Below, in pieces: positions 1-64,000 of a stretch of 64,000 nt of DNA; position 1 is the first letter of the stretch; each line of letters opens with the position of its first letter. The stretch is from NCBI GenBank assembly GCA_026391455.1, contig JAPLEH010000035.1:1-64000 (forward strand), written 5' to 3'. The position numbers and the translations under genes are program-made. The notes under the pieces are model-generated. The model was not told the origin of the DNA and searched no databases. It saw nothing but the letters and a program-made list of their open reading frames with translations. This DNA is from Bacteroidota bacterium. Lineage in GTDB: Bacteria > Bacteroidota > Bacteroidia > Chitinophagales > Chitinophagaceae.

Positions 1-1
1 C

Positions 2-364
2 CCTGTGAACATCAATGGAATTGGCCTCTACCGGGCAGTATATACCGACCTGAATGGTTGCGTATCTGCAGCGGCAACAATTGCCATCGGAGCACAGCCG
101 TCTAACAATCTGTGGGTATATCCGAACCCGAACACCGGAACCTTCAACGTACGGTTCTTCAACCAGACCGGTGAACAGGTAACGCTGAAAGTATTCAACG
201 GACTGGGCCAGGTGGTTTATACACAAAGCCTGCCGCTGGGTGTGGCTTACAGCAACATCACCGTTAATCTGGGTAATGTACCTGCAGGAGTATACATCGT
301 GAAGATCATGAACGGAACCGGCGCAGAACTGGCCGCCAAACGGATCATTGTGAATCACCCGTAA
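2..364 (+). CDS. 3' end of a T9SS-secreted protein (C-terminal sorting domain)
   Basis: The frame is open from the first bases of the window, so this is the tail of a longer gene that begins upstream; the GTG at position 5 is unlikely to be the true start. The visible 119 residues hold the end of a PKD/Ig-like module followed by a type A T9SS sorting domain: the motif YPNPNTGTFNV at visible residues 39-49, a beta-rich stretch, and the closing VPAGVYIVKI segment. Such domains send the protein through the type IX secretion system to the cell surface or medium. The function of the missing N-terminal part cannot be inferred. A perfect hairpin terminator follows 30 bases after the stop. Confidence 0.85.
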   Translation, partial: PVNINGIGLYRAVYTDLNGCVSAAATIAIGAQPSNNLWVYPNPNTGTFNVRFFNQTGEQVTLKVFNGLGQVVYTQSLPLGVAYSNITVNLGNVPAGVYIVKIMNGTGAELAAKRIIVNHP

Positions 365-393
365 CAGAAGTACTGTAAAGAATCAATACGAAC

Positions 394-429
394 GACCCAC
401 CGGAAGAGATTTCCGGTGGGTCTTTTTTT
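394..429 (+). terminator. Rho-independent terminator
   Basis: A perfect 12-bp stem (394-405 paired with 411-422) with a 5-base loop is followed by seven T residues. It lies just after the T9SS-tail gene and isolates it from the M36 gene at 592. Confidence 0.93.
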
Positions 430-591
430 ATCGAAGGTTCAGCAGACTCTCCAAAAAATAAGGGATAACACATATTTTCAAGCAGTTATGGAGAATTTGG
501 ACATAAAAAATTCAACGTTTCGTCTAAATATGATAGGCAAATGTTATTTTTAGAGCCGGTTACACTACAGAAAAAATCAAACTAATAACTC

Positions 592-3500
592 ATGAGAAAA
601 CTTCTACTCCTTTTTGTAGCAGCCTTTTCCCTTTTATTTACCAACGCTCAGCTTAGTCAGAGTGATATAGCTGCTGCAAAGCAGGCGGTAAGTAAAAACA
701 GTGCTGCGATTGGTCTCACGGCCGATGATCTAAACAATATTATTGTATCCTCTACGTATGTTACCAAAGAGGGTATCCGTATGGTTTACCTGTACCAGAG
801 TTATAAAAATATTCCGGTATATAACCAGATGCACGTACTGGCATTTAAAAATGACAAAGTGGTATCTGTCGCTGGCGGACGTATCCCCATGATCGGCCAG
901 AAAGTGAATAACCCTAACGGCGTACCATCCATCAGCAGTAAAGAGGCTGTTTTGGCCGCATTCGCGGAAAGCAAAATCGACTCAAAGTTTATTCTGGGTA
1001 ATTTGGATAATCCGGGTACGAACGCCTGGGGTAAAACGGATTACGGCCGTCTGGGTGTATCCAGTCTCAACATTACAGCGGAGCTGATGTGGGTTCCCCT
1101 GGAAGATGGAAAACAATTGAAATTGGCCTGGCAAATTTTTGTGGCGCCACTTCATACTGCCGATATGTGGCAGATCAGAGTAGATGCAGCGGATCACTCT
1201 ATCATAGGAAAAGACAATCTTACTGTATACGATCATTGGGGACATGATGACCATAAAAAATCGGAGTCTGTAAAAACAAATAAGTTCCTCTTTGATGAGA
1301 ATTATGTAACAGCACCCAAAAACGAAATTCAACAGTTTAAAGTAAACCGTACACCGGTAGTGAATTCAGCCACCTACCGGGTAGTAAAGTATCCGGCGGA
1401 AAGTCCACAGCATCCTGGTGGAGCTCCATCTCTACATACCGATCCGTGGACCATGGCCGGCGGTAATGCAACTACTTTGAAATGGCATAATGACGGCGCT
1501 GTTGAGCATGACAGTACACGTGGAAACAACGTGTATGCAGCAGAAGACAGGAACAGTACTAACGCTGTTATCGATAAAGCAGCGGTATCACAAACACCGC
1601 AGCCCAATCTTACATTCGACTATGTACCTGATTTTACACAAAGCCCTTTGTTAACCACACCTCCCAACCAGCAGTTCAATATCACCAACCTGTTTTACAT
1701 GAATAATATCATGCATGACATGGTGTATATATATGGTTTCGATGAAGTGTCCGGAAACTTTCAGCGGGATAATATGGGCCGGGGAGGATTAGGAAACGAT
1801 CATGTATTCGCCGATGCACAAGATGGCGGTGGTACAAACAATGCCAACTTTGGTACACCGGTTGATGGGCAAAACCCCCGGATGCAGATGTATATCTGGA
1901 CTGCGCCCAACCCTGACAGAGACGGCGATGTGGACAATGGTATCATCGCACACGAATTCGGTCACGGTATCAGCAACAGACTTACCGGTGGACCGGGCAA
2001 CAGTTCCTGTGTGGGTAATGCAGAACATGGCGGTGAAGGTTGGAGTGATTATTATGCACTCATGCTGACCACCAATTGGGCTACAGCCACTCCTGCAGAC
2101 GGAGCACTTGCTCGACCAATTGGTACATACGCATTGGGTCAACCAATTACCGGTGCTGGTATCCGCAGTTTCCCCTATTCTACCAATATAGCAATCAACC
2201 CACTCGTATATTCAACCACTCTTCCCGCCCAGGTACACAATCGCGGTGAATACTGGTGTGAGGCTCTTTGGGAAATGACCTGGGAAATGATTCAGCAGAC
2301 TGGAATCAACCCCAACCTCTTCAATGCATCAGGTGTGGGCGGTAACTCGGCTGCAATAAAACTGGTAACAGAAGGTATGAAACTCCAACCTTGTGGTCCC
2401 GGATTTATCGACGCACGCAATGCAATTTTAAAAGCAGACACTCTGTTCTTTGGCGCACAATACAGTTGTTCTATTTGGAAAGCCTTTGCCAAAAGAGGTA
2501 TGGGGCGCAACGCATCACAGGGGTCTGCCGCCAGCGTAACAGACCAGGTGCCTAGTTTTGTAGTGGATAATGGAATTTTCTCTATTACACAATCAGCTCC
2601 TGCTGTACCGGAAGGATCAAACGTAACCTATACCAATAAAATAACAGCCGGCAACTGCAGCCCTATTACCAATTTCTTCATTACCGATACATTACCTACC
2701 AACGTTACCTATGTAAGCGGTGGTACGTATAATGCCGGAAACCGAACTATTACTTTCGGTCCGATTAACTTAACATCCGGACAGTCGCAGAATTATCCGT
2801 TTACTGTTACTGTAAATGCAGGTACCTATTTTGCGCCACTCACCCCGCTGAATGAAACTGTACCTGGCCCCGGTTTACCTGCAGGTTGGTCAATCAATCC
2901 GCCCACGGGCAATACCTGGACGGTATCTTCAGTTGCCAGTAATTCCGCACCAAGTGCTTTATTTGCCCCCAATGCGGCAGTTGTATCAGATATGAATGTA
3001 GCGTCCGTAGCATATACACTTAACCCTGCAACCGTATCTAATTATTCCAAGCTCAGTTTCTGGCATCGATTCAATACCGAAGACGGATGGGACGGTGGTG
3101 TGGTGGAGATCAGCACCAACGGTGGTGCCACCTGGGCCGATCTGGGTTCGAGAATCATCAGTGGTAAATACAACGGTTCGCTCGGTACCGGAAGTAATAA
3201 CCCCATCGGTGGAAGGTCTGCATTCACCGGCCTTATCAACAGTTTCATGAAAACAGAGATCAACCTTTCATCTTTTGCGGGCCAAAACGTAAACATTCGT
3301 TTCCGTTTTGCTTCCGACGATAATACTGCTCCTACAGGTGGCGGATGGTTTGTAGACGATATCGTAATATACAGTGAACCCGCTGTGCTGATCAAGTCCA
3401 ACTTGTTTACACCAGCCAGTTTACTAGTAGGCGTTACCGATACCATTACCCGTATCACTGTTGGTTGTATAGCAGCAGGTATCACTTCACATCCGGCCAG

Positions 3501-4830
3501 CCTCAGCAGTTGCTCCGGTTCCAACGCTTCCTTCACTGTTGTAGCATCAGGCACGCCTGTATCTTACCAGTGGCAGGTAAATACCGGAAGTGGCTTTGTT
3601 AATATTCCTGCTGGCGCTCCTTATAGTGGCATCAATACTGCCACACTTACTATCACTGGTGTTACCATTGGTTTGAATAACTATCAGTACCGCTGTGTAA
3701 TTTCTAATGGCTGTACCGCTGCTTCTAACTCCAATCCGGCTACACTAACAGTGGGTGCAACTGCCGCAGTGAACAGCAATCCCACCAGTGTTACCATTTG
3801 TGAAGGTGCCAACACCAGCTTCAGCATTACAGCAACCGGTGCAACATCTTATCAGTGGCAGGTGAATACAGGCAGCGGATTTGTTGATATTCCTGCCGGA
3901 GCACCTTATGGCGGTACTACTACTACCACACTTACCATTACCGGAGCAACCGCTGCCCTCACCGGCAATCAGTACCGCTGTGTGTTGGGAAGCTGCGGAT
4001 CACCTTTAAACAGTACGGCGGCCACACTTACCATTTCTGTTCCTGTAAGCATTACAGCTCAGCCTGCAGGCGCAGCATTATGTAACGGAGATGGCTATAC
4101 ATTCAATGTAAATACCACCGGTACAGTAGCCAGCTATCAATGGCAGTTCAGTACTGATGGCGGCGCCACCTATACCAATATAGCCGGTGCTACCACATCC
4201 AGCTATGCCCTTACGGCAGCAACAGGACAGAACAATTACCGCTTCCGTTGTGTGGTAACCGGTAGCTGCGGACCTGTAAATTCAACCGCGGCAACCATTA
4301 CTGTGAATCCTAAACCGGAATTCAGCCTCAGCACTAATCCTTATGTAGTATGTGTTTCTGACCCGGCATTCACCTTGTCTGCATCTGCAGCGGGTGGTAC
4401 ATGGTCTGGTACAGGCGTACAGGCCGGTCAGTTCATTCCCGCAGTGGCAGGAGCTGGTCCGCGCTCACTTACGTATACACTCACACAGGCAGGATGTACT
4501 ACTGCTAAAACAGTGGCCATCCAGGTGAATGATTGTAAAGACAGACACCTGTTGCTCAACCAATTCACCGCTGTCGATGTGTTCCCGAATCCCAATAACG
4601 GCCGCTTCAATATCCGGTTGAATACGGATCTGTACAGCACATTGGGCTTGAAAGTATTTGCTTCCGATGGTAAACTGGTGAAAGACCTTTCTTTCAGCGG
4701 ACTTGCTTATGGAAGTGTGGTACCAGTGGATCTTTCAAAAATGCCTTCCGGTACTTACCAACTGTACATGTATAATGATCAGAATGGATTTATCAGTAAA
4801 GGCGTAAGCATTATCGTTTACAGAAATTAA
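592..4830 (+). CDS. Secreted M36 (fungalysin-type) zinc metallopeptidase with Ig-like repeats and T9SS sorting domain
   Basis: 1412-residue secreted protease. Residues 1-20 form a signal peptide ending in NAQ. An FTP/propeptide-like region (about 30-200) precedes the peptidase domain, which carries HEFGH at 454-458 and the third zinc ligand region GEGWSDY with Glu at about 482; both are characteristic of family M36 and the spacing fits. Then come a DUF11-like module (about 670-740), a MAM/lectin-like beta domain around 820-940, several Ig/PKD-like repeats (from about 960) with a recurring YQWQ motif, and a type A T9SS sorting domain starting with FPNPNNGRFNI near residue 1330. It should act outside the cell as a broad endopeptidase. 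Its own terminator follows. Catalytic residues are all visible, so the family call is firm; the substrate is unknown. Confidence 0.95.
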   Translation: MRKLLLLFVAAFSLLFTNAQLSQSDIAAAKQAVSKNSAAIGLTADDLNNIIVSSTYVTKEGIRMVYLYQSYKNIPVYNQMHVLAFKNDKVVSVAGGRIPMIGQKVNNPNGVPSISSKEAVLAAFAESKIDSKFILGNLDNPGTNAWGKTDYGRLGVSSLNITAELMWVPLEDGKQLKLAWQIFVAPLHTADMWQIRVDAADHSIIGKDNLTVYDHWGHDDHKKSESVKTNKFLFDENYVTAPKNEIQQFKVNRTPVVNSATYRVVKYPAESPQHPGGAPSLHTDPWTMAGGNATTLKWHNDGAVEHDSTRGNNVYAAEDRNSTNAVIDKAAVSQTPQPNLTFDYVPDFTQSPLLTTPPNQQFNITNLFYMNNIMHDMVYIYGFDEVSGNFQRDNMGRGGLGNDHVFADAQDGGGTNNANFGTPVDGQNPRMQMYIWTAPNPDRDGDVDNGIIAHEFGHGISNRLTGGPGNSSCVGNAEHGGEGWSDYYALMLTTNWATATPADGALARPIGTYALGQPITGAGIRSFPYSTNIAINPLVYSTTLPAQVHNRGEYWCEALWEMTWEMIQQTGINPNLFNASGVGGNSAAIKLVTEGMKLQPCGPGFIDARNAILKADTLFFGAQYSCSIWKAFAKRGMGRNASQGSAASVTDQVPSFVVDNGIFSITQSAPAVPEGSNVTYTNKITAGNCSPITNFFITDTLPTNVTYVSGGTYNAGNRTITFGPINLTSGQSQNYPFTVTVNAGTYFAPLTPLNETVPGPGLPAGWSINPPTGNTWTVSSVASNSAPSALFAPNAAVVSDMNVASVAYTLNPATVSNYSKLSFWHRFNTEDGWDGGVVEISTNGGATWADLGSRIISGKYNGSLGTGSNNPIGGRSAFTGLINSFMKTEINLSSFAGQNVNIRFRFASDDNTAPTGGGWFVDDIVIYSEPAVLIKSNLFTPASLLVGVTDTITRITVGCIAAGITSHPASLSSCSGSNASFTVVASGTPVSYQWQVNTGSGFVNIPAGAPYSGINTATLTITGVTIGLNNYQYRCVISNGCTAASNSNPATLTVGATAAVNSNPTSVTICEGANTSFSITATGATSYQWQVNTGSGFVDIPAGAPYGGTTTTTLTITGATAALTGNQYRCVLGSCGSPLNSTAATLTISVPVSITAQPAGAALCNGDGYTFNVNTTGTVASYQWQFSTDGGATYTNIAGATTSSYALTAATGQNNYRFRCVVTGSCGPVNSTAATITVNPKPEFSLSTNPYVVCVSDPAFTLSASAAGGTWSGTGVQAGQFIPAVAGAGPRSLTYTLTQAGCTTAKTVAIQVNDCKDRHLLLNQFTAVDVFPNPNNGRFNIRLNTDLYSTLGLKVFASDGKLVKDLSFSGLAYGSVVPVDLSKMPSGTYQLYMYNDQNGFISKGVSIIVYRN

Positions 4831-4858
4831 CAGGGCAGTTTCAACTGCTGCACATAGA

Positions 4859-4891
4859 AAATCCCGTGGCTCCTGCTACGGGATTTTTTTT
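4859..4891 (+). terminator. Terminator between convergent genes
   Basis: A 9-bp stem (4859-4867 with 4878-4886) with a 10-base loop is followed by a T run to 4891. The A run before the left arm gives Ts on the minus strand, so it probably serves both the M36 gene and the convergent gene that ends at 4876. Confidence 0.85.
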
Positions 4892-5997
4892 GTTAGTTTG
4901 ATCATGGCGCTGCTGCCTTCCGTGCTGGACAGGTAGGCATCATATTTTACGCCATTCACCATAGCCACCATGTAGGAAGTATTTGGAGGGATGGCGCCCA
5001 GATTTTCGGCCACCATCGTCAGTTCATTTTGTGAAAGGAGGTCTGCAACGGAAAGTTTAACCGTGTAGGCATTACCCGTGAGCCGGATATGACTGAATAA
5101 TAATTTATCGTTGAGAAAAACAGATATAGAGTCACCATCAATCTCCGCATTATCATAAAAACGCAGTTCTATGGAATCGCCGGTAACCGGTATTTCTTTT
5201 ACAAAAACTTTCTGCCGGACCTGAAACTTTTCTACGATATCGGGCGGCTTTACCGGAGGTGGGGCTTGTACAAGCGGAGGTGATGGGGGTACCGGGGCTG
5301 GCTTTTTTTCCGGAGGGGTCACTGCCTTCACCGCAGGTTTTTCTTCTGCCACTGGTACCGGAGGAGTGGTGATGGCTACAGGTTCACGGGTTGGTGCAGG
5401 GCGCGGCATTGGTTTTTCCTCATTTGCAACCGGAGGGGTGACAGGAGCTATTTTTACTGGAGCCAGCGAAAGGGCCGCTACACTATCGATAATATCCGGA
5501 TCATTGGCACCGGCTAAAAAGTTATCAATCACAAAATCCCATTCATCCCCGAATTGCGGGTCATTGGTTTTGTCAAGATGCACATCTCCCTTTATCCCAT
5601 CCTGATCTTCTTTCCGGTACACTTTCCCGTCCAGCATCATGCGTCCGCCACCGGGGCAATTAAAATCAGCCCGGGACAGGAGGGCAATCTTTCCAGGGGT
5701 GGTAAGACTGAAACGGCCGGATTTTTCTTCCAGCAGGCGGTCATCCCACCATACGGCCTCATTCGTGTTTTGATCAAAATAGCCTTTTATGGTGTACCGG
5801 CGGTAGTTGCTGGCCGATTCGTAATAATACGAGGTGCCGGTAAGGCTGTCGCCCCGCTGAATGATCTTTACCTCCACTTTTTGCCGGTTTATTTTGCCTT
5901 TCCAGGTGCCGGTAATCATTTGCGAAAAAACAGGAGTACAAGGTAATACAACCAGGGAGAGGGGCAATAAGATACAAGAAAAGCCGGCTTTTTTCAT
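4876..5997 (-). CDS. Secreted protein of unknown function with proline-rich linker
   Basis: 373 residues, not assigned to a named family. The N-terminus is a signal peptide (about 1-26, ending VFSQ). Residues 27-170 form a beta-rich domain beginning GTWKGKI, reminiscent of lipocalin-like domains in Bacteroidota. Residues about 185-255 are a Pro/Val/Lys-rich linker with repeated PP and EKP units, typical of a protein that spans the periplasm or cell wall. Residues 256-373 form a second beta domain containing IELRFYDNAEIDGDSISVFL and NELTMVAENLGAIPPNTSY, a module seen at the C-terminus of other secreted Bacteroidota proteins. No catalytic motif is visible. It is monocistronic, between two T9SS cargo genes on the other strand. 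Confidence 0.85.
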   Translation of the reverse strand: MKKAGFSCILLPLSLVVLPCTPVFSQMITGTWKGKINRQKVEVKIIQRGDSLTGTSYYYESASNYRRYTIKGYFDQNTNEAVWWDDRLLEEKSGRFSLTTPGKIALLSRADFNCPGGGRMMLDGKVYRKEDQDGIKGDVHLDKTNDPQFGDEWDFVIDNFLAGANDPDIIDSVAALSLAPVKIAPVTPPVANEEKPMPRPAPTREPVAITTPPVPVAEEKPAVKAVTPPEKKPAPVPPSPPLVQAPPPVKPPDIVEKFQVRQKVFVKEIPVTGDSIELRFYDNAEIDGDSISVFLNDKLLFSHIRLTGNAYTVKLSVADLLSQNELTMVAENLGAIPPNTSYMVAMVNGVKYDAYLSSTEGSSAMIKLTKKIP

Positions 5998-6143
5998 CAG
6001 GGGAAAAGTTATTTGAATACAAACGCATTTTTGCAGCTAATATTTTCCCGCCAAATCTTGCCACAGTTGAAAAAATTCATAACTTTCCCGCTGATACGTG
6101 TGTAAATCCGCACGTACTATTCCGAACTAACCAAATTTTGCTT

Positions 6144-9100
6144 ATGAAGAAAATATACCTATTGCTGTTTTCATTGTTATTGATTACAGGAAAGGCTGTC
6201 TGGAGCCAGTGTACCAACACTACAGCCTTCGGAACAGCCACTATTAATGCATCTGGTACCGCAGTTACCATTTCCACTTGCTCTTTTGCCGGTGAATACT
6301 CCACCATCAACGGGGCGGTGAACGGACAAACGCTGCGTTTTACGAGCAGTGTGGCAACAGATTTTATTACCATTCACTCCGGTACTTCCAACGGACCGGT
6401 TGTTGCTTCTGGTGTTACACCTTTAGTTTTTGCCAACACATTTACGGGTACTTTATTCGCACATTGGAATACCAGTGCTGCCTGCGGAAGCCAGGGTACC
6501 TGCCGCACTACAACCGTACAATGTACCAGTTGTGTGCCGCCTCCTCCGCCTGTGAATGACCTTTGCACCGGAGCTTTACCGATTGCCTGCGGCCAAACCA
6601 TTGCCGGCAGCACGGCTACAGGTGCTACAATTGATGCGGGTGCAGGAACATGTGTTACTGCATTGAACACAGCTCCCGGCGTTTGGTACACTTTTGCCGG
6701 AGATGGGTCCAGTACTACTTTAAGCCTTTGCGGATCTGGTTATGATACCAAGATCGGAGTATTTAGTGGGTCTTGTGCAGGTCTTACCTGTGTAACGGGA
6801 AATGATGACTTTGCAGGGTGCGGTGTCGGCTCACAGGTAACTTTTACAGCTAATCTGGGTACTACTTATTATGTACTGGTTACAGGTTTTGGTACCAACT
6901 CCGGTGCATTTACCCTCAACCGCAGTTGTGTATTCCCCTGTACTGGAGTGCCCTCTCCCGGTTCAATCAGTGGCCCAGCCGGAACGATTTGCGCTGGTAC
7001 CAACGTAACGCTTACACTCGGCGGTTTCACTACCGGCGTTACCGGTATTTCCTTCCAGTGGAAATCATCACCGACTGCCGGTGGTCCTTATACGAACATT
7101 GCCGGTGCTACCAACAGTACTTTTACAGGCCCTGCCGGTCCTAACCGCTTCTATGTTTGTACGGTGACCTGCGCCAACGGTGGTGGTAATGCCACTACTG
7201 CTGAATTTGCATTAAATGTAAACAGACCCCAGCATACAAATGTACTTGCCAACCCCAACACGGGTTGTGCACCATTCACAACCAATATCACCGGTACTGT
7301 TTCCGGTGGTGTAACAACTGGCGGTTCAGGTGTGCTGGCCAGTTCCGGAACTATTAACCTCGCTATTCCAGATAATACCCCGGCTGGTATAAACACTACA
7401 CTTACCGTTCCGGCTACCAATTTTCCTGCGGCAGCCGATCTGAAAGTAAGAGTAAACCTTAGCCATTCCTGGTCCGGTGATCTTCGATTTACATTGACCA
7501 GCCCTTGTGGTACCACCTTCCTGTTCGACAGGCTGGGTGTACCTGCATCCGGGGTAGGTAATTCAGATAACTTCGGTACCAACAATACCACCACACCGCC
7601 CGCAGCTACCTATACTTTTGACCTTGCTGGCGCTACTGTACTTCCGGAAACGACTGGTGGAGCTGGTTTCATAGCTGCCGGTACGTACAGACCATCCGAT
7701 GTAAACGGTGCTGCACATAACTGGGCCGGTGTTACCTTTCCCTGCGCTGGTGGCGGTACCTGGACACTGAACATGTCTGATAATGCAGCCTTGGATGTGG
7801 GATCGCTGGTAGATTGGGCTATTATCGGACCCACTACCGGTAACTATATCCACTCCTTGAGCGGACCCGGTACGATCGTTCAAAACCCTGCTTCAGGACC
7901 CAATAATTCAAACGGAAGCTTTACGGTGTCTAACCTGCCTGCAGGTACACATAACTTTACGTTCACTTCTACCGACGTAACAGGCTGCTCTGTTTCTTCA
8001 CCAGTGTCTGTAACAGTTAACCCAACTCCCGTTGTAAATGTATCACCCACTGCACCGGTTATTTGTGCCGGCAGTATTCAGCAACTTACATACAGCGTAA
8101 CACCGCCAATTACACAAACATTTGCTTCCGGTGCTATCAATCTCGCGATCCCGGATAACAATGCAACGGGTGTTACTACTGCTGCTATTGCGATTCCTGC
8201 AGGCGTTAACCTTGCAGCCGCTAACAATCTCCGTGTTCGTATCAATGCCAGACACAGTTGGGTAGGAGACCTCGTTTTCAGATTAACCAGCCCTTGTGGT
8301 ACCACCTTCCTGTTCGACAGACCCGGTGTTCCGCCTTCTACAGTAGGTAACTCTGATAATCTGGGTACCGCAACCGGTACCACTCCTCCTCCAGGCGTAT
8401 ATACCTTCGATCTGGCAGCAGCTACGATCTTACCGGAAACCACAGGAGGTACAGGTTTCATTGCTCCGGGTGCATACAGACCATCCAATACGGCAGGTAC
8501 TGCACATAACTGGGCAGGTCTTACTTTCCCCTGCGCTGCAACGGGCAACTGGACCCTCACCATTTCTGATAATGCCGCCGGTGACGTAGGAGCCCTGGTT
8601 GATTGGGCAATCCTTTCTGATGTTTCTAATCCGGTGGTGATAACTCCCATTACAGATGTGTATACAGATGCTGCAGCTACAGTGCCTTATGTTGCCGGCA
8701 CCCCTGTTACCACCGTATGGGTGAAACCTCCCACCACTACTACTTATACAGCTACTGCAACCGTTGCCGGATGTACTAGTGCTCCTTTGAATGTAACAGT
8801 AACGGTTAACCAACTCCCTGCTATCACAGCTCAGCCTGCTGCGCTCGCTGCGCCGATATGCCCTGGCTTTAATGTTACTTACACTGTAGGTGCTACAGGT
8901 GCAGGACTTACCTATCAGTGGCAGTTGAGTACCGATGGCGGAACTACATATAATAATATCATTAATAATCCGCCTTATAGTGGCGCTACCACAAATGCAC
9001 TGACCATTACAAACGTTACAACGGCAATGACCAACTACCGTTATCGCGTAATTGTGTCTGGTACCTGTGCGCCATCTGTTACATCTAACCCTGTAATATT

Positions 9101-9950
9101 AGTAGTGTCCACACCGCCCACAATCACCACGCCTCCTGCAAACGTTACGATATGCGCAGGTGCCAATGCCAGCTTCTCTGTTGTGGCAGCCGGTATCCCC
9201 GCTCCCAATATCTATCAATGGCAGGTGAGCATCGATGGTGGTGCAACCTGGACCAACCTCACAACAGGAGGCTCGTTCACACCCACATTTACCATCACTG
9301 GTGCTACCACTGCACTGAACAACAACAGATACCGTTGCATCGTAACCAACAGTTGCGGTCAGACCGTTACTTCTGCAAGTGCTACACTGGTAGTGAATGC
9401 AGTACCCATCGTAGCGGTTACCTCACTCATTGGTACACGTATCTGTATCAGCGATACCCTCGTTCCTCTCAGTGGCACACCTGTTGGTGGAAGCTGGAGC
9501 GGTACCGGTGTTTCCGGATTCAATTTTGTTCCGGGTGTAACAGCCGTAGGCACTTACACACTCACCTACACCTTTACCAATGCAGCCGGTTGTACTTCAA
9601 CAGCTACTACCGTTGCTAAAGTGGAAGATTGCGCAGAAAGAATCAGACTGCTCAGCGAAAATGGTGTACTGTTGTATCCCAACCCCAACTCCGGACAGTT
9701 CTTCATAAAGATGAACAGTACGTTGTATAATTACTTGGGAGTACGCGTGTATAACATGGCCGGTCAGGTAGTGAATGGTACGATCACCAATGATGCCGTG
9801 GCTTCACCCACATACAGCGGTCTCGTTTATGGCAGAGTAATACCGATGGATCTTACAAATCTGCCTTCTGGTACTTATATGGTGAAAGTGTTCTACGACG
9901 ATGGAATCAGAACATCTGAAAAAGGATTCCTCGTAGTGATCAACAAATAA
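6144..9950 (+). CDS. T9SS-secreted multidomain protein with two P-like domains and Ig-like repeats
   Basis: 1268 residues from the ATG at 6144; a TTG six bases upstream is less likely. A signal peptide ends with VWSQ near residue 22. A Pro-rich joint (about residue 131) leads to a PPC-like domain with several cysteines (about 140-265). Two proprotein-convertase-type P-like domains follow (about 402-560 and 663-823), each starting with INLAIPDN and containing HSW.GDL and SPCGTTFLFDR. Ig-like repeats fill about 890-1090 and a T9SS sorting domain starts near 1175 with YPNPNSGQFFI. No catalytic triad or zinc motif is present, so this is more likely an adhesin or matrix component than an enzyme. 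Its last 80 residues resemble those of the M36 protease, including a shared GL.YG.V.P.DL segment. Confidence 0.92.
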   Translation: MKKIYLLLFSLLLITGKAVWSQCTNTTAFGTATINASGTAVTISTCSFAGEYSTINGAVNGQTLRFTSSVATDFITIHSGTSNGPVVASGVTPLVFANTFTGTLFAHWNTSAACGSQGTCRTTTVQCTSCVPPPPPVNDLCTGALPIACGQTIAGSTATGATIDAGAGTCVTALNTAPGVWYTFAGDGSSTTLSLCGSGYDTKIGVFSGSCAGLTCVTGNDDFAGCGVGSQVTFTANLGTTYYVLVTGFGTNSGAFTLNRSCVFPCTGVPSPGSISGPAGTICAGTNVTLTLGGFTTGVTGISFQWKSSPTAGGPYTNIAGATNSTFTGPAGPNRFYVCTVTCANGGGNATTAEFALNVNRPQHTNVLANPNTGCAPFTTNITGTVSGGVTTGGSGVLASSGTINLAIPDNTPAGINTTLTVPATNFPAAADLKVRVNLSHSWSGDLRFTLTSPCGTTFLFDRLGVPASGVGNSDNFGTNNTTTPPAATYTFDLAGATVLPETTGGAGFIAAGTYRPSDVNGAAHNWAGVTFPCAGGGTWTLNMSDNAALDVGSLVDWAIIGPTTGNYIHSLSGPGTIVQNPASGPNNSNGSFTVSNLPAGTHNFTFTSTDVTGCSVSSPVSVTVNPTPVVNVSPTAPVICAGSIQQLTYSVTPPITQTFASGAINLAIPDNNATGVTTAAIAIPAGVNLAAANNLRVRINARHSWVGDLVFRLTSPCGTTFLFDRPGVPPSTVGNSDNLGTATGTTPPPGVYTFDLAAATILPETTGGTGFIAPGAYRPSNTAGTAHNWAGLTFPCAATGNWTLTISDNAAGDVGALVDWAILSDVSNPVVITPITDVYTDAAATVPYVAGTPVTTVWVKPPTTTTYTATATVAGCTSAPLNVTVTVNQLPAITAQPAALAAPICPGFNVTYTVGATGAGLTYQWQLSTDGGTTYNNIINNPPYSGATTNALTITNVTTAMTNYRYRVIVSGTCAPSVTSNPVILVVSTPPTITTPPANVTICAGANASFSVVAAGIPAPNIYQWQVSIDGGATWTNLTTGGSFTPTFTITGATTALNNNRYRCIVTNSCGQTVTSASATLVVNAVPIVAVTSLIGTRICISDTLVPLSGTPVGGSWSGTGVSGFNFVPGVTAVGTYTLTYTFTNAAGCTSTATTVAKVEDCAERIRLLSENGVLLYPNPNSGQFFIKMNSTLYNYLGVRVYNMAGQVVNGTITNDAVASPTYSGLVYGRVIPMDLTNLPSGTYMVKVFYDDGIRTSEKGFLVVINK

Positions 9951-9971
9951 CAAGACAATTGCATTTCATAC

Positions 9972-10003
9972 AAAGCATCCGCCAACCGGCGGATGCTTTT
10001 TTT
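9972..10003 (+). terminator. Strong Rho-independent terminator
   Basis: A perfect 12-bp stem (9972-9983 with 9988-9999), loop of four bases, then a T run. It ends the P-domain gene and lies upstream of the ATG chosen for the M23 gene, which argues against the longer open frame that begins at 9959. Confidence 0.95.
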
Positions 10004-10021
10004 ATGTGCTTATCTTCGTGT

Positions 10022-10732
10022 ATGTCTATGCGATCATTGCTAACTCAAACACTTCAAAAGCACAGGGCCTTATTTCATCCGGTAATGCCATTCGATCCGG
10101 ACAATGACATATGCATTCAACTGGATTTTACAGCAGCAAATAAAGAGTTGACGGATAAAGTATTGAACGATATAGCCCTTTTTTCCACATATATCGATCG
10201 GGAAATTGAAAAGGCCGGAGCCCGTTATGGCATTGGCGGGTATAATGAGCACCGGACCGTATACAAAACCAGCCGGGTATTTGATGGAATAAATAAAGAA
10301 GATGAACCCCGGCGACTCCATATCGGAACTGATATCTGGGGCAAAGCCGGTACGCCTCTAATGGCACCACTGGATGGAACCATTCATAGTTTTGCCAACA
10401 ACGATAGGAAAGGAGATTATGGCGGCACGATCATACTGCAACATGCGCTGGATGGGTTAACTTTTTACAGCCTCTATGGACATCTATCCCATTCATCACT
10501 CGAAGGCAAACATGAAAATGCGCATATACCTAAGGGTGAGATTTTCGCATGGCTGGGGCCACCCGATGAGAACGGATACTGGCCGCCTCACCTGCATTTA
10601 CAACTGATACAGGATATTGCTGATTGGAAAGGGGATTATCCCGGCGTATGCAAATATTCGGAACGGGAACAATACCTGGCCAATTGCCCGGACCCGGAAT
10701 GGATATTACAAATGCAGCACCATCCTACTTAA
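10022..10732 (+). CDS. M23-family metallopeptidase (LytM/peptidoglycan DD-metallopeptidase type)
   Basis: 236 residues. The M23 fold is identified by HIGTD (His100, Asp104) and by HLH at 190-192, which together supply the zinc ligands and catalytic histidine; the core GTPLMAPLDGTIHSFAN and TFYSLYGHLS segments are typical of LytM domains. Family members cleave peptide cross-links in peptidoglycan or related glycine-rich substrates. No signal peptide or transmembrane segment is visible with this start, which is unusual for a cell-wall enzyme. ATGs at 10022 and 10028 are both possible; the upstream frame runs back through a terminator hairpin and is rejected. Confidence 0.88.
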   Translation: MSMRSLLTQTLQKHRALFHPVMPFDPDNDICIQLDFTAANKELTDKVLNDIALFSTYIDREIEKAGARYGIGGYNEHRTVYKTSRVFDGINKEDEPRRLHIGTDIWGKAGTPLMAPLDGTIHSFANNDRKGDYGGTIILQHALDGLTFYSLYGHLSHSSLEGKHENAHIPKGEIFAWLGPPDENGYWPPHLHLQLIQDIADWKGDYPGVCKYSEREQYLANCPDPEWILQMQHHPT

Positions 10733-10786
10733 TAAGTAAAATGATGCTGCTCTAATAAATGGTCATGCATGAGGGATGACCCGCCC

Positions 10787-11434
10787 TTATTTTTTCAACA
10801 ACTTAAAGGCATGTCCCCATTGGTTTTTGGTAAAACCCGGAAGACACCAGAGAATACATAAAGGCTCGATGGCCCTCGCTGCTTCTGCTTTGCCCATATC
10901 TTCTGTTTCCCATCCAAATGATGTGAGTATATCCGTAACCGTATGTTTGGCATCATCATCATTTCCAGCAATGAACATGGTGGGTGGCCCGCCTGCAAAA
11001 GAAGGTTTATACATTTGTGCATTGCCCACGCAACTGAATGCTTTTACCAATTTTGCTTCAGGTAAAAGCACCTGCAATTTTTCCAGCAATGATTCATTCG
11101 GGCCGGTAAAAAATTGCAGCACACCATTCACGGGCGGAGCTGTTGCAATGGGGTTGGTGGCATCGATCACCACTTTGCCTTTGAAGTTTTCAATACCCGC
11201 CAGCCGGATCGCTTCTTCCGTTACCGATCCCGCAGTGGCCAATACGAGGAGATCATTTTGTTGCGCTGTTTCTGCAAACGTGCCAATGGCAATCCCGGGG
11301 TTGGCCGCTTTAAATTGAACTACTTCTTCCTTCGCTATATTCCGTGTACCCAGTTGTACTGTGTGCCCCTCTTCAAAAAATGCTTTGGCCAGCGTCTGGC
11401 CTACAATACCTGAACCGATTATTCCTGTTTTCAT
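10787..11434 (-). CDS. NADPH-dependent F420-reductase-like oxidoreductase
   Basis: 215 residues with an N-terminal Rossmann motif GSGIVG (7-12) followed by a strand ending LGTRN that reads the 2'-phosphate side of NADP; later segments VVIDATNPI and KAFSCVGNAQMY fit the NADP_oxidored F420-type family (pyrroline-5-carboxylate reductase/6-phosphogluconate dehydrogenase superfamily). Many members in bacteria lacking F420 act as ferric or quinone reductases or have unknown substrates. It starts 22 bases after the stop of the NmrA-like gene, so the two form an operon under the MarR-type operator at 12374. Reaction and substrate are not deducible. Confidence 0.85.
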   Translation of the reverse strand: MKTGIIGSGIVGQTLAKAFFEEGHTVQLGTRNIAKEEVVQFKAANPGIAIGTFAETAQQNDLLVLATAGSVTEEAIRLAGIENFKGKVVIDATNPIATAPPVNGVLQFFTGPNESLLEKLQVLLPEAKLVKAFSCVGNAQMYKPSFAGGPPTMFIAGNDDDAKHTVTDILTSFGWETEDMGKAEAARAIEPLCILWCLPGFTKNQWGHAFKLLKK

Positions 11435-11456
11435 ATGAAAATCATTAGTTTATTAA

Positions 11457-12350
11457 TTATTGATGATTATATACGGCTGCAAACTCTTTGGCGAAATCTT
11501 CCAGTTTTATTTTACCATAAACAGCAGGACGTTGTTTCCAGTAATCTTCCTGTACTTTACCGTTGCGGATAGAAGCCCCCATAGAAGTATATCCTTCCGC
11601 AATTACAGCAGAAAGACCTGCCCCTTTCAAACCTTCCAATGATTGTTCATCGGAGAAGGGTACCCAGGGCAGTTCCGGTTTCCCAACTGCTTTACCCAAA
11701 ACAGCCGCTACTTCGGAAGGATGGCGCTCATCACTTGCGATATATCGAACAGTATGACCGGAAAATGAAAGTGAATTTAACTCTTCAAAAGCAGCATCCG
11801 CAATGTCAGCAGGATGTACCAGCACCATTTTCTCATCCGAATTACCATAATTGCTGCCCATGATATTCATGCCTTTGATCAGGGGTATCATCGCAAAGAA
11901 ATTGGTATAGAAAAAGGAGGGGCGTAAAAATTTTACTGCAGTTTCGGATACGGTACCCAGTTTTTCTTCCAGGTATCCCAACCCGTCGATAGGGCCGGCG
12001 CCTTTGCGCATATGCGCACCGATACTGCTCAGTTCAACCACATGTTTGATACCATGTTTTTGAACAGCCGCCACATAGTTGTCAGCTACTTGTTGCTGAT
12101 AGCCCAGCCAGTCAGCCACTTCCCATTTTGGAGGGATCATCAGGTAAACGGCATCGGCCCCTTCAAATGCAGAAAGAATAAATGCGGCATCTTCCACAGA
12201 ACCAATGGCTGCTTTTGCACCCAGTGCTTCTACACCCGCCCGGTTGGATTCTTTACTGGTAATAACGGTTACATCATGTCCGGCCTCAATCAGTTTCTCA
12301 GTCAGCGGTTTGCTGATATTGCCCAGCGAACCTGTAATTACATACTTCAT
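11457..12350 (-). CDS. NmrA-like NAD(P)-binding protein (atypical short-chain dehydrogenase)
   Basis: 297 residues from the ATG at 12350. The N-terminus MKYVITGSLGNISK is a modified Rossmann glycine motif, with Ser where the third Gly usually sits. GADAVYLMIPP and VVELSSIGAH are hallmarks of the NmrA / NAD(P)H:quinone-reductase-like group; the C-terminal half has the substrate domain found in quinone reductase 2 and NmrA redox sensors. It is the first gene of a two-gene unit with the downstream F420-type oxidoreductase, and a 12-bp palindrome identical to one before the marR gene sits 23 bases before the start. It may be a quinone reductase or a redox sensor; both readings are inference. Confidence 0.87.
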   Translation of the reverse strand: MKYVITGSLGNISKPLTEKLIEAGHDVTVITSKESNRAGVEALGAKAAIGSVEDAAFILSAFEGADAVYLMIPPKWEVADWLGYQQQVADNYVAAVQKHGIKHVVELSSIGAHMRKGAGPIDGLGYLEEKLGTVSETAVKFLRPSFFYTNFFAMIPLIKGMNIMGSNYGNSDEKMVLVHPADIADAAFEELNSLSFSGHTVRYIASDERHPSEVAAVLGKAVGKPELPWVPFSDEQSLEGLKGAGLSAVIAEGYTSMGASIRNGKVQEDYWKQRPAVYGKIKLEDFAKEFAAVYNHQ

Positions 12351-12373
12351 GTTTTTTGTTTTAATGTTTATTA

Positions 12374-12385
12374 TTGTATATACAA
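12374..12385. promoter_or_regulatory. Putative MarR operator, copy 1
   Basis: TTGTATATACAA, a perfect 12-bp palindrome, lies 23 bases upstream of the NmrA-like gene start and is identical to the site at 12859-12870 before the marR gene. Two exact copies placed in front of the two transcription units next to a MarR gene strongly suggest its binding site. Confidence 0.75.
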
Positions 12386-12402
12386 GTGTTGAATAAAAAA
12401 AA

Positions 12403-12831
12403 TTAAGCTTCCAGTTTGTCTGCCATTTTTCCCATGTTTTGCACCAGCCGGGCACTTTCCTCCTTGCCTAAAATGGACGCATAACTGGTATAGAATTCAT
12501 GCAGGCAGTCCTTCAATTTGGGTTGTATCTCTTTTCCTTTCGGCGAAGGATATACATTGGTTGTTTTGCCTTCTGTAGTACGCACCACCAGCTTCTTTTC
12601 TTCCAGTTTTTCAATGAGCCTTGTAATAGTACTGGGTTGTAATTGCAAATGATCAGCCAGTACAGAAGGTTGTACACCCGGTTCCTGCAGCACCATCATC
12701 AGTAAATAGGCATGGCTGGGCGAAAGATCCACCGCGCTCAGGCTTTGCTGGGCCAGTTTCTCTATTTTACGGGCCAGGGCATTGGCCGTAAAATACATGC
12801 ACTGACAATATTTACTTTCGGAAGTCTTCAT
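12403..12831 (-). CDS. MarR-family transcriptional regulator
   Basis: 142 residues, normal MarR length. The winged helix is recognisable: ADHLQLQPSTITRLIEKLE is the recognition region, followed by the wing KKLVVRTTEGKTTNVYPSPKGKEI. Helices at both ends provide the dimer interface. Cys9 and Cys11 lie in the N-terminal helix where redox-sensing MarR proteins often carry their reactive cysteine, so oxidant or quinone sensing is a reasonable guess given the two reductase-like genes behind it. The palindrome at 12859 lies 27 bases upstream of its own start, implying autoregulation. The palindrome at 12374 controls the oxidoreductase pair. Confidence 0.9.
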   Translation of the reverse strand: MKTSESKYCQCMYFTANALARKIEKLAQQSLSAVDLSPSHAYLLMMVLQEPGVQPSVLADHLQLQPSTITRLIEKLEEKKLVVRTTEGKTTNVYPSPKGKEIQPKLKDCLHEFYTSYASILGKEESARLVQNMGKMADKLEA

Positions 12832-12858
12832 GCGAATTCAAAGATAAAGACTTTATAA

Positions 12859-12870
12859 TTGTATATACAA
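12859..12870. promoter_or_regulatory. Putative MarR operator, copy 2
   Basis: TTGTATATACAA, a perfect palindrome in the divergent region between marR (start 12831) and ruvB (start 12927). It is identical to the copy at 12374-12385. It probably mediates marR autorepression; whether it affects ruvB is unknown. Confidence 0.75.
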
Positions 12871-12926
12871 ATAAAATGCAAAATATTTTTTAAAACCGTC
12901 CCGGATGCAAATCTTAATTTTACAGC

Positions 12927-13955
12927 ATGGCGAATCCTAATCTGAGTACGGGAAAAGAGAATTTATCAGCGGCGGAAGTATTGTTTGAAAATACAATACG
13001 CCCCTCGCAGATCGCGGATTTTGCCGGCCAGGATCAGATCATCGAGAACCTGCGCATCTTTATCAAGGCGGCTAAAATGCGGGGAGAAGCGCTGGATCAC
13101 GTTCTTTTTCATGGCCCACCCGGATTGGGCAAAACAACGTTATCCCGTATTGTGGCCAATGAACTGGGAGTGAGCATTAAAGAGACCTCAGGCCCGGTGA
13201 TTGAAAAGCCCGGTGATCTTGCGGGGCTCCTTACCAGTCTGGAACCCAATGATGTTTTATTTATCGACGAAATTCACCGGCTGAGTACCGTAGTGGAAGA
13301 ATACCTCTACGCTGCCATGGAGGATTACCGGATTGATATCATGATCGACAGCGGCCCCAATGCCCGCAGTATTCAAATCAATCTCAATCCCTTTACACTG
13401 ATCGGCGCCACCACCCGAAGTGGTTTACTTACGGCTCCTTTGCTTTCCCGTTTCGCCATCAAATCAAGACTTGAATATTATAAAGCCGATGTACTGAACA
13501 AGATTATCGCAAGGGCTGCCGGTATTCTACAGGTATCCATTACCAATGAAGCCGTAGAAGAGATCGGTCGCCGCAGCAGGGGTACACCACGTATCGCCAA
13601 TGGATTATTACGTCGCGTTCGCGATTTTGCACAAGTACTCAATGATGGGGCTATCGATTTTGGAATCACCCAACACGCACTCAATGCATTGAAAGTGGAT
13701 GAACATGGGCTCGATGATATGGATAACCGCATCCTGTCTACCATTATTGATAAATTCAAAGGAGGGCCGGTAGGTATTACCACTATTGCGACAGCCGTAG
13801 GCGAAGAAGCCGGTACACTCGAAGAAGTATATGAGCCGTTTCTAATACAGGAAGGATTCATTCAGCGCACGCCCCGCGGCCGCGAAGCCACAGCCAAAGC
13901 CTATAGCCACCTGGGCAAAGTACCCGGATCAGGCCCCGGCACCTTATTTTCCTGA
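12927..13955 (+). CDS. ruvB: Holliday junction branch migration DNA helicase RuvB
   Basis: 342 residues, standard RuvB length. RuvB is the hexameric AAA+ motor that, with RuvA, drives branch migration of Holliday junctions before RuvC cleavage. The N-terminus has [18 protein letters not shown], Walker A is GPPGLGKTT, Walker B is LFIDEIHRL, and sensor 1/arginine-finger region reads [17 protein letters not shown]. The C-terminal winged helix ends [18 protein letters not shown], the family signature that contacts DNA. It stands alone, divergent from marR, and its stop lies two bases from the stop of the convergent anti-sigma gene. The identification is secure. Confidence 0.98.
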
Positions 13956-13957
13956 AC

Positions 13958-14707
13958 TTATAATTTCTGAAAGAGCTCCTGCGCTTTCTTATAGGTATCA
14001 GCATTAGCCGGGATGGACTGCAACAGTTTCTTGCAAGCAGGTATATCTTTCTTTTTCAGATATACCAGGGCTTTATACCAGATGGCCTGATTGACAAATA
14101 CGGGATGATTCGCCGCCAGATAATCAAATGTATTCAGTGCTTCCGGATACCTTTCCGTTTCCAGTTCACATATACCCGCGGCCAATATTAATTCTCCGTC
14201 ACTCCGGTCTTTATCGGTGTATTGCAACAAACCGGGCAGCGCGTTGATATACTCTTTCTGATTATAAAACACAATAGCTTCCTGCAATAAACGTGAACTG
14301 TCGCCTGCACCACGTTGCTGTGAAATCGGCTGATGAACAGCATACCGGGCGTATAATTTTTTATCCGTATCACCCTGCCTGAACACCAACCAATATCCAA
14401 CCATACATACGATCAATATAGCAGCGGCAGCGGCAGGCCAGATATACCTCTTCCGCGACTTGATGGAGATCACCTCAGCCGATGTACCGGAAGAGGTAAA
14501 ATATTGACTGTTCAGCTCCGTCAGTGTTTGCCGAAGTTGTGTTTCACCCTCCTTACCTATATGCTGCTGTTTCATTTCGGACTCAATATTTTGATATAAC
14601 AGAAGCTGCTCCCTTAATGCCGGGTCAGCGGCCAACTGCGCTTCAAACTGTTGCAGTTCTTCTCCCGCCAGTTCACCATTGAGGTATGATTCTATTTTTT
14701 CAAACAT
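13958..14707 (-). CDS. Membrane-anchored anti-sigma-factor-like protein with periplasmic TPR region
   Basis: 249 residues from the ATG at 14707; the frame could extend four codons to a TTG. The N-terminus, MFEKIESYLNGELAGEELQQ, resembles the sigma-binding domain of zinc-less anti-sigma factors. One transmembrane helix lies at about 88-110. The remaining 135 residues face the periplasm and contain TPR-like helical pairs (EAIVFYNQKEYINALPGLL, YPEALNTFDYLAANHP). It begins 15 bases after the sigma-factor gene ends, so the two are one operon: the usual arrangement in which this protein sequesters the ECF sigma factor until an envelope signal is received. The signal is unknown; the TPR region suggests a protein partner. 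Confidence 0.82.
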   Translation of the reverse strand: MFEKIESYLNGELAGEELQQFEAQLAADPALREQLLLYQNIESEMKQQHIGKEGETQLRQTLTELNSQYFTSSGTSAEVISIKSRKRYIWPAAAAAILIVCMVGYWLVFRQGDTDKKLYARYAVHQPISQQRGAGDSSRLLQEAIVFYNQKEYINALPGLLQYTDKDRSDGELILAAGICELETERYPEALNTFDYLAANHPVFVNQAIWYKALVYLKKKDIPACKKLLQSIPANADTYKKAQELFQKL

Positions 14708-14722
14708 ATCGTTTTGCAAGGG

Positions 14723-15292
14723 TTACCATTTTAAAGCGTTAAACTGCGGCGCATTTTTTACCAGGTTGATCAGTTTGGCCATGCACTCACTTTTTTTCTT
14801 TCGCACATATCCATAGGTCACATTCAGCAGGCTGGCTACTTCATCCATAGCTTTACCGCTCCAACTCAATTGCAATAGTTTCCGGCAACCTTCGCCCAGT
14901 TCCTCCAGTTTTTGCTCCAGCAGATTCTTTCGTTCTTCCTGCTGAAGTACCAAAGCGGCCTGCTGTATACTGTCTTCGCCAATACTATATCCGGCATCTT
15001 CAGTAAATGTTACGTTACGGGTTTTCCGCTTATTCAGCTCATTGATCCATTTGTTTTTACAAACCAGGTACAGAAAGGATTCAAAAGGGCAGGTGAGAAT
15101 AAAATCCTGTTTTACTGCCTTTTGGTAAATAGCTGCCAGGCTCTCCTGAAAAATATCGGCCGCATCGGTCTCATCCCCATTGTTTTGCAGGATCATCCAA
15201 CGAATCTTTCCGGAATATTTTTTATAAATATCCTCAATCAATTGACGGTCATTGGTTAACAAAGCAGTTATATATCGTTGGTCTGGATGCAT
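14723..15292 (-). CDS. ECF-type RNA polymerase sigma factor
   Basis: 189 residues. Region 2 appears as GDETDAADIFQESLAAIYQ and FESFLYLVCKNKWINEL, and region 4 as LEELGEGCRKLLQLSWSGKAMDEVASLL followed by GYVRKKKSECMAKL, the helix-turn-helix that reads the -35 element. The ATG at 15292 gives a normal ECF length; the 13 extra codons upstream are hydrophobic and unlike a sigma N-terminus. It is followed by its anti-sigma partner and diverges from the astacin gene at 15388, with which it shares a 95-base promoter region, so the secreted protease may belong to its regulon. Confidence 0.92.
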   Translation of the reverse strand: MHPDQRYITALLTNDRQLIEDIYKKYSGKIRWMILQNNGDETDAADIFQESLAAIYQKAVKQDFILTCPFESFLYLVCKNKWINELNKRKTRNVTFTEDAGYSIGEDSIQQAALVLQQEERKNLLEQKLEELGEGCRKLLQLSWSGKAMDEVASLLNVTYGYVRKKKSECMAKLINLVKNAPQFNALKW

Positions 15293-15387
15293 GTGGCCTG
15301 TTTTATAAATATAGAAAAATAATGGTAACAAAAAAGGTGATAGCCGGATATAGGTGTAAAACCTATTCTAAATCAAAACAAACCATT

Positions 15388-16662
15388 ATGAAAAAGACAC
15401 ACTTATTTAAAAAGGCATTCTTTGCATTATTAGCTGCCTGCCTGCTTAGCATCCCCGGCAAAACACAGGAAATGTATAAACGGGACATGAGCGCTGCTGT
15501 AAAACGCGAATTTACCGTTACGCTGCCATTCAGTGCCAAACCACAAAAGATCAATGCGGAAGTTATCGACAACCTGCTGATCTATGAAGGCGATATTATT
15601 CTTGGTTCGCTGGTGAGCTTCGAAGGGGAAGATGCCGTGGCAAGAGACGGAGCATCCTATCGCTGGCCCAACTCCACCATTCCTTATGTAATATCTGCCG
15701 GACACCCGCAACGGGCCGAAATTTTATGGGCAATTAACCATGTACAAAGCACCACCAATCTTTGCTTGGTACCCCGGACCAATCAGACCGACTATATACA
15801 GTTTGTGAGCGGAAGCGGATGTGCCTCCTATGTGGGCAAACAGGGCGGAAGACAGGATATTACCATCGGCGGATGCAGCCAGGGAAGCGTAGCTCATGAA
15901 ATATTACATGCGGCAGGTCTTTGGCATGAACAGAGCCGCGAAGACAGAGACAATTATATCATTATCCGCTGGGCTAATATCCAGGCAGGCAGGGAGCATA
16001 ATTTTGATAAACATGTATCAGATGGAATTGATATCGGTGTGTATGATTATGGTTCGATCATGCATTATGGTAAAACCGCTTTTTCTAAGAATGGCAATAA
16101 TACCATTGATATAAAAACACCCCCGGGTACGGCGGCCACTGTTATCGGTCAGCGCAATGGGCTCAGCACCAAAGACAGGCAGGCGATCAATTATCTCTAT
16201 CGTCCGGGACCTTGCAAAGAGGATTGTATCAAAATACATCCCGGCAATATCACCATCCGGCAAAGTGGGGCATTATGGTTGGTGATAGATGGAAACAGTT
16301 CATTGTTCTCCGCACCAAACAGAGCGGAAGCAGAAAAGATCGCCCGCATCATCCGGTTTTATCAACTCACACAAAGTTGTTATGTGGGAAGGCCCAATCC
16401 CTCATTCAAGTATATGTTACGCGGTGCAGTATCTCCCTCCGGAGCCATGCCGGGAGAAGATTGTATCAGTTTCAATCCCGCCACGCTTTCCATACGGCAG
16501 GAAGGAAGCCAGTACTTACTTACAGACGGAGCGAGCCGCATGTTTATGTTCCCCAATCGGGCAGAAGCAGAACAGGCTGTGGCCATGATACGCAAATACG
16601 GGTTTACCAAAACCTGTTATGTGGGCCGCCCCAACGCATCTCTGCAGTATATGAGGCGTTAA
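15388..16662 (+). CDS. Secreted astacin-family (M12A) zinc metallopeptidase with C-terminal tandem repeats
   Basis: 424 residues from the ATG at 15388; upstream codons lack signal-peptide character. A signal peptide (1-27, ending GKTQ) is followed by a propeptide and the astacin domain: zinc site HEILHAAGLWHEQSRED with His170, Glu171, His174 and His180, and the Met-turn SIMHY with Met225, His226 and Tyr227. All catalytic residues are present. The C-terminus carries two related repeats of about 63 residues (283-346 and 361-424), each with a TIRQ/SIRQ strand, a PNRAEAE helix and the motif CYVGRPN; their role is unknown and may be carbohydrate or surface binding. It has no T9SS tail. It diverges from the ECF sigma gene and has its own terminator. 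Confidence 0.94.
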   Translation: MKKTHLFKKAFFALLAACLLSIPGKTQEMYKRDMSAAVKREFTVTLPFSAKPQKINAEVIDNLLIYEGDIILGSLVSFEGEDAVARDGASYRWPNSTIPYVISAGHPQRAEILWAINHVQSTTNLCLVPRTNQTDYIQFVSGSGCASYVGKQGGRQDITIGGCSQGSVAHEILHAAGLWHEQSREDRDNYIIIRWANIQAGREHNFDKHVSDGIDIGVYDYGSIMHYGKTAFSKNGNNTIDIKTPPGTAATVIGQRNGLSTKDRQAINYLYRPGPCKEDCIKIHPGNITIRQSGALWLVIDGNSSLFSAPNRAEAEKIARIIRFYQLTQSCYVGRPNPSFKYMLRGAVSPSGAMPGEDCISFNPATLSIRQEGSQYLLTDGASRMFMFPNRAEAEQAVAMIRKYGFTKTCYVGRPNASLQYMRR

Positions 16663-16679
16663 CGAATCATCATTCATCA

Positions 16680-16711
16680 CAGCATCCCGTATTAGTTGCG
16701 GGATGCTGTTT
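16680..16711 (+). terminator. Rho-independent terminator
   Basis: A 10-bp stem (16680-16689 with 16699-16708), 9-base loop and a short T run, directly behind the astacin gene. The next gene starts 13 bases later, so it must have its own promoter or depend on read-through. Confidence 0.75.
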
Positions 16712-16723
16712 AAAACTTATCAT

Positions 16724-17245
16724 ATGCGTTCCTCTGTTTATTTCATCATCCTGATTTCACTATTTAGCAGTTTTTCCTGCGGGCATACATCCCGCACCAA
16801 TACCGCAAACATGAAGTTGAAAATATACCCTTACAAAGTGCCCTGCACCGGTGAAGATGTACGCCTTTGTATGCGGGTAGAAAAAGAAGGGCAGTCGCCA
16901 GAATATTTTTACGATACCATTGAGGGCTTTACCTATCAGTGGGGTTATTGGTACACCCTGGAAGCGGAACCGGTACAACAAATGAAACCGGCAGCAGATG
17001 CCTCATCGGTAAGCTACCGGTTGACAAAGATGGTACAGAAAAAATGGTCCACCGATAGCTTCAGTCTGCCATTGCGGATGAATGATCAGGCATTGGTGAA
17101 AAAAAAAGAGGGCAGTTGCAGTTTTTTTAACGATATTATGATTCAATCCGGCAGTGCAGCCTGTGCAAAATTGCTGCGTGCGGATACGGCGTGGTTCCGG
17201 GTGGATAAAAATTCCGGAACACTGGTGGTCCTTTCTGTAAAGTAA
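16724..17245 (+). CDS. DUF4377-type lipoprotein
   Basis: 173 residues from the ATG at 16724. A lipobox LFSSFSC places a lipidated cysteine near residue 19, so it is probably anchored in the outer membrane facing the periplasm. The segment CTGEDVRLCMRVEK, followed by YFYDTIEGFTYQWGYWYTL, matches the DUF4377 pattern of a Cys pair, a GF.Y..GY.Y.L strand and a long beta region; such domains often accompany META/HslJ heat-shock domains, absent here. Four further cysteines may form disulphides. No enzymatic role is known. It lies between the astacin and CHAT genes, in the same direction. Confidence 0.83.
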   Translation: MRSSVYFIILISLFSSFSCGHTSRTNTANMKLKIYPYKVPCTGEDVRLCMRVEKEGQSPEYFYDTIEGFTYQWGYWYTLEAEPVQQMKPAADASSVSYRLTKMVQKKWSTDSFSLPLRMNDQALVKKKEGSCSFFNDIMIQSGSAACAKLLRADTAWFRVDKNSGTLVVLSVK

Positions 17246-17397
17246 TCCGATACACTTCCCCTTTTCAATCCTTTTACTGCCCGATGGCGTAAAGGGAAAC
17301 CTGGTTAACTGATTAGAGCAATTGAGATCAATTCAAGTAGTCAATTGTTTTAGGATAACCCGGATATAAAAATTATTTACCGTATAAAAATTTAGTT

Positions 17398-18798
17398 ATG
17401 AAAAAACAATTCATACTCGTTTTGATTTCACTTTTTTGTTTCACCGAATATGTCAATAGCCAATGTCCTGGCTACAATGGTAACAAGGATAAATATTGTA
17501 TTAAAGATATCATCGTTTCTTACTCGGCAGACGGATTTTGGATCTCCGGCTATAGTGTCAATCTCAATTACAGTACCGATGCGGATGCGATGGATGGTAA
17601 GCCAGGCCTTGCCATTTTCATCCAGACGGGGGATGGTAATTTTATCTCGAAAGTGATTCGTCCTGATGACGATACGCCGATAAAGATTCCCTACCAATAT
17701 GCTACTACCAATGTATATCAGGCCGTAGCAGAAGTAACCAAGATCTATGATGGCGGCGGACCCCGGAGAAGTGCCCCACAGATGCTAAGTGCAAAATCCT
17801 CCACCCCCGGCGCTCCCATCACCGATAATTCCTCATTCCTTCTGGCCTTTCCCGGCGAGATCGTGGAAGATGACCTTGTTACTTTAGTGGTCAATTATAA
17901 ATCCATACCGCTAACTAGCCACTTAATACTGATGTTCGACAAAACCGTATTCGACCCGGACAATTTTATGCCCGGCCCTGATATGCGTATGTCCTATCTT
18001 GGATCAGAAGGGAACTATGGCAAACTGGAAATCAAAAATACCGGAACTGTGCCTAATCTTTTTATCAGGGTGAGACCCGGAAAAGGGCTTGCATTGAATC
18101 AACAGACCACCATTTATTTATTTAAGGATAGTAGTTTGTATCATAAGAAAGAAGCACCACTTGCCAATATATCACTTGCCGTACTTACTTCACACGATCC
18201 GAACAATATTACAGTCGAGTTTTGCAAAGCCTGTATTTCCCGCCGCTGCACGTATCCGAGCAGAAGTTCCGTACGCAATAGTCAAATTGCAGCCCCCTTT
18301 CGGGTGAATTTTGAGAATACAGGTCAAGGGGATGAAACGAATGTGAATGTAAAATTTTTCTTCAGCCTGAGTACCCTGCAAAATACAGGCACTCTTCATA
18401 ACCCGGTTTACGCGGGCAGAACCTATGCTCCAACCGGCGATAGGCAAATGTCTCCCGCTACAAGAACATTAGTGCCGGAACCGGAGGCGGGTACCACCAC
18501 CTTTTCTTTTGAAGGTGAGTTAAAAGGCACCAATTCAATACCGTATGGTCATCCCTCCACGCGGGGTGCAATAGGATTCAATACACAAACCATCAAGCGA
18601 TTAAGAGACCTGCAACCTGAAGACACCATCACGGCATGGGGAGAGATCAACTTTGTAAAAGCGATTGAAACCATTCGCACGAATGTGATTAAATTTACAG
18701 TGAAGGAATATAAAGATTATTACAATAAACACTGTATATGCCAGTACAAATGCTTTTTGAAAAGATGGATTTGCAGACTTTTCAGAAAGATCAGGTAA
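17398..18798 (+). CDS. Unrecognised secreted protein coupled to a CHAT-domain gene
   Basis: 466 residues, not placed in a named family. A signal peptide covers 1-22 (ending VNSQ). The body is beta-rich with segments such as LVTLVVNYKSIPLTSHLILM and FRVNFENTGQGDETNVNVKF, resembling DUF11/CARDB-like surface modules. A cysteine cluster CKACISRRC lies near residue 276, and the last 25 residues are rich in cysteine and basic residues (HCICQYKCFL then RWICRLFRK), with no T9SS motif. Its 3' end overlaps the CHAT-protease gene for every ATG start of that gene, so the two are probably translated together and may work together as protease and substrate or partner; that is inference from gene order alone. 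Confidence 0.85.
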   Translation: MKKQFILVLISLFCFTEYVNSQCPGYNGNKDKYCIKDIIVSYSADGFWISGYSVNLNYSTDADAMDGKPGLAIFIQTGDGNFISKVIRPDDDTPIKIPYQYATTNVYQAVAEVTKIYDGGGPRRSAPQMLSAKSSTPGAPITDNSSFLLAFPGEIVEDDLVTLVVNYKSIPLTSHLILMFDKTVFDPDNFMPGPDMRMSYLGSEGNYGKLEIKNTGTVPNLFIRVRPGKGLALNQQTTIYLFKDSSLYHKKEAPLANISLAVLTSHDPNNITVEFCKACISRRCTYPSRSSVRNSQIAAPFRVNFENTGQGDETNVNVKFFFSLSTLQNTGTLHNPVYAGRTYAPTGDRQMSPATRTLVPEPEAGTTTFSFEGELKGTNSIPYGHPSTRGAIGFNTQTIKRLRDLQPEDTITAWGEINFVKAIETIRTNVIKFTVKEYKDYYNKHCICQYKCFLKRWICRLFRKIR

Positions 18799-21539
18799 GG
18801 CAACGGATAAACTTGTTTGCCATTATCCGATTTCCGGTTTTGCTACTGGTAAGTACAATCCTGTTGTTTTCTTGCAAACAAAAAAATACAGTACAGCCAA
18901 CAGGCAAAAGTAATGAAGACACGCTCATCATTGCTGCTGCCCATTGGCTGTCTTTGTATGATAGTCTGGCGGAGCATGATATTTTCAATGATCGGTTATT
19001 AGACAGTATTATTCAACTGGAACCGAACTTGCAATCCGATACTGGTAAAATACTGCTGAGGGATGCTTATTATAACCGGGGGTATGATTATGATGAGGCC
19101 CGAAATTACCTTGCTGCCCGCAATGATTTTGAAAAAGTAGTATTACTGGCGCACACAATCGGGTATGACCGGCTTCGCCAGGAAACAATGACCTATAATC
19201 GGCTTGCCAGTATTTATAACAGACTGGGCGATTTCAGCCTGAGCTTGAATTTGAGGAACCAACACATGGCCCTTGCTGAAAAACTACAGGAAGCTCAGCT
19301 GCTGGATGCCGCTTATGTAAACCTGGGAATTTTTTTTGCTGAGAAAGGAGAGTATGATTCCGCAATCAGTATTTTTAAGAAAGGTATACAGATAGCTAAA
19401 AGCTCGGACTATGGGAAAGGCAAACTCCATGCTACACTTGCTGCTGTCTTTGCAGACATTCGCAAACTGGATTCAGCTTCCATATATGTAAAAATCTCCG
19501 AACAGTTGCTGGATTCGTTTAGAACAATGGATGATATTCTGCAGTGGCGGTACACTAATCAGCTTACAAAAGCAAAAATAGCCGATGGCAAAAACGAAAT
19601 TCCAGCCCGTAACCATTTTTTACAAAAGGCCATTGCATTGGCAACAGAATATTCCCGCACCTTCCGGGTCAGAGAAATAGGTAAATTACTCCTTACCTTT
19701 TGTCGCCCGGAGTATATTGCTTTATCCGATGAACGCAATATCAATAAAGCCCTGTTTACCGTTTGCAGCATCGATACAACAGACCGCTTCTCGTTGCCAA
19801 AGAAAGCAGATCTATACGCAGAGAACACTATCATGGAAGCCCTGGATGCCAAAGCAGAATGGTTGACCCGTTATTATCCGACTGATCAGCAAAACAAATA
19901 TTGGCAAACAGCAGTGAATTGCTATGAACTGGCCTTTGAAGTGGAGCGAAAACTGCTGCTCAGCTTTTCTTATGATGACTCACGCATACGCATGCTCAGG
20001 GAAAGCCGGAGAAGAAGTGAAAAAGCGATCGGACTTTGTTATCAATTATACACCGCTACCAATGATAAAAACTGGATCAATAAAGCATTTCGTTTTGCTG
20101 AAAGAAATAAAGCTGTCGTATTGCTGGAGTCGATCCGCAGGAATATGGCCGCCTCCCGCCTGGTTCAAAACGATACCAATATTAAGAAGGAACAAGGTCT
20201 TCGCTTTGAAATGGCATTCGTAAAGAAAAACTATAACGAAGCTATCACAGCCGGTGATAAAAAGCTCGTGCAGCAATGGGACTCGACTTTAAAAGTCACC
20301 GAACAAAAATGGCAATTCATACTCACGGAATTGTCGCATACCAACGAACGCTACAAGCAGTCATTGGAAACGGAAGACAGCATCGATATATCTTTTGCCC
20401 ACAGGCTGACGCATGCCCGCGACACTGCGTTGCTGGAATATTTTGTAGGAGACGCGGTATCTTATGCATTCGCAATTTTGCCCGGAGATGAATACCGCTT
20501 TACCAGGATCGGCAATAACAATTTGGCTTCAGTAGATTCTTTTCTTTATTATTTCAACGATAAAAAAGCCATCCTCAATGATCCGAAAGGATACCAGCAA
20601 ATTGCTTACAAGGTGTACGAAACCTGGCTTAAACCCAGCCTGCAAAATTTCTCCGGCACCAAACTGCTGATTATCACCGACGATAAATTATCCGTACTCC
20701 CATTTGATGCACTGATCACCCAAATCACTTCCGGCAACAATTTGCAAACATGGAATTACCTCCTTAAAAAATATGAAACCAGCTATGGGTATTCTGTCAC
20801 CGCCATGCTCCGGCAACAACAATTGATATACAACAGCAATAATATTGCGGTATTTGCACCTGTCTTTGCTTCGTCGCCCCGGGGATTAGCTCCTTTACCT
20901 TATACAAAAGATGAAGTGGCGGGTATCAACCGTTCGCACACCACCGTCTATCAACAGGAAAAGGCCAGCGTGGCGGCCTTCAGAAAATCGTTTGCTAATG
21001 CAGGTATAGTCCATATCGCTTCCCACGCAAGGGCAGACAGCAGCGGTGCCGTTGCACAAATTGAATTTGCAGACAGCGCATTGTACCTCGATGAACTCTA
21101 TGCCCTTCGTACCAATGCCAGCCTGGTGGTATTAAGTGCCTGCCAGACAGGTATCGGTAAAATAGAAGAGAGCGAAGGGCCCATGAGCCTGGCCAGAGGA
21201 TTTTATTATGCCGGGGCAGGAAATATCATTACCAGCCTCTGGAATATGAATGATCAATCGGCGGCCACGTTGTTCAGCAATTTTTATAAACATACCGCAG
21301 AAGCCGGGTACTCCGCTGACTTGCACCAGGCCAAACTGAACTATTTACAACCGGGACTTTCAGCGGATAAATATTCGCCGTATTACTGGGCTGGATTTGT
21401 ATTCATTGGCCCCGATCATACCAAAATTACCATCACACATACCAACAGATCGATTTGGTTATGGGGGGCAATAGGAGCTGGCGCATTGTTGTTGCTGCTG
21501 CTGATAAGGGCCAAAAAAAGGGCCAAACAAATTGTTTAG
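18765..21539 (+). CDS. TPR-CHAT lipoprotein (caspase-like peptidase)
   Basis: About 924 residues. A lipoprotein signal ending LLFSC sits near residue 37; starts at 18738, 18750 and 18765 are possible, and a TTG at 18813 would give a compact 20-residue signal just behind the upstream stop. Residues about 90-480 are TPR repeats (DEARNYLAARNDFEKV, YVNLGIFFAEKGEYDSAIS). The C-terminal CHAT domain shows the caspase-like dyad, HIASHA (His about 754) and LSACQTG (Cys about 793), then GFYYAGAGNIITSLW and SPYYWAGFVFIGP. A transmembrane helix (about 898-914) and a basic tail end the protein. CHAT proteases are induced-proximity peptidases; here the TPR part would sense a partner in the envelope. It overlaps the 3' end of the secreted-protein gene. 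Confidence 0.93.
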   Translation: MDLQTFQKDQVRQRINLFAIIRFPVLLLVSTILLFSCKQKNTVQPTGKSNEDTLIIAAAHWLSLYDSLAEHDIFNDRLLDSIIQLEPNLQSDTGKILLRDAYYNRGYDYDEARNYLAARNDFEKVVLLAHTIGYDRLRQETMTYNRLASIYNRLGDFSLSLNLRNQHMALAEKLQEAQLLDAAYVNLGIFFAEKGEYDSAISIFKKGIQIAKSSDYGKGKLHATLAAVFADIRKLDSASIYVKISEQLLDSFRTMDDILQWRYTNQLTKAKIADGKNEIPARNHFLQKAIALATEYSRTFRVREIGKLLLTFCRPEYIALSDERNINKALFTVCSIDTTDRFSLPKKADLYAENTIMEALDAKAEWLTRYYPTDQQNKYWQTAVNCYELAFEVERKLLLSFSYDDSRIRMLRESRRRSEKAIGLCYQLYTATNDKNWINKAFRFAERNKAVVLLESIRRNMAASRLVQNDTNIKKEQGLRFEMAFVKKNYNEAITAGDKKLVQQWDSTLKVTEQKWQFILTELSHTNERYKQSLETEDSIDISFAHRLTHARDTALLEYFVGDAVSYAFAILPGDEYRFTRIGNNNLASVDSFLYYFNDKKAILNDPKGYQQIAYKVYETWLKPSLQNFSGTKLLIITDDKLSVLPFDALITQITSGNNLQTWNYLLKKYETSYGYSVTAMLRQQQLIYNSNNIAVFAPVFASSPRGLAPLPYTKDEVAGINRSHTTVYQQEKASVAAFRKSFANAGIVHIASHARADSSGAVAQIEFADSALYLDELYALRTNASLVVLSACQTGIGKIEESEGPMSLARGFYYAGAGNIITSLWNMNDQSAATLFSNFYKHTAEAGYSADLHQAKLNYLQPGLSADKYSPYYWAGFVFIGPDHTKITITHTNRSIWLWGAIGAGALLLLLLIRAKKRAKQIV

Positions 21540-21568
21540 CCCTGTAGTTAATTTTTAGGATCAGTGTA

Positions 21569-22264
21569 TTACTGTACCACCAGGCGGAAGCCATTACCGT
21601 GGATATTCACGATCTCGATCTTCTCGTCGTCTTTCAGGTATTTGCGCAGCTTGGCAATATACACATCCATACTGCGTCCGTTGAAATAGGTATCACTGCC
21701 CCATATTTTTTTCAACGCCTGTTCGCGGGGAAGCAGATCATTAAGGTGCTCCGCCAGCATTTTCAGCAACTCATTTTCTTTGGGAGAAAGTGTTTGCGTA
21801 ATGCCCTTATGGGTAAGCTGACGCAATTTGGGATTGAAGTGATAAGAGGAGAGATCAAATTCTTTGTTCTCACTTTCTTTATTCTGCTCTTCATTCCGTT
21901 TCAGGATCGCTTTTATTTTCAGCAGCAACACTTCGCTGTCGAATGGTTTGGTGATATAATCATCCGCACCCAGCTTATAACCCTGAATCACATCTTCCTT
22001 CATGGTTTTAGCACTCAGGAAAAACAGGGGAATGTCGGGATCCACATCCCGGATCTCTTCAGCCAGCGTAAATCCGTCCATATTCGGCATCATTACATCC
22101 AGCAGGCAGAGATCGAATTTTTCACGCTGAAAAGCAGCCAGACCCAGCCGGCCATCTCTTTCCAGGGTTACATCGTAATCATTCAGTTCGAGATAATTTT
22201 TCAGCACACTTCCGAGGTTCGGATCATCTTCACAAAGCAAAATTTTAGGTTTCTTGGTGTCCAT
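21569..22264 (-). CDS. OmpR/PhoB-family response regulator without an adjacent kinase
   Basis: 231 residues. The receiver domain has the acidic pocket (Glu12, Asp13), the phospho-acceptor Asp56 in LLDVMMP, Ser84 and Lys106 in TKPF. The DNA-binding winged helix (about 135-231) contains TLSPKENELLKMLAEHLNDL and SMDVYIAKLRKYL, as in PhoB. Bacteroidota members of this type act in phosphate, metal or envelope responses. No histidine kinase is encoded on either side (convergent CHAT gene, divergent GroES-like gene), so it is an orphan or its kinase is elsewhere. All phosphorylation residues are intact. Confidence 0.94.
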   Translation of the reverse strand: MDTKKPKILLCEDDPNLGSVLKNYLELNDYDVTLERDGRLGLAAFQREKFDLCLLDVMMPNMDGFTLAEEIRDVDPDIPLFFLSAKTMKEDVIQGYKLGADDYITKPFDSEVLLLKIKAILKRNEEQNKESENKEFDLSSYHFNPKLRQLTHKGITQTLSPKENELLKMLAEHLNDLLPREQALKKIWGSDTYFNGRSMDVYIAKLRKYLKDDEKIEIVNIHGNGFRLVVQ

Positions 22265-22440
22265 TTCTGTTTGTTTTAATTCTTGTTCTGTCGTTTTCAG
22301 CCCTGTTCCATCGCCCGGTTAGTTACACCGGGAATTTCTAGTGGAGGTCTGATGACAAATAAAGTTAAAGCATTTCGGGAGTACAAGCATCGGGAAGCAA
22401 TATTTTGTTAAAACATTATCGTTCCATACTGTTTGCACGC

Positions 22441-22448
22441 TACTTTTG
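22441..22448 (+). promoter_or_regulatory. Possible -7 box for the GroES-like gene
   Basis: TACTTTTG fits the Bacteroidota -7 consensus TAnnTTTG and lies 54 bases before the chosen ATG, in the divergent region shared with the response regulator. A convincing -33 TTTG at the right distance was not found. Confidence 0.35.
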
Positions 22449-22502
22449 CTTTCACTTTTCCCGTTTTCTGCGGGATATAGTAATACAATAAAAAACTGTG
22501 CC

Positions 22503-22874
22503 ATGCATATCACACCCGACAATCGCCTCAAAAAACTGATCGTGATCGGCGACCGGTTGCTCATCAAACCCACCCGGCCGGACGAGCGTACAGCCAGCGG
22601 TTTGTACCTGCCACCCGGGGTGCAGGAAAAAGAGAAAGTACAGCAGGGATATGTGATCAAAACCGGACCCGGCTATGCCATTCCAATACCCGTAGAAAAT
22701 GAAAGCTGGAAAGGCGAAGAAGAACAGGTGAAATATGTGCCCCTCCAGGCGAAGGAAGGTGATCTGGCCATTTTCCTCGTGAGCGGAGCCACCGAAGTGA
22801 TGTACGAGAACGAAAAGTATTTTATCGTGCCGCAGGGCGCCGTATTGATGCTGGAAAGGGAAGAAGAACTCTAG
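22503..22874 (+). CDS. GroES-family co-chaperone-like protein
   Basis: 123 residues from the ATG at 22503. The cpn10 fold is recognisable from LKKLIVIGDRLLIKPTRPDERTASGLYLPP and EKVQQGYVIKTGPGY, then an insertion WKGEEEQVKYVPLQ and the end DLAIFLVSGATEVMYENEKYFIVPQGAVLML. It is longer than classical GroES (about 95 residues), and no groEL follows. Many Bacteroidota encode such a second GroES-like protein in addition to the groES-groEL operon; whether it caps GroEL or has another partner is not known. The gene is monocistronic and diverges from the orphan response regulator. Confidence 0.88.
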   Translation: MHITPDNRLKKLIVIGDRLLIKPTRPDERTASGLYLPPGVQEKEKVQQGYVIKTGPGYAIPIPVENESWKGEEEQVKYVPLQAKEGDLAIFLVSGATEVMYENEKYFIVPQGAVLMLEREEEL

Positions 22875-22978
22875 CTGTTTACCAATGAAAATAACGGTTC
22901 AGCAGTGGGGAATTGTTATACACCTTATCTGAAAAGGATTGTACATTTGATTTACTGACCCCGGTTCAGTTTTAGTCT

Positions 22979-23806
22979 ATGATCAAAAAGAATACACTGC
23001 TGTTTGGATTTATCCTTTTGCTGAATGCTGCACCCGCACAAACAGGATTGAATGAGATGATCAATGCTGAAAAAAGTTTTGCAGCCTTTTCGATCGCACA
23101 CAGCACGAAAGAAGCCTTTCTCCAGTATACAGACAGTACCAGTATCATGTTCGATAATGGCAAAGCGGTAAAAGCCCATGATTACTGGAAAGTACGGGAA
23201 AAAAATACGTCCGTTCTGGAATGGAGGCCGAATCGGGCAGAGGTTTCTCTCACGGGAGACTTTGGCTATACCACCGGTCCGTGGACCTTTCGCCCATCCG
23301 CAACGGACAGCATTTTGGCAAGAGGATATTTTGCCACCGTCTGGTATCGTACCACAGATGGTGAGTGGAAATTTCTGGTAGATCTGGGCGTGGATAACTT
23401 ACCTGCTGATGCCGATACAATCTTTACAAAACTGAACCCGCCAAAACAATCCGATAGCCGGACGGCCATCGCCCATATTTTTCCCATGATTGCAGCAGAG
23501 AATGAGTATGTACGTACCTGGACGAAAAATAAAAAAAAAGGCAGGGAACAATTTTTATCATCAGAAAGTATTTTATTGCGGAACAAGCATCAGCCCGCTG
23601 TAACCGAAGCTGACCAAAAGAAATTGGTGAATGACACGCCATCAGCAATTCAATATAAAATGGAGGGCTGGAATGTATCAGCAGGCACCGATTTGGGCTA
23701 TGTGTATGGATCAGCCACTGTGAACGGCAAAACAGAAAGCTTTTTCCGGATATGGCGTTGCGAAAAAACCGGCTGGAAGATCGCCCTGGAAATAGTGAGG
23801 TACTAA
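22979..23806 (+). CDS. Secreted protein with DUF4440/NTF2-like domains
   Basis: 275 residues with a signal peptide (1-21, ending APAQ). Residues 25-145 follow the NTF2-like DUF4440 pattern: an opening helix MINAEKSFAAFSIAHSTKEAFL, a pocket segment ATVWYRTTDGEWKFLVDLG and a GD.GYTTGPW strand. The second half (about 170-275) starts with another helix and ends with a similar beta sheet (DLGYVYGSATVN, IWRCEKTGWKIALEI), so it is probably a second, more diverged copy. Such periplasmic NTF2-like proteins have no known substrate. It is followed by a repetitive AT/AC-rich spacer. Confidence 0.85.
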   Translation: MIKKNTLLFGFILLLNAAPAQTGLNEMINAEKSFAAFSIAHSTKEAFLQYTDSTSIMFDNGKAVKAHDYWKVREKNTSVLEWRPNRAEVSLTGDFGYTTGPWTFRPSATDSILARGYFATVWYRTTDGEWKFLVDLGVDNLPADADTIFTKLNPPKQSDSRTAIAHIFPMIAAENEYVRTWTKNKKKGREQFLSSESILLRNKHQPAVTEADQKKLVNDTPSAIQYKMEGWNVSAGTDLGYVYGSATVNGKTESFFRIWRCEKTGWKIALEIVRY

Positions 23807-23844
23807 CCCCAGTAGTTCATTCCCAAACAAACCCAAACCTAAAA

Positions 23845-23938
23845 CTAAAAACCTGCCTGCAGGCAAGCTTACTACTTAAAACTTACTACTTAAAACTTAC
23901 AACCTACAACTTAAAACTTACCACTTATAACTTACAAC
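23845..23938 (+). repeat. Degenerate short tandem repeat upstream of the HerA-like gene
   Basis: The 5' leader of the HerA-like gene consists of imperfect repeats of a roughly 13-base unit (variants of acttaaaactta and acaacttaaaac), ending two bases before the ATG. A GCCTGCAGGC palindrome sits near its left end. The units carry no in-frame start and look like simple-sequence drift; effects on expression are unknown. Confidence 0.6.
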
Positions 23939-23940
23939 CA

Positions 23941-25506
23941 ATGTCAGACACTACAAAATTCACCGACACCATCAAAGCCGGCTATACTTTCAAAGGAGAG
24001 TGCTTCAAAATCGGAGGCGCAATGCTCGATGGAGCCGTAATACCCGGCGCAGATGTACTGATACCACTAAAGACCATGAACAGGCACGGGCTGATAGCAG
24101 GGGCAACAGGAACCGGAAAAACCAAAACCCTGCAAATGCTGGCCGAAGGATTGAGCAATGCCAGTGTGCCGGTATTAATGATGGATATAAAAGGAGACCT
24201 GAGCGGAATTGCAGCCGCTGGTACGGTAAACGGGAATATCACCGACCGCTGCCAGAAAATAGGGGTGGAATTCAAACCACAGGCCTGTCCGGTAGAACTG
24301 CTCACACTCAGCAATCAGAAAGGATCGCGCTTAAGGGCTACCGTTAGTGAGTTTGGCCCCGTATTGCTTTCGAAAATACTTGGCCTCAACGATACACAGG
24401 GCGGATTTGTAGCCATGATCTTTAAATACTGTGATGACAAAAAATTGCCGCTGCTCGACCTGAAAGATTTTATCAAAGTATTGCAGTTTGTAAGTGATGA
24501 AGGAAAAAAGGAAATGGAAAAAGAGTATGGAAAAATATCCACTTCCTCCACGGGTACTATTTTACGTAAAGTGATCGAACTGCAGCAACAGGGTGCAGAT
24601 GTATTCTTTGGTGAAAAAAGTTTTGAAGTGGACGATCTCATGCGCATCAGTGAAGATGGGAGGGGCGTGGTATCCATCGTACGGGTGACTGACCTGCAGG
24701 ATCGACCCAAACTCTTTTCCACGTTTATGTTGCAATTATTGGCTGAATTATATGCTACCAGCCCCGAAGAAGGGGATATGGATAAACCCAAACTGATATT
24801 GTTTATTGACGAGGCTCATCTCATATTTCAGGAAGCGAGCGATGCCCTGTTGCAGCAAATTGAAACCATCATCAAACTGATCCGGTCCAAAGGCGTGGGT
24901 ATTTATTTCTGTACACAAAATCCGATGGACATACCGGCACCGGTACTGGCCCAATTGGGATTGAAAGTGCAGCATGCTCTCCGTGCATTTACTGCTGCCG
25001 ACCGTAAAGTGATTAAACAAACATCGGAGAACTATCCCGAAACGGAATTTTATAAAACCGAAGACCTCATCACACAATTGGGAACAGGCGAAGCCCTGGT
25101 TACAATACTCAATGAAAAAGGGATCCCCACTCCATTGGTGCATTGTATGATCCGCCCGCCCCAAAGCAGGATGGATATACTGACCGAAACGGAAATAGAT
25201 GCGCTGGTAGCACAATCCAAAATAGCACCCAAGTACAACCAGGTGATAGACAGCCAGAGTGCCTATGAAATACTGACCGGCAAACTGCAGGAAGCGGAAG
25301 AGCGGGATGCAAAGGAAAAACAACAGGATGAAGAACAGAAAGCAGAGGAGAAAGAAGAAAAGAAGACACCGGCGAAAAAAGAGAAAGGCTTTTTCGATAA
25401 CCCCACTGTAAAAAGCATGACCCGCACCGCCGGTAATACCATTGTACGCACCTTACTGGGCGTACTGGGATTGGGTGGCAGAAGCAGAAGGAAGAGTTTG
25501 TTTTGA
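23941..25506 (+). CDS. HerA-like ATPase (DUF853 family)
   Basis: 521 residues from the ATG at 23941; the longer open frame runs back through a low-complexity leader and the preceding gene. Walker A is GATGTGKT (54-61), Walker B LILFIDEAH with Asp290 and Glu291, and there is a FCTQNPMDIPAPVLAQLG segment typical of FtsK/HerA ATPases of the DUF853 type. The C-terminal 80 residues are highly charged (repeated E, K) followed by a short hydrophobic end. HerA proteins pump DNA in end resection with NurA; no nuclease gene is adjacent, so the role of DUF853 proteins remains open. The gene is followed by the six-copy structured repeat cluster. Confidence 0.92.
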   Translation: MSDTTKFTDTIKAGYTFKGECFKIGGAMLDGAVIPGADVLIPLKTMNRHGLIAGATGTGKTKTLQMLAEGLSNASVPVLMMDIKGDLSGIAAAGTVNGNITDRCQKIGVEFKPQACPVELLTLSNQKGSRLRATVSEFGPVLLSKILGLNDTQGGFVAMIFKYCDDKKLPLLDLKDFIKVLQFVSDEGKKEMEKEYGKISTSSTGTILRKVIELQQQGADVFFGEKSFEVDDLMRISEDGRGVVSIVRVTDLQDRPKLFSTFMLQLLAELYATSPEEGDMDKPKLILFIDEAHLIFQEASDALLQQIETIIKLIRSKGVGIYFCTQNPMDIPAPVLAQLGLKVQHALRAFTAADRKVIKQTSENYPETEFYKTEDLITQLGTGEALVTILNEKGIPTPLVHCMIRPPQSRMDILTETEIDALVAQSKIAPKYNQVIDSQSAYEILTGKLQEAEERDAKEKQQDEEQKAEEKEEKKTPAKKEKGFFDNPTVKSMTRTAGNTIVRTLLGVLGLGGRSRRKSLF

Positions 25507-25522
25507 TATTTGTGGTGAATTA

Positions 25523-25568
25523 TTTCCTGCTCCTGTCTGGGTAAGTGTGGAGCAGCCGAAGTTGGGCA
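25523..25568 (+). repeat. Structured intergenic repeat, type A copy 1
   Basis: Shares TTTCCTGCTCCTGTCTGG and GTGTGGAGCAGCCGA with the copies at 25593, 25680 and 25862. It is the most diverged copy: the ACGAAG tail is missing and the outer stem is weakened. Confidence 0.75.
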
Positions 25569-25592
25569 AATTGGAAAATAAATCCCTCTCGA

Positions 25593-25660
25593 TTATTTCC
25601 TGCCCATGTCTGGCTGTGCATTGGTATGTGTGGAGCAGCCGACGTTGGGCAATTACGAAG
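25593..25660 (+). repeat. Structured intergenic repeat, type A copy 2
   Basis: CCTGCCCATGTCTGGC, a 20-26-base variable loop, GCAGCCGACGTTGGGCA, then ACGAAG. TGCCCA pairs with TGGGCA, GTC with GAC and GGC with GCC, giving an interrupted hairpin. Confidence 0.85.
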
Positions 25661-25679
25661 GGCAAAACCCCTCAAAGAT

Positions 25680-25735
25680 ATTTCCTGCTCCTGTCTGGCT
25701 ATATGTGAAGCAGCCGACATTGGGCAGAAACGAAG
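25680..25735 (+). repeat. Structured intergenic repeat, type A copy 3
   Basis: Same anchors as copy 2 (TGTCTGGC, GCAGCCGAC, TGGGCA, ACGAAG) but a shorter loop and CTGCTCC in place of CTGCCCA. Together with the following type B copy it forms a unit repeated at 25862-26041. Confidence 0.82.
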
Positions 25736-25759
25736 CATTAATCTCATTTTGATATTGAC

Positions 25760-25847
25760 TTACCTGCCCGTGTCAGGTTGAGCGTTACTATGCGCATAGC
25801 AGCCGACACCCGATAGCTGTCAGATGGGCGCTAACGAAGCCGATAAC
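25760..25847 (+). repeat. Structured intergenic repeat, type B copy 1
   Basis: 88 bases that differ from the copy at 25954 at only about two positions. It keeps the type A anchors (CCTGCCC, TGTCAGG, GCAGCCGAC, GGGC, ACGAAG), has the perfect 12-bp palindrome CTATGCGCATAG in the loop, and an inserted arm between GCCGAC and the final GGGC. Confidence 0.87.
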
Positions 25848-25861
25848 TTCTACTTTGTAAT

Positions 25862-25929
25862 TAGTTCCTGCCCATGTCTGGCTTTGGACAGATATGTGTG
25901 GAGCAGCCGACGTTGGGCAGATACGAAGA
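25862..25929 (+). repeat. Structured intergenic repeat, type A copy 4
   Basis: Nearly identical to copy 2 in both arms, but with a different loop sequence. The arms are conserved and the loop varies, which is the pattern expected if the hairpin is what matters. Confidence 0.85.
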
Positions 25930-25953
25930 ATTAATTCCCTTTTGATAATGTCT

Positions 25954-26041
25954 TACCTGCCCGTGTCAGGTTGAACGTTACTATGCGCATAGCAGCCGAC
26001 ACCCGATAGCTGTCAGATGGGCGCTTACGAAGCCGATAACA
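25954..26041 (+). repeat. Structured intergenic repeat, type B copy 2
   Basis: Almost perfect duplicate of the copy at 25760-25847, also followed by a TGTAATTA-like sequence. It ends 12 bases before the stop of the HTH gene on the other strand. The stretch 25507-26053 holds these six elements and no supported gene. Confidence 0.87.
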
Positions 26042-26053
26042 CCATCTATGTAA

Positions 26054-26263
26054 TTATTTTTTATTCGGAACGAGCAAATCCCGCACATCCACATTCAGCA
26101 CATCCGCGATCTGGTAAAGTTTTTCCAGGGATGGTTGTGCATCATTGGTACACCATCGGGAAACGGTGGCAGCAGTAGTTTTTAATTTAATGGCCAGCAC
26201 TTTATTAGTGGTTTCTTTTTCCGCCAATATTACTTTCAACCGGTTATAATTTTTTTTAGCCAT
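26054..26263 (-). CDS. Small XRE-type helix-turn-helix protein
   Basis: 69 residues, almost entirely one HTH_3 domain: RLKVILAEKETTNKVLAIKL is helices 1-2, TTAATVSRWCTNDAQPSL the turn and recognition helix, and LEKLYQIADVLNVDVRDLLV the closing helices typical of Cro/C1-type regulators. Proteins of this size act as stand-alone repressors or antitoxins. No toxin gene is adjacent; the divergent small gene at 26409 is the only candidate partner on that side. The intergenic region is AT-rich. Confidence 0.9.
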   Translation of the reverse strand: MAKKNYNRLKVILAEKETTNKVLAIKLKTTAATVSRWCTNDAQPSLEKLYQIADVLNVDVRDLLVPNKK

Positions 26264-26408
26264 CAGGCGAATTTATCAACTTTTCAATTTGCTATTTATC
26301 CCTCCGGGTGATCTGAAAAGGCAGACTCAAAAAAGTTTACAAACTCTATATTAAAATGTTTTAAAAACATATAAAAGTATAAATTTAAATCAATTAATAA
26401 TTTTACCC

Positions 26409-26609
26409 ATGAAAAGCAAAAAGAGGAGAAAAAATAAACAAATCCGAAAATTACAGGCAAAATCAAGCGCCTGGGCTTTTCGTGAATACATGAAATTGCA
26501 TTCTGCTAAATTACCCGATTCAATACTAAGCCAGATAGAACAACACAGAATGCAAAAGATAAAAAAGGTGAAGTATGAGCCGGATAGGATTGTGGTGTTG
26601 TTGGGGTGA
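26409..26609 (+). CDS. Small basic protein, unknown
   Basis: 66 residues, very basic at the N-terminus (KSKKRRKNKQIRK), then a helical middle (AWAFREYMKLHSAKLPDSILSQIEQHR) and a short hydrophobic end. No signal peptide or known domain. It diverges from the XRE gene with an AT-rich 145-base gap containing plausible promoter sequence. The composition could suit an RNA- or ribosome-binding protein, but nothing specific supports that. Coding status is moderately supported by its codon use and isolated position. Confidence 0.5.
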   Translation: MKSKKRRKNKQIRKLQAKSSAWAFREYMKLHSAKLPDSILSQIEQHRMQKIKKVKYEPDRIVVLLG

Positions 26610-26673
26610 GGGGTGTAGTGATTGTAAGTAGTCTAATTGGCTTCCGAAAAAAGACATAGCTACCTTTTACTTA

Positions 26674-28614
26674 TTATTTACCCCACTCCAGCATCCCGCT
26701 GCTGTTCATCTTTATTTTACCTTCCTCCTGTAAGAAGGCCAGTACTTTCATGAATTTTTCCGTGGGGATATGATTCAGTTTGGCACACAATTCTTTTATC
26801 GATAAAGGTGCTGCCGTTAGCGTACTTGAAATTTGCTGTTGTATGGCAGTAAATTCTTCCTGACTGAGAACACTGCGTTTTTGCCGGAGGCAATTATCAC
26901 ATATGCCACAGGCTTTCATAGCGGCATCTCCGAAATACTGACCGATCACCCGGCTGCGACAACGTGTTTCATCTTTTACGAAGTCCTGCATTTGCTGTAC
27001 ACGCAGTAAGTATTGCTTTCGGCGCGATTGGTAACCCGTCATATCGATCTGCAATTCTTCGGCAGGAATACGGGCACGGATAAAATACACTTGCGGACTG
27101 TCTTTTTGGGGATCGTAGGCTATGATGCCCTGTGTGTGTAGAAAAGTCAATTGTTTTTTTATGGTATCGGCATCGGTCTTCAATAAACCGGCCAGCATTT
27201 TTTCTGAAATAAATACCGGCATATCATAAATCCCTTCATAGGAGCGGAGCAGCATTTTAATACAGGGTTCCAGTGCCGGTTGCGCTTCTTCAAAAGAATA
27301 GAGGGACTTTTTATCAGTGGTGAACACCACCCGTGATGGTACAAATACCTGCTCATTAAAAGATATCCATCCATCCTGCTCCAGCGCTTTCAGGGCGTAG
27401 GTGGTAGTATGTCCGGCCAGTTTGAATTTGACCAGAAAATCGCTGATATCAAAATCAAAATACTGACCCTGACCCGATCCCGCAGGTACCTGCAGATAAT
27501 TGGCCACGGCCTGATATACACTGCGGATATCACTCAACGAAGGAAAACGCATGGCGGCCATCTCTTCGGGATCCACCAGATCTGTATCGTTGTATAACAG
27601 TACTGCATAAGCGCTTTTCCCATCACGGCCCGCACGACCGGCCTCCTGATAATAATTTTCCAGGCAGTCGGGTATATCGGCATGAATAACAGTACGCACA
27701 CCCGGTTTGTCAATACCCATGCCAAATGCATTGGTACACACGATCACCCGGGTGCGGTCGGCGATCCAGGCTTCCTGCTTTTTATTCCGGTCTTCCTGTG
27801 AAAGGCCGGCATGGTAATAATCGGCGGCAATGCCCTGCAATTGCAGCAGGTCGCTGATCTCTTTGGTACGCTTCCGGCTTTTGCAATACACAATGGATGT
27901 GCCGGGTACTTTTTTCAATATCTCCAGCGTTTTATGAATTCGGCTGTCCACCCGGAACACACTGTATGAAAGATTGGGCCGTTCAAAGGATTGCCGGAAT
28001 ACCTGCCAGTCTTTTTTCGGTTGTGCATGACTGTTAGTTCCCGGCAGTTGCGACAGCTTATCACAAATGTCTTCCTGCACTTCCGGGGTGGCAGATGCGG
28101 TAAGGGCCAGTACCGGTACGCCCGGCAATTCTTCCCGCAGTGCGGCGATCCGTAAATACGGCGGACGAAAATCATAGCCCCATTGCGAGATGCAATGCGC
28201 CTCATCCACCGCTATAAGCTGCACATTCATTCCCGGCAGGTATTCTTTGAACAGAGGCGTTTCCAGCCGCTCCGGCGATACATATAAAAACCGGCAGTTG
28301 CTTTGTGTAACCACTTCAAAAGTTTGTTTCACCTGCTTCCAGCTCATGCCGGAGTAAATGGCATAAGCGGTGATGTTTTTTCTGCGCAAATTTTCCACCT
28401 GATCTTTCATCAGGGCAATCAGGGGGGATATGACCAGGCATAAACCATCCAACTGCATGGCCGGCACCTGGTAGCAAAGCGATTTGCCGCCACCGGTAGG
28501 CATCAGTGCCAGGGTGTCTTTGCCGGCAAGCACCGACTGAATGATATCCTCCTGCATGGGCCGGAAGGCATCATATCCCCAGTATTGTTTTAATATAGTA
28601 TAGATATCAATCAT
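26674..28614 (-). CDS. recQ: ATP-dependent DNA helicase RecQ (short form, no HRDC domain)
   Basis: 646 residues. RecQ unwinds forks, junctions and gapped DNA during recombination and repair. Motif I is MPTGGGKSLCYQ (Lys44), motif II DEAH (137-140) followed by CISQWGYDFR with the aromatic-rich loop, and later motifs include VRTVIHADIPDCLENYYQEAGRAGRDG. The zinc-binding domain has CRSRVIGQYFGD and CGICDNC, and an RQC winged helix follows (PLSIKELCAKLNHIPTEKFMKVLAFL). The HRDC domain of E. coli RecQ is absent, as is common in Bacteroidota, which often carry several recQ paralogues. It is monocistronic. Confidence 0.96.
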   Translation of the reverse strand: MIDIYTILKQYWGYDAFRPMQEDIIQSVLAGKDTLALMPTGGGKSLCYQVPAMQLDGLCLVISPLIALMKDQVENLRRKNITAYAIYSGMSWKQVKQTFEVVTQSNCRFLYVSPERLETPLFKEYLPGMNVQLIAVDEAHCISQWGYDFRPPYLRIAALREELPGVPVLALTASATPEVQEDICDKLSQLPGTNSHAQPKKDWQVFRQSFERPNLSYSVFRVDSRIHKTLEILKKVPGTSIVYCKSRKRTKEISDLLQLQGIAADYYHAGLSQEDRNKKQEAWIADRTRVIVCTNAFGMGIDKPGVRTVIHADIPDCLENYYQEAGRAGRDGKSAYAVLLYNDTDLVDPEEMAAMRFPSLSDIRSVYQAVANYLQVPAGSGQGQYFDFDISDFLVKFKLAGHTTTYALKALEQDGWISFNEQVFVPSRVVFTTDKKSLYSFEEAQPALEPCIKMLLRSYEGIYDMPVFISEKMLAGLLKTDADTIKKQLTFLHTQGIIAYDPQKDSPQVYFIRARIPAEELQIDMTGYQSRRKQYLLRVQQMQDFVKDETRCRSRVIGQYFGDAAMKACGICDNCLRQKRSVLSQEEFTAIQQQISSTLTAAPLSIKELCAKLNHIPTEKFMKVLAFLQEEGKIKMNSSGMLEWGK

Positions 28615-28748
28615 GGAACGTTCTGCTGCAAAAATAACAGCAAAAAACTTCTGTTTGGTAAACCGAAAGAGAACCGATTGTCTTTTCAGAATACAATTCT
28701 CAAGCTGACAAATTTTTTTATTTTTAATCTAAATTACCAATCGCAGCA

Positions 28749-28955
28749 ATGCCAGCAAGAAATACGATCAATCTGATAGTAGGGGAGCTACAAAAACTAA
28801 ATGAAACGGAGCAAAAGGAATTATTAGCTCAGTTAAGAGCCAAGCGGCTTTTCCGTAAAAAAATTAAGCCAATTGCTAATCCACAAAAAGGGATAAAACT
28901 GCTTTCAATCACTCAAATTGATAAAATAAAGCATATCACACGGAAAAAGAGATGA
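28749..28955 (+). CDS. Small protein resembling an orphan antitoxin
   Basis: 68 residues. The first half (INLIVGELQKLNETEQKELL) is an amphipathic helix like those of addiction-module antitoxins and of small proteins encoded before PIN-domain toxins; the second half is basic (RKKIKPIANPQKG, HITRKKR). No toxin gene follows: the next 400 bases are non-coding apart from a dispersed repeat. It could be a remnant of a toxin-antitoxin pair or a small DNA-binding protein. Coding is plausible from its own AT-rich promoter region and codon use. Confidence 0.5.
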   Translation: MPARNTINLIVGELQKLNETEQKELLAQLRAKRLFRKKIKPIANPQKGIKLLSITQIDKIKHITRKKR

Positions 28956-29039
28956 TAGTAAAATGGTTTTAAAGTATGTTGAGACAAACATATCCTTTCC
29001 CTAATTTAATCTGAAAGCCTTGTTAAGTAAATTAAAAGT

Positions 29040-29310
29040 TTATTCAATCATAATATGTTATCATTTCTGCAATAGGGGTTTTAGATGGCCTCGGAAAAAT
29101 GACGTTAAGAAAATTTTGAAGTAAGCCGTAAAAAGCCGGCGTTGTTTGAGCCAATAGTATTGCCAAAATAAACGAAACTGGCGGCGAGTTCGCCGGGTTT
29201 AGGCTTATTTCAAAATTTTTAGTCATTTTTCCGAAGCCTTGACCTTTTTTGTTACTTTTTTGTGTTAAGACAAAAAAGTAAAAACCCATTTTGGTTTGGT
29301 TTCCATACAA
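29040..29310. repeat. Probable dispersed intergenic element
   Basis: Non-coding stretch between the small gene at 28749 and the OmpA-like gene. It contains the 12-bp inverted repeat listed separately and a GC-rich palindrome-like run around 29180-29200. An 88-codon minus-strand frame covers it, but its translation (with FVLTQKSNKKGQG) resembles reading frames that recur over non-coding repeats in related genomes rather than a protein family. That recollection should be checked by searching. Confidence 0.4.
29252..29281. repeat. 12-bp inverted repeat with six-base loop
   Basis: TTACTTTTTTGT and ACAAAAAAGTAA form a perfect AT-rich hairpin with a 6-base loop. It has no GC core, so it is a poor terminator; it is more likely part of a dispersed element. 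Confidence 0.7.
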
Positions 29311-29363
29311 ATCTTAGTTCTATTACAAAACGAGAATTTGAACAGATATTTTCATGAATCGGC

Positions 29364-30548
29364 TCATAGCTTCTGCTTTCTATAAATCACCAACTCCACC
29401 CGCCTGTTCATCGCTCTTCCTTCCGGTGTTTTATTAGTGGCAATGGGCCGCGATTTACCAAAAGGCTTTACCCGGATTTGTTCCGGCAGGGCAATGCTGT
29501 TCATCACCAGCCATTGCTTTACCGCTTCACACCGTTCTGCACTCAATGTGATATTTCGCTTGTCGGTACCAATTGAATCAGTATGGCCTTCCACATAGAT
29601 ACTGTCGGCCGGTTGTGGAATAGCGGCTTTAAAGAACACATTGGTTAGCACGTTTAAGGCAGATGGTTTCAGCGTGGCTTTATTGAAATCAAATAATACA
29701 TCGCCGAGTAGCAAGGTATCGGGCTTTGGCGGAGGAGGGGGAATGATGATGCGGGTAATAGCCCCGCTGTCATTATCCGGGAAACTAATAGCTAACTCTC
29801 CCTTTCCATAAAGGGAATAATCCATTTCTTTATGCCGGTAATCGTACTGGTATATCTTTTCTTTGCGCATCGCATAGTCCGCACAAGGCCCTTCAAGCGG
29901 ATCGTCTGGTACCAATTGAAAATTATCCAATACCAGCGACACAGTCTGCACACCAATCAGTTTCTTTTTGGCACCCACCGTATCTTCCCGGATATACGTG
30001 CCAAAGGTGAGATAGCGCTCTTTGCCGGTAGCCACAAAGCGGTATTCGAAACGAAAGAAATTACTGTTGGGTACCGCCGTTATGTTGGGAATACTGTCCG
30101 GGTACAATGAATTAGAAAAAGGTCTGCGTGGCACATAAAATCGTTCGCCCATACAAATGCCCGCCTGCAGCAACAGTTTGTTATTCAGTCTGGCACTGAT
30201 CAGCCCGCTGAAGGTATAGGTCTTATTGGCTTGCAGCTGGCAGGGAAGTATCGTACCCATTACCGGGGTGAATGCCGTATAGCCATTCCAGGAATAAAAA
30301 AGCCCGAAGGAATTATTACCCACCAACTGAATATTCACATCATTGCTCAGCATTTGAGCCTTTACATCTTTCAAATAAAACCAACCCTCCACACCACATT
30401 CCGCATTATACTCCACACAGGTATTGATGTCTTCAAAGCCGCCATTGAGCAGGAAGTTTTGCTGCGCGCGCAATGAGGTGCCATGCAGTAATAAAATAAA
30501 AAGCAGGGAGCAAAACGTGAATCGTAAAAAGTATACCGGGCATTTCAT
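29364..30548 (-). CDS. OmpA-family outer membrane protein
   Basis: 394 residues with a signal peptide (about 1-29, ending LRAQQ). The N-terminal 220 residues form a beta-rich domain opening NGGFEDINTCVEYNAECG, with cysteines that may pair, similar to carbohydrate-binding-like domains preceding OmpA modules in Bacteroidota. The C-terminal OmpA domain (about 280-390) has LFDFNKATLKPSA, the peptidoglycan-binding stretch YVEGHTDSIGTDKRNITLSA and the final GRAMNRRVEL. It should link the outer membrane to peptidoglycan. It is monocistronic and transcribed in the same direction as the copper ATPase upstream of it, 104 bases away. Confidence 0.92.
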   Translation of the reverse strand: MKCPVYFLRFTFCSLLFILLLHGTSLRAQQNFLLNGGFEDINTCVEYNAECGVEGWFYLKDVKAQMLSNDVNIQLVGNNSFGLFYSWNGYTAFTPVMGTILPCQLQANKTYTFSGLISARLNNKLLLQAGICMGERFYVPRRPFSNSLYPDSIPNITAVPNSNFFRFEYRFVATGKERYLTFGTYIREDTVGAKKKLIGVQTVSLVLDNFQLVPDDPLEGPCADYAMRKEKIYQYDYRHKEMDYSLYGKGELAISFPDNDSGAITRIIIPPPPPKPDTLLLGDVLFDFNKATLKPSALNVLTNVFFKAAIPQPADSIYVEGHTDSIGTDKRNITLSAERCEAVKQWLVMNSIALPEQIRVKPFGKSRPIATNKTPEGRAMNRRVELVIYRKQKL

Positions 30549-30651
30549 GAAGAAGGGTGAAATTAAGGCAATTCTGCCATCGGACAGTTCTCCGGATTGT
30601 TAAACCCTGTTTTGCAATTGATCGGAAAATCGGGTTAACGAAAAATAAACA

Positions 30652-32772
30652 TCACACTACTTTTTTCACGAAGAGCCGCACGGAATTAATACCCAATACC
30701 ACATCGCTGAATCCCATAACCAGGGCACCAAAAGAAGGAGTGAGTAAACCAAACGCCGCCACAGGTATGGCCACAATATTATAAGCAAAGGCCCAGAACA
30801 GATTTTGTTTGATCGTAAGATAGGTATGACGGCCCAGCCCCAGTGCAGTGGGTAGATTCTTTAATCCATGATTCATCAGCACCACCTGGGCTGTTTGCAT
30901 AGCGATCTGTGAAGCATCATTCATGGATATACCGATCGTTGCTTTGGCCAGTGCCGGCGCATCATTGATACCATCGCCCACCATGGCAGTAGGTACGATC
31001 GCATTTAGTGAAGTGATCTGCTCCAGTTTTTGTTCCGGGGTTTGTTCGGCAATCACAGTATCTATACCCAGTTCTGCTGCGAGGGCATTACATTTTTCCG
31101 CACGGTCACCACTCAGCAAAATGGTCTTTATATTCCGGCTGTGCAGATAATCGATCACGCGTTTGGCTTCGGGACGAATTTCGTCAGCCACATCCACCCA
31201 ACCCAGCAGCGCACCATTTTTTATTATATATACATTATGGGAATGGTCCGTCGTCAGTTGCTCTGCCATACGATAAGAACCGGCCTGCCAGGTATTTCCA
31301 TCTTTATCAGTGGCGATCATGCCCAGGCCTTTTACTTCTTCGATCTTTGCCCATTTTATTTCGGTGACGGATTTGAAGGAACCTGCGATAGCTTTTGCGA
31401 TCGGGTGGTTGGAATATTTCTCCAGACTGAATACGGCATTTTTGAATGCAGTTTCATCTATGGTGCTATGAAAATGTTTCACCATAAAATTGCCGGTGGT
31501 CAGCGTACCTGTTTTATCAAACACCACTTGTTTGATGTCTTTAAACGTTTCCAGGCTCGTTGCATTGCGGAATAAGATACCGGTTTTCGCTGCGCGTCCT
31601 AATCCTACCGCAATAGCTGCAGGAGTGGCCAAACCCATCGCACAGGGGCAGGCAATCACCAATACGGCGATACTGCGCATCAGTGCGGGTGTAAAATCGT
31701 TTAATACGATCCAATTGATCGCGAAGGTGAGTCCCGCAATGATCAGTACTACAGGTATAAAGATGCCACTGATCTTATCGGCCAGCAATTGTACTGGTGG
31801 CTTTTCCCCTTGTGCTTGTTTTACCAGGTTCAGAATGCCGGAAAGCACCGTGTCATTACCTGCTGCCGTTACCTGCGCCTTTACCGTACCATCCACGATC
31901 AGGCTTCCGCCGATCAGTGTATCTTTTTTTATTTTATGCACGGGAAGGCTTTCACCGGTAATGATGGCTTCGTTCACCTGCACATCTCCCCACAATATCT
32001 TGCAATCAGCCGGCACCTGTTCTCCGCTTTTAATCAGTACGAGGTCACCGGTACGTAATTGGGTGTTTTCTATTGGAAAGATCTGTTCTTTATGTTCATC
32101 ATCAAAGGCGATCATATTGGCCATTACTTTTTGCGAACGGGCCAGTGCATGCAGTTGACGCTGCGTGGAAGCTACCGATGCATCTTCCAGGAAATTGCCA
32201 AAGAAAACAAGCGTGATAATAGTGGCCGCCGTTTCATAAAACATATACTCTTCCGGCTGACCGGTCAATGATCCGTACAGGCTGTACACAAATGCAGCGG
32301 TGGCACCCAGCGCGATCAGCACATTCATATTGGGCATACTGTTGCGCAGACTTTTCCAGGCACTTTTGCCAAAGAAAAGCATACCCACCACATACACCGG
32401 AATAGTAAGCGCCAGTTGTAACCAATGATTCATGAGCCAATGAATATGCACTCCGGGAATCATGTGCAGCGAAAGCAAGAGGGTGAAGGGCAGACAAAAA
32501 AAGAAACGCTGTAGGTGAGTGGAAAGGAAAGGCACTTTTTTTGGTGAAGTGGTTGTTGTACCTGCATCTTCCTTTACCACTTCATATCCCAGCCCTTCAA
32601 TACCGGAAGAGATTTTCTCTTTGTTCAGTTGCCCGTTTGTTTCAAATATCACATCACCAGTGGCAAAATTCACTTTGATGTTTTTCATCCCCTGTTTTTC
32701 CAGGTACTTGTGAATATTGAGCGCACAGGTAGTGCAGTCCATACCATCCACTTTCCATTGTACCTTTTCCAT
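30652..32772 (-). CDS. Copper-translocating P1B-type ATPase
   Basis: 706 residues from the ATG at 32772 (a TTG lies four codons upstream). An N-terminal heavy-metal domain has GMDCTTC (10-16). Eight transmembrane helices are expected; the ion-path motif is CPC in VIACPCAMGLATPAA, the phosphorylation loop DKTGTLTTG, and the hinge GDGINDAPAL. These mark a P1B-1 Cu(I) exporter. The HP locus is seen as YSNHPIAKAI. It pumps copper out of the cytoplasm, for detoxification or to supply copper enzymes. No CopZ chaperone or copper regulator is adjacent, so regulation is unclear. It diverges from tsaE. Confidence 0.95.
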   Translation of the reverse strand: MEKVQWKVDGMDCTTCALNIHKYLEKQGMKNIKVNFATGDVIFETNGQLNKEKISSGIEGLGYEVVKEDAGTTTTSPKKVPFLSTHLQRFFFCLPFTLLLSLHMIPGVHIHWLMNHWLQLALTIPVYVVGMLFFGKSAWKSLRNSMPNMNVLIALGATAAFVYSLYGSLTGQPEEYMFYETAATIITLVFFGNFLEDASVASTQRQLHALARSQKVMANMIAFDDEHKEQIFPIENTQLRTGDLVLIKSGEQVPADCKILWGDVQVNEAIITGESLPVHKIKKDTLIGGSLIVDGTVKAQVTAAGNDTVLSGILNLVKQAQGEKPPVQLLADKISGIFIPVVLIIAGLTFAINWIVLNDFTPALMRSIAVLVIACPCAMGLATPAAIAVGLGRAAKTGILFRNATSLETFKDIKQVVFDKTGTLTTGNFMVKHFHSTIDETAFKNAVFSLEKYSNHPIAKAIAGSFKSVTEIKWAKIEEVKGLGMIATDKDGNTWQAGSYRMAEQLTTDHSHNVYIIKNGALLGWVDVADEIRPEAKRVIDYLHSRNIKTILLSGDRAEKCNALAAELGIDTVIAEQTPEQKLEQITSLNAIVPTAMVGDGINDAPALAKATIGISMNDASQIAMQTAQVVLMNHGLKNLPTALGLGRHTYLTIKQNLFWAFAYNIVAIPVAAFGLLTPSFGALVMGFSDVVLGINSVRLFVKKVV

Positions 32773-32890
32773 AATGACGATCAACGGCGATTTGATGTAC
32801 AGGCCGCTTGATGTATTGCAAAGTTAGTTCTTCGCTGGTATGCAATTTTCCGATAACAGGAATACTATAACAACATCGTTGCATAAATAG

Positions 32891-32898
32891 TATTTTTG
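32891..32898 (+). promoter_or_regulatory. -7 box abutting tsaE start
   Basis: TATTTTTG matches TAnnTTTG and ends four bases before the ATG at 32903, so transcription would begin at or just before the start codon, giving a leaderless or nearly leaderless message. Confidence 0.45.
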
Positions 32899-32902
32899 GC
32901 CA

Positions 32903-33340
32903 ATGGAATGGATATTTACCCGGGAGCAGATCAATGAGGTGGCAAATGCCTTTTGGCAGCACACCGCCGGATCCACTGTATTTGCTTTTCATGGCGAAAT
33001 GGGGGCCGGCAAAACCACTTTCATTCATGCCCTTTGTGATGAAAAAAAGATCACCGATACAGTGGGAAGCCCCACGTTCTCCCTTATCAATGAATATCAA
33101 TACCCGTCCGGAAGCGAAGAAAATCCCGCAACCCAATCCCTTTTTCATATGGACCTTTACCGCCTCCGCGATGAAGAAGAAGCCATACGGGCCGGCGTGG
33201 AAGATATATTATACAGCGGTAATATATGCCTGGTAGAATGGCCCGAAAAAGCACCCGGTATATTTCCCCCCGATACCTGCCATGTCTATCTCAGCCTGTC
33301 AGATACCCATACAAGACGGTTGAAAATAGGGGATAATTAA
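32903..33340 (+). CDS. tsaE: tRNA threonylcarbamoyladenosine biosynthesis ATPase TsaE
   Basis: 145 residues, normal length. Walker A is GEMGAGKTT (31-39), followed by the family signature VGSPTFSLINEY and later FHMDLYRLRDEEEA and YSGNICLVEWPEKA. TsaE is the P-loop ATPase that, with TsaB and TsaD, makes the t6A37 modification of ANN-decoding tRNAs. It is cytoplasmic and usually essential. It is followed by alanine dehydrogenase with a 121-base gap, so it may be monocistronic or read through. Confidence 0.95.
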   Translation: MEWIFTREQINEVANAFWQHTAGSTVFAFHGEMGAGKTTFIHALCDEKKITDTVGSPTFSLINEYQYPSGSEENPATQSLFHMDLYRLRDEEEAIRAGVEDILYSGNICLVEWPEKAPGIFPPDTCHVYLSLSDTHTRRLKIGDN

Positions 33341-33461
33341 GTACATTTGAAAGGGTAGCAGTTTGCTTGTTACATACTTTATAAAGTAGTTTACAGGACC
33401 GGAAAAAATGTCCGGAAATGGATCAACAGGCAAACGCAAACCAGAAACCAGTAACTACTAC

Positions 33462-34676
33462 ATGAGCCAGCAGAAACCGAAAATAAGTACATCGTTCAGC
33501 TACGAAACATTAGAGGAAACACTCGATATAAAACCGAATGCCGAAGGAATGATGATTGGTATTCCGAAAGAAATCGCTTTTCAGGAAAACAGGGTGGCCC
33601 TTACCCCCGACGCAGTAAGCGTACTCGTAAGCAACGGTCACCAGGTAATGATTGAACATAATGCCGGGGAAGCATCCCATTTCCGCGATAAAGATTACAG
33701 CGAAGCCGGCGCAAAGATCGTATACGACCGGGCATCTGTCTATAAAGCACCTGTACTGGTAAAAAGCGCACCGGTAATAGAAGAAGACCTGCCTTTACTG
33801 CAACTGAACCAGGTAATCATTTCGCCGATTCACCTTTCGGTAATGAAAGCAGAGATACTGGAGAAAATGATGGAACGGAAAGTAACGGCCATCTCGTTTG
33901 AGAATTTAAAAGACGACAGCGACTCCTATCCCATCGTGCGCAGCATGAGTGAAATTGCCGGTAGTGCAGTGATGCTCATCGCGGCACAGTATCTCGGCTC
34001 TGCCAATCATGGCAAAGGCGTATTGCTCGGAGGCATATCCGGAATCGCACCCACCAAAGTAGTGATCATAGGCGCCGGCATCGTGGGCGAATATGCGGCC
34101 CGCGCTGCACTCGCATTGGGTGCATCGGTAAAAGTGTTCGACAACAGCGTATACCGGTTAAAGCGTTTGCAAAATAATATCGGTCAACGTATGTGGACCT
34201 CCGTGATTGAGCCGCGCTTACTCGCCAAACAACTCAAGACCTGTGAAGTGGCCGTAGGGGCCATTGGCTCCGAAACCGGAAGAACTCCCATGATGGTAAC
34301 GGAAGAAATGGTAAGCAATATGCGGCCAGGCTCCGTAATCATTGATGTAAGTATCGACCGCGGTGGTTGTTTCGAAACATCAGAGATCACGTCGCATGAG
34401 CATCCCATCTTTATGAAATATGGAGTCATACATTATTGTGTGCCCAATATACCCTCCGGATTTTCACGTACCGCCTCACAGGCCATCAGTAATGTACTGA
34501 TGCCACTGCTGCTCGAAGCGGGCGAAGAAGGCGGATTTGAAAACCTGGTATGGCATAAACTCCATTTGCGAAATGGCATTTACCTGTTCAAAGGAGCATT
34601 GACGAATTTCTATCTCAGTCAGCGCTTCGATCTTAAATATACTGATCTCAATCTGCTCATCGCCAGCCAGCGATGA
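33462..34676 (+). CDS. ald: Alanine dehydrogenase
   Basis: 404 residues from the ATG at 33462; an ATG at 33408 adds 18 polar residues not typical of the family. The AlaDh/PNT N-terminal domain begins MMIGIPKEIAFQENRVALTP, with the pyruvate-binding region and the catalytic Lys in the region VLVKSAPV, and the NAD-binding fold has VVIIGAGIVGEYAARAALALGASVKVFD. Later VIIDVSIDRGGCFETS and HYCVPNIPSGFSRTASQAI are hallmarks. The enzyme interconverts alanine and pyruvate plus ammonia with NAD. About 30 extra N-terminal residues precede the domain, as in other Bacteroidota. It stands alone. Confidence 0.93.
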   Translation: MSQQKPKISTSFSYETLEETLDIKPNAEGMMIGIPKEIAFQENRVALTPDAVSVLVSNGHQVMIEHNAGEASHFRDKDYSEAGAKIVYDRASVYKAPVLVKSAPVIEEDLPLLQLNQVIISPIHLSVMKAEILEKMMERKVTAISFENLKDDSDSYPIVRSMSEIAGSAVMLIAAQYLGSANHGKGVLLGGISGIAPTKVVIIGAGIVGEYAARAALALGASVKVFDNSVYRLKRLQNNIGQRMWTSVIEPRLLAKQLKTCEVAVGAIGSETGRTPMMVTEEMVSNMRPGSVIIDVSIDRGGCFETSEITSHEHPIFMKYGVIHYCVPNIPSGFSRTASQAISNVLMPLLLEAGEEGGFENLVWHKLHLRNGIYLFKGALTNFYLSQRFDLKYTDLNLLIASQR

Positions 34677-34706
34677 ATCGGATGATAGTAGGTTGCATAT
34701 TCCGTA

Positions 34707-35327
34707 TTATTTGTAATCGCTGATATTGAGTTTCTCCGTGCAGAATTTATATTCCACTTCATCATTGCTGCTCACCACCACCAGGCGGTTGGAGCAATAG
34801 GTATCAATCAGTGAATGGTATAACGCAATGCCAGCCGCATCAAGGTTGGTGCAGGGTTCATCCAATAATACAATAGAGGTATCAGAAAAAATGCATTGAG
34901 CCAGCTTTACCCGTTGCTTCATGCCGGAGGAATAATTACGGATTTGTTTATTCACGGCTCTTTCCAGCCCGAGCGTTTGAATAATGCTCTCGGTGGTTAT
35001 GCCGGGAAGCAGGGGTTTGAACCCGGTATGAAAATCCAGGAATTCCAGTAAGGTCATTTCTTCCACCACTTCCAGATAAGGTGCACAGATGGAGACATGA
35101 CTATATACTTTTTCTTCGGGAATGGTTTTATTCGCTGTGTCGTTGAATTGAATCTTGCCTTCATTGAGCATCATGCCGGCACTGAGAACCTGCAGCAAAG
35201 TGCTTTTACCGGAACCATTGGGACCGGTGATGGCATAAGCTTTACCCTGTTCAAATGTAAAATGGATATGACGAAAGATCCAGTCGCGGTTGTATCGCTT
35301 GCCGGCATCAGATAGGGAGATCGTCAT
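34707..35327 (-). CDS. ABC transporter ATP-binding protein overlapping lpxA
   Basis: 206 residues with Walker A GPNGSGKST (35-43), signature YSSGMKQRV, Walker B IVLLDEP and an H-loop replaced by a Ser/Asn-rich turn (VVVSSNDEVEYKF), so the usual switch histidine appears to be missing. Its start overlaps the 3' end of lpxA by 20 bases, implying translational coupling. No permease is nearby. The subfamily resembles CcmA-type ATPases. It may serve a permease encoded elsewhere; pairing with lpxA suggests an envelope role, which is inference. Confidence 0.9.
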   Translation of the reverse strand: MTISLSDAGKRYNRDWIFRHIHFTFEQGKAYAITGPNGSGKSTLLQVLSAGMMLNEGKIQFNDTANKTIPEEKVYSHVSICAPYLEVVEEMTLLEFLDFHTGFKPLLPGITTESIIQTLGLERAVNKQIRNYSSGMKQRVKLAQCIFSDTSIVLLDEPCTNLDAAGIALYHSLIDTYCSNRLVVVSSNDEVEYKFCTEKLNISDYK

Positions 35328-36114
35328 CGCTGCTGCCTTTGGTGAATCGTTTGATAATACCCCGGCCGCTTTCCCGGATAAAAGTTACAATTTCATCCCG
35401 CTCATCAGTGGCAGGCATTTCTTCTTCTATATATTCTACAGCCTGGCTGGTGTTCATGCCTTTATTGAAGACAACGCGGTAGATATCCAGAATATGATTG
35501 ATACGCTCCACACTAAAACCCCTGCGCTTCAAACCTACGGAGTTCACCCCGGCATAGCTGAGCGGTGTTCTGCCGGCTTTAATATAAGGAGGCACATCCT
35601 TACTTACCAGCGAACCGCCGGCAACAAAAGAATGCGAACCGATCTTTACAAATTGATGTACCGCACACATACCGGCCAGTATAGCCCATTCCCCAATGGT
35701 AACATGCCCCGCCACCTGTGTATTATTGCTCACAATACAATTATCACCCACCATACAATCATGCGCAAAATGCGAATAGGCCATGATCAGGCAATTTTTT
35801 CCGATCACCGTTTTTTCGCGGTCAGCCGTACCCCTGTTCACCGTTACAAATTCACGGATAGTGGTATTATCACCAATGAACACCGTGGAATATTCGCCAT
35901 GAAATTTTAAATCCTGCGGTATGGCAGCAATTACAGCACCGGGAAATATCCGGCAGTTCTTGCCGATACGGGCACCCTCCATAATGGTCACATTGGAACC
36001 AATCCAGGTGCCATCACCGATTTCCACATCCTGGTGAATCACCGTGAAGGGATCGATCTTCACATTGGTGGCCAGCCTTGCGTTGGGGTGAATATATGTA
36101 TGCGGATGAATCAT
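35308..36114 (-). CDS. lpxA: Acyl-ACP--UDP-N-acetylglucosamine O-acyltransferase LpxA
   Basis: 268 residues of left-handed hexapeptide-repeat beta helix (MIHPHTYIHPNARL, VEIGDGTWIGSNVTI, ARIGKNCRIFPGAVI). The catalytic histidine is His118 in MAYSHFAHDC, and QDLKFHG and REFVTVNRGT are family signatures; the C-terminal helical domain is present. LpxA performs the first step of lipid A biosynthesis, acylating UDP-GlcNAc in the cytoplasm. It begins the transcription unit; the genes usually found before it in Bacteroidota (lpxD, lpxC/fabZ) are not here, the region upstream being the divergent AraC gene. Confidence 0.95.
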   Translation of the reverse strand: MIHPHTYIHPNARLATNVKIDPFTVIHQDVEIGDGTWIGSNVTIMEGARIGKNCRIFPGAVIAAIPQDLKFHGEYSTVFIGDNTTIREFVTVNRGTADREKTVIGKNCLIMAYSHFAHDCMVGDNCIVSNNTQVAGHVTIGEWAILAGMCAVHQFVKIGSHSFVAGGSLVSKDVPPYIKAGRTPLSYAGVNSVGLKRRGFSVERINHILDIYRVVFNKGMNTSQAVEYIEEEMPATDERDEIVTFIRESGRGIIKRFTKGSSDDDLPI

Positions 36115-36297
36115 AAGATAATATTACTAAAAAAGCCGATAGGAGCTATAGGACGGGCAAAGTTAGCAGATACAGGCAAAATCAGAAGTTTTTTTGACCA
36201 TATATTGTTAAAAATCAGGCAAAAACCGCCATTTTCCCATTCAGGTCATCGTTTTGTTAATTTCAAAGTTGCAACACTGATAATCCGTGGATTTTTG

Positions 36298-36305
36298 TAG
36301 ATTTG
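36298..36305 (+). promoter_or_regulatory. Possible -7 box of the AraC gene
   Basis: TAGATTTG matches TAnnTTTG and ends nine bases before the ATG at 36314. A -33 element at the usual distance is not clear. Confidence 0.35.
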
Positions 36306-36313
36306 CATTTCTA

Positions 36314-37255
36314 ATGCAATCACACCCGGAAATATTGACCCTTGCTTACAAGCAAACCCTCATGCATGACCAGATGGTATTGCTGCAGGAAAGGCAACAG
36401 CAAATACCCGGCTCTGTACAATACACCATACACCGGTACAACCGCAACCTGCAATGGAACATGGAAGATACCGGCATGATGGTCTATCACTACGAGAAGA
36501 ATAACTCCCGTGCAAATTATCTTGAACTGCGCTTTTGTGTGAGCGGAAACGTGTATTGCCGTAAAAAAGATACGGAATGTGATATGTGCCAGTTCAGTGC
36601 TTCAAAGTCCTGTATGGAACGTGTGGACAGTGTGGATGTGGTCACTTTCCGTTTCTCACCCATGCACCTCAGTCAGTTTGTAAAGCCCCGCAAAGGCAAT
36701 GCTGTACTTACAGATAATATTCTTTCCTTTCGCCATACCAGCTCTTTTACCAAAATACATCCTGTATGTGGTAAGACCCGTATGATTCTGGAAGGGGTGC
36801 TTAATCATACCTACAGCGATTCATTGGAGAATATCTACATCAATGCACAAACCCAGATGCTGTTGCTCTACAGCCTGGATTGTATGCTCGGTGAAAAAGA
36901 AATTGATGTGGTGAGCTGTAAATTTCTGGCCAATGAACTGGATCGCGAAAAAATTGTGAAGGCCCGCGAAATTCTGATTCAGCATATTGGTGAACCCATC
37001 ACCATCAAAGAACTCAGCCGCAAAGTGGCCATCAATGAATGTTACCTCAAAAAAGGGTTCAAAGAATTGTTTGGCACCACGGTATTTGATTTCTACCAAA
37101 GTCAGCGGATGGAACATGCCAAATACCTGCTTTATGAAAAAGGCCTGAGCGTAACGGAAGTATCCATGCTGCTCGGCTATTCTTCTATTTCTCACTTCTC
37201 CACAGCGTTTAAAAAACATACCGGGCTCAAGCCTTGTGAACTGTTGTTGCGATAA
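36314..37255 (+). CDS. AraC-family regulator with N-terminal cysteine cluster
   Basis: 313 residues from the ATG at 36314. The C-terminal AraC/HTH_18 domain (about 215-313) contains EPITIKELSRKVAINECYLKK and AKYLLYEKGLSVTEVSMLLGYSSISHFSTAFKKHTGLKP. The N-terminal 190 residues resemble the PchR-type sensor region of siderophore regulators, but carry four closely spaced cysteines in CRKKDTECDMCQF...SC (spacing C-x6-C-x2-C-x7-C), a possible metal site. It lies upstream of a Cys-rich small protein and a TonB-dependent receptor in the same direction, so it probably controls their metal-dependent expression; iron, copper or zinc cannot be told apart here. Confidence 0.9.
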   Translation: MQSHPEILTLAYKQTLMHDQMVLLQERQQQIPGSVQYTIHRYNRNLQWNMEDTGMMVYHYEKNNSRANYLELRFCVSGNVYCRKKDTECDMCQFSASKSCMERVDSVDVVTFRFSPMHLSQFVKPRKGNAVLTDNILSFRHTSSFTKIHPVCGKTRMILEGVLNHTYSDSLENIYINAQTQMLLLYSLDCMLGEKEIDVVSCKFLANELDREKIVKAREILIQHIGEPITIKELSRKVAINECYLKKGFKELFGTTVFDFYQSQRMEHAKYLLYEKGLSVTEVSMLLGYSSISHFSTAFKKHTGLKPCELLLR

Positions 37256-37294
37256 TATAGCCGCACTTGCCTGTCTCTTTCCAAAAATTGCTGA

Positions 37295-37302
37295 TACATT
37301 TG
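37295..37302 (+). promoter_or_regulatory. -7 box abutting the DUF6660-like gene
   Basis: TACATTTG matches TAnnTTTG and ends four bases before the ATG at 37307, as for tsaE. This suggests a separate, leaderless-type start for the small gene and the receptor behind it. Confidence 0.4.
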
Positions 37303-37306
37303 CACC

Positions 37307-37612
37307 ATGCGCATCATTGGTTTCATATGGGCCATTTATATTTTATTGCTGGCAGCAATACCCTGTTGCGCATTCGATGATTGCCCGGATGACAAACCGC
37401 TCTCCGCTGCTTCGCATGAACAGGGAGATAATGACTGTGGCAACTGTTCCCCTTTTTTTAATTGCGAAGGCTGTGCAACGGCCACAGCAGAAGTAGAACT
37501 GCTCAGCTTTGATATACCACGCATACCTGTATCTGCTGTACACACCGGCTATATCCCTCAAACTACACAGTCTGTTCATTTTGATTTTTGGCAGCCTCCC
37601 CGATTGGGTTAA
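37307..37612 (+). CDS. Small cysteine-rich exported protein (DUF6660-like)
   Basis: 101 residues with an N-terminal hydrophobic signal (about 1-22). The mature part begins with a cysteine cluster: CC near 20-21, DDCPDD, then CGNC, NCEGC, followed by a Cys-free tail ending FDFWQPPRLG. The pattern recalls DUF6660, small proteins found just before TonB-dependent receptors in Bacteroidota. Seven or eight cysteines in 35 residues suggest metal binding in the periplasm, perhaps delivery to or from the receptor; this is inference. The TonB receptor begins 45 bases downstream. Confidence 0.75.
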   Translation: MRIIGFIWAIYILLLAAIPCCAFDDCPDDKPLSAASHEQGDNDCGNCSPFFNCEGCATATAEVELLSFDIPRIPVSAVHTGYIPQTTQSVHFDFWQPPRLG

Positions 37613-37657
37613 TAAATATCAGGTCCGTATTTTATTTATTGATCCAAACATGAATAC

Positions 37658-39838
37658 ATGAGAAAAATCAGTTTCATGGTAATGATGTTATTATTCACCA
37701 TTACCATACAGGCACAGCAACGCACGAAAATAAAAGTGTTGCATGCCGATACAAAAGAACCAATGATCGCAGCCACGATCACCCTGCTGCCTGTAAACAA
37801 AAGCGCAGTAACCGATAGTACCGGCATGGCTGAATTACCCGCAGTGCCGCCCGGCAAATATGAAATCGTTGTGTCGTATATCGGGTTTGAATCATACAGC
37901 AGGTCAATTACGCTTCCTTACGCTTCATCCCTGTTAGAAATAACTATGGAGCCTTCCGAAGAAGCCGAAGAAGAAGTGATCATACAATCCACCCGTACCA
38001 GCCGCACCATAAAAAATGTTCCCACCCGTATCGAAGCCATAGAAGGAGAGGAGATAGATGAAAAATCCAATATGCGGCCCGCCAATGTTTCGATGCTGTT
38101 GCACGAAAGCACCGGCATACAGGTACAGCAAACCTCGGCCACCAGTGCCAATGCCAGCATACGTTTGCAGGGGCTCGATGGCCGGTACACCCAATTGCTC
38201 AAAGATGGATTTGCCAGCTTTGGCAATTTTGCTTCCGGATTAAGTGTGCTTGAAATACCGCCATTGGATCTGAAACAGGTGGAGATCATCAAAGGGCCAG
38301 CTTCCCCCCTGTATGGAGGAGGGGCTATTGCCGGGGTTATCAATTTTGTGACACGCACACCCGGTGAAAATCCCGAACACAACCTGATTTTTAATCAGTC
38401 TGTGATCGGACAAAGCAATCTTGGTTTCTTTATGTCGAAGCGCCGCGAAAAAACAGGTATCACGGTATTGGCTTTATTGAATAATCAACTGGTTTATGAT
38501 GTGGATAAGGATGATTTTACAGAATTGCCAAAATCAACCGAGTTCAATTTTCAACCCAAATTGTTTTTATATCCGGGTAAACGATCCACCGTCATTATTG
38601 GAAATAGCTTCAGTAAAGCTATTCGCAAAGGCGGAGATGTGCAGGTGATAAAGGGAAAAGCGGATAGCTATCACCGTTATTTCGAAGAGAATAATACGCT
38701 TCGCAATATAACTACGGTAGAGTGGCAGCAGAAAGTAGCGGAAAACAAAAATTTGAACCTGAAGCAGGGATTATCCATCTTCAACCGGCATATCCGCATA
38801 CCGGATTATCATTTTGATGGAATCAGCTATAACAGTTTTACCGACTTCACGTATCTCATCAACACAAGGAACCATTCCATAGTTACCGGGGGCAATATCG
38901 TGTATGATCATTTCAATGAAAAACCAGAAAGTGCGGGTGATCGGGATAACCGCAACCTCACCACCGGTATATATATACAGGATACCTGGGATGCCGGTGA
39001 GCATATCAAACTGGAAAGCGGTATCCGTTTCGATTATGCATCTTACAGAAACAATTTATATAAGAACAGTGAATTTTTTGCACTGCCCCGTTTATCCCTG
39101 CTCATCCATATCAGCGAAAAATGGTCTTCCCGTATAGGAGGGGGGCTGGGGTATAAACTGCCCACACTATTTACTGAAAGGACGGAGGCATTGCAATACC
39201 GCGATGTATTACAACTCGAAAATGTAAAGGCAGAAAAAAGTACCGGTGGAACGGCAGATATCAATTATCGGTCAAAATGGGGCCCTTCATGGGATATTTC
39301 ATTCAATCAGCTTTTCTATTATACCCGTATCAGCAAGCCGCTCATCATGCAACAGTCACCGGCAGGCATCTCTTTTCTCAACAGCAATAAGCCGGTACAA
39401 ACAATGGGTTTTGAAACCAACCTCAAGTTCATTTACCGTAAGGATTATAAATTGTTTCTCGGTTATACCTATACCAGTGCACAGGCTAAATATTTATCAG
39501 GCAACCAGTTTCTGCCATTGGTGCCCCGGCATAAATTGAATACGGCCCTTATTTATGAGAAACATGCGTTTTTAAAAATGGGCCTCGAAGCCTATTATAC
39601 CAGTTCGCAATTTCTCTATAATGGTAGGAAGACCGACGACTTCTGGGAACTCGGCTTTATGGTGGAAAAACCATGGAAGCGCTGGTCGCTCTATCTCAAT
39701 TTTGAAAATTTTACCGATACCCGGCAAAGCCGCTTTAAACGGGTGGTGAATGATCCGCATAATAACCCGGTGTTTGATGATATATGGACACACACCGAGG
39801 GATTTGTGATGAATGCAGGCATTAAAATAAAATGGTGA
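37658..39838 (+). CDS. TonB-dependent outer membrane receptor
   Basis: 726 residues. A signal peptide ends at AQ near residue 20, then a carboxypeptidase-regulatory-like (CarbopepD_reg_2) domain (about 22-105), a plug domain with SIRLQGLDGRYTQLLKDGF and VEIIKGPASPLYGGGAIAGVINF, and a beta barrel ending with an aromatic-terminated strand (NAGIKIKW). The architecture is that of a BtuB/siderophore-type receptor importing a ligand with TonB energy; the ligand is unknown. The adjacent Cys-rich protein and cysteine-bearing AraC regulator suggest a metal or metallophore. A strong terminator follows. Confidence 0.92.
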   Translation: MRKISFMVMMLLFTITIQAQQRTKIKVLHADTKEPMIAATITLLPVNKSAVTDSTGMAELPAVPPGKYEIVVSYIGFESYSRSITLPYASSLLEITMEPSEEAEEEVIIQSTRTSRTIKNVPTRIEAIEGEEIDEKSNMRPANVSMLLHESTGIQVQQTSATSANASIRLQGLDGRYTQLLKDGFASFGNFASGLSVLEIPPLDLKQVEIIKGPASPLYGGGAIAGVINFVTRTPGENPEHNLIFNQSVIGQSNLGFFMSKRREKTGITVLALLNNQLVYDVDKDDFTELPKSTEFNFQPKLFLYPGKRSTVIIGNSFSKAIRKGGDVQVIKGKADSYHRYFEENNTLRNITTVEWQQKVAENKNLNLKQGLSIFNRHIRIPDYHFDGISYNSFTDFTYLINTRNHSIVTGGNIVYDHFNEKPESAGDRDNRNLTTGIYIQDTWDAGEHIKLESGIRFDYASYRNNLYKNSEFFALPRLSLLIHISEKWSSRIGGGLGYKLPTLFTERTEALQYRDVLQLENVKAEKSTGGTADINYRSKWGPSWDISFNQLFYYTRISKPLIMQQSPAGISFLNSNKPVQTMGFETNLKFIYRKDYKLFLGYTYTSAQAKYLSGNQFLPLVPRHKLNTALIYEKHAFLKMGLEAYYTSSQFLYNGRKTDDFWELGFMVEKPWKRWSLYLNFENFTDTRQSRFKRVVNDPHNNPVFDDIWTHTEGFVMNAGIKIKW

Positions 39839-39844
39839 TACCCC

Positions 39845-39876
39845 GCGCCGGTCAGTAATTGTCCGGCGCTTTTTTT
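39845..39876 (+). terminator. Rho-independent terminator
   Basis: A GC-rich 7-bp stem (39845-39851 with 39863-39869), 11-base loop and seven Ts. It ends the TonB-receptor unit; the T run overlaps the TTG that opens the longer form of the peroxidase frame, supporting the ATG at 39890. Confidence 0.9.
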
Positions 39877-39889
39877 GCATATTTGCGTC

Positions 39890-40963
39890 ATGCGTGCAGC
39901 AGTAATATTGACAGTAATCTCCGGTATGGTACTTCTTCTCCTTTCCTTTATGGAGAAAGAGCAGACTATTGAAAAAGATGATCTCCGTGAGATATACTCC
40001 CGCCCTACTGCCTCCTGGCCGGCTCCGCATGTGTCACCATCTGTATCGTGGAAAGAATTAGGCCTGTTGCCGGAGAGTCCGATCGCACATTCCGATTCGC
40101 TGCAACCCATGATCGAACTAGGTAAGATTTTATTTTTCGATACAAAGCTCAGCGGTTCCGGTAAAATCAGTTGCGCGAGTTGTCATGACCCAGCCCTCAA
40201 CTGGACAGATGGTAAAAAAACATCCGTCGGGCATGAAGGCGCTGTCTCCAAACGCAATTCACCCACTATACAGAACACCTGGTACTACAACCGTCTCTTT
40301 TGGGATGGGCGTTCACGTAATTTGCAGGACCAGGCTTTTGGGCCCATTAACAGTGAAACCGAAATGCACAGCGAAATGTATGAGGTGATGCGCAAGTTAA
40401 GCCGTTCATCCGCCTACCGGCAAATGTTTAAGAAAGCCTTTGGTGATGAAGGCATAGATCCTGACCGGCTCACCGAAGCTATTGCCGTATTTGAAAAAAC
40501 GATTATCAGTCGCAAAAGCCGCTTCGATGAATTTTTAGAAGGAAATAAAAAGGCATTAAGCAACAGTGAACTCCGCGGGCTGCATTTATTCCGGACGAAG
40601 GCACGGTGTATCAATTGCCATAACGGGCCCCTGTTTTCCGATAATCTTTTTCACAACGTCGGCTTCTCCGGGGCGGAGCAGGGATACTATAAAGTGAGCC
40701 ACAATGAAGCCGATATGGGGAAAATAAAAACCCCTTCCCTCCGTGATGTGACCCGTACCGGCCCCTGGATGCACGATGGGCAGTTCAATGATTTACAGCA
40801 GGTGATCAGCCGCTACAATCTGGCAAAATTTCCTCCCGGGGTGGCCGATACATTGCTCAGACCCCTGGGGCTCAGTGTCCGGGAGAAGCGGGATCTCCTT
40901 GCATTCCTCGGGGCGATATCTGCTCCCCCGGTGGAATTCAATAAACCGGCCATTCCGGAGTAA
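39890..40963 (+). CDS. Dihaem cytochrome c peroxidase (MauG/CcpA family)
   Basis: 357 residues. The N-terminus is a signal peptide or anchor (about 1-20). Two c-type haem motifs are present, CASCHD with Cys95, Cys98 and His99, and CINCHN with Cys240, Cys243 and His244, separated by about 145 residues as in dihaem peroxidases. MIELGKILFFDTKLSGSGKISC, SPTIQNTWYYNRLFWDGRS and TPSLRDVTRTGPWMHDGQF are family signatures. The enzyme reduces hydrogen peroxide in the periplasm, or in the MauG branch oxidises protein or small-molecule substrates. It is monocistronic between two metal-uptake units. Confidence 0.92.
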   Translation: MRAAVILTVISGMVLLLLSFMEKEQTIEKDDLREIYSRPTASWPAPHVSPSVSWKELGLLPESPIAHSDSLQPMIELGKILFFDTKLSGSGKISCASCHDPALNWTDGKKTSVGHEGAVSKRNSPTIQNTWYYNRLFWDGRSRNLQDQAFGPINSETEMHSEMYEVMRKLSRSSAYRQMFKKAFGDEGIDPDRLTEAIAVFEKTIISRKSRFDEFLEGNKKALSNSELRGLHLFRTKARCINCHNGPLFSDNLFHNVGFSGAEQGYYKVSHNEADMGKIKTPSLRDVTRTGPWMHDGQFNDLQQVISRYNLAKFPPGVADTLLRPLGLSVREKRDLLAFLGAISAPPVEFNKPAIPE

Positions 40964-40996
40964 GTGTAATTAGCCAGAAGTGGGGAAAAATGGACA

Positions 40997-41032
40997 TTTG
41001 ACGCAACTTTTACCCCTGAAAAGCTATCTTTG
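40997..41032 (+). promoter_or_regulatory. Bacteroidota-type promoter of the DUF4920 gene
   Basis: TTTG at 40997-41000 and TATCTTTG at 41025-41032 fit the -33/-7 pattern with a 24-base spacer, slightly longer than usual. The ATG lies 38 bases downstream. Confidence 0.55.
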
Positions 41033-41069
41033 TTGACTGACACGGAATACAAAACTTAAAAATACAATT

Positions 41070-41546
41070 ATGAAGAAAGTATTACTCACACTCGCGATCG
41101 CAGCTTTTGGATTGATCGCCAATGCACAGCCCCCTGCAGGAGATGCCAAACCCGGCGAATGGTATGGCGAAAAAGTAAATGCAGACGGTGCCCTTAATAT
41201 TAATGATGTGGTGGCCAAACTGAATGGAGGTTCTGAATTTGAGAATGTAAAGATCAAAGCCAAGATCGTGGAAGTATGCCCCAAAAAAGGATGCTGGCTG
41301 AAACTGGAACTTGCAGATGGCAGCACCGCAATGGTAAAAATGAAAGATTACGGATTCTTCCTCCCCGTAGCAGCAAAAGGTAAAATGGTGGTGATTGAAG
41401 GGGAAGTGAAATTAAAAACTACTTCTATTGCAGAATTGAAGCACTATGCAGAAGATGCAAAAAAATCAAAAGAAGAAATTGATGCGATCACTGAACCTCA
41501 GAAAGAGGTGAAAGTAATGGCAAAAGGAATTGTGGTGGTGGAATAA
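41070..41546 (+). CDS. DUF4920 family exported protein
   Basis: 158 residues with a signal peptide (1-19, ending ANAQ). The DUF4920 core is visible: VKIKAKIVEVCPKKGCWLKLEL, then MVKMKDYGFFLPVAAKGKMVVIEGEV, a beta-rich OB-like module with a Cys pair in CPKKGC that may form a disulphide or bind metal. A helical stretch with many Lys and Glu follows. Function is unknown; members are small periplasmic proteins in Bacteroidota. A promoter and a terminator bracket the gene, so it is monocistronic. Confidence 0.9.
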   Translation: MKKVLLTLAIAAFGLIANAQPPAGDAKPGEWYGEKVNADGALNINDVVAKLNGGSEFENVKIKAKIVEVCPKKGCWLKLELADGSTAMVKMKDYGFFLPVAAKGKMVVIEGEVKLKTTSIAELKHYAEDAKKSKEEIDAITEPQKEVKVMAKGIVVVE

Positions 41547-41570
41547 TCACAACACCTTACATAATAAAAG

Positions 41571-41595
41571 CCGCTCCCACAAGAGCGGTTTTTTT
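41571..41595 (+). terminator. Rho-independent terminator
   Basis: CCGCTC pairs with GAGCGG around a 6-base loop, followed by seven Ts, 24 bases after the DUF4920 stop. Confidence 0.88.
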
Positions 41596-41647
41596 ATGTC
41601 CAATTTTAAGTATGAGGTAGAAAGTAAAAGTTGTAAATAGGGAATCT

Positions 41648-41670
41648 TATATATATATATATATATATAT
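41648..41670 (+). repeat. (TA)11 dinucleotide microsatellite
   Basis: An uninterrupted 23-base TA run lies in the 322-base gap between the DUF4920 gene and the FecA-like receptor. The rest of the gap holds AT-rich low-complexity sequence with short TATTCAACC repeats and the direct repeat at 41794. Length changes by slippage are possible. Confidence 0.85.
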
Positions 41671-41793
41671 CGAATTATAAGGGTTGGCGTAATCAAAACA
41701 CCACCTCAATTATGCAAGCTGTATTTAACTTATTCAACCTATTCAACCTATGTAACCTTTTGAACTTTTTTCAACCTCTAAAACCTTTCCCAC

Positions 41794-41824
41794 TTCCGTA
41801 AACCCATTTTCTGTTTCCGTAAAC
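41794..41824 (+). promoter_or_regulatory. Twin direct repeat upstream of the FecA-like receptor
   Basis: TTCCGTAAAC occurs at 41794-41803 and 41815-41824, 21 bases apart (about two helical turns) and 45-75 bases before the receptor ATG. This is a plausible tandem site for a regulator, for example a direct-repeat-binding AraC or a Fur-like protein. Confidence 0.5.
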
Positions 41825-41868
41825 ACCAATCGTTGATACTGCCGCAGTTTTGCGCAAAAATCAACTGT

Positions 41869-44082
41869 ATGTTCAGACCTGTGATAGTAATGGCCGCCAC
41901 TTTTTTCTTTTCGTTAGTGGCAAACGCTCAATCCGATACCACCGTTTTTCATGATGATTCGCTACACCCCGTACATAAATACCTGCCCGATATTACCGTT
42001 GTGGGGCGAAACAGCCGCAGCGATTACCAGCAGATGCCCGAAATAGTGGGCACTTCCATCTATGCCGGTAAGAAAAATGCACTCATTGTGCTCGATAATG
42101 TGCAGGGCAATGTTACCACCAATACCATGCGCCAGGTACTAGCCAAAGTACCCGGTGTGCATATCTGGGAAAGCGATCCCAGTGGTATTCAGATCGGTAT
42201 TGCCGCACGCGGACTAAGCCCCAACCGGAGCTGGGAATTCAATATCCGGCAGAACGGATATGATATCGCCGCCGATCCTTTCGGATACCCCGAAGCCTAT
42301 TATAATCCGCAATTGCAGTCCGTACAACGGATCGAAGTGGTGCGCGGACAGGGAGCCTTACAATACGGCCCGCAGTTTGGCGGCATGGTGAATTATATTC
42401 TCCGCAATGGTAGCGAGGTCAAACAAAAACTGGAATTTGAAACACAGCAGACTGTCGGCAGCAATGCCCTCTTCAACAGCTACAACGCACTGGGAGGTAA
42501 AAACGGACGCTGGCATTATTATACCTTCTTCGACCATCGCAATGGAGACGGCTGGAGAAATAACAGCCGCTATTATACCAATTCCGGATACGGAACGGCT
42601 ACCTATTATATCAAACCGAATCTTTCTATTACTGCAGAATTGATGCGTTCGCATATACGAAGTCAGCAACCCGGTGGCCTTACGGATGCACAACTGAAGG
42701 CCGACCCAAGACAAAGTTTGCGCAGCCGCAACTGGTTCGATATTACCTGGACCACACCCGCCATTATTCTGAATTACCAGTTGAATGCACATACCCGTTG
42801 GAATACCAAATTATTTGCCACCATCGGCGACAGAAACAGTGTGGGCTTTTTGCAATCCATTCTCATTGGGGATACGATCAACAAAACAACCGGCACCTAC
42901 AACAACCGCGTGGTGAATATTGACCAGTATCGCAACTATGGCATGGAAAGCCGTTTTATAACCGACTATAAATTGGGAAAGATCAGTTCCACTTTATCAG
43001 CAGGAATACGCCTGTACACCGGTACCACCTACCGCAGGGCTGACGGTGTGGGCAGCACCGGTACAGATTATGATGTAGCAGTAACAGGAAATTACCCGAG
43101 GGATATTCATTTCAGGTCGGGCAATGCAGCGGTGTTTGCAGAAAATATTTTCCGCATCACCAGTAAGCTGTTGCTTATTCCCGGTATTCGCTTTGAATGG
43201 CTCGAAGGAAAAGCCTACGGAAGAAACGGGTATTCCAGCGGCGGGGCAGAGATACTGTTGCAAAACATAAAACGCAGCAGAAGTTTTTTACTGGCAGGGG
43301 TAGGGGCCGAGTATCATGTAACTGCTGCAACAGAATTCTATGCTAATATATCACAGGCATACCGCCCCATACAATTTGCCAACCTGCAGGCACCTCCAAC
43401 TACCGATGTAGTGGATGCAGACCTGGAAGATGCGAAAGGGTATAATGCAGACCTGGGTTACCGCGGTAAATGGAAAGATTTTCTGCAGTTTGATATCAGT
43501 GTGTTTTACCTGCAATACAACAATCGTGTAGGCACTATAACTGTGAATGCGACACCTTCATACAGGTTGATTACCAATGTAGGCAACAGTACCAGTAAAG
43601 GTATCGAGAGCTTTGCCGAACTGAATGTGTTGCGTCTGTTATCCCGTTCAAAAAAAGCCGACCTCCTGATCTTTGGTTCCTATGGTTATACCAATGCCCG
43701 CTATTCCGCTGATCATAAAGATGCATCCACCAGCGGAAAAAAACTGGAAAATGCGCCCCGTCATATTTTCCGCGGAGGAATCACCGGCGGATACAGAAAA
43801 CTATTACTTACACTCCAAGTAAACCATACTTCATCATCATTCAGCGATGCAAATAATACTACAACCGTAACTGCAAACGGTAATACGGGACTGATACCTG
43901 CCTATACCATCGCCGACCTGACCGCGACCATTAAATTGTCGAAAACACTGAACATTCGTACCGGTATCAACAACCTGACTAACGCTACTTATTTCACCCG
44001 CAGAGCTGGTGGTTATCCGGGTCCGGGTGCATTGCCCGGTGACGGACGAACTTTATTTCTAAGTATTGGTACCAAACTGTAA
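41869..44082 (+). CDS. TonB-dependent receptor, FecA-like
   Basis: 737 residues from the ATG at 41869. A signal peptide ends at ANAQ (about 20). No carboxypeptidase-like domain is present; the plug starts after YLPDITVVGR and has the FecA-type segments KVPGVHIWESDPSGIQIGIAARGL, RSWEFNIRQNGYDIAADPFGYPE and VEVVRGQGALQYGPQFGGMVNY (the exact run starts IEVV). The barrel ends with FLSIGTKL, terminal Leu rather than the usual Phe. The pattern is that of the Fe(III)-dicitrate receptor group. Iron uptake is therefore likely, ligand unproven. It is followed by a 16-bp hairpin. Confidence 0.92.
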   Translation: MFRPVIVMAATFFFSLVANAQSDTTVFHDDSLHPVHKYLPDITVVGRNSRSDYQQMPEIVGTSIYAGKKNALIVLDNVQGNVTTNTMRQVLAKVPGVHIWESDPSGIQIGIAARGLSPNRSWEFNIRQNGYDIAADPFGYPEAYYNPQLQSVQRIEVVRGQGALQYGPQFGGMVNYILRNGSEVKQKLEFETQQTVGSNALFNSYNALGGKNGRWHYYTFFDHRNGDGWRNNSRYYTNSGYGTATYYIKPNLSITAELMRSHIRSQQPGGLTDAQLKADPRQSLRSRNWFDITWTTPAIILNYQLNAHTRWNTKLFATIGDRNSVGFLQSILIGDTINKTTGTYNNRVVNIDQYRNYGMESRFITDYKLGKISSTLSAGIRLYTGTTYRRADGVGSTGTDYDVAVTGNYPRDIHFRSGNAAVFAENIFRITSKLLLIPGIRFEWLEGKAYGRNGYSSGGAEILLQNIKRSRSFLLAGVGAEYHVTAATEFYANISQAYRPIQFANLQAPPTTDVVDADLEDAKGYNADLGYRGKWKDFLQFDISVFYLQYNNRVGTITVNATPSYRLITNVGNSTSKGIESFAELNVLRLLSRSKKADLLIFGSYGYTNARYSADHKDASTSGKKLENAPRHIFRGGITGGYRKLLLTLQVNHTSSSFSDANNTTTVTANGNTGLIPAYTIADLTATIKLSKTLNIRTGINNLTNATYFTRRAGGYPGPGALPGDGRTLFLSIGTKL

Positions 44083-44115
44083 AGCATAATTCATCGGTAG
44101 GTTTTATAAAACATT

Positions 44116-44158
44116 ACTGCCACGTTGATCACGCTCAATGTTTGATCAACGTGGCAGT
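44116..44158 (+). terminator. Hairpin terminator
   Basis: A perfect 16-bp inverted repeat (44116-44131 with 44143-44158) with an 11-base loop, followed by an AT-rich tail with TTTT. It ends the FecA-like unit. Confidence 0.8.
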
Positions 44159-44353
44159 ATTATTTTGTTATATCCGGCAACGTTTGCGTGAATGTTTTGA
44201 TTAAGCAGCACATGATTATAGTCATAACTACTTATGAAGTTTTCCGCTTGGCTGTCACTTCATTGTCAAACGATCTTTGATTTAAGTTTCATGACAATTA
44301 CATGATAAAAGCCAATGAATGCTGAAGAACCTTTGCACTGAATTCATTGACGT

Positions 44354-46489
44354 ATGTATAAAACTGCTGCTATCATCCTTTCTGTTCTTACTTGCAATAC
44401 AGTATTGGCACAAAAGGATACACTCTTCAATAAGACATTGGAAGAAGTGGTGATTACCGCCACCCGCACCGAACGCAAACTGGGTAATGTAGCGGTACCG
44501 GTGAGTATCATCAACCAAAAGACCATTCAACAGGCAGGCTCGCAGCGGCTGAGAGATATTCTGCAGGAACAACCCGGTCTGTTCATCACCAACGGTTTTG
44601 GCGCAGGCGTTCAGTTACAAGGGCTCAATCCCGATTATACATTGCTGCTACTCGACGGTGAACCGCTTATCGGAAGAACGGCCGGCGTACTGGATCTCAA
44701 TCGCCTTACGGTTGGTAATATCAAAAAGATCGAGATTGTAAAAGGTCCATCTTCCAGCCTCTACGGATCAGAAGCCATGGCCGGTGTCATCAATATCATT
44801 ACTGATCATACCTATAAAAAGAAACTGAATGCAGGTATCCGCTATGGATTCGGCAATCCCGATCAGGGATGGTCACTCCCTGTTGGCAATAATGCCTTTA
44901 AGAACACCGATATTAATATACATGGCAGCACCACCATCAATAAACTGGGGTTGCAATATGCAGGCAACGCGTTTTATCTCGATGGTATCAGCTTCCGTCC
45001 GTTTTCCAAAGACCGTATGCCGCAACCCATCTGGCGTATCACCAACCAGATACAGGCCAACTATCCGTTCAGCGGTAAAACCAACCTCAATGTATCGGTA
45101 CGGTATGCCTATGACCATATCAAACAGGAATTTGCCGTAAGTAATAATGGCTCCGTTACCAATTCATACGGACGCGAAACCAATCAGGACATCAATATCA
45201 GTCCGGTACTCACGCACCAGTTCAGCCGTAAAGTAAAATCCACCTTGCGTATTTATGGATCACTGTACAATGGGTCACAAATATTGCATTTCAAAGAAAA
45301 GCCGGATAGTGTATACCAGGATGAATTTAAACAACGGTTTTACCGCGCCGAAAACCAGACCGATATCAGTTGGGATAAAATGACACTGACACTAGGGGCC
45401 GGTTATACGATTGATGAAGCACGCTCCACCCGCTATTCTTCCCTCAGCAGTAATAAACAAAACCAGATCGTTTATGGTTATGCACAATATGAATGGAAAC
45501 CATCTGATCGTTTTGTGGCCATTGCCGGAGTACGGTATGATGATAATAAACTCTTCGCAGCAGCATTCAGCCCTAAACTCGCCATACGCTATAAAGCGGG
45601 AAAGAAATTATTACTGAATGCCTCTGTTGGCCGCGGATTCAAAGCACCCGACTTCCGTCAACTCTATCTCAACTTTACCAATACTGCCGCCGGAGGATAT
45701 TCTGTATACGGGGCCATCGATGCCGTTACCATTATCAATGAACAACAGCGCCTTGGACAGATCGCAGAGATCAAAGAAGATTTTTACCGGCTCAAAGAAT
45801 TGAAACCGGAATTTTCCACCGGTATCAATGCAGGGGCCACCTATAACTATTCTGATAAACTTTCATTTACACTCAACCTCTTCCGCAATGATATCGAAGA
45901 ACTGATCGATGTGCGCCAGGTGGCCACCCGCATTAACGGTAGCCAGATATTCAGTTATATCAATGTAAAAAATGCTTATACACAAGGAGGTGAAATAGCC
46001 ACCGATTTTCAATTACTGAAATCATTCCGCATCAGTGCCGGATACCAGTTGTTGTTTACCGCAGACAAAGAAGAACTGAAAAGCGTAAAAGCAGGCGAAC
46101 AATTTACCCGCGATGCCAATGGCTACAGCCGCATACTCACCCGCAGTGAATATACCGGCTTACCCAACCGCAGCCGGCATATGGCCAACCTGAAACTCAA
46201 TTATGAAAATGCCAGCCGGTTCTTTGCCACCGCCCGCTTCCTTTACAGAAGTCAGTGGGCCGTAGCCAACAGCGATGGCAATACCGTGTACAACTCCAAT
46301 GATGAGTTTGCGAAGGGATATGTGCAGGTGAATATTTCAGCCGGTAAAGAATTGAAAAATGGTCTGCGGCTGAATGCAGGCGTGGATAATCTCCTGAATT
46401 ACCAGGATGCCAATTACCTGCCCAATATGCAGGGAAGAATGATCTATATCGGCGTACAGGCCGATCTGTTGAAACGGAAACAAAATTGA
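44354..46489 (+). CDS. hmuR: HmuR-type TonB-dependent haem receptor
   Basis: 711 residues. Signal peptide 1-19 (ending VLAQ). The plug contains EEVVITATRTERKLGNVAVP, LQGLNPDYTLLLLDGEPLIGRTAGVLDLNRLTVGNIKKIEIVKGPSSSLYGSEAMAGVINIIT (quoted in parts: QGLNPDYTLLLLDG and GPSSSLYGSEAMAGVINI), close to the haemoglobin/haemin receptor HmuR of Porphyromonas. The barrel ends IYIGVQADLL before a basic tail. Its downstream neighbour, 26 bases away, is a HmuY-type lipoprotein, which supports haem uptake as the function. A 270-base region upstream has no gene and no clear operator was identified. Confidence 0.9.
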   Translation: MYKTAAIILSVLTCNTVLAQKDTLFNKTLEEVVITATRTERKLGNVAVPVSIINQKTIQQAGSQRLRDILQEQPGLFITNGFGAGVQLQGLNPDYTLLLLDGEPLIGRTAGVLDLNRLTVGNIKKIEIVKGPSSSLYGSEAMAGVINIITDHTYKKKLNAGIRYGFGNPDQGWSLPVGNNAFKNTDINIHGSTTINKLGLQYAGNAFYLDGISFRPFSKDRMPQPIWRITNQIQANYPFSGKTNLNVSVRYAYDHIKQEFAVSNNGSVTNSYGRETNQDINISPVLTHQFSRKVKSTLRIYGSLYNGSQILHFKEKPDSVYQDEFKQRFYRAENQTDISWDKMTLTLGAGYTIDEARSTRYSSLSSNKQNQIVYGYAQYEWKPSDRFVAIAGVRYDDNKLFAAAFSPKLAIRYKAGKKLLLNASVGRGFKAPDFRQLYLNFTNTAAGGYSVYGAIDAVTIINEQQRLGQIAEIKEDFYRLKELKPEFSTGINAGATYNYSDKLSFTLNLFRNDIEELIDVRQVATRINGSQIFSYINVKNAYTQGGEIATDFQLLKSFRISAGYQLLFTADKEELKSVKAGEQFTRDANGYSRILTRSEYTGLPNRSRHMANLKLNYENASRFFATARFLYRSQWAVANSDGNTVYNSNDEFAKGYVQVNISAGKELKNGLRLNAGVDNLLNYQDANYLPNMQGRMIYIGVQADLLKRKQN

Positions 46490-46515
46490 TTTCATACAAA
46501 TAAACAACCTGAAAA

Positions 46516-47187
46516 ATGAAACGTAATCTTTTGCCCTTGCTCGCCGCTGCTGCGATCGTTTTTGCATCCTGTGAAAAAGAAAAAACAGATACACCTGTTG
46601 CTATTGATCCCGGTGCATTCAAAATAAGTGTTAGCGGGAAAATCGTAACTGTCAATAACCTGCCTTCCGATACCATCGTTGGTCTCAGCCCGATCGGGCA
46701 GCCGGTGGGTGCTGGTAAATACTCCTTTTACAGTCTTGAAAACAATGGTTGGATCAGTAATGCAGATTCTGCCACCACCAAATGGGACCTGGCTTTTGCC
46801 GGTACCACTATCCGTGTGAATAATGCCACCAGCGGCCCGGGCAATGGCGGCGCCTTTGTATATGTGGGCACTTTCGATGCACTGAACACAGTACCTGTTG
46901 ACTCTGTATTCCGGATCGACAATCATCCGGTATCCTATGCTATCACCAGAGGCTCCGGCAAGGGCTGGTACAATTATGATGGAGCCAATAACCTGCTCAC
47001 GCCCGTACCCGGTCGTGTACTGGTTATCAAAACAGCAAGCGGTAAATATGCTAAGGTGGAAATACTGAATTATTACAAAGGCGGTGTTACCCCATCTGCC
47101 ACCGCTCCCGATAATGTGAAGATCAATGAGCAGCGGTACTATACTTTCCGATATACCTTCCAGGGTAATGGAACCACCACTTTCTGA
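46516..47187 (+). CDS. hmuY: HmuY-family haem-binding lipoprotein
   Basis: 223 residues. Lipobox IVFASC (Cys about 19), so a surface or outer-membrane lipoprotein. The HmuY core shows TTKWDLAFAGTTIRVN, GSGKGWYNYDGANNLLTPVPGRVLVIKT and GKYAKVEILNYYKG, all characteristic. In Porphyromonas gingivalis HmuY captures haem from host proteins with two histidines and passes it to HmuR; relatives use methionine. Here one histidine is visible in IDNHPVSY, so the ligands may differ. It forms an operon with hmuR and ends at a terminator. Confidence 0.9.
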   Translation: MKRNLLPLLAAAAIVFASCEKEKTDTPVAIDPGAFKISVSGKIVTVNNLPSDTIVGLSPIGQPVGAGKYSFYSLENNGWISNADSATTKWDLAFAGTTIRVNNATSGPGNGGAFVYVGTFDALNTVPVDSVFRIDNHPVSYAITRGSGKGWYNYDGANNLLTPVPGRVLVIKTASGKYAKVEILNYYKGGVTPSATAPDNVKINEQRYYTFRYTFQGNGTTTF

Positions 47188-47218
47188 TAAGTACGGCACA
47201 ATAATCAGCATACCCTTC

Positions 47219-47255
47219 ATACCCCGGCAAATCAATGACCGGGGTATTGCTTTTT
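47219..47255 (+). terminator. Rho-independent terminator
   Basis: A 9-bp stem ATACCCCGG/CCGGGGTAT (47219-47227 with 47239-47247), 11-base loop, then TGCTTTTT. It ends the hmuR-hmuY operon before ileS. Confidence 0.85.
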
Positions 47256-47295
47256 CAGCCTGTTTGCTGCCAACCTTCCTTTGCTTATATTATCG

Positions 47296-47303
47296 TAACT
47301 TTG
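47296..47303 (+). promoter_or_regulatory. Possible -7 box of ileS
   Basis: TAACTTTG matches TAnnTTTG and lies 18 bases before the ATG at 47322. No -33 at standard distance is seen. Confidence 0.35.
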
Positions 47304-47321
47304 CCCCCTTTTAGAACGGCT

Positions 47322-50300
47322 ATGAGCGCAAAATACAGAGAACTTACAGGATTGAATCTTCCCGCCTTTGAAGCGGAAATTGCTAAACAATGGTCTGAAA
47401 ACCATACGTTTGAAAAAAGTATTGCCATCCGGGAAGGAGCAAAGCCCTTCGTTTTTTATGAAGGCCCTCCCAGTGCCAATGGTATGCCCGGTATACACCA
47501 CGTGATCTCCCGCACCCTCAAAGACCTGGTTTGCCGTTATAAAACCATGAAAGGGTTTAAAGTAAACCGGAAAGGCGGATGGGATACGCACGGACTTCCG
47601 ATTGAACTCGGCGTGGAAAAAGAACTGGGTATCACCAAAGAAGATATCGGCAAAAAGATATCTGTTGAAGAGTACAACCAGAAATGCCGCGAAGCTGTAC
47701 TGCGCTACAAAGATAAATGGGATGATATCACCAAAAAGATGGGTTATTGGGTAGACCTGAATGATCCCTATATCACGTTCAAAAATGAATACATCGAAAC
47801 ACTCTGGTGGTTGCTGAGTGAATTATATAAAAAAGGATTGCTGTACGAAAGCGTAAGCATACAGCCCTATTCACCGGCAGCAGGTACCGGTCTCAGTTCA
47901 CATGAACTGAACCAGCCCGGTACTTACAAAGATGTAAAAGATACCAGTGCGGTAGCCATGTTTCGTGCTGTGAACAACGAAAAATCGAAATTCCTTTTCG
48001 ATGCAGCGAACAATGAAGAATTGTTCTTCATGGCCTGGACCACCACACCATGGACATTGCCTTCCAACCTCGGACTTACAGTAGGTGCTAATATTGATTA
48101 TGTATTGGTGAAAACGGTGAACCCGTATTTGCACAACACGATACATGTGGTACTGGCAAAAGCATTGCTTGGTAAATACTTCAAAGCAGAAAATGAGAAT
48201 AGTGATTTTGCAGCCTATAAAAATGATGGAAAGAACCTTCCCTATGCAATCCTGACTGAATGCAAAGGATCTGCCATTGAAGGCTGTGAGTACGAACAAT
48301 TGCTTCCCTTTCAGGCTAATTCGCTGGAATCCATCCAAGGATTAACACCGGATGCAAAACCATTTCGGGTAATGGTGGACAGTTTTGTTACAACAGAAGA
48401 TGGTACAGGAATCGTACACACCGCACCTGATTTCGGCGCTGATGACTTTAAAGTAGGCCAGAAATATAACCTGGGTTTTTTTACCGGTATCAATGAATAC
48501 GGTAAACTGGATAAACTGGTGCTTGTGGACCGCGAAGGAAAATTCGTTGACGGCCTTGGTGAATTCAGCGGTCGCTATGTTAAGAATTATAAAGATGATC
48601 CCAATTACATCGATGTAAATGTAGACATCAGCGTAAAGCTCAAAAAAGAGAACCGCGCTTTCAAAGTAGAAAAATACGAACATAACTATCCCCATTGCTG
48701 GAGAACGGATAAACCCATACTGTACTATCCGCTCGATGCCTGGTTTATTAAAACCACGGCCATCAAAGACCGCATGGTGGAACTAAACAAGACCATCAAC
48801 TGGAAACCGCAATCCACCGGAGAAGGTCGCTTTGGCAACTGGCTGGAGAATATGGTGGACTGGAACCTGAGCCGCAGCCGCTACTGGGGTACCCCGCTTC
48901 CCATCTGGCGTACTGAAGACGGTGAAGAAGAAGTTTGCATTGGCTCCATCGAAGAATTGAATGCAGGCATACGCAAGGCCAGTGAAGTGCTGGGCGGTGA
49001 TGTAAATAAACATTACCTGCACGAAGGTATCCTCGACTTGCATAAGCCCTACGTGGATGACATCATCTTGGTAAGCCCGGGTGGCAAACCCATGAAACGG
49101 GTACCCGACCTCATCGACGTTTGGTTCGATTCAGGTGCCATGCCCTATGCACAATGGCATTTCCCCTTCGAGAATAAAGAGACCTTCAAAGAATCATTCC
49201 CTGCCGATTTCATTGCAGAAGGAGTAGACCAGACCCGTGGCTGGTTTTATACCCTGCATGCCATTGCGTGTTTGGTATTTGATTCGGTAGCCTATAAAAC
49301 CGTGGTCAGTAATGGACTGGTGCTCGATAAGAATGGCAACAAGATGAGCAAGCGCCTCGGCAACGTGGTGGATCCTTTTTATACGATCAATAAATACGGA
49401 GCCGATGCCACCCGCTGGTACCTCATCACCAATGCTTCACCCTGGGACAATCTTAAATTTTCCTGGGAAAAACCGGAAGATAAACCGGAATACTCACCGG
49501 GGATCGAAGAAGTACAACGTAAGTTTTTCGGAACACTATATAATACCTACCAGTTTTTTGCGCTGTATGCCAATGTGGATGGCTTTGCCTTCAAAGAAGC
49601 TTATATACCCGTGGCTCAACGACCAGAAATCGACCGGTGGATTTTATCCAGCCTGAGCACCGTGGTGAAAAAGGCCAACGCCTTTATGGACGATTACGAG
49701 CCCACACAGGCAGGCCGGGTAATCGAAGATTTTGTGGACGAACACCTCAGCAACTGGTATGTACGACTTTGCCGCCGCCGCTTCTGGAAAGGTGATTACG
49801 AACAGGATAAGATATGTGCGTACCAGACATTGTATGAATGTCTGGAGACGGTGTGCCGCCTGATCGCGCCCGTATCTCCTTTCTTCAGTGATTTTATTTT
49901 CCAAAACCTGAATGCGGTAACGAATCGTTTCGACGCAGTATCCGTACACCATGTACATTACCCCGGAACGGCTTCCGCCGAATCACCTGCAGTCGCCGGC
50001 TACGACGCAATTGATGAGGCCCTGGAAGAACGGATGCAACTGGCACAGGATGCTTCATCGCTCATCTTATCGCTCCGCAAAAAAGTAAATATCAAAGTGC
50101 GCCAGCCCCTCCAAAAGGTGCTGATTCCCGTACTGGGCAGCGGCATGAAAGAGCAATTACAAAAAGTGGAGGACCTGGTAAAGGCGGAAGTGAACATTAA
50201 AGAAGTGGAATACCTGGAGGCCGATAATACCTTTATCCGGAAAAAGATAAAGCCCAATTTCGTGGCGCTGGGTAAAAGGCTGGGAGCAAAAATGAAAGCC

Positions 50301-50777
50301 GTTTCGGCAGGATTGGCCGCTTTCACCCAGGAAGATATCGCATTGTTAGAAAAAGAAGGGCAATATAATTTGCCAGTTGAGGGCGAACCTGTAATATTAC
50401 AGCTTTCCGATGTGGACATAACCAGTGAGGATATCCCGGGCTGGATGGTGGCCGGAAAAGGCAGCCTTACCGTAGCATTGGACGTAACGATCACCCCGGA
50501 ACTGGAAGCAGAAGGTAATGCCAGAGAGTTTGTAAACCGGGTACAGAAAATTCGTAAGGACACTGGTTTTGAACTCACCGACCGGATTGAGGTAAAAGTA
50601 GCAGCCACCGACGGACTAAAAGCGTCTTTGGCTCAGTATAAAGACTATATTTGCGCCGAAATTCTGGCGGATACGCTGGAATTTGTACCCGAAATACCCC
50701 AAGGCTCCGCCGAAGGTATTCAGGGTATAGATATTAACGATGTTTCGCTAAATGTGATTGTTTCAAAAAAAGGGTAA
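47322..50777 (+). CDS. ileS: Isoleucine--tRNA ligase
   Basis: 1151 residues from the ATG at 47322. Class I synthetase: the HIGH-type motif lies in PPSANGMPGIHHVISRTLKD (His-His variant), and KMSKR in NGNKMSKRLGNVVDPF. The editing domain (CP1, with TTPWTLPSNLGLTVG and GTGIVHTAPDFGADD) and a long C-terminal anticodon-binding domain are present. GIHHV and KMSKR with Arg are features of the eukaryote-like IleRS2 clade, usual for Bacteroidota and associated with intrinsic mupirocin insensitivity; that last point is inference from the clade. It charges tRNA-Ile in the cytoplasm. The DksA-like gene begins five bases after its stop. Confidence 0.96.
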   Translation: MSAKYRELTGLNLPAFEAEIAKQWSENHTFEKSIAIREGAKPFVFYEGPPSANGMPGIHHVISRTLKDLVCRYKTMKGFKVNRKGGWDTHGLPIELGVEKELGITKEDIGKKISVEEYNQKCREAVLRYKDKWDDITKKMGYWVDLNDPYITFKNEYIETLWWLLSELYKKGLLYESVSIQPYSPAAGTGLSSHELNQPGTYKDVKDTSAVAMFRAVNNEKSKFLFDAANNEELFFMAWTTTPWTLPSNLGLTVGANIDYVLVKTVNPYLHNTIHVVLAKALLGKYFKAENENSDFAAYKNDGKNLPYAILTECKGSAIEGCEYEQLLPFQANSLESIQGLTPDAKPFRVMVDSFVTTEDGTGIVHTAPDFGADDFKVGQKYNLGFFTGINEYGKLDKLVLVDREGKFVDGLGEFSGRYVKNYKDDPNYIDVNVDISVKLKKENRAFKVEKYEHNYPHCWRTDKPILYYPLDAWFIKTTAIKDRMVELNKTINWKPQSTGEGRFGNWLENMVDWNLSRSRYWGTPLPIWRTEDGEEEVCIGSIEELNAGIRKASEVLGGDVNKHYLHEGILDLHKPYVDDIILVSPGGKPMKRVPDLIDVWFDSGAMPYAQWHFPFENKETFKESFPADFIAEGVDQTRGWFYTLHAIACLVFDSVAYKTVVSNGLVLDKNGNKMSKRLGNVVDPFYTINKYGADATRWYLITNASPWDNLKFSWEKPEDKPEYSPGIEEVQRKFFGTLYNTYQFFALYANVDGFAFKEAYIPVAQRPEIDRWILSSLSTVVKKANAFMDDYEPTQAGRVIEDFVDEHLSNWYVRLCRRRFWKGDYEQDKICAYQTLYECLETVCRLIAPVSPFFSDFIFQNLNAVTNRFDAVSVHHVHYPGTASAESPAVAGYDAIDEALEERMQLAQDASSLILSLRKKVNIKVRQPLQKVLIPVLGSGMKEQLQKVEDLVKAEVNIKEVEYLEADNTFIRKKIKPNFVALGKRLGAKMKAVSAGLAAFTQEDIALLEKEGQYNLPVEGEPVILQLSDVDITSEDIPGWMVAGKGSLTVALDVTITPELEAEGNAREFVNRVQKIRKDTGFELTDRIEVKVAATDGLKASLAQYKDYICAEILADTLEFVPEIPQGSAEGIQGIDINDVSLNVIVSKKG

Positions 50778-50781
50778 ACTT

Positions 50782-51681
50782 ATGACTAATAAGAAAAAAA
50801 CGGCTGCTAAATCTGCCCGTCCTTCTGGCGGGAAAGCCGCCAAACCCGCCCCTAAAGCAGCTGCTAAAAAAACAGCCGTAAAGAAAACTGTGAAAAAAGC
50901 AACACCTAAACCCGCAGCTAAAAAAGCTGCCCCAAAGCCTGCGCCCAAGAAGCCAGTGGCCAAACCAGCCCCTTCCAAACCCGCACCAAAGGCGGTGGCG
51001 GCCAAACCAGCTCCCAAGGCTGCTGCGGCCAAACCGGCTCCTGCTCCGGCGCCAGCGCCTAAACCTGCGCCAAAGCCCGAACCAGAGGTGGAAAAAGCCC
51101 CACCGGCGAAGCCTTTGAAGCCCGGACAAATTGACCCTAAATCCCTTGTATCAATAAAACCTAAAGTGCAGCCTGTGATAAAGAAAGAGCCGCCCAAACC
51201 CACAAAAGTGGTAATACCGAAAACTACAACCACGTCTTCGGTAAAATATGAGCCCGAGTTTACGAAATCCGTACTTGACGCTTCCTCCGCAACCCCAGTA
51301 AATAACGGACCTACTATGCGCTATTCTGATTCAGACCTGTCTGAATTCCGGGAAATAATCCAGAAAAAACTGGATGCCGCAAAGAAAGAGTTGTCTTACC
51401 TGCAGGGACTCATCACCCGTAAAGAAGAAGGGGGTGATATGGACGAAGGCCGCTATATGACCATGGAAGATGGCAGTGTAAGTATGGAGCGCGAACAGCT
51501 CAGCCAGATGGCCAGTCGCCAGATCACTTTTATCGATCACCTTGAAAAAGCGATGATGCGTATCGAAAATAAAACATACGGCATCTGTCGCGTTACCGGC
51601 AAACTGATCGACAAAGCCCGTCTTCGTGCTGTGCCCCACGCTACTCTCAGCATTGAGGCCAAGCAGATGATGAACAAATAA
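50782..51681 (+). CDS. DksA/TraR-like protein with lysine-alanine-proline-rich N-terminal tail
   Basis: 299 residues from the ATG at 50782. Residues 1-170 are a low-complexity tail of K, A and P (repeats such as KPAPK, KAAAK) like histone H1 or the AlgP/HupB C-termini, probably DNA- or RNA-binding. The C-terminal 110 residues have the DksA coiled-coil (LSEFREIIQKKLDAAKKEL, LEKAMMRIENKTYGIC) and the zinc-finger remnant ICRVTGKLIDKARLRAVPHATL. Only one of the four zinc cysteines remains, so the finger probably no longer binds zinc. The DksA-type effect on RNA polymerase is therefore uncertain. It may be cotranscribed with ileS and ends at a strong terminator. Confidence 0.85.
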   Translation: MTNKKKTAAKSARPSGGKAAKPAPKAAAKKTAVKKTVKKATPKPAAKKAAPKPAPKKPVAKPAPSKPAPKAVAAKPAPKAAAAKPAPAPAPAPKPAPKPEPEVEKAPPAKPLKPGQIDPKSLVSIKPKVQPVIKKEPPKPTKVVIPKTTTTSSVKYEPEFTKSVLDASSATPVNNGPTMRYSDSDLSEFREIIQKKLDAAKKELSYLQGLITRKEEGGDMDEGRYMTMEDGSVSMEREQLSQMASRQITFIDHLEKAMMRIENKTYGICRVTGKLIDKARLRAVPHATLSIEAKQMMNK

Positions 51682-51701
51682 TACCAATTCGTTCTCCAAT
51701 A

Positions 51702-51733
51702 AAAAAGGGATACAGCCAACTGTATCCCTTTTT
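51702..51733. terminator. Bidirectional terminator between convergent genes
   Basis: A 14-bp stem (51702-51715 with 51720-51733), loop CCAA; A run on the left and T run on the right. It ends the DksA-like gene and, read in reverse, the outer-membrane barrel gene. Confidence 0.92.
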
Positions 51734-51785
51734 AGTATAACGTATGAAGCGGACATGCGATCACCGCCCTATTCCGCAAATCCCT

Positions 51786-52529
51786 TTATTTTTTCTTTCC
51801 TTTCAGGAATACCTGAAAGCCTACAGCCACGATCAGACCATGATTGGTATACTTGCTGGTAGGTTCATTTTCCCCACGGGTATCAATACTGCCATCAATA
51901 TTCAGATCAGTAAGTGTGGTTGTTTTAAATGTATTCTTATTGTAAGAATAATTATAGCCCAGATAAAGATCAAGACCGGTATGTTCTCCTACCATTTTGG
52001 TAAGTCCGAGCTGAAGTATAGCATTGGCAAAAAAGCCGCCGGATGATTTACCCTCATAGCTTACTTTATAATTGGGGCTGGCGGTATAATACCGGAATCC
52101 ATCCGTATTGGTGGAATTAATACCTGCATTAAAACCAAACTGACCAAATAAGCGGAAATTGGAAGGAGCTCCAAAATAATTCCGTACAAAACCGCCCACA
52201 CCAATATTAAAACTATTGGAATTATCCTCCTGGAAAGTGGTGCCCAGATCTTTGTATTGCACTTTCTGCCCGGAGGGGTTGATATTAATAGAAGCACCGA
52301 TCACCGTTTTATCGGTAATGAACCATCCGAAAGCAGGTTCGATACGAAGTCCAAAGCTGCTGGTCTTGCTGGAATAGCCGCGTACCTGCGGAAAACTTAC
52401 ATCCGAACTGCCGGAATTTAAAAACACACTGCCTACAGAGGTACCCACCATTTTATCCCCTTTACTGAATTGTGCTTTGGCCACCATTGAAAAAAGGGCC
52501 ATAGCCGTAAAAAACACGAATTTCTTCAT
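51786..52529 (-). CDS. Outer membrane beta-barrel protein
   Basis: 247 residues from the ATG at 52529. Signal peptide 1-20 (ending AKAQ). The rest alternates hydrophobic and polar residues in strands separated by turns (SSFGLRIEPAFGWFITDKTVIGASININP, FNIGVGGFVRNYFG, LGLTKMVGEHTGLDLYLGYNYSYNK), as expected for an eight-to-ten-strand barrel of the OmpW/outer-membrane porin-like type. The last strand ends GFQVFLK before a basic tail. Function unknown. Confidence 0.85.
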   Translation of the reverse strand: MKKFVFFTAMALFSMVAKAQFSKGDKMVGTSVGSVFLNSGSSDVSFPQVRGYSSKTSSFGLRIEPAFGWFITDKTVIGASININPSGQKVQYKDLGTTFQEDNSNSFNIGVGGFVRNYFGAPSNFRLFGQFGFNAGINSTNTDGFRYYTASPNYKVSYEGKSSGGFFANAILQLGLTKMVGEHTGLDLYLGYNYSYNKNTFKTTTLTDLNIDGSIDTRGENEPTSKYTNHGLIVAVGFQVFLKGKKK

Positions 52530-52709
52530 TATTAAGCGCATTAGGTAAGCCGCAAATATAGCCCATCGGAGAAAAAAAGCAGGTTCTACTTTTTTTGTAA
52601 AATCAAGGCGATATTGGCAATTTTATACTACTTTTATTTTCTCTTGGTAAAGAGGAAAAATCCCTTTACTTTTAAACCGAAACTAATTAAACAGCCAAAT
52701 TATAACGCT

Positions 52710-53372
52710 ATGAGAAAGCTCAGTCTTTTATCGCTTTTAGCATTTGCCATCGTATTTATAGCCGCTAGTTGCACAAAAGAAGGTCCTGAAGGTCCTGCCG
52801 GTGCTACTGGTGGACAAGGTCCAACCGGTGCTACCGGAGCCACTGGCCCCACTGGTCCCCAAGGTCCTACTGGTCCTGCCGGTCCCACTGGTCCTACAGG
52901 TCCCCAGGGTCCCGCAGGTACTGCCAACGTAATCTACTCTGCATGGGCTACCAGTCCATTTGCTACAAGAGATACCACCGTTGATGGCACACTTTTCAGA
53001 ATAACACATATCAACGCACCTTCTTTGTCTGCATCTATTTTGAATCAGGGTGTGGTGCTTACTTATACCCGCTTAGTACCAGGAATTGAGCCCACTTTGT
53101 TACCTTATGCCAGCAATGCAGGCGGTACTTCTAATATCATTAGTACCTGGAATACTACACAAAAGATTTTCATCAATCGCGTAACGATTGGCTGTAATTT
53201 ACCCGCTTGTTTGACTGGGTTAAGCACTTCACTTGAATACCGTTATGTACTGATACCCGGTGTGGTAGCAGGTGGTAGAACTGCCGGAATCGGTGGTACT
53301 AACTATACCGAAGCACAACTGAAAGCAATGCCTTATGCTCAGGTTTGCAAAATCTTAAATATTCAGCCCTGA
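52710..53372 (+). CDS. Collagen-like lipoprotein
   Basis: 220 residues from the ATG at 52710. Lipobox FIAASC (Cys about 21) is followed directly by about 15 Gly-X-Y triplets ([10 protein letters not shown] through GPQGPAG), mostly GPT, GAT and GPQ, then a C-terminal domain of about 150 residues with strands ([22 protein letters not shown]) and no recognised family. The bacterial collagen-like stalk would project the C-terminal domain from the cell surface. The triplet DNA is itself a short tandem repeat and so liable to length change. Many such lipoproteins occur in Bacteroidota; the ligand is unknown. Confidence 0.88.
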
Positions 53373-53397
53373 TCATTTTCAGGATCTAATAAAAGAC

Positions 53398-53427
53398 AAC
53401 CGTCCCGCCTATGGCAGGACGGTTTTT
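53398..53427 (+). terminator. Rho-independent terminator
   Basis: An 8-bp stem AACCGTCC/GGACGGTT (53398-53405 with 53417-53424) followed by Ts, behind the collagen-like gene. Confidence 0.85.
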
Positions 53428-53479
53428 GTTTTTTGCGGCTTTCAAATCTGTATTACCTTGTGCCTCCAAAATTATCACA

Positions 53480-54820
53480 ATGAAGAAAAGTTGCCTCATC
53501 GCCTGTTTACTCTTTGCTGTACTGTTCGCTGCGGCCCAACCCAGGGTTGTTTCCGGCCCCATGCTGGGTCCGGTAGAATTAAGAGATGCCAAAGTGTGGG
53601 TGGAAGTATCTTCCGAAGTAAAAACGACTGCCATTCAGGTCAATAAAAAAGGAGACGCCACGACCAGAATCATTAACTGGAAAGGAGAACTTGGCAACGA
53701 ATTCAATCCAATATGCTTTACGGTAGGAGCACTGGATTTCAATACAACTTATGAATATAAAATACTGGTAAACGGAAAAGCTTCCGGCAGGGGAGGAGAG
53801 TTTACCACCAAAGATCTCTGGCAATGGCGTAAACCAGCCCCCGATTTCAGTTTTCTCACTGGCTCCTGTTCTTTTTTTAACGAACCAGTATACGACCGAC
53901 CCGGCAAACCCTATGGCGGCGACTCCTCCATTTTTGAAACCATGGCCAAAGAAAAAGCGGCCTTTATGCTCTGGCTGGGTGATGCCTGGTACACCCGCGA
54001 CGTAGATTACTACAGTGAATGGGGACTTTGGTACCGCGCCAGTCATGATCGTGCATTACCCATACTGCAAGACTTCCTGAAAGCCATGCCTCAGTTTGCC
54101 ATGTGGGATGACCATGATTACGGCTCCAACGATATTGGTAAAAACTATATTCTCAAAGATGCCAGCCGGAAAGTATTCAATTCCTATTTCTGCAACCCCT
54201 CAGCAGGTGAAAACGGGCAGGGTACCTATACCATGACCACATGGGGAGATGCCGATATATTCATGACCGATGATCGCTGGTGGCGCAGTGCAGATAAGAC
54301 CAAAGAACTCATAAATGGAAGGCCTAACCCTGAGAAAAGAATGCTGGGTGAACAACAGATGGACTGGCTCAAGAATTCTTTATTATACAGCAATGCCACC
54401 TTTAAAATAATTGCATTGGGTAGCCAGGTACTCAACCCTGTGTCTCCCTTTGATAAATTTGCAGATTTTCCATTGGAATATGAGGAGCTGATGAATTTTA
54501 TCCGGGAGTATAAGATCAACGGGGTACTCTTCCTTACCGGTGACCGTCACCACAGCGAGATCATCAAAGTGGATCGCCCCGGTACCTACCCGTTATTTGA
54601 TATTACCGTATCTCCATTAACTTCAGGAACACATAGCTTTGGAGGTCCCGAGAAAAATAACCCCTATCGGGTGTTGGGGATCGATGAAAAACAGAATTAT
54701 GCACGCTTTTCATTCAGCGGCAAAAAAAATGAGCGCAAACTGACCGTCGAATTTCTTGGAATAAAGGGAGAAAAACTTGGCGAATGGAGTGTGGGAGAGA
54801 AAGAGCTGAAAACACCATAA
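53480..54820 (+). CDS. PhoD-like alkaline phosphatase family protein
   Basis: 446 residues from the ATG at 53480. Signal peptide 1-20 (ending AAAQ). An N-terminal fibronectin-like domain (about 25-120, with GPMLGPVELRDAKVWVEV and FNTTYEYKILVNG) leads to the PhoD-type metallophosphatase domain: MLWLGDAWYTRD (metal-binding Asp), FAMWDDHDYGSNDIG (the WDDHD motif), and FLTGDRHHSEI (paired histidines). These are characteristic of PhoD, a Fe/Ca phosphodiesterase/phosphatase that releases phosphate outside the inner membrane. It is followed by a small lipoprotein gene 11 bases later. Confidence 0.93.
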   Translation: MKKSCLIACLLFAVLFAAAQPRVVSGPMLGPVELRDAKVWVEVSSEVKTTAIQVNKKGDATTRIINWKGELGNEFNPICFTVGALDFNTTYEYKILVNGKASGRGGEFTTKDLWQWRKPAPDFSFLTGSCSFFNEPVYDRPGKPYGGDSSIFETMAKEKAAFMLWLGDAWYTRDVDYYSEWGLWYRASHDRALPILQDFLKAMPQFAMWDDHDYGSNDIGKNYILKDASRKVFNSYFCNPSAGENGQGTYTMTTWGDADIFMTDDRWWRSADKTKELINGRPNPEKRMLGEQQMDWLKNSLLYSNATFKIIALGSQVLNPVSPFDKFADFPLEYEELMNFIREYKINGVLFLTGDRHHSEIIKVDRPGTYPLFDITVSPLTSGTHSFGGPEKNNPYRVLGIDEKQNYARFSFSGKKNERKLTVEFLGIKGEKLGEWSVGEKELKTP

Positions 54821-54831
54821 ACCTTCCTTAT

Positions 54832-55470
54832 ATGATACGCACTGTTTCATTGATATTGATAACGGCCATCGTTGCCATCTCCTGCAACAACAATAAGCAG
54901 GGAAGCGGTAATGCAGCTTCCGATACGACAAAAACGAAAACCGAACAACCGGCAATCGATCCCACTGCTGATTCAACACAGATCCGACAGGTGATTGTTG
55001 ACTTTTATGAATGGTATGTAAAAAACGATAGCCGTTTGCAGGCTTTCCATTTATATGAAGGCATCAGGAAAAAAGATATGCCACCTTACCGGATCAACTG
55101 GGAAGAGACAAAAAAATACCAACAGTATATCCGCGACAATATTCCCTGGCTCGGCGAAGCGTTTTTACAAAGGCAAACAACATTTTTACAGGAATGTGAT
55201 TCTGCTTTTAAAGCTTATCCCGACGATGAAATGCCCTACGGATTTGATTACGATTGGTACACCAACAGCCAGGAAGATCCTGTCTATACGCTGGATATGA
55301 TCAGGCAGTCAACCTCCTGGAACATTACATGGAAGGGTGAATATGCCAGCGTACAAATACAGACCGTACAGGATTATGATGGCAAACGAAAAGAAGCTAC
55401 TTTTCTTACCCTGCTGATGAAAAAAGAAAATAACACCTGGAAAATTGCCAGGATAGGAAACGAAGAATAA
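54832..55470 (+). CDS. Lipoprotein with DUF3828/NTF2-like domain
   Basis: 212 residues from the ATG at 54832. Lipobox AIVAISC (Cys about 18), then a Thr/Lys-rich linker and an NTF2-like fold of the DUF3828 type: IRQVIVDFYEWYVKNDS opens the helix, and the C-terminal strands WNITWKGEYASVQIQTV and KKENNTWKIARIG close it. Only 11 bases separate it from the phosphatase gene, so the two are probably cotranscribed. Role unknown. Confidence 0.83.
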   Translation: MIRTVSLILITAIVAISCNNNKQGSGNAASDTTKTKTEQPAIDPTADSTQIRQVIVDFYEWYVKNDSRLQAFHLYEGIRKKDMPPYRINWEETKKYQQYIRDNIPWLGEAFLQRQTTFLQECDSAFKAYPDDEMPYGFDYDWYTNSQEDPVYTLDMIRQSTSWNITWKGEYASVQIQTVQDYDGKRKEATFLTLLMKKENNTWKIARIGNEE

Positions 55471-55480
55471 TATTTAGTTT

Positions 55481-55963
55481 ATGACCATTCATTTCGGTTA
55501 CGATAAGAAAAAAGTGATTCAGGCCCTGCGGTATCATTTTATCAGCCGCCCGGAGATCCGGATCATGATCATTGTGGTAAACGTATTTGCGCTTATCTCT
55601 ATCATCCTGTATGCATTGGGAAAAATAACGCCGATGGCTTTTTTTGTCGGTTCTTTCTTATGGGTGGTGCTCATGATCAGCTTTATGTTCATTCTTCCCA
55701 ATGTGGTATACCGGAGAGCAGTTACATTCAAACATGAATTCAGCATGGAGTTCACAGATGAGCATTTCACATTGAGCCATGGTGGTGGCGGCGCCAAAAC
55801 ATGGGCCTGGCCGGCAGTGAAAACTTTTTTGGAAAGCCCTCATTTTTTTCATCTGTATTTTGATCCGCGCTCTTTTTTCCTCGTACCCAAAGAAGGATGT
55901 AAAGATGATGATGAAGTGTTTGAACTGCGTCAGTTGATAAAAAGGAATGTGGGGAAGAAATAA
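55481..55963 (+). CDS. YcxB-like membrane protein
   Basis: 160 residues. Two adjacent transmembrane helices (about 28-48 and 52-72: IMIIVVNVFALISIILYALG and AFFVGSFLWVVLMISFMFIL) are followed by a cytoplasmic YcxB-type C-terminal domain with EFTDEHFTLSHGGGGAKTWAWPAVKTFLESPHFFHLY. Members are small inner-membrane proteins of unknown function. It follows the lipoprotein gene by 10 bases, making a three-gene unit with PhoD-like phosphatase. Confidence 0.82.
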   Translation: MTIHFGYDKKKVIQALRYHFISRPEIRIMIIVVNVFALISIILYALGKITPMAFFVGSFLWVVLMISFMFILPNVVYRRAVTFKHEFSMEFTDEHFTLSHGGGGAKTWAWPAVKTFLESPHFFHLYFDPRSFFLVPKEGCKDDDEVFELRQLIKRNVGKK

Positions 55964-55967
55964 TTAA

Positions 55968-56610
55968 TTAGCTAATGTGCAAATTTGATAATGTGATAAT
56001 TGAATACAATGTGGAAATGTGATGATGTGGAAATGTGGAAATGAAATACAGGGAATTCCTTTGTGTGCTTTGTTTGCTTTGTGGGAAAGCGGATAATGTG
56101 ATAATGGAATACAATGTGGAAATGTGAGAATGTGAAAATGAAATACAGGAAATTCCTTTGTGTTCTTTGCGTGCTTTGTGGGAAACCTGATAATTTGCTA
56201 ATGTGATAATTGAATACAATGTGGAAATGAAATACAGGAAATTCCTTTGTGCTCTTTGCGTGCTTTGTGGGAGACCTGATAATTTGCTAATGTGCTAATT
56301 TGATAACGTGAAAATGAAATACAGGGAATTTCTTTGTGCTCTTTGTTTGCTTTGTGGGAAACCTGATAATTTGCTAATGTGCTAATTTGATAATTTGAAA
56401 ATGAAATACAGGGAATTCCTTTGTGCTCTTTGTGTGCTTTGTGGGAAATCGGATAATTTGATAATGTGATAATTGAATACAATGTGGAAATGTGATGATG
56501 TGGAAATGTGGAAATGAAATATAGGAAATTCCTTTGTGTTCTTTGTGTGCTTTGTGGGAGACCGGATAATCTGCTAATGGAATACAATGTGGAAATGTGA
56601 GGATATTTAA
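55968..56610 (+). repeat. Six-copy degenerate tandem repeat array
   Basis: Core units start at about 56041, 56138, 56227, 56314, 56401 and 56514 (spacing 97, 89, 87, 87 and 113). Each has ATGAAATACAGG, AATTCCTTTGTG, CTTTGTGTGCTTTGTGGGA and a variable linker with TAATTTGCTAATGTG and GAATACAATGTGGAAATG. Minus-strand frames here translate as SHKAHKEHKG-type repeats and are not genes. The stretch 55964-56682 holds no other supported feature. Confidence 0.88.
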
Positions 56611-56682
56611 ATTAACTCAGGAGATTTATATCCACGGGAATATTCACCATTCACAATTGACAATTCACAATTATGAATTCTA

Positions 56683-57111
56683 TTACAGTCTCTTCTCCAT
56701 CACAAAATGCGGGATTGTTACTTCCGTAAATTCATCGCTGGTAACATGGTACCCCATTTTTTCATAAAAGCCGATAGCATTTTTCCGGGCATGCATGGCG
56801 AGTTTCCGGTAACCGCGGTCGCGGGCAAGATTTTCTGCAAAGGTCATCAGGGCTCTTCCGATACCTTTACCCTGCAGGTTATTCAACACAGCCATTTGAC
56901 GGAGCCTGACCGTTTCCGGATTTTCCTCCACGAGCATACAGCAGCCTAAAATATCTTCTTCTTCAAAGGCAGCTATCAGCATATTGTCTTTTTCAGATTC
57001 CAGCTCCTGAGGAGTGAAGCCAAGCCCCAAAGGTTTGCGCAAAACATCATCCCGCAGTTTTACCATCTGCCTGTATTCGAAACTGCCGTGATCGAGGATT
57101 TTCAATGCCAT
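56683..57111 (-). CDS. GNAT-family N-acetyltransferase
   Basis: 142 residues. The acetyl-CoA-binding motif A is LRQMAVLNNLQGKGIGRALM, with the Q-x-x-G-x-G/A loop (QGKGIG), and motif B is AMHARKNAIGFYEKMGY. The N-terminus (YRQMVKLRDDVLRKPLGL) resembles ElaA-like members. The acceptor is unknown. It lies behind the tandem array and diverges from acpP. Confidence 0.92.
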   Translation of the reverse strand: MALKILDHGSFEYRQMVKLRDDVLRKPLGLGFTPQELESEKDNMLIAAFEEEDILGCCMLVEENPETVRLRQMAVLNNLQGKGIGRALMTFAENLARDRGYRKLAMHARKNAIGFYEKMGYHVTSDEFTEVTIPHFVMEKRL

Positions 57112-57263
57112 AACCAGATTATTTACCGCCTGACACTTTAAATTACAAATAACTTATAAATCCGCCAACCGTTCTGAGGCATTTTTTTACCCTTCCACCA
57201 CCTTTTTTCGGGTGTTAGGCCTTAATTTTCAGTAATTTGAGAGAAATATGGAAAAAAAACTGT

Positions 57264-57298
57264 TTTGAATAGTTATTAATTCAAAAAGTATATTTTTG
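57264..57298 (+). promoter_or_regulatory. Promoter of acpP
   Basis: TTTG at 57264-57267 and TATTTTTG at 57291-57298 with a 23-base spacer fit the Bacteroidota -33/-7 consensus; the ATG follows 26 bases downstream. Confidence 0.62.
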
Positions 57299-57324
57299 CA
57301 CCCAATAAACAAAACTTTACGAAC

Positions 57325-57561
57325 ATGTCAGACATTGCATCAAGAGTAAAAAAGATCATCGTTGACAAATTAGGTGTTGACGAGGCGGAAGTAACCAGCG
57401 AAGCTTCTTTCACTAATGATCTTGGAGCCGATTCTTTGGATACGGTTGAACTCATCATGGAATTTGAAAAAGAATTCAATATCTCTATTCCCGATGAACA
57501 GGCTGAAACCATCACTACAGTGGGTCAGGCTGTTACTTACCTGGAAGAGCACGCAAAATAA
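57325..57561 (+). CDS. acpP: Acyl carrier protein
   Basis: 78 residues, the standard length. The 4'-phosphopantetheine attachment Ser37 lies in [11 protein letters not shown], and helix 2 continues [21 protein letters not shown]. The protein carries growing acyl chains in fatty acid synthesis and supplies lipid A and other pathways. It is highly acidic as expected. The promoter above and a terminator below show it is transcribed on its own before fabF, although the acpP-fabF-rnc order is conserved in many bacteria. Confidence 0.98.
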
Positions 57562-57617
57562 GTACATCCCCGATTTACCGCATTGAATCATTTGATGCGG
57601 ACAGGGTATAAATTAAT

Positions 57618-57654
57618 CCGCCTTCTGACTGTTGTTGCAGGGAAGGCGGTTTTT
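57618..57654 (+). terminator. Terminator between acpP and fabF
   Basis: An 8-bp stem CCGCCTTC/GAAGGCGG (57618-57625 with 57642-57649), 16-base loop, five Ts. It allows acpP to be made in excess of fabF. Confidence 0.75.
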
Positions 57655-57745
57655 ACTTCGTATCATAAACTTACTGGCAGGGAACAAAGGCATCTCAGCA
57701 CGGTTTTGTATTTTTACCTTAACTGATTTATCTTAACTATTTTCT

Positions 57746-58999
57746 ATGGAGTTAAAAAGGGTCGTAGTTACAGGCATGGGTGCGCTCACCCCATTAGGCA
57801 AAACGGTACAGGAATACTGGGACGGCTTGATCAATGGTGTATCGGGCGCTGATATGATCACACTTTTCGATGCATCGAAATTCAGAACCAAATTTGCCTG
57901 TGAGATCAAGGGATTTGATGCCACTCAATACCTGGATAGAAAAGAAGCAAGAAAAATAGACCGTTTTACTCAGCTCGCCCTGGTAGTAAGTGATCAGGCC
58001 ATGGCAGATGCCGGCCTCAATAAGGAAAATATTAACCCCGACAGGGTGGGAGTGGTTTTCGCCAGTGGCATTGGCGGATTGATCACCTTCCAGCATGAAG
58101 TAACTGATTTTGCAAAAGGAGACGGCACGCCCCGTTTCAACCCCTTCTTCATTCCCAAAATGATATTGGATATTGCCGCCGGCCAGATCAGCATGCGGCA
58201 TAATCTCCGCGGCCCCAATTTCGCCGTGGTGAGTGCCTGTGCAAGCAGCACCAACGCCATCATGGATGCATTTAACCTGATCCGTCTCGGTAAATCAGAT
58301 ATCATTCTTACTGGTGGTAGTGAAGCCGTAATCAGCGAAGCGGGTGTAGGTGGATTCAATGCCATGAAAGCGATGAGTGAACGCAACGATGACCCCAAAA
58401 CGGCCAGCCGCCCCTACGATAAAGACCGTGATGGATTTGTAATGGGAGAAGCTGCCGGTATGCTGGTGCTCGAAGAACTGGAACATGCCAAAGCAAGAGG
58501 TGCCAAAATATATTGCGAAATAGTCGGCTGCGGTGCCACTGCAGACGCACACCATATTACCGCCCCGCATCCCGAAGGATTGGGCGCAATGAATGTAATG
58601 CTTGTAGCCCTGGATGACGCCGGAATGAAACCGGAAGAAATCGATTATATCAATACACATGGTACATCCACGCCTATCGGCGATGGCGCAGAAGTAAAAG
58701 CCATCGTAAAAGTATTTGGTGAACACGCATATAATCTCAATATCAGCGCCACCAAATCCATGACGGGACACTGCCTCGGCGCTGCGGGTGTGATAGAAGC
58801 CATCGCCAGTATTCAGGCCCTTGTATATAATATGGTGCCTCCCACCATCAATCACTTTACAGATGATCCCGAACTGGACCCCAAACTCAATTTCACCTTC
58901 AATAAAGCCCAGCAACGAACAGTGAATGCCGCCCTTAGCAACACATTCGGATTTGGCGGACATAATGCCTGCGTGATCGTGAAGAAGTTCAACAGTTGA
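57746..58999 (+). CDS. fabF: 3-oxoacyl-ACP synthase II (KAS II)
   Basis: 417 residues. The catalytic triad is Cys165 in VVSACASSTNA, His305 in YINTHGTSTP and His342 in KSMTGHCLGAAG. LSNTFGFGGHNACVI ends the protein as in FabF/FabB. It catalyses decarboxylative condensation of malonyl-ACP with acyl-ACP in fatty acid elongation and sits directly behind acpP. The 184-base gap holds acpP's terminator, so fabF has its own promoter. A 196-base spacer separates it from rnc. Confidence 0.97.
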   Translation: MELKRVVVTGMGALTPLGKTVQEYWDGLINGVSGADMITLFDASKFRTKFACEIKGFDATQYLDRKEARKIDRFTQLALVVSDQAMADAGLNKENINPDRVGVVFASGIGGLITFQHEVTDFAKGDGTPRFNPFFIPKMILDIAAGQISMRHNLRGPNFAVVSACASSTNAIMDAFNLIRLGKSDIILTGGSEAVISEAGVGGFNAMKAMSERNDDPKTASRPYDKDRDGFVMGEAAGMLVLEELEHAKARGAKIYCEIVGCGATADAHHITAPHPEGLGAMNVMLVALDDAGMKPEEIDYINTHGTSTPIGDGAEVKAIVKVFGEHAYNLNISATKSMTGHCLGAAGVIEAIASIQALVYNMVPPTINHFTDDPELDPKLNFTFNKAQQRTVNAALSNTFGFGGHNACVIVKKFNS

Positions 59000-59194
59000 T
59001 GCCTGAATGAAGAGAAGAACAGTTACCAAAAACCGGGAGTAGCCTGATGATTATATGTAATGTACACCCTGTATATCATAGCCTATTGCATATAAAAAAT
59101 GTACCGGAAACAGTTATCTTTCAAAAAACGGCACATCGCTTGTTTAGTTTGTATTACCATTTCATCTTTAATATTTTATTCGTAGCTTAACGGC

Positions 59195-59929
59195 GTGGAC
59201 TTTTTCAAGAATTTTTTTATTAAACAATCCGGTTCCTCCTTTAAAAAGGAGTTGAAAAACCTGCTTGGATTCAAGCCCGGCAATATCTCTTTGTATAAGA
59301 CCGCACTCACACACCGGTCGGTAAGGGAAGCCACCGATGAAAACAACGAGCGGCTCGAATACCTGGGTGATGCTATACTCAGTGCTATGATCGCCGATTA
59401 TCTGTATAAGCGATACCCCTACCGCGAAGAAGGATTTCTAACCGAAATGCGCAGTAAAATGGTGAACCGCCAGCAACTCAACGAGATTGCATTGCGCATG
59501 GGATTGAAAAAAGTGACACTCTTCAATAAAATGGACGGCTCGCTGAAAGTAAGCCAGATCTTTGGCAATACACTGGAAGCATTGGTGGGGGCCATCTACC
59601 TCGATCACGGGTATAAAAAAGCAAGCAAATGGGTGCTGGATTGTATCATCCTCCCGCATATGTTTATGGATGACCTCGAAAACCTGGAGATCAATCATAA
59701 AAATAAACTCTATGGCTGGGCCAATAAGAACGGACGGGTGCTGGAGTTTGAAACACTCAACGAAAAACTCGAGAATGGACGCAGGTTGTTCACAGTAGCC
59801 GCCATGCTCGATGGAAAGAATATCGCCGAAGGAAAAGCATTCAATAAAAAAGACGCTTCGCAGATCGCTGCCCAGGTAGCCGTGGAGAAACTAGGTATCA
59901 TCAATGCAGACTCAATAGCGGAGGAATAA
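59195..59929 (+). CDS. rnc: Ribonuclease III
   Basis: 244 residues starting with GTG at 59195; no in-frame ATG fits better. The catalytic signature is NERLEYLGDAIL (Glu52, Asp59 region) with the second acidic pair in GNTLEALVGAIYLDHGY, followed by a C-terminal dsRNA-binding domain (about 170-240) with the KKDASQIAAQVAVEKLG helix. It cleaves double-stranded RNA in rRNA maturation and mRNA control. It follows fabF as in many genomes, though separated here by its own promoter region. Confidence 0.95.
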   Translation: MDFFKNFFIKQSGSSFKKELKNLLGFKPGNISLYKTALTHRSVREATDENNERLEYLGDAILSAMIADYLYKRYPYREEGFLTEMRSKMVNRQQLNEIALRMGLKKVTLFNKMDGSLKVSQIFGNTLEALVGAIYLDHGYKKASKWVLDCIILPHMFMDDLENLEINHKNKLYGWANKNGRVLEFETLNEKLENGRRLFTVAAMLDGKNIAEGKAFNKKDASQIAAQVAVEKLGIINADSIAEE

Positions 59930-60034
59930 AAGGATACCTTATTTGTAACTACCCTTTCCTTGCCTGAATAAAGGGAATGCAATTATTTCAGCCTTACAAA
60001 AGCACAATACATTCTGACAATAACACACACATGC

Positions 60035-60583
60035 ATGAAAAACATCTTCATCCTTGCCATCGCAGTTACGTGTTTGCTGGCTTGTAAAGAATCTCCCAAA
60101 GGAAGAAACGGTGTTACATATAAAACACCGGTGCAATACAATGATTATATCATAACCCGGCAAAATATTGTGGTAAAGAAAATGCTGGCCTTTGGAAAAA
60201 TGGCCGGCACAAACCCGGACTCAGCAATAAAAATGCTGGATGCCTTTGCTATAGAAACAACGGCAATGATCCGTGAACTACAGGATATGCCCCCCTATCA
60301 GGGAGACTCACTCTTCCGGGATGCAGCGGTAAAAAGTTTTTTATTTTATAAGCGCGTATTCGAAAAAGACTATAAAGAACTGCTGGATCTTAAAATGAGA
60401 ATGGAAAAGGGGGCTGACAGTGTGGAAAATGCCATGAATGAACTGACCGGGAGGCTTTCATCAGAAGAAGAAAAAAGAGATAAAGCCTTTCAGGATGCAC
60501 AGGAGAAATTCGCCCGGAATAATCACCTGCAACTCTCCGAAAATACGCTCTCCAAAGAAATCGAGAAAGCCGGACAAGAATAA
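60035..60583 (+). CDS. Small lipoprotein, helical (LIC11966-like?)
   Basis: 182 residues. Lipobox CLLAC (Cys about 17). The rest is predicted mostly helical with long charged stretches (KRVFEKDYKELLDLKMRMEK, EEKRDKAFQDAQEKFARNN), suggesting a coiled-coil or helical bundle in the periplasm. Some resemblance to LIC11966-type surface proteins in YNDYIITRQNIVV is possible but weak. The gene has its own promoter region behind rnc and converges on the beta-helix gene. Confidence 0.78.
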   Translation: MKNIFILAIAVTCLLACKESPKGRNGVTYKTPVQYNDYIITRQNIVVKKMLAFGKMAGTNPDSAIKMLDAFAIETTAMIRELQDMPPYQGDSLFRDAAVKSFLFYKRVFEKDYKELLDLKMRMEKGADSVENAMNELTGRLSSEEEKRDKAFQDAQEKFARNNHLQLSENTLSKEIEKAGQE

Positions 60584-60643
60584 AAAAACTGTTTCAAACG
60601 AAATGGGTCATAACACCGTACAACCACACTTCGTTTGAAACAG
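60582..60643 (-). terminator. Inverted repeat/terminator of the beta-helix gene
   Basis: CTGTTTCAAACGAA at 60589-60602 and its perfect complement at 60630-60643 form a 14-bp stem with a 27-base loop. On the minus strand it is followed by seven Ts, so it probably ends transcription of the gene at 60653-61465. The loop is long for a standard terminator. Confidence 0.7.
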
Positions 60644-60652
60644 CACAACTGA

Positions 60653-61465
60653 TCAATTATTTACCACTACTCCACTTGAAACAGGACCATCAATGGTACA
60701 TTGGTTGGCGGTGATCGGAGAGGCCCCATCGGAATTATAAAGCGCAAAATTGGAAGCAATGATCTTGGAATCGTCCAGCGTAACATTCGCCTGCGCCGCT
60801 GTGCTAACGCCCAGGTTTTGCATCCCATTTTTCGACTGTATTGTACAAAGGTTAATCAGCATCACCATACCATTGCCAAACAATTCGACGCCCAACACGG
60901 CACTTTGCGAGTCGCCGGTAGCGTTGATGATACACTCACCCAGTACCACACTGCCGGTATAGGCACCCGTATTGTTGGTAATACCGCGTACATTATCACC
61001 ATTGCTGCCAGCACCGCAATTGATGGTAACTCCGCTGATATGAAATTTTCCTGTGCCAGAGATTTTGATGCCTATCGGCCAGTTGCCCCAACCAGAGCCG
61101 GGGGCATTGATGGTAAGTTCACTGATACCACCACCGGAAGCAGAGTTAACCACACCATTGAACGGTGAAGATTGAGGCGGTGCTGTAATGACAGTAACAT
61201 CCTGCCCCGACCCGATCACATACACATAATCTTTCATCACAATATTTTCTTTGAAGGTACCACTGCCAACAGCTACCTGGTATTGCTCCTGCGGACTTGC
61301 ACCCGTGATACTGTTGATGGCAGCCTGAATGGAATTGAACGTAGCACCTCCGGGCCATACCTGTGCAGTATTGGCAGGAAGGGCCAACGCAATTTGTTTG
61401 AAATGAGCAACAGTAGTGGCAGACGAATCGGCAAAAGCCATTAATTCAGTAATAATAGCGGACAT
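60653..61465 (-). CDS. Right-handed beta-helix protein without signal peptide
   Basis: 270 residues. The sequence from about 30 on is a pectate-lyase-like parallel beta helix: NSIQAAINSITGASPQEQY, GTFKENIVMKDYVYVIGSGQDVTVITAP, then rungs such as ISELTINAPGSGW, FHISGVTINCG, SVVLGECIINATG, VMLINLCTIQSKNG and VTLDDSKIIAS, in the style of pectinesterase or phage-tail-type beta helices. The N-terminus (MSAIITELMAFADSS) is not a signal peptide and there is no T9SS tail, which is odd for this fold. No catalytic Asp pair is evident. Flanked by long non-coding DNA, so it may have arrived by transfer. Function unknown. Confidence 0.82.
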   Translation of the reverse strand: MSAIITELMAFADSSATTVAHFKQIALALPANTAQVWPGGATFNSIQAAINSITGASPQEQYQVAVGSGTFKENIVMKDYVYVIGSGQDVTVITAPPQSSPFNGVVNSASGGGISELTINAPGSGWGNWPIGIKISGTGKFHISGVTINCGAGSNGDNVRGITNNTGAYTGSVVLGECIINATGDSQSAVLGVELFGNGMVMLINLCTIQSKNGMQNLGVSTAAQANVTLDDSKIIASNFALYNSDGASPITANQCTIDGPVSSGVVVNN

Positions 61466-61810
61466 AGAAGAAGGTTTTTGGTGAAGATTAAAGATAATAC
61501 AATGCCAATAAATTTCCAGTTGATACAGCTACACAGATAATGCGCGGTATTCTATTTCCGAAAAAAACGTTTTAAAATGTTTTTTTTCCCATGGCCGGAA
61601 TAGGTAAGTCTTTGATTTTTGCAGAGCCCCCTCTGACATATTGAAAAATGTTTGAAAACAGATTATGTAGTTGACGGATTCGTGAAGAAATACAGAAAGT
61701 GAATAGTTTGTACATGATAAATGCCTGTTCGTCCATCGCTTTTGCAGATAACCTGCTTATTGAGTCTATTTGTGTGGTAATTGAGCAGAGTTAATAAGAG
61801 CAGTTGAGAA

Positions 61811-61945
61811 CTATGACAGCAGGCGCCCGGTGATCGTCTTTTAGCGTTGAATAATCCGTACTCTATCACTTATTCACCGGGTTTATGCAAATGGGATGAT
61901 GTTTCGTCCGGTTCAGGCCTGGTAGTCCGCAGCCTGCTGTCATCC
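61811..61945 (+). ncRNA. Candidate structured non-coding RNA
   Basis: ATGACAGCAGGC at 61813-61824 pairs perfectly with GCCTGCTGTCAT at 61932-61943. Inside it, CCCGGTGA at 61826-61833 pairs with TCACCGGG at 61874-61881, and a CAGGCCTG palindrome lies near 61914. No open frame is supported on either strand from 61466 to 62172. A strong plus-strand terminator with no gene in front of it lies 150 bases downstream. The two nested perfect stems are unlikely by chance; no known RNA family was recognised. Strand is assumed from the terminator. Confidence 0.45.
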
Positions 61946-62096
61946 GGGCCTTATGCCAGCACCTTGCAAAAACAAGCGCTTTTTCGAAATGCGCAGCAAG
62001 AATAAAATAAAACGAATGAGGATACGTTTTAATATAATTCAGTTAGCCATGAAAAGCAGGGCCATTTCCTGTCTTGAGTAATTTTAGAAGTATCAC

Positions 62097-62135
62097 ACTG
62101 CCTGTTTGTATTTGTTCAAACAGGCAGTTTTTATT
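62097..62135 (+). terminator. Orphan plus-strand terminator
   Basis: A perfect 12-bp stem ACTGCCTGTTTG/CAAACAGGCAGT (62097-62108 with 62117-62128), 8-base loop, then TTTTATTT. No coding gene ends upstream on the plus strand, which implies a non-coding transcript from the region. The rest of 61466-62096 holds the candidate RNA and AT-rich sequence in which nothing else is evident. Confidence 0.8.
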
Positions 62136-62172
62136 TACCAGGCTATTATTATTACGGGATTGTCAAGGGGAA

Positions 62173-62574
62173 TTATTTCCTTTCCTGACAAAGTTCCACG
62201 AGCAGACCATTGGTAGATTTGGGATGCAGAAAACAGATCCATTTATTATCGGCACCCGCCTTCGGTTTTTCCTGTAAAAAAACAAATCCTTCTGCCTTCA
62301 GCCGCTCCATTTCTGCCTCGATATCCTCCACTTCAAAGGCGATATGATGCATCCCTTCCCCCTTTTTTTCAATAAACCGGGCAATCACCCCATCCGGGTC
62401 GCTGCTTTCGAGTAATTCGATCTTGGCATCGCCCTGGCGGAAAAAAGCGGTATTTACTTTCTCTGACTCCACGGTTTCCGTTTTATAACAATTGGTATTC
62501 AGCAACTTTTCAAACAGGGGCACGGAGTTTAAGAGGCTTTTTACAGCAATGCCTATATGCTCTACTTTTTGCAT
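62173..62574 (-). CDS. mce: Methylmalonyl-CoA epimerase
   Basis: 133 residues from the ATG at 62574, the usual length. It is a glyoxalase/VOC fold: MQKVEHIGIAVKSL (metal-binding His near 6), EGMHHIAFEVEDIEAEM (second His), and the final strand NGLLVELCQ (Glu ligand). DNKWICFLHPKSTNG is a strong family segment. The enzyme interconverts the R and S forms of methylmalonyl-CoA between propionyl-CoA carboxylase and methylmalonyl-CoA mutase. It diverges from iscS. Confidence 0.93.
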   Translation of the reverse strand: MQKVEHIGIAVKSLLNSVPLFEKLLNTNCYKTETVESEKVNTAFFRQGDAKIELLESSDPDGVIARFIEKKGEGMHHIAFEVEDIEAEMERLKAEGFVFLQEKPKAGADNKWICFLHPKSTNGLLVELCQERK

Positions 62575-62714
62575 AAGAAACAGTTTTTTTGGGGCTTTCG
62601 ATTTCGGTAAAATCGGTCCGTAACCCGAAATTAGCCCTTTCATTTAGAACCTTTTGGGCTAATTTCGTGTTGTTTTCTCATACAGTGCATTTCAAACAAA
62701 GACCACAATTTTTT

Positions 62715-63932
62715 ATGCTGAATTTTCCCATATACCTGGACCATAATGCCACCACTCCCTGCGACCCGCGGGTGGTGGACGCCATGATCCCCTATTTTAC
62801 CAATAGTTTCGGAAATGCGGCCAGCCGCAATCACCCGTTTGGATGGCAGGCCGAAGAAGCCGTAGACTATGCCCGTGAACAAGTAGCCAAACTGATTGGC
62901 GCCGACCCCAAAGAGATCATCTTTACCTCCGGTGCCACAGAAGGCGATAACCTGGCTATCAAAGGGGTGTTTGAAATGTATGCCAGCAAAGGCAATCATA
63001 TCATTACCTGCAATATTGAACATAAAGCCGTACTCGACACCTGTAAGCACATTGAAAAAGAAGGTGGCGAAGTTACCTACCTGAAAGTGTTGCCCAATGG
63101 TTTGATTGATCTGGCCGAACTCGAAGCCGCTATTAAACCCACCACTATACTCATCGCCCTCATGTATGCCAATAATGAAATTGGTACGATTATGCCGGTG
63201 CAGGAGATAAGTGCCATCGCCAAAAAGCATGGCGTACTCTTCTTTTCTGATGCGGTACAGGCAGTGGGTAAAATACCGGTGGATGTAAACAAAGACGGCA
63301 TCGACATTATGGCCTTTACGGCCCATAAAATGTATGGCCCCAAAGGAGTGGGTGCTCTCTATGTACGCCGCAAAAACCCAAGGGTAAAAGTAACAGCGCA
63401 GATTGATGGCGGCGGACATGAAAGAGGAATGCGCAGCGGAACGCTTAACGTACCGGGTATTGTTGGTTTTGGTAAGGCCTGTGAAATATGCCGCACCGAA
63501 ATGGCTGAAGAAACAGCTCGTATCAGCAAACTGCGTGATAAATTGCAAAACGCCTTATTACAGGTAGAAGAAAGCTACCTCAATGGAGATAAAGAACATA
63601 AACTGCCCCATGTAACCAATATCTCTTTCAAGTATGTGGAAGGAGAAGGCCTCATGATGGGATTTAATAAAAATATTGCTGTATCATCCGGTTCGGCCTG
63701 TACGTCTGCTTCCCTGGAGCCTTCGTATGTATTGAAAGCACTGGGCCTGGGAGATGACCTGGCACACAGTTCACTCCGTTTCGGCCTGGGACGCTATACC
63801 ACCGAAGAACAAATCGATTATACCATTGAGCAGGTAACCAATACCGTAAATAAATTGAGGGATATGAGCCCCCTTTGGGAAATGTACAAAGAGGGAGTGG
63901 ATATGAACAGCATTGAATGGGCACACCATTAA
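62715..63932 (+). CDS. iscS: Cysteine desulfurase IscS
   Basis: 405 residues from the ATG at 62715, matching the family length. The PLP lysine is Lys205 in [10 protein letters not shown], the His of IEHKAVLD stacks on PLP, and the persulphide Cys329 lies in [17 protein letters not shown], the long-loop IscS form. [19 protein letters not shown] opens the protein. It takes sulphur from cysteine for Fe-S clusters and tRNA thiolation. The following 68 bases at the window end show no gene; an iscU partner may lie beyond the window. Confidence 0.96.
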
Positions 63933-64000
63933 TTTCATGTAACATGTGTGAAGTACGATGTACGAAGTTGCTTCACACACCGGGATTCTCAATGACTTCG

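Follow-up and report, generated by a model that had tools for sequence, protein, structure and literature searches.

The six-copy repeat cluster between the convergent genes of a HerA-like ATPase and a RecQ-type helicase very probably consists of non-autonomous REP-like elements of a Chitinophagaceae RAYT (TnpA-REP) lineage. In the best reading, they are non-canonical REPs with a RAYT resembling subclass 2.6, which were inserted between the two genes and then tandemly duplicated. The type A copies of the cluster belong to a genome-wide hairpin family. REP/RAYT systems are a known kind of element that has hardly been described in this bacterial lineage, and the present hairpin family is apparently undescribed: no published description was found among the matches listed, which is no proof of its absence from print. 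An earlier note on this DNA had found no named family to fit; this holds for the sequences, which match none found, but not for the kind of element, which has been described.

Six related hairpin-type repeats occupy positions 25521–26032 of the window (the whole 64,000-nucleotide stretch that was analysed), all on the forward strand. Type A comprises the copies A1 (25521–25579), A2 (25594–25662), A3 (25679–25737), and A4 (25862–25930), and type B the copies B1 (25760–25839) and B2 (25953–26032). CCTGCYC, TGTC, GCAGCCGA, and GGGC are common to all six, and five (A2, A3, A4, B1, and B2) end in ACGAAG. The exception, A1, is a degraded copy in which, in addition, GAA replaces GAC. A3 is characterized by the left arm TGCTCC and a short loop. 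B1 has the A-type skeleton (GTC, a bulged A, GG..CC, and GAC) with additional bases preceding TGGGC; B2 is near-identical to it, and both contain the palindrome CTATGCGCATAG. The A+B unit is itself duplicated in tandem, with 167 nt at 25700–25866 recurring at 25893–26059 on the same strand at 89% identity and a spacing of 193 bp. The earlier note had listed these copies, their shared motifs, and a period of about 190 bases, all of which were found again on rereading the sequence.

Two covariance models were used: R1, whose rows include A1–A4, and R2, whose rows include no copy from the window. R1 gives 49.1, 69.4, 53.9, and 69.2 bits for A1, A2, A3, and A4, respectively, all of them among its building rows, and weak scores of 8.2 bits for B1 (E 0.016 in 701 bases) and 8.7 bits for B2. 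In whole-genome searches, R2 matches A2 (E 2.5e-4) and A4 (E 5.6e-4). Type B is, therefore, weakly linked to the family. The RNA fold z-scores amount to −1.25 (A1), −2.94 (A2), −1.49 (A3), −3.35 (A4), −1.24 (B1), and −0.36 (B2), so that among the six copies only A2 and A4 have a significant fold. As DNA, A2 reaches −3.67 and −3.53 on its two strands, A4 −3.36, and B1 −0.81. The suggestion that arms are conserved while loops are free is, hence, unproven for type B. The half-motif GCAGCCGAC-NNN-GGGCA, allowing up to two mismatches, occurs four times in the window against 0.28 expected. A gapped pattern modelled on the six copies matches exactly at five places of the 5.5-Mb genome, each of them inside the cluster, and its reversed control at none. 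Among the family clusters of the genome, only that of the window has at least four hairpins in a single orientation; with all copies on the forward strand, it does not contain a REPIN unit, i.e., two inverted REPs. No curated Rfam model reaches its gathering score over the window or E ≤ 5 over 25480–26080, and the cluster has no blastn match in the phage and plasmid collections.

The HerA-like gene (HerA_C by Pfam; 23752–25506, forward strand) ends with its stop codon at 25506. Its true start probably lies near 23941, about 60 codons into the open reading frame from 23752, because alignments to most relatives begin near residues 38–64. The RecQ-type gene (26674–28614, reverse strand) converges on it, and the segment between the two stops (25507–26673) measures 1167 bp. 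It contains, besides the cluster, an HTH_26 (Cro/C1-type; Pfam) gene at 26054–26263 on the reverse strand and an open reading frame of 66 amino acids at 26409–26609 on the forward strand, which has no Pfam match. The cluster is, thus, directly flanked by the convergent HerA and HTH genes, the location given for it earlier. In 19 of the 23 relatives with a HerA match, HerA and RecQ lie side by side and converge, whereas RecQ was not found within the flank covered in the other four. In 12 of the 23, the gene ends overlap by an identical 9 bp and the inter-stop segment is absent; in seven, a gap of 8 to 696 bp separates them. Owing to its frequency among these relatives, the overlap would be the ancestral state, and the overlapping stops place the cluster within approximately 1.17 kb of gained DNA. 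At the 23 HerA loci, R1 and R2 have no match at E ≤ 1, and neither the HTH gene nor the 66-residue frame is matched by tblastn. According to the available text of Di Nocera et al., REPs lie mostly between unidirectional and convergent ORFs (PMC3733652).

The architecture of the family was derived from 34 hairpins of 12 genomes or records, which were aligned by anchoring on GTC and GAC. Its skeleton consists of an arm, GTC, one bulged base, a covarying inner stem, usually a TGTG-like loop, GAC, and the other arm. The bulged base after GTC is T in 32 of the 34 hairpins and A in both type B copies. The loop motif TG[TCA]G is present in 28 hairpins, and TTTC/TTCC-like bases flank 27 of them upstream. 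By script, ACGNAG follows downstream in 13 of 34, a count that misses the ACGAAG of B1 and B2, whose tails were clipped. Eight of the 34 hairpins have GTAG close to the foot on the opposite strand, and all six window copies lack it; GT[AG]G at the hairpin 5′ foot, the mark of canonical GTAG REPs, was not found.

Covariation is demonstrated most cleanly by the inner stem. In 16 hairpins that were picked by pattern, regardless of their inner stem, the 14 distinct five-base stems form 56 of 70 possible pairs, compared with 34.7 ± 4.0 for shuffled partners, and none of 20,000 shuffles reaches 56. The eight distinct three-base stems pair at 21 of 24 positions, which is reached by 6 of 20,000 shuffles. 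In the type I alignment (18 rows), 88.6% of the cells are paired versus 78.8 ± 1.4 after shuffling, and in the type II alignment (12 rows), 91.0% versus 78.1 ± 1.8 (0/500 shuffles each); these percentages are biased toward the structures, since the structures were written from these same sequences. Changes on both sides number 21 versus 8.8 ± 2.2 for type I and 20 versus 7.3 ± 2.3 for type II (again 0/500 each), so the proposed covariance models and search for compensatory changes did yield covarying paired positions. The number of pairs with a change on both sides exceeds the shuffles for type II (reached by 7/500) but not for type I (106/500), and that of further pair types does so for neither. 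At three loci (L045, L047, and L061), the 5′ arm, GTCT included, recurs about 25 bases upstream (e.g., TGCCCGGAGTCTTCC), just before the left hairpin. It is possible that this extra arm competes for the same 3′ arm (GACAT/GACTC), which would create an alternative fold at the left end.

In this genome, at least 43 different family hairpins were found at E ≤ 1e-3 by R1 and R2 together, besides the two type B copies, giving a family of roughly 45. R2 matches at least 46 places at E ≤ 0.1 and at least 40 at E ≤ 1e-3; of 40 matches at the latter threshold, 10 are building rows and 30, including A2 and A4, are not. R1 has at least seven matches at E ≤ 1e-3. The count of 43 may be a lower bound, because 150 first-look candidates were scored per model, out of 694 (R1) and 833 (R2). 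Hence, the family consists of repeated imperfect palindromes, as REPs do, and for the window cluster an intergenic position is established. Neighbours up to 250 bp apart (22 pairs) are arranged +− in 10 cases, ++ in six, −− in four, and −+ in two. Contig 59 contains, at about 112 kb, three REPIN-like units in tandem, each with a left hairpin, a short spacer, and an inverted right hairpin. On contig 13 (L099), a 751-bp tandem duplication (922–1672 and 1672–2421; 91.5% identity) comprises a gene and family hairpins and looks as if the hairpins promote local duplication. Several family clusters, including the RAYT locus, are located no more than about 1 kb from a contig end (contigs 65, 13, 30, and 10); assembly may have been interrupted by the repeats, so that more copies may exist than were counted.

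Copies were also found in other Chitinophagaceae, where the earlier note had proposed to look for them. Blastn of the cluster against 58 genomes (its own and relatives) gave matches in three, namely an additional own copy on contig 2 (E 1.5e-6), a match in G029 (E 0.0056), and one in G021 that was rejected as chance, being 21 bases long and in apparent coding sequence. The pattern GCCCATGTC-N(8-38)-ACNTTGGGC, which is blind to the inner stem, occurs in 4 of 42 genus genomes, and together with GAC in 2 of a sample of 396 genomes of the order, own genome included; the reversed controls gave none. R1 has matches at E ≤ 1e-3 in 9 of the 42 genus genomes. In the species-genome collection, a stricter pattern picked out 20 stretches. 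Eight of them, with 11 matches, bear Chitinophagaceae titles or, once, Bacteroidia (L051, a contig of the same-genus genome G058); herein, L051, L053, L057, and L060 duplicate loci seen before. The other 12 (L050, L052, L054–L056, L059, and L062–L067), with titles outside Chitinophagaceae, were dismissed by eye as chance because they have no family flanks and mostly no family loop, and they are absent from every model and family-member count. Terrimonas, the sole named isolate among the pattern matches, is a member of the Chitinophagaceae. In G029 (L008; C142:3325–3453), two type I hairpins with differing inner stems face each other head to head at a distance of 24 bp.

The hairpins are connected to a transposase gene. 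In UBA4411 (L047), a hairpin directly precedes a Y1 (HUH) transposase gene, and the same gene adjoins hairpins in Terrimonas pollutisoli (L061) and MAG-379 (L048). The present genome encodes an intact homologue of this RAYT on contig 65 (33127–33693), which shares 66% identity with the protein of Terrimonas; contig 13 holds an N-terminal fragment. A RAYT match of some kind, mostly distant, is found in 15 of 42 genus genomes, and intact frames with more than 50% identity in three (own genome, G027, and G015). Across the proteins, the motifs NH[ILVF]H, Y[IM]H[ND]NP, and SS recur. The own RAYT has NHIH, YIHNNP, and SS with a HuH-Tyr distance of 84, whereas those of L073 and L074 have the variant YMHDNP; the conserved W is followed by K in the own protein and by E in the four remaining members of the close group. 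Against the NCBIfam model REP_Tyr_transpos (NF047646), the own RAYT scores 75.0 bits (E 5.6e-21), that of G027 77.8 bits (E 7.2e-22), and that of Terrimonas 59 bits (E 4.5e-16), all short of the curated cut-off of 80 bits; they are homologous to this family but narrowly miss its threshold. Pfam Y1_Tnp gives 18–20 bits, below its cut-off of 23, and no match to transpos_IS200 is listed at E ≤ 0.01 for the own RAYT. With a six-row RAYT profile, Escherichia coli TnpA-REP (4ER8) is the sole PDB entry matched at E ≤ 1 (E 8.7e-4); the profile combines five close RAYTs with the distant L071, which may carry part of this signal, and phmmer with a single RAYT did not find TnpA-REP. The structure predicted for the Terrimonas RAYT from a two-row alignment has a mean pLDDT of 44 and was left out of the argument.

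Hairpins in opposite orientation bound the RAYT gene on both sides in all six intact cases, in four by model and in two partly by eye. The own RAYT has one hairpin upstream and three inverted ones downstream, one of which is partial. L101, L047, L048, and L061 have matches on both sides at E ≤ 1e-3 with R1 and R2. At L074, a hairpin overlaps the 3′ end of the gene (R1, 8.4e-4) and a partial one lies upstream (0.0029); at L073, none was found by model, the downstream hairpin being recognized by descriptor and the upstream one by eye. Many of these flanking hairpins are model rows; the one downstream at L047 (5.9e-14), that at L048 1909–1977 (2.1e-22), and the L074 matches are not. Among 16 other Y1-transposase loci, from which fragments and repeats (L075, L076, L080, L084–L087, L089, L094, and L096–L098) were left out, R1 and R2 match two at E ≤ 0.1: L095 (1.8e-5), a distant RAYT of G001, and L068 (0.021, partial). 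No close RAYT was found in G058, G029, and G025, three of the four genus genomes with the type I pattern.

A miniature element on contigs 13 and 10 consists of the left hairpin, the start of the RAYT gene (about 27 codons, with an internal stop), and, after a deletion, hairpin sequence that closes with an inverted right hairpin. Its copies on the two contigs share 89.7% identity over 379 bp and have different flanks; an additional copy on contig 13 extends over 357 bp at 86%. In G022, a hairpin ends 12 bases ahead of an N-terminal RAYT fragment. These arrangements indicate that the hairpin and the start of the RAYT gene moved together as a single piece, and whole RAYT elements may still be moving.

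The Y1_Tnp genes of L068–L071 were the first candidates for the cognate transposase and were rejected, since other repeats adjoin them. L068 (1976–2660), L069 (1931–2417), and L070 (1913–2094), on contigs 52, 32, and 9 of the present genome, encode Y1 transposases (IS200/IS605 by NCBIfam) with a Y...Q..HH motif resembling subclass 1.2, which the available text of PMC6006769 lists as REP-less. Each adjoins arrays of differing short palindromic repeats (GGCTAAAGCC, CGGGTTGAAACCCG, and GCTCC-NNNN-GGAGC), possibly REP-like families belonging to subclass 1.2; the window contains neither the GGTTGAAACC nor the GCTCC-NNNN-GGAGC motif. L071 (969–1339, contig 19 of the same genome) is a RAYT with 107 bits to NF047646, above the cut-off. 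Upstream of it, a 107-bp tandem repeat of at least three copies holds a GCGAGACTACAAGTCTCGC-like palindrome, and more follow downstream.

Among known systems, TnpA-REP subclass 2.6 is the closest. In the part of Quentin et al. (2018) that describes it, this subclass equals Bertels group 5, is mostly found in Bacteroidetes, and has the motifs NH[LIV]H, WQ, YIH[QN]NP, and SS at a median HuH-Tyr distance of 82; its genes are flanked by atypical, manually found structures without GT[AG]G, of which copies exist elsewhere (PMC6006769). The present system agrees in host phylum, in the HuH, Tyr, and SS motifs, in the distance (84), and in hairpins without GT[AG]G that flank the gene and recur in the genome. 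It differs in the residue after W, which makes WK (own RAYT) or WE (the other four) out of WQ, and the likeness is one of motifs and description. With the canonical GTAG REPs and REPINs of E. coli, Pseudomonas, and Stenotrophomonas, as far as they are covered in the text available from PMC3733652 and PMC8266576, the family shares imperfect intergenic palindromes tied to a RAYT, stem irregularity, inverted pairs (contig 59), and the position between convergent genes. In contrast, the hairpins are longer, have a one-base T bulge and a TGTG-like loop, number about 45, and rarely have GTAG (8 of 34, none in the window, where all copies are direct). In the in vitro work excerpted from PMC8266576, GTAG tag, stem bulge, and loop of TnpA-REP systems matter to differing degrees, which makes the T bulge and the loop motif plausible contacts here. 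TIRYTs, in the portion of PMC3733652 at hand, are RAYT-like genes with long terminal inverted repeats at both sides; they resemble this system in a transposase gene bounded by inverted repeats that are also found gene-free, and are set apart by description, the repeats here being bulged hairpins. IS200/IS605 elements likewise have a Y1 HUH transposase and subterminal hairpins at both ends, and the IS608 hairpin has an unpaired T that is contacted (available text of PMC6006769 and PMC8266576); unlike theirs, the present protein scores as REP_Tyr_transpos and its end hairpins are oppositely oriented. RepRanger, in the accessible part of PMC12306157, gives REP counts for three Bacteroidota, including Thermoflavifilum aggregans, which belongs to the Chitinophagaceae.

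For the mechanism, the RAYT, as a single-strand HUH/Tyr nuclease, would recognize the hairpin in single-stranded DNA by its arms, extrahelical T, and TGTG-like loop, make a cut next to it, and mobilize it. At least one left-end–type hairpin would have inserted where HerA and RecQ converge, and its numbers would have grown there by tandem duplication; the A+B step of 193 bp can still be seen.

A structured RNA, either regulatory or a terminator/stabiliser at the HerA 3′ end, that was kept for its RNA function and duplicated would also have a conserved stem with covariation and would fit the location, as terminators and stabilisers act between convergent 3′ ends. This is improbable: a DNA hairpin accounts equally well for the covariation, on either strand as measured for A2, there is no Rfam match, and a family hairpin occurs at HerA in 0 of 23 relatives, whereas copies elsewhere form inverted pairs and surround RAYT genes, and relatives share the flanks of a single-strand-DNA transposase gene. 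Of the earlier alternatives, selection on RNA or DNA structure or a mobile REP-like element, the mobile element and the structure are, hence, favoured by the dispersed copies, the covariation, and the RAYT, while the RNA and the extension to type B are not. A purely local, meaningless tandem duplication is less probable still. It agrees with the duplicated A+B unit, the degraded A1, and the lack of a supported fold in type B; yet homologous, covarying hairpins exist elsewhere in this genome and in others, so that it accounts for the local amplification, not for the origin, and is refuted as a full account.

Least credible of all is a cassette array without integrase (CALIN), with the copies as integron attC-like sites. 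Such sites are folded and single-stranded, with extrahelical bases, and stand in short tandem arrays; their boxes are R″ RYYYAAC and R′ GTTRRRY, the latter being resembled by RTTGGGC. However, 4 of the 18 type I hairpins contain GTTGGGC and none contains RYYYAAC, and an attC identity was rejected on these box sequences. Moreover, the copies are 70–100 bp apart with no long ORFs between them, and the hairpins flank a RAYT instead.

Several points count against the favoured RAYT reading as well. The excision, cutting, and transposition it supposes would have to be deduced from the miniature element and the gained DNA. All window copies are direct, as opposed to the +− arrangement that is commonest elsewhere (10/22). 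GTAG is scarce, the RAYT scores are below cut-off (75 of 80 bits with NCBIfam and 18.8 of 23 with Pfam), and three pattern-positive genomes have no close RAYT. Finally, two other Y1 loci (L095 and L068) are matched, the type B link is weak, and some covariation measures are null. A host role of the copies at the 3′ ends of HerA and RecQ, in mRNA end protection or termination, is possible.

Going further, there is a slightly less than even chance that the RAYT moves whole, like an insertion sequence, with an inverted pair of bulged hairpins as its ends, and gives rise to MITE-like miniatures in which the left and right hairpins and roughly the first 27 transposase codons are retained; the dispersed REPs would then be the shortest deletion products. 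RAYT/REP systems are said, in the available text of PMC6006769, not to move as a unit. If true, this system would bridge RAYT/REP systems and true insertion sequences and would make visible a series of full element, miniature, REPIN-like pair, single hairpin, and tandem cluster.

For annotation, an unexplained intergenic cluster becomes the probable remains of a mobile element. The family is now defined by a consensus and covariance models, is backed by covariation, and has both a cognate gene and derivatives of graded length. Hence, it can now be tested what a GTAG-less RAYT recognizes (extrahelical T, TGTG-like loop, or stem) and whether stepwise deletion of a mobile RAYT element yields REPs. 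Of most interest herein is the series that leads from the full RAYT element via the miniature and the inverted pair to the single hairpin.
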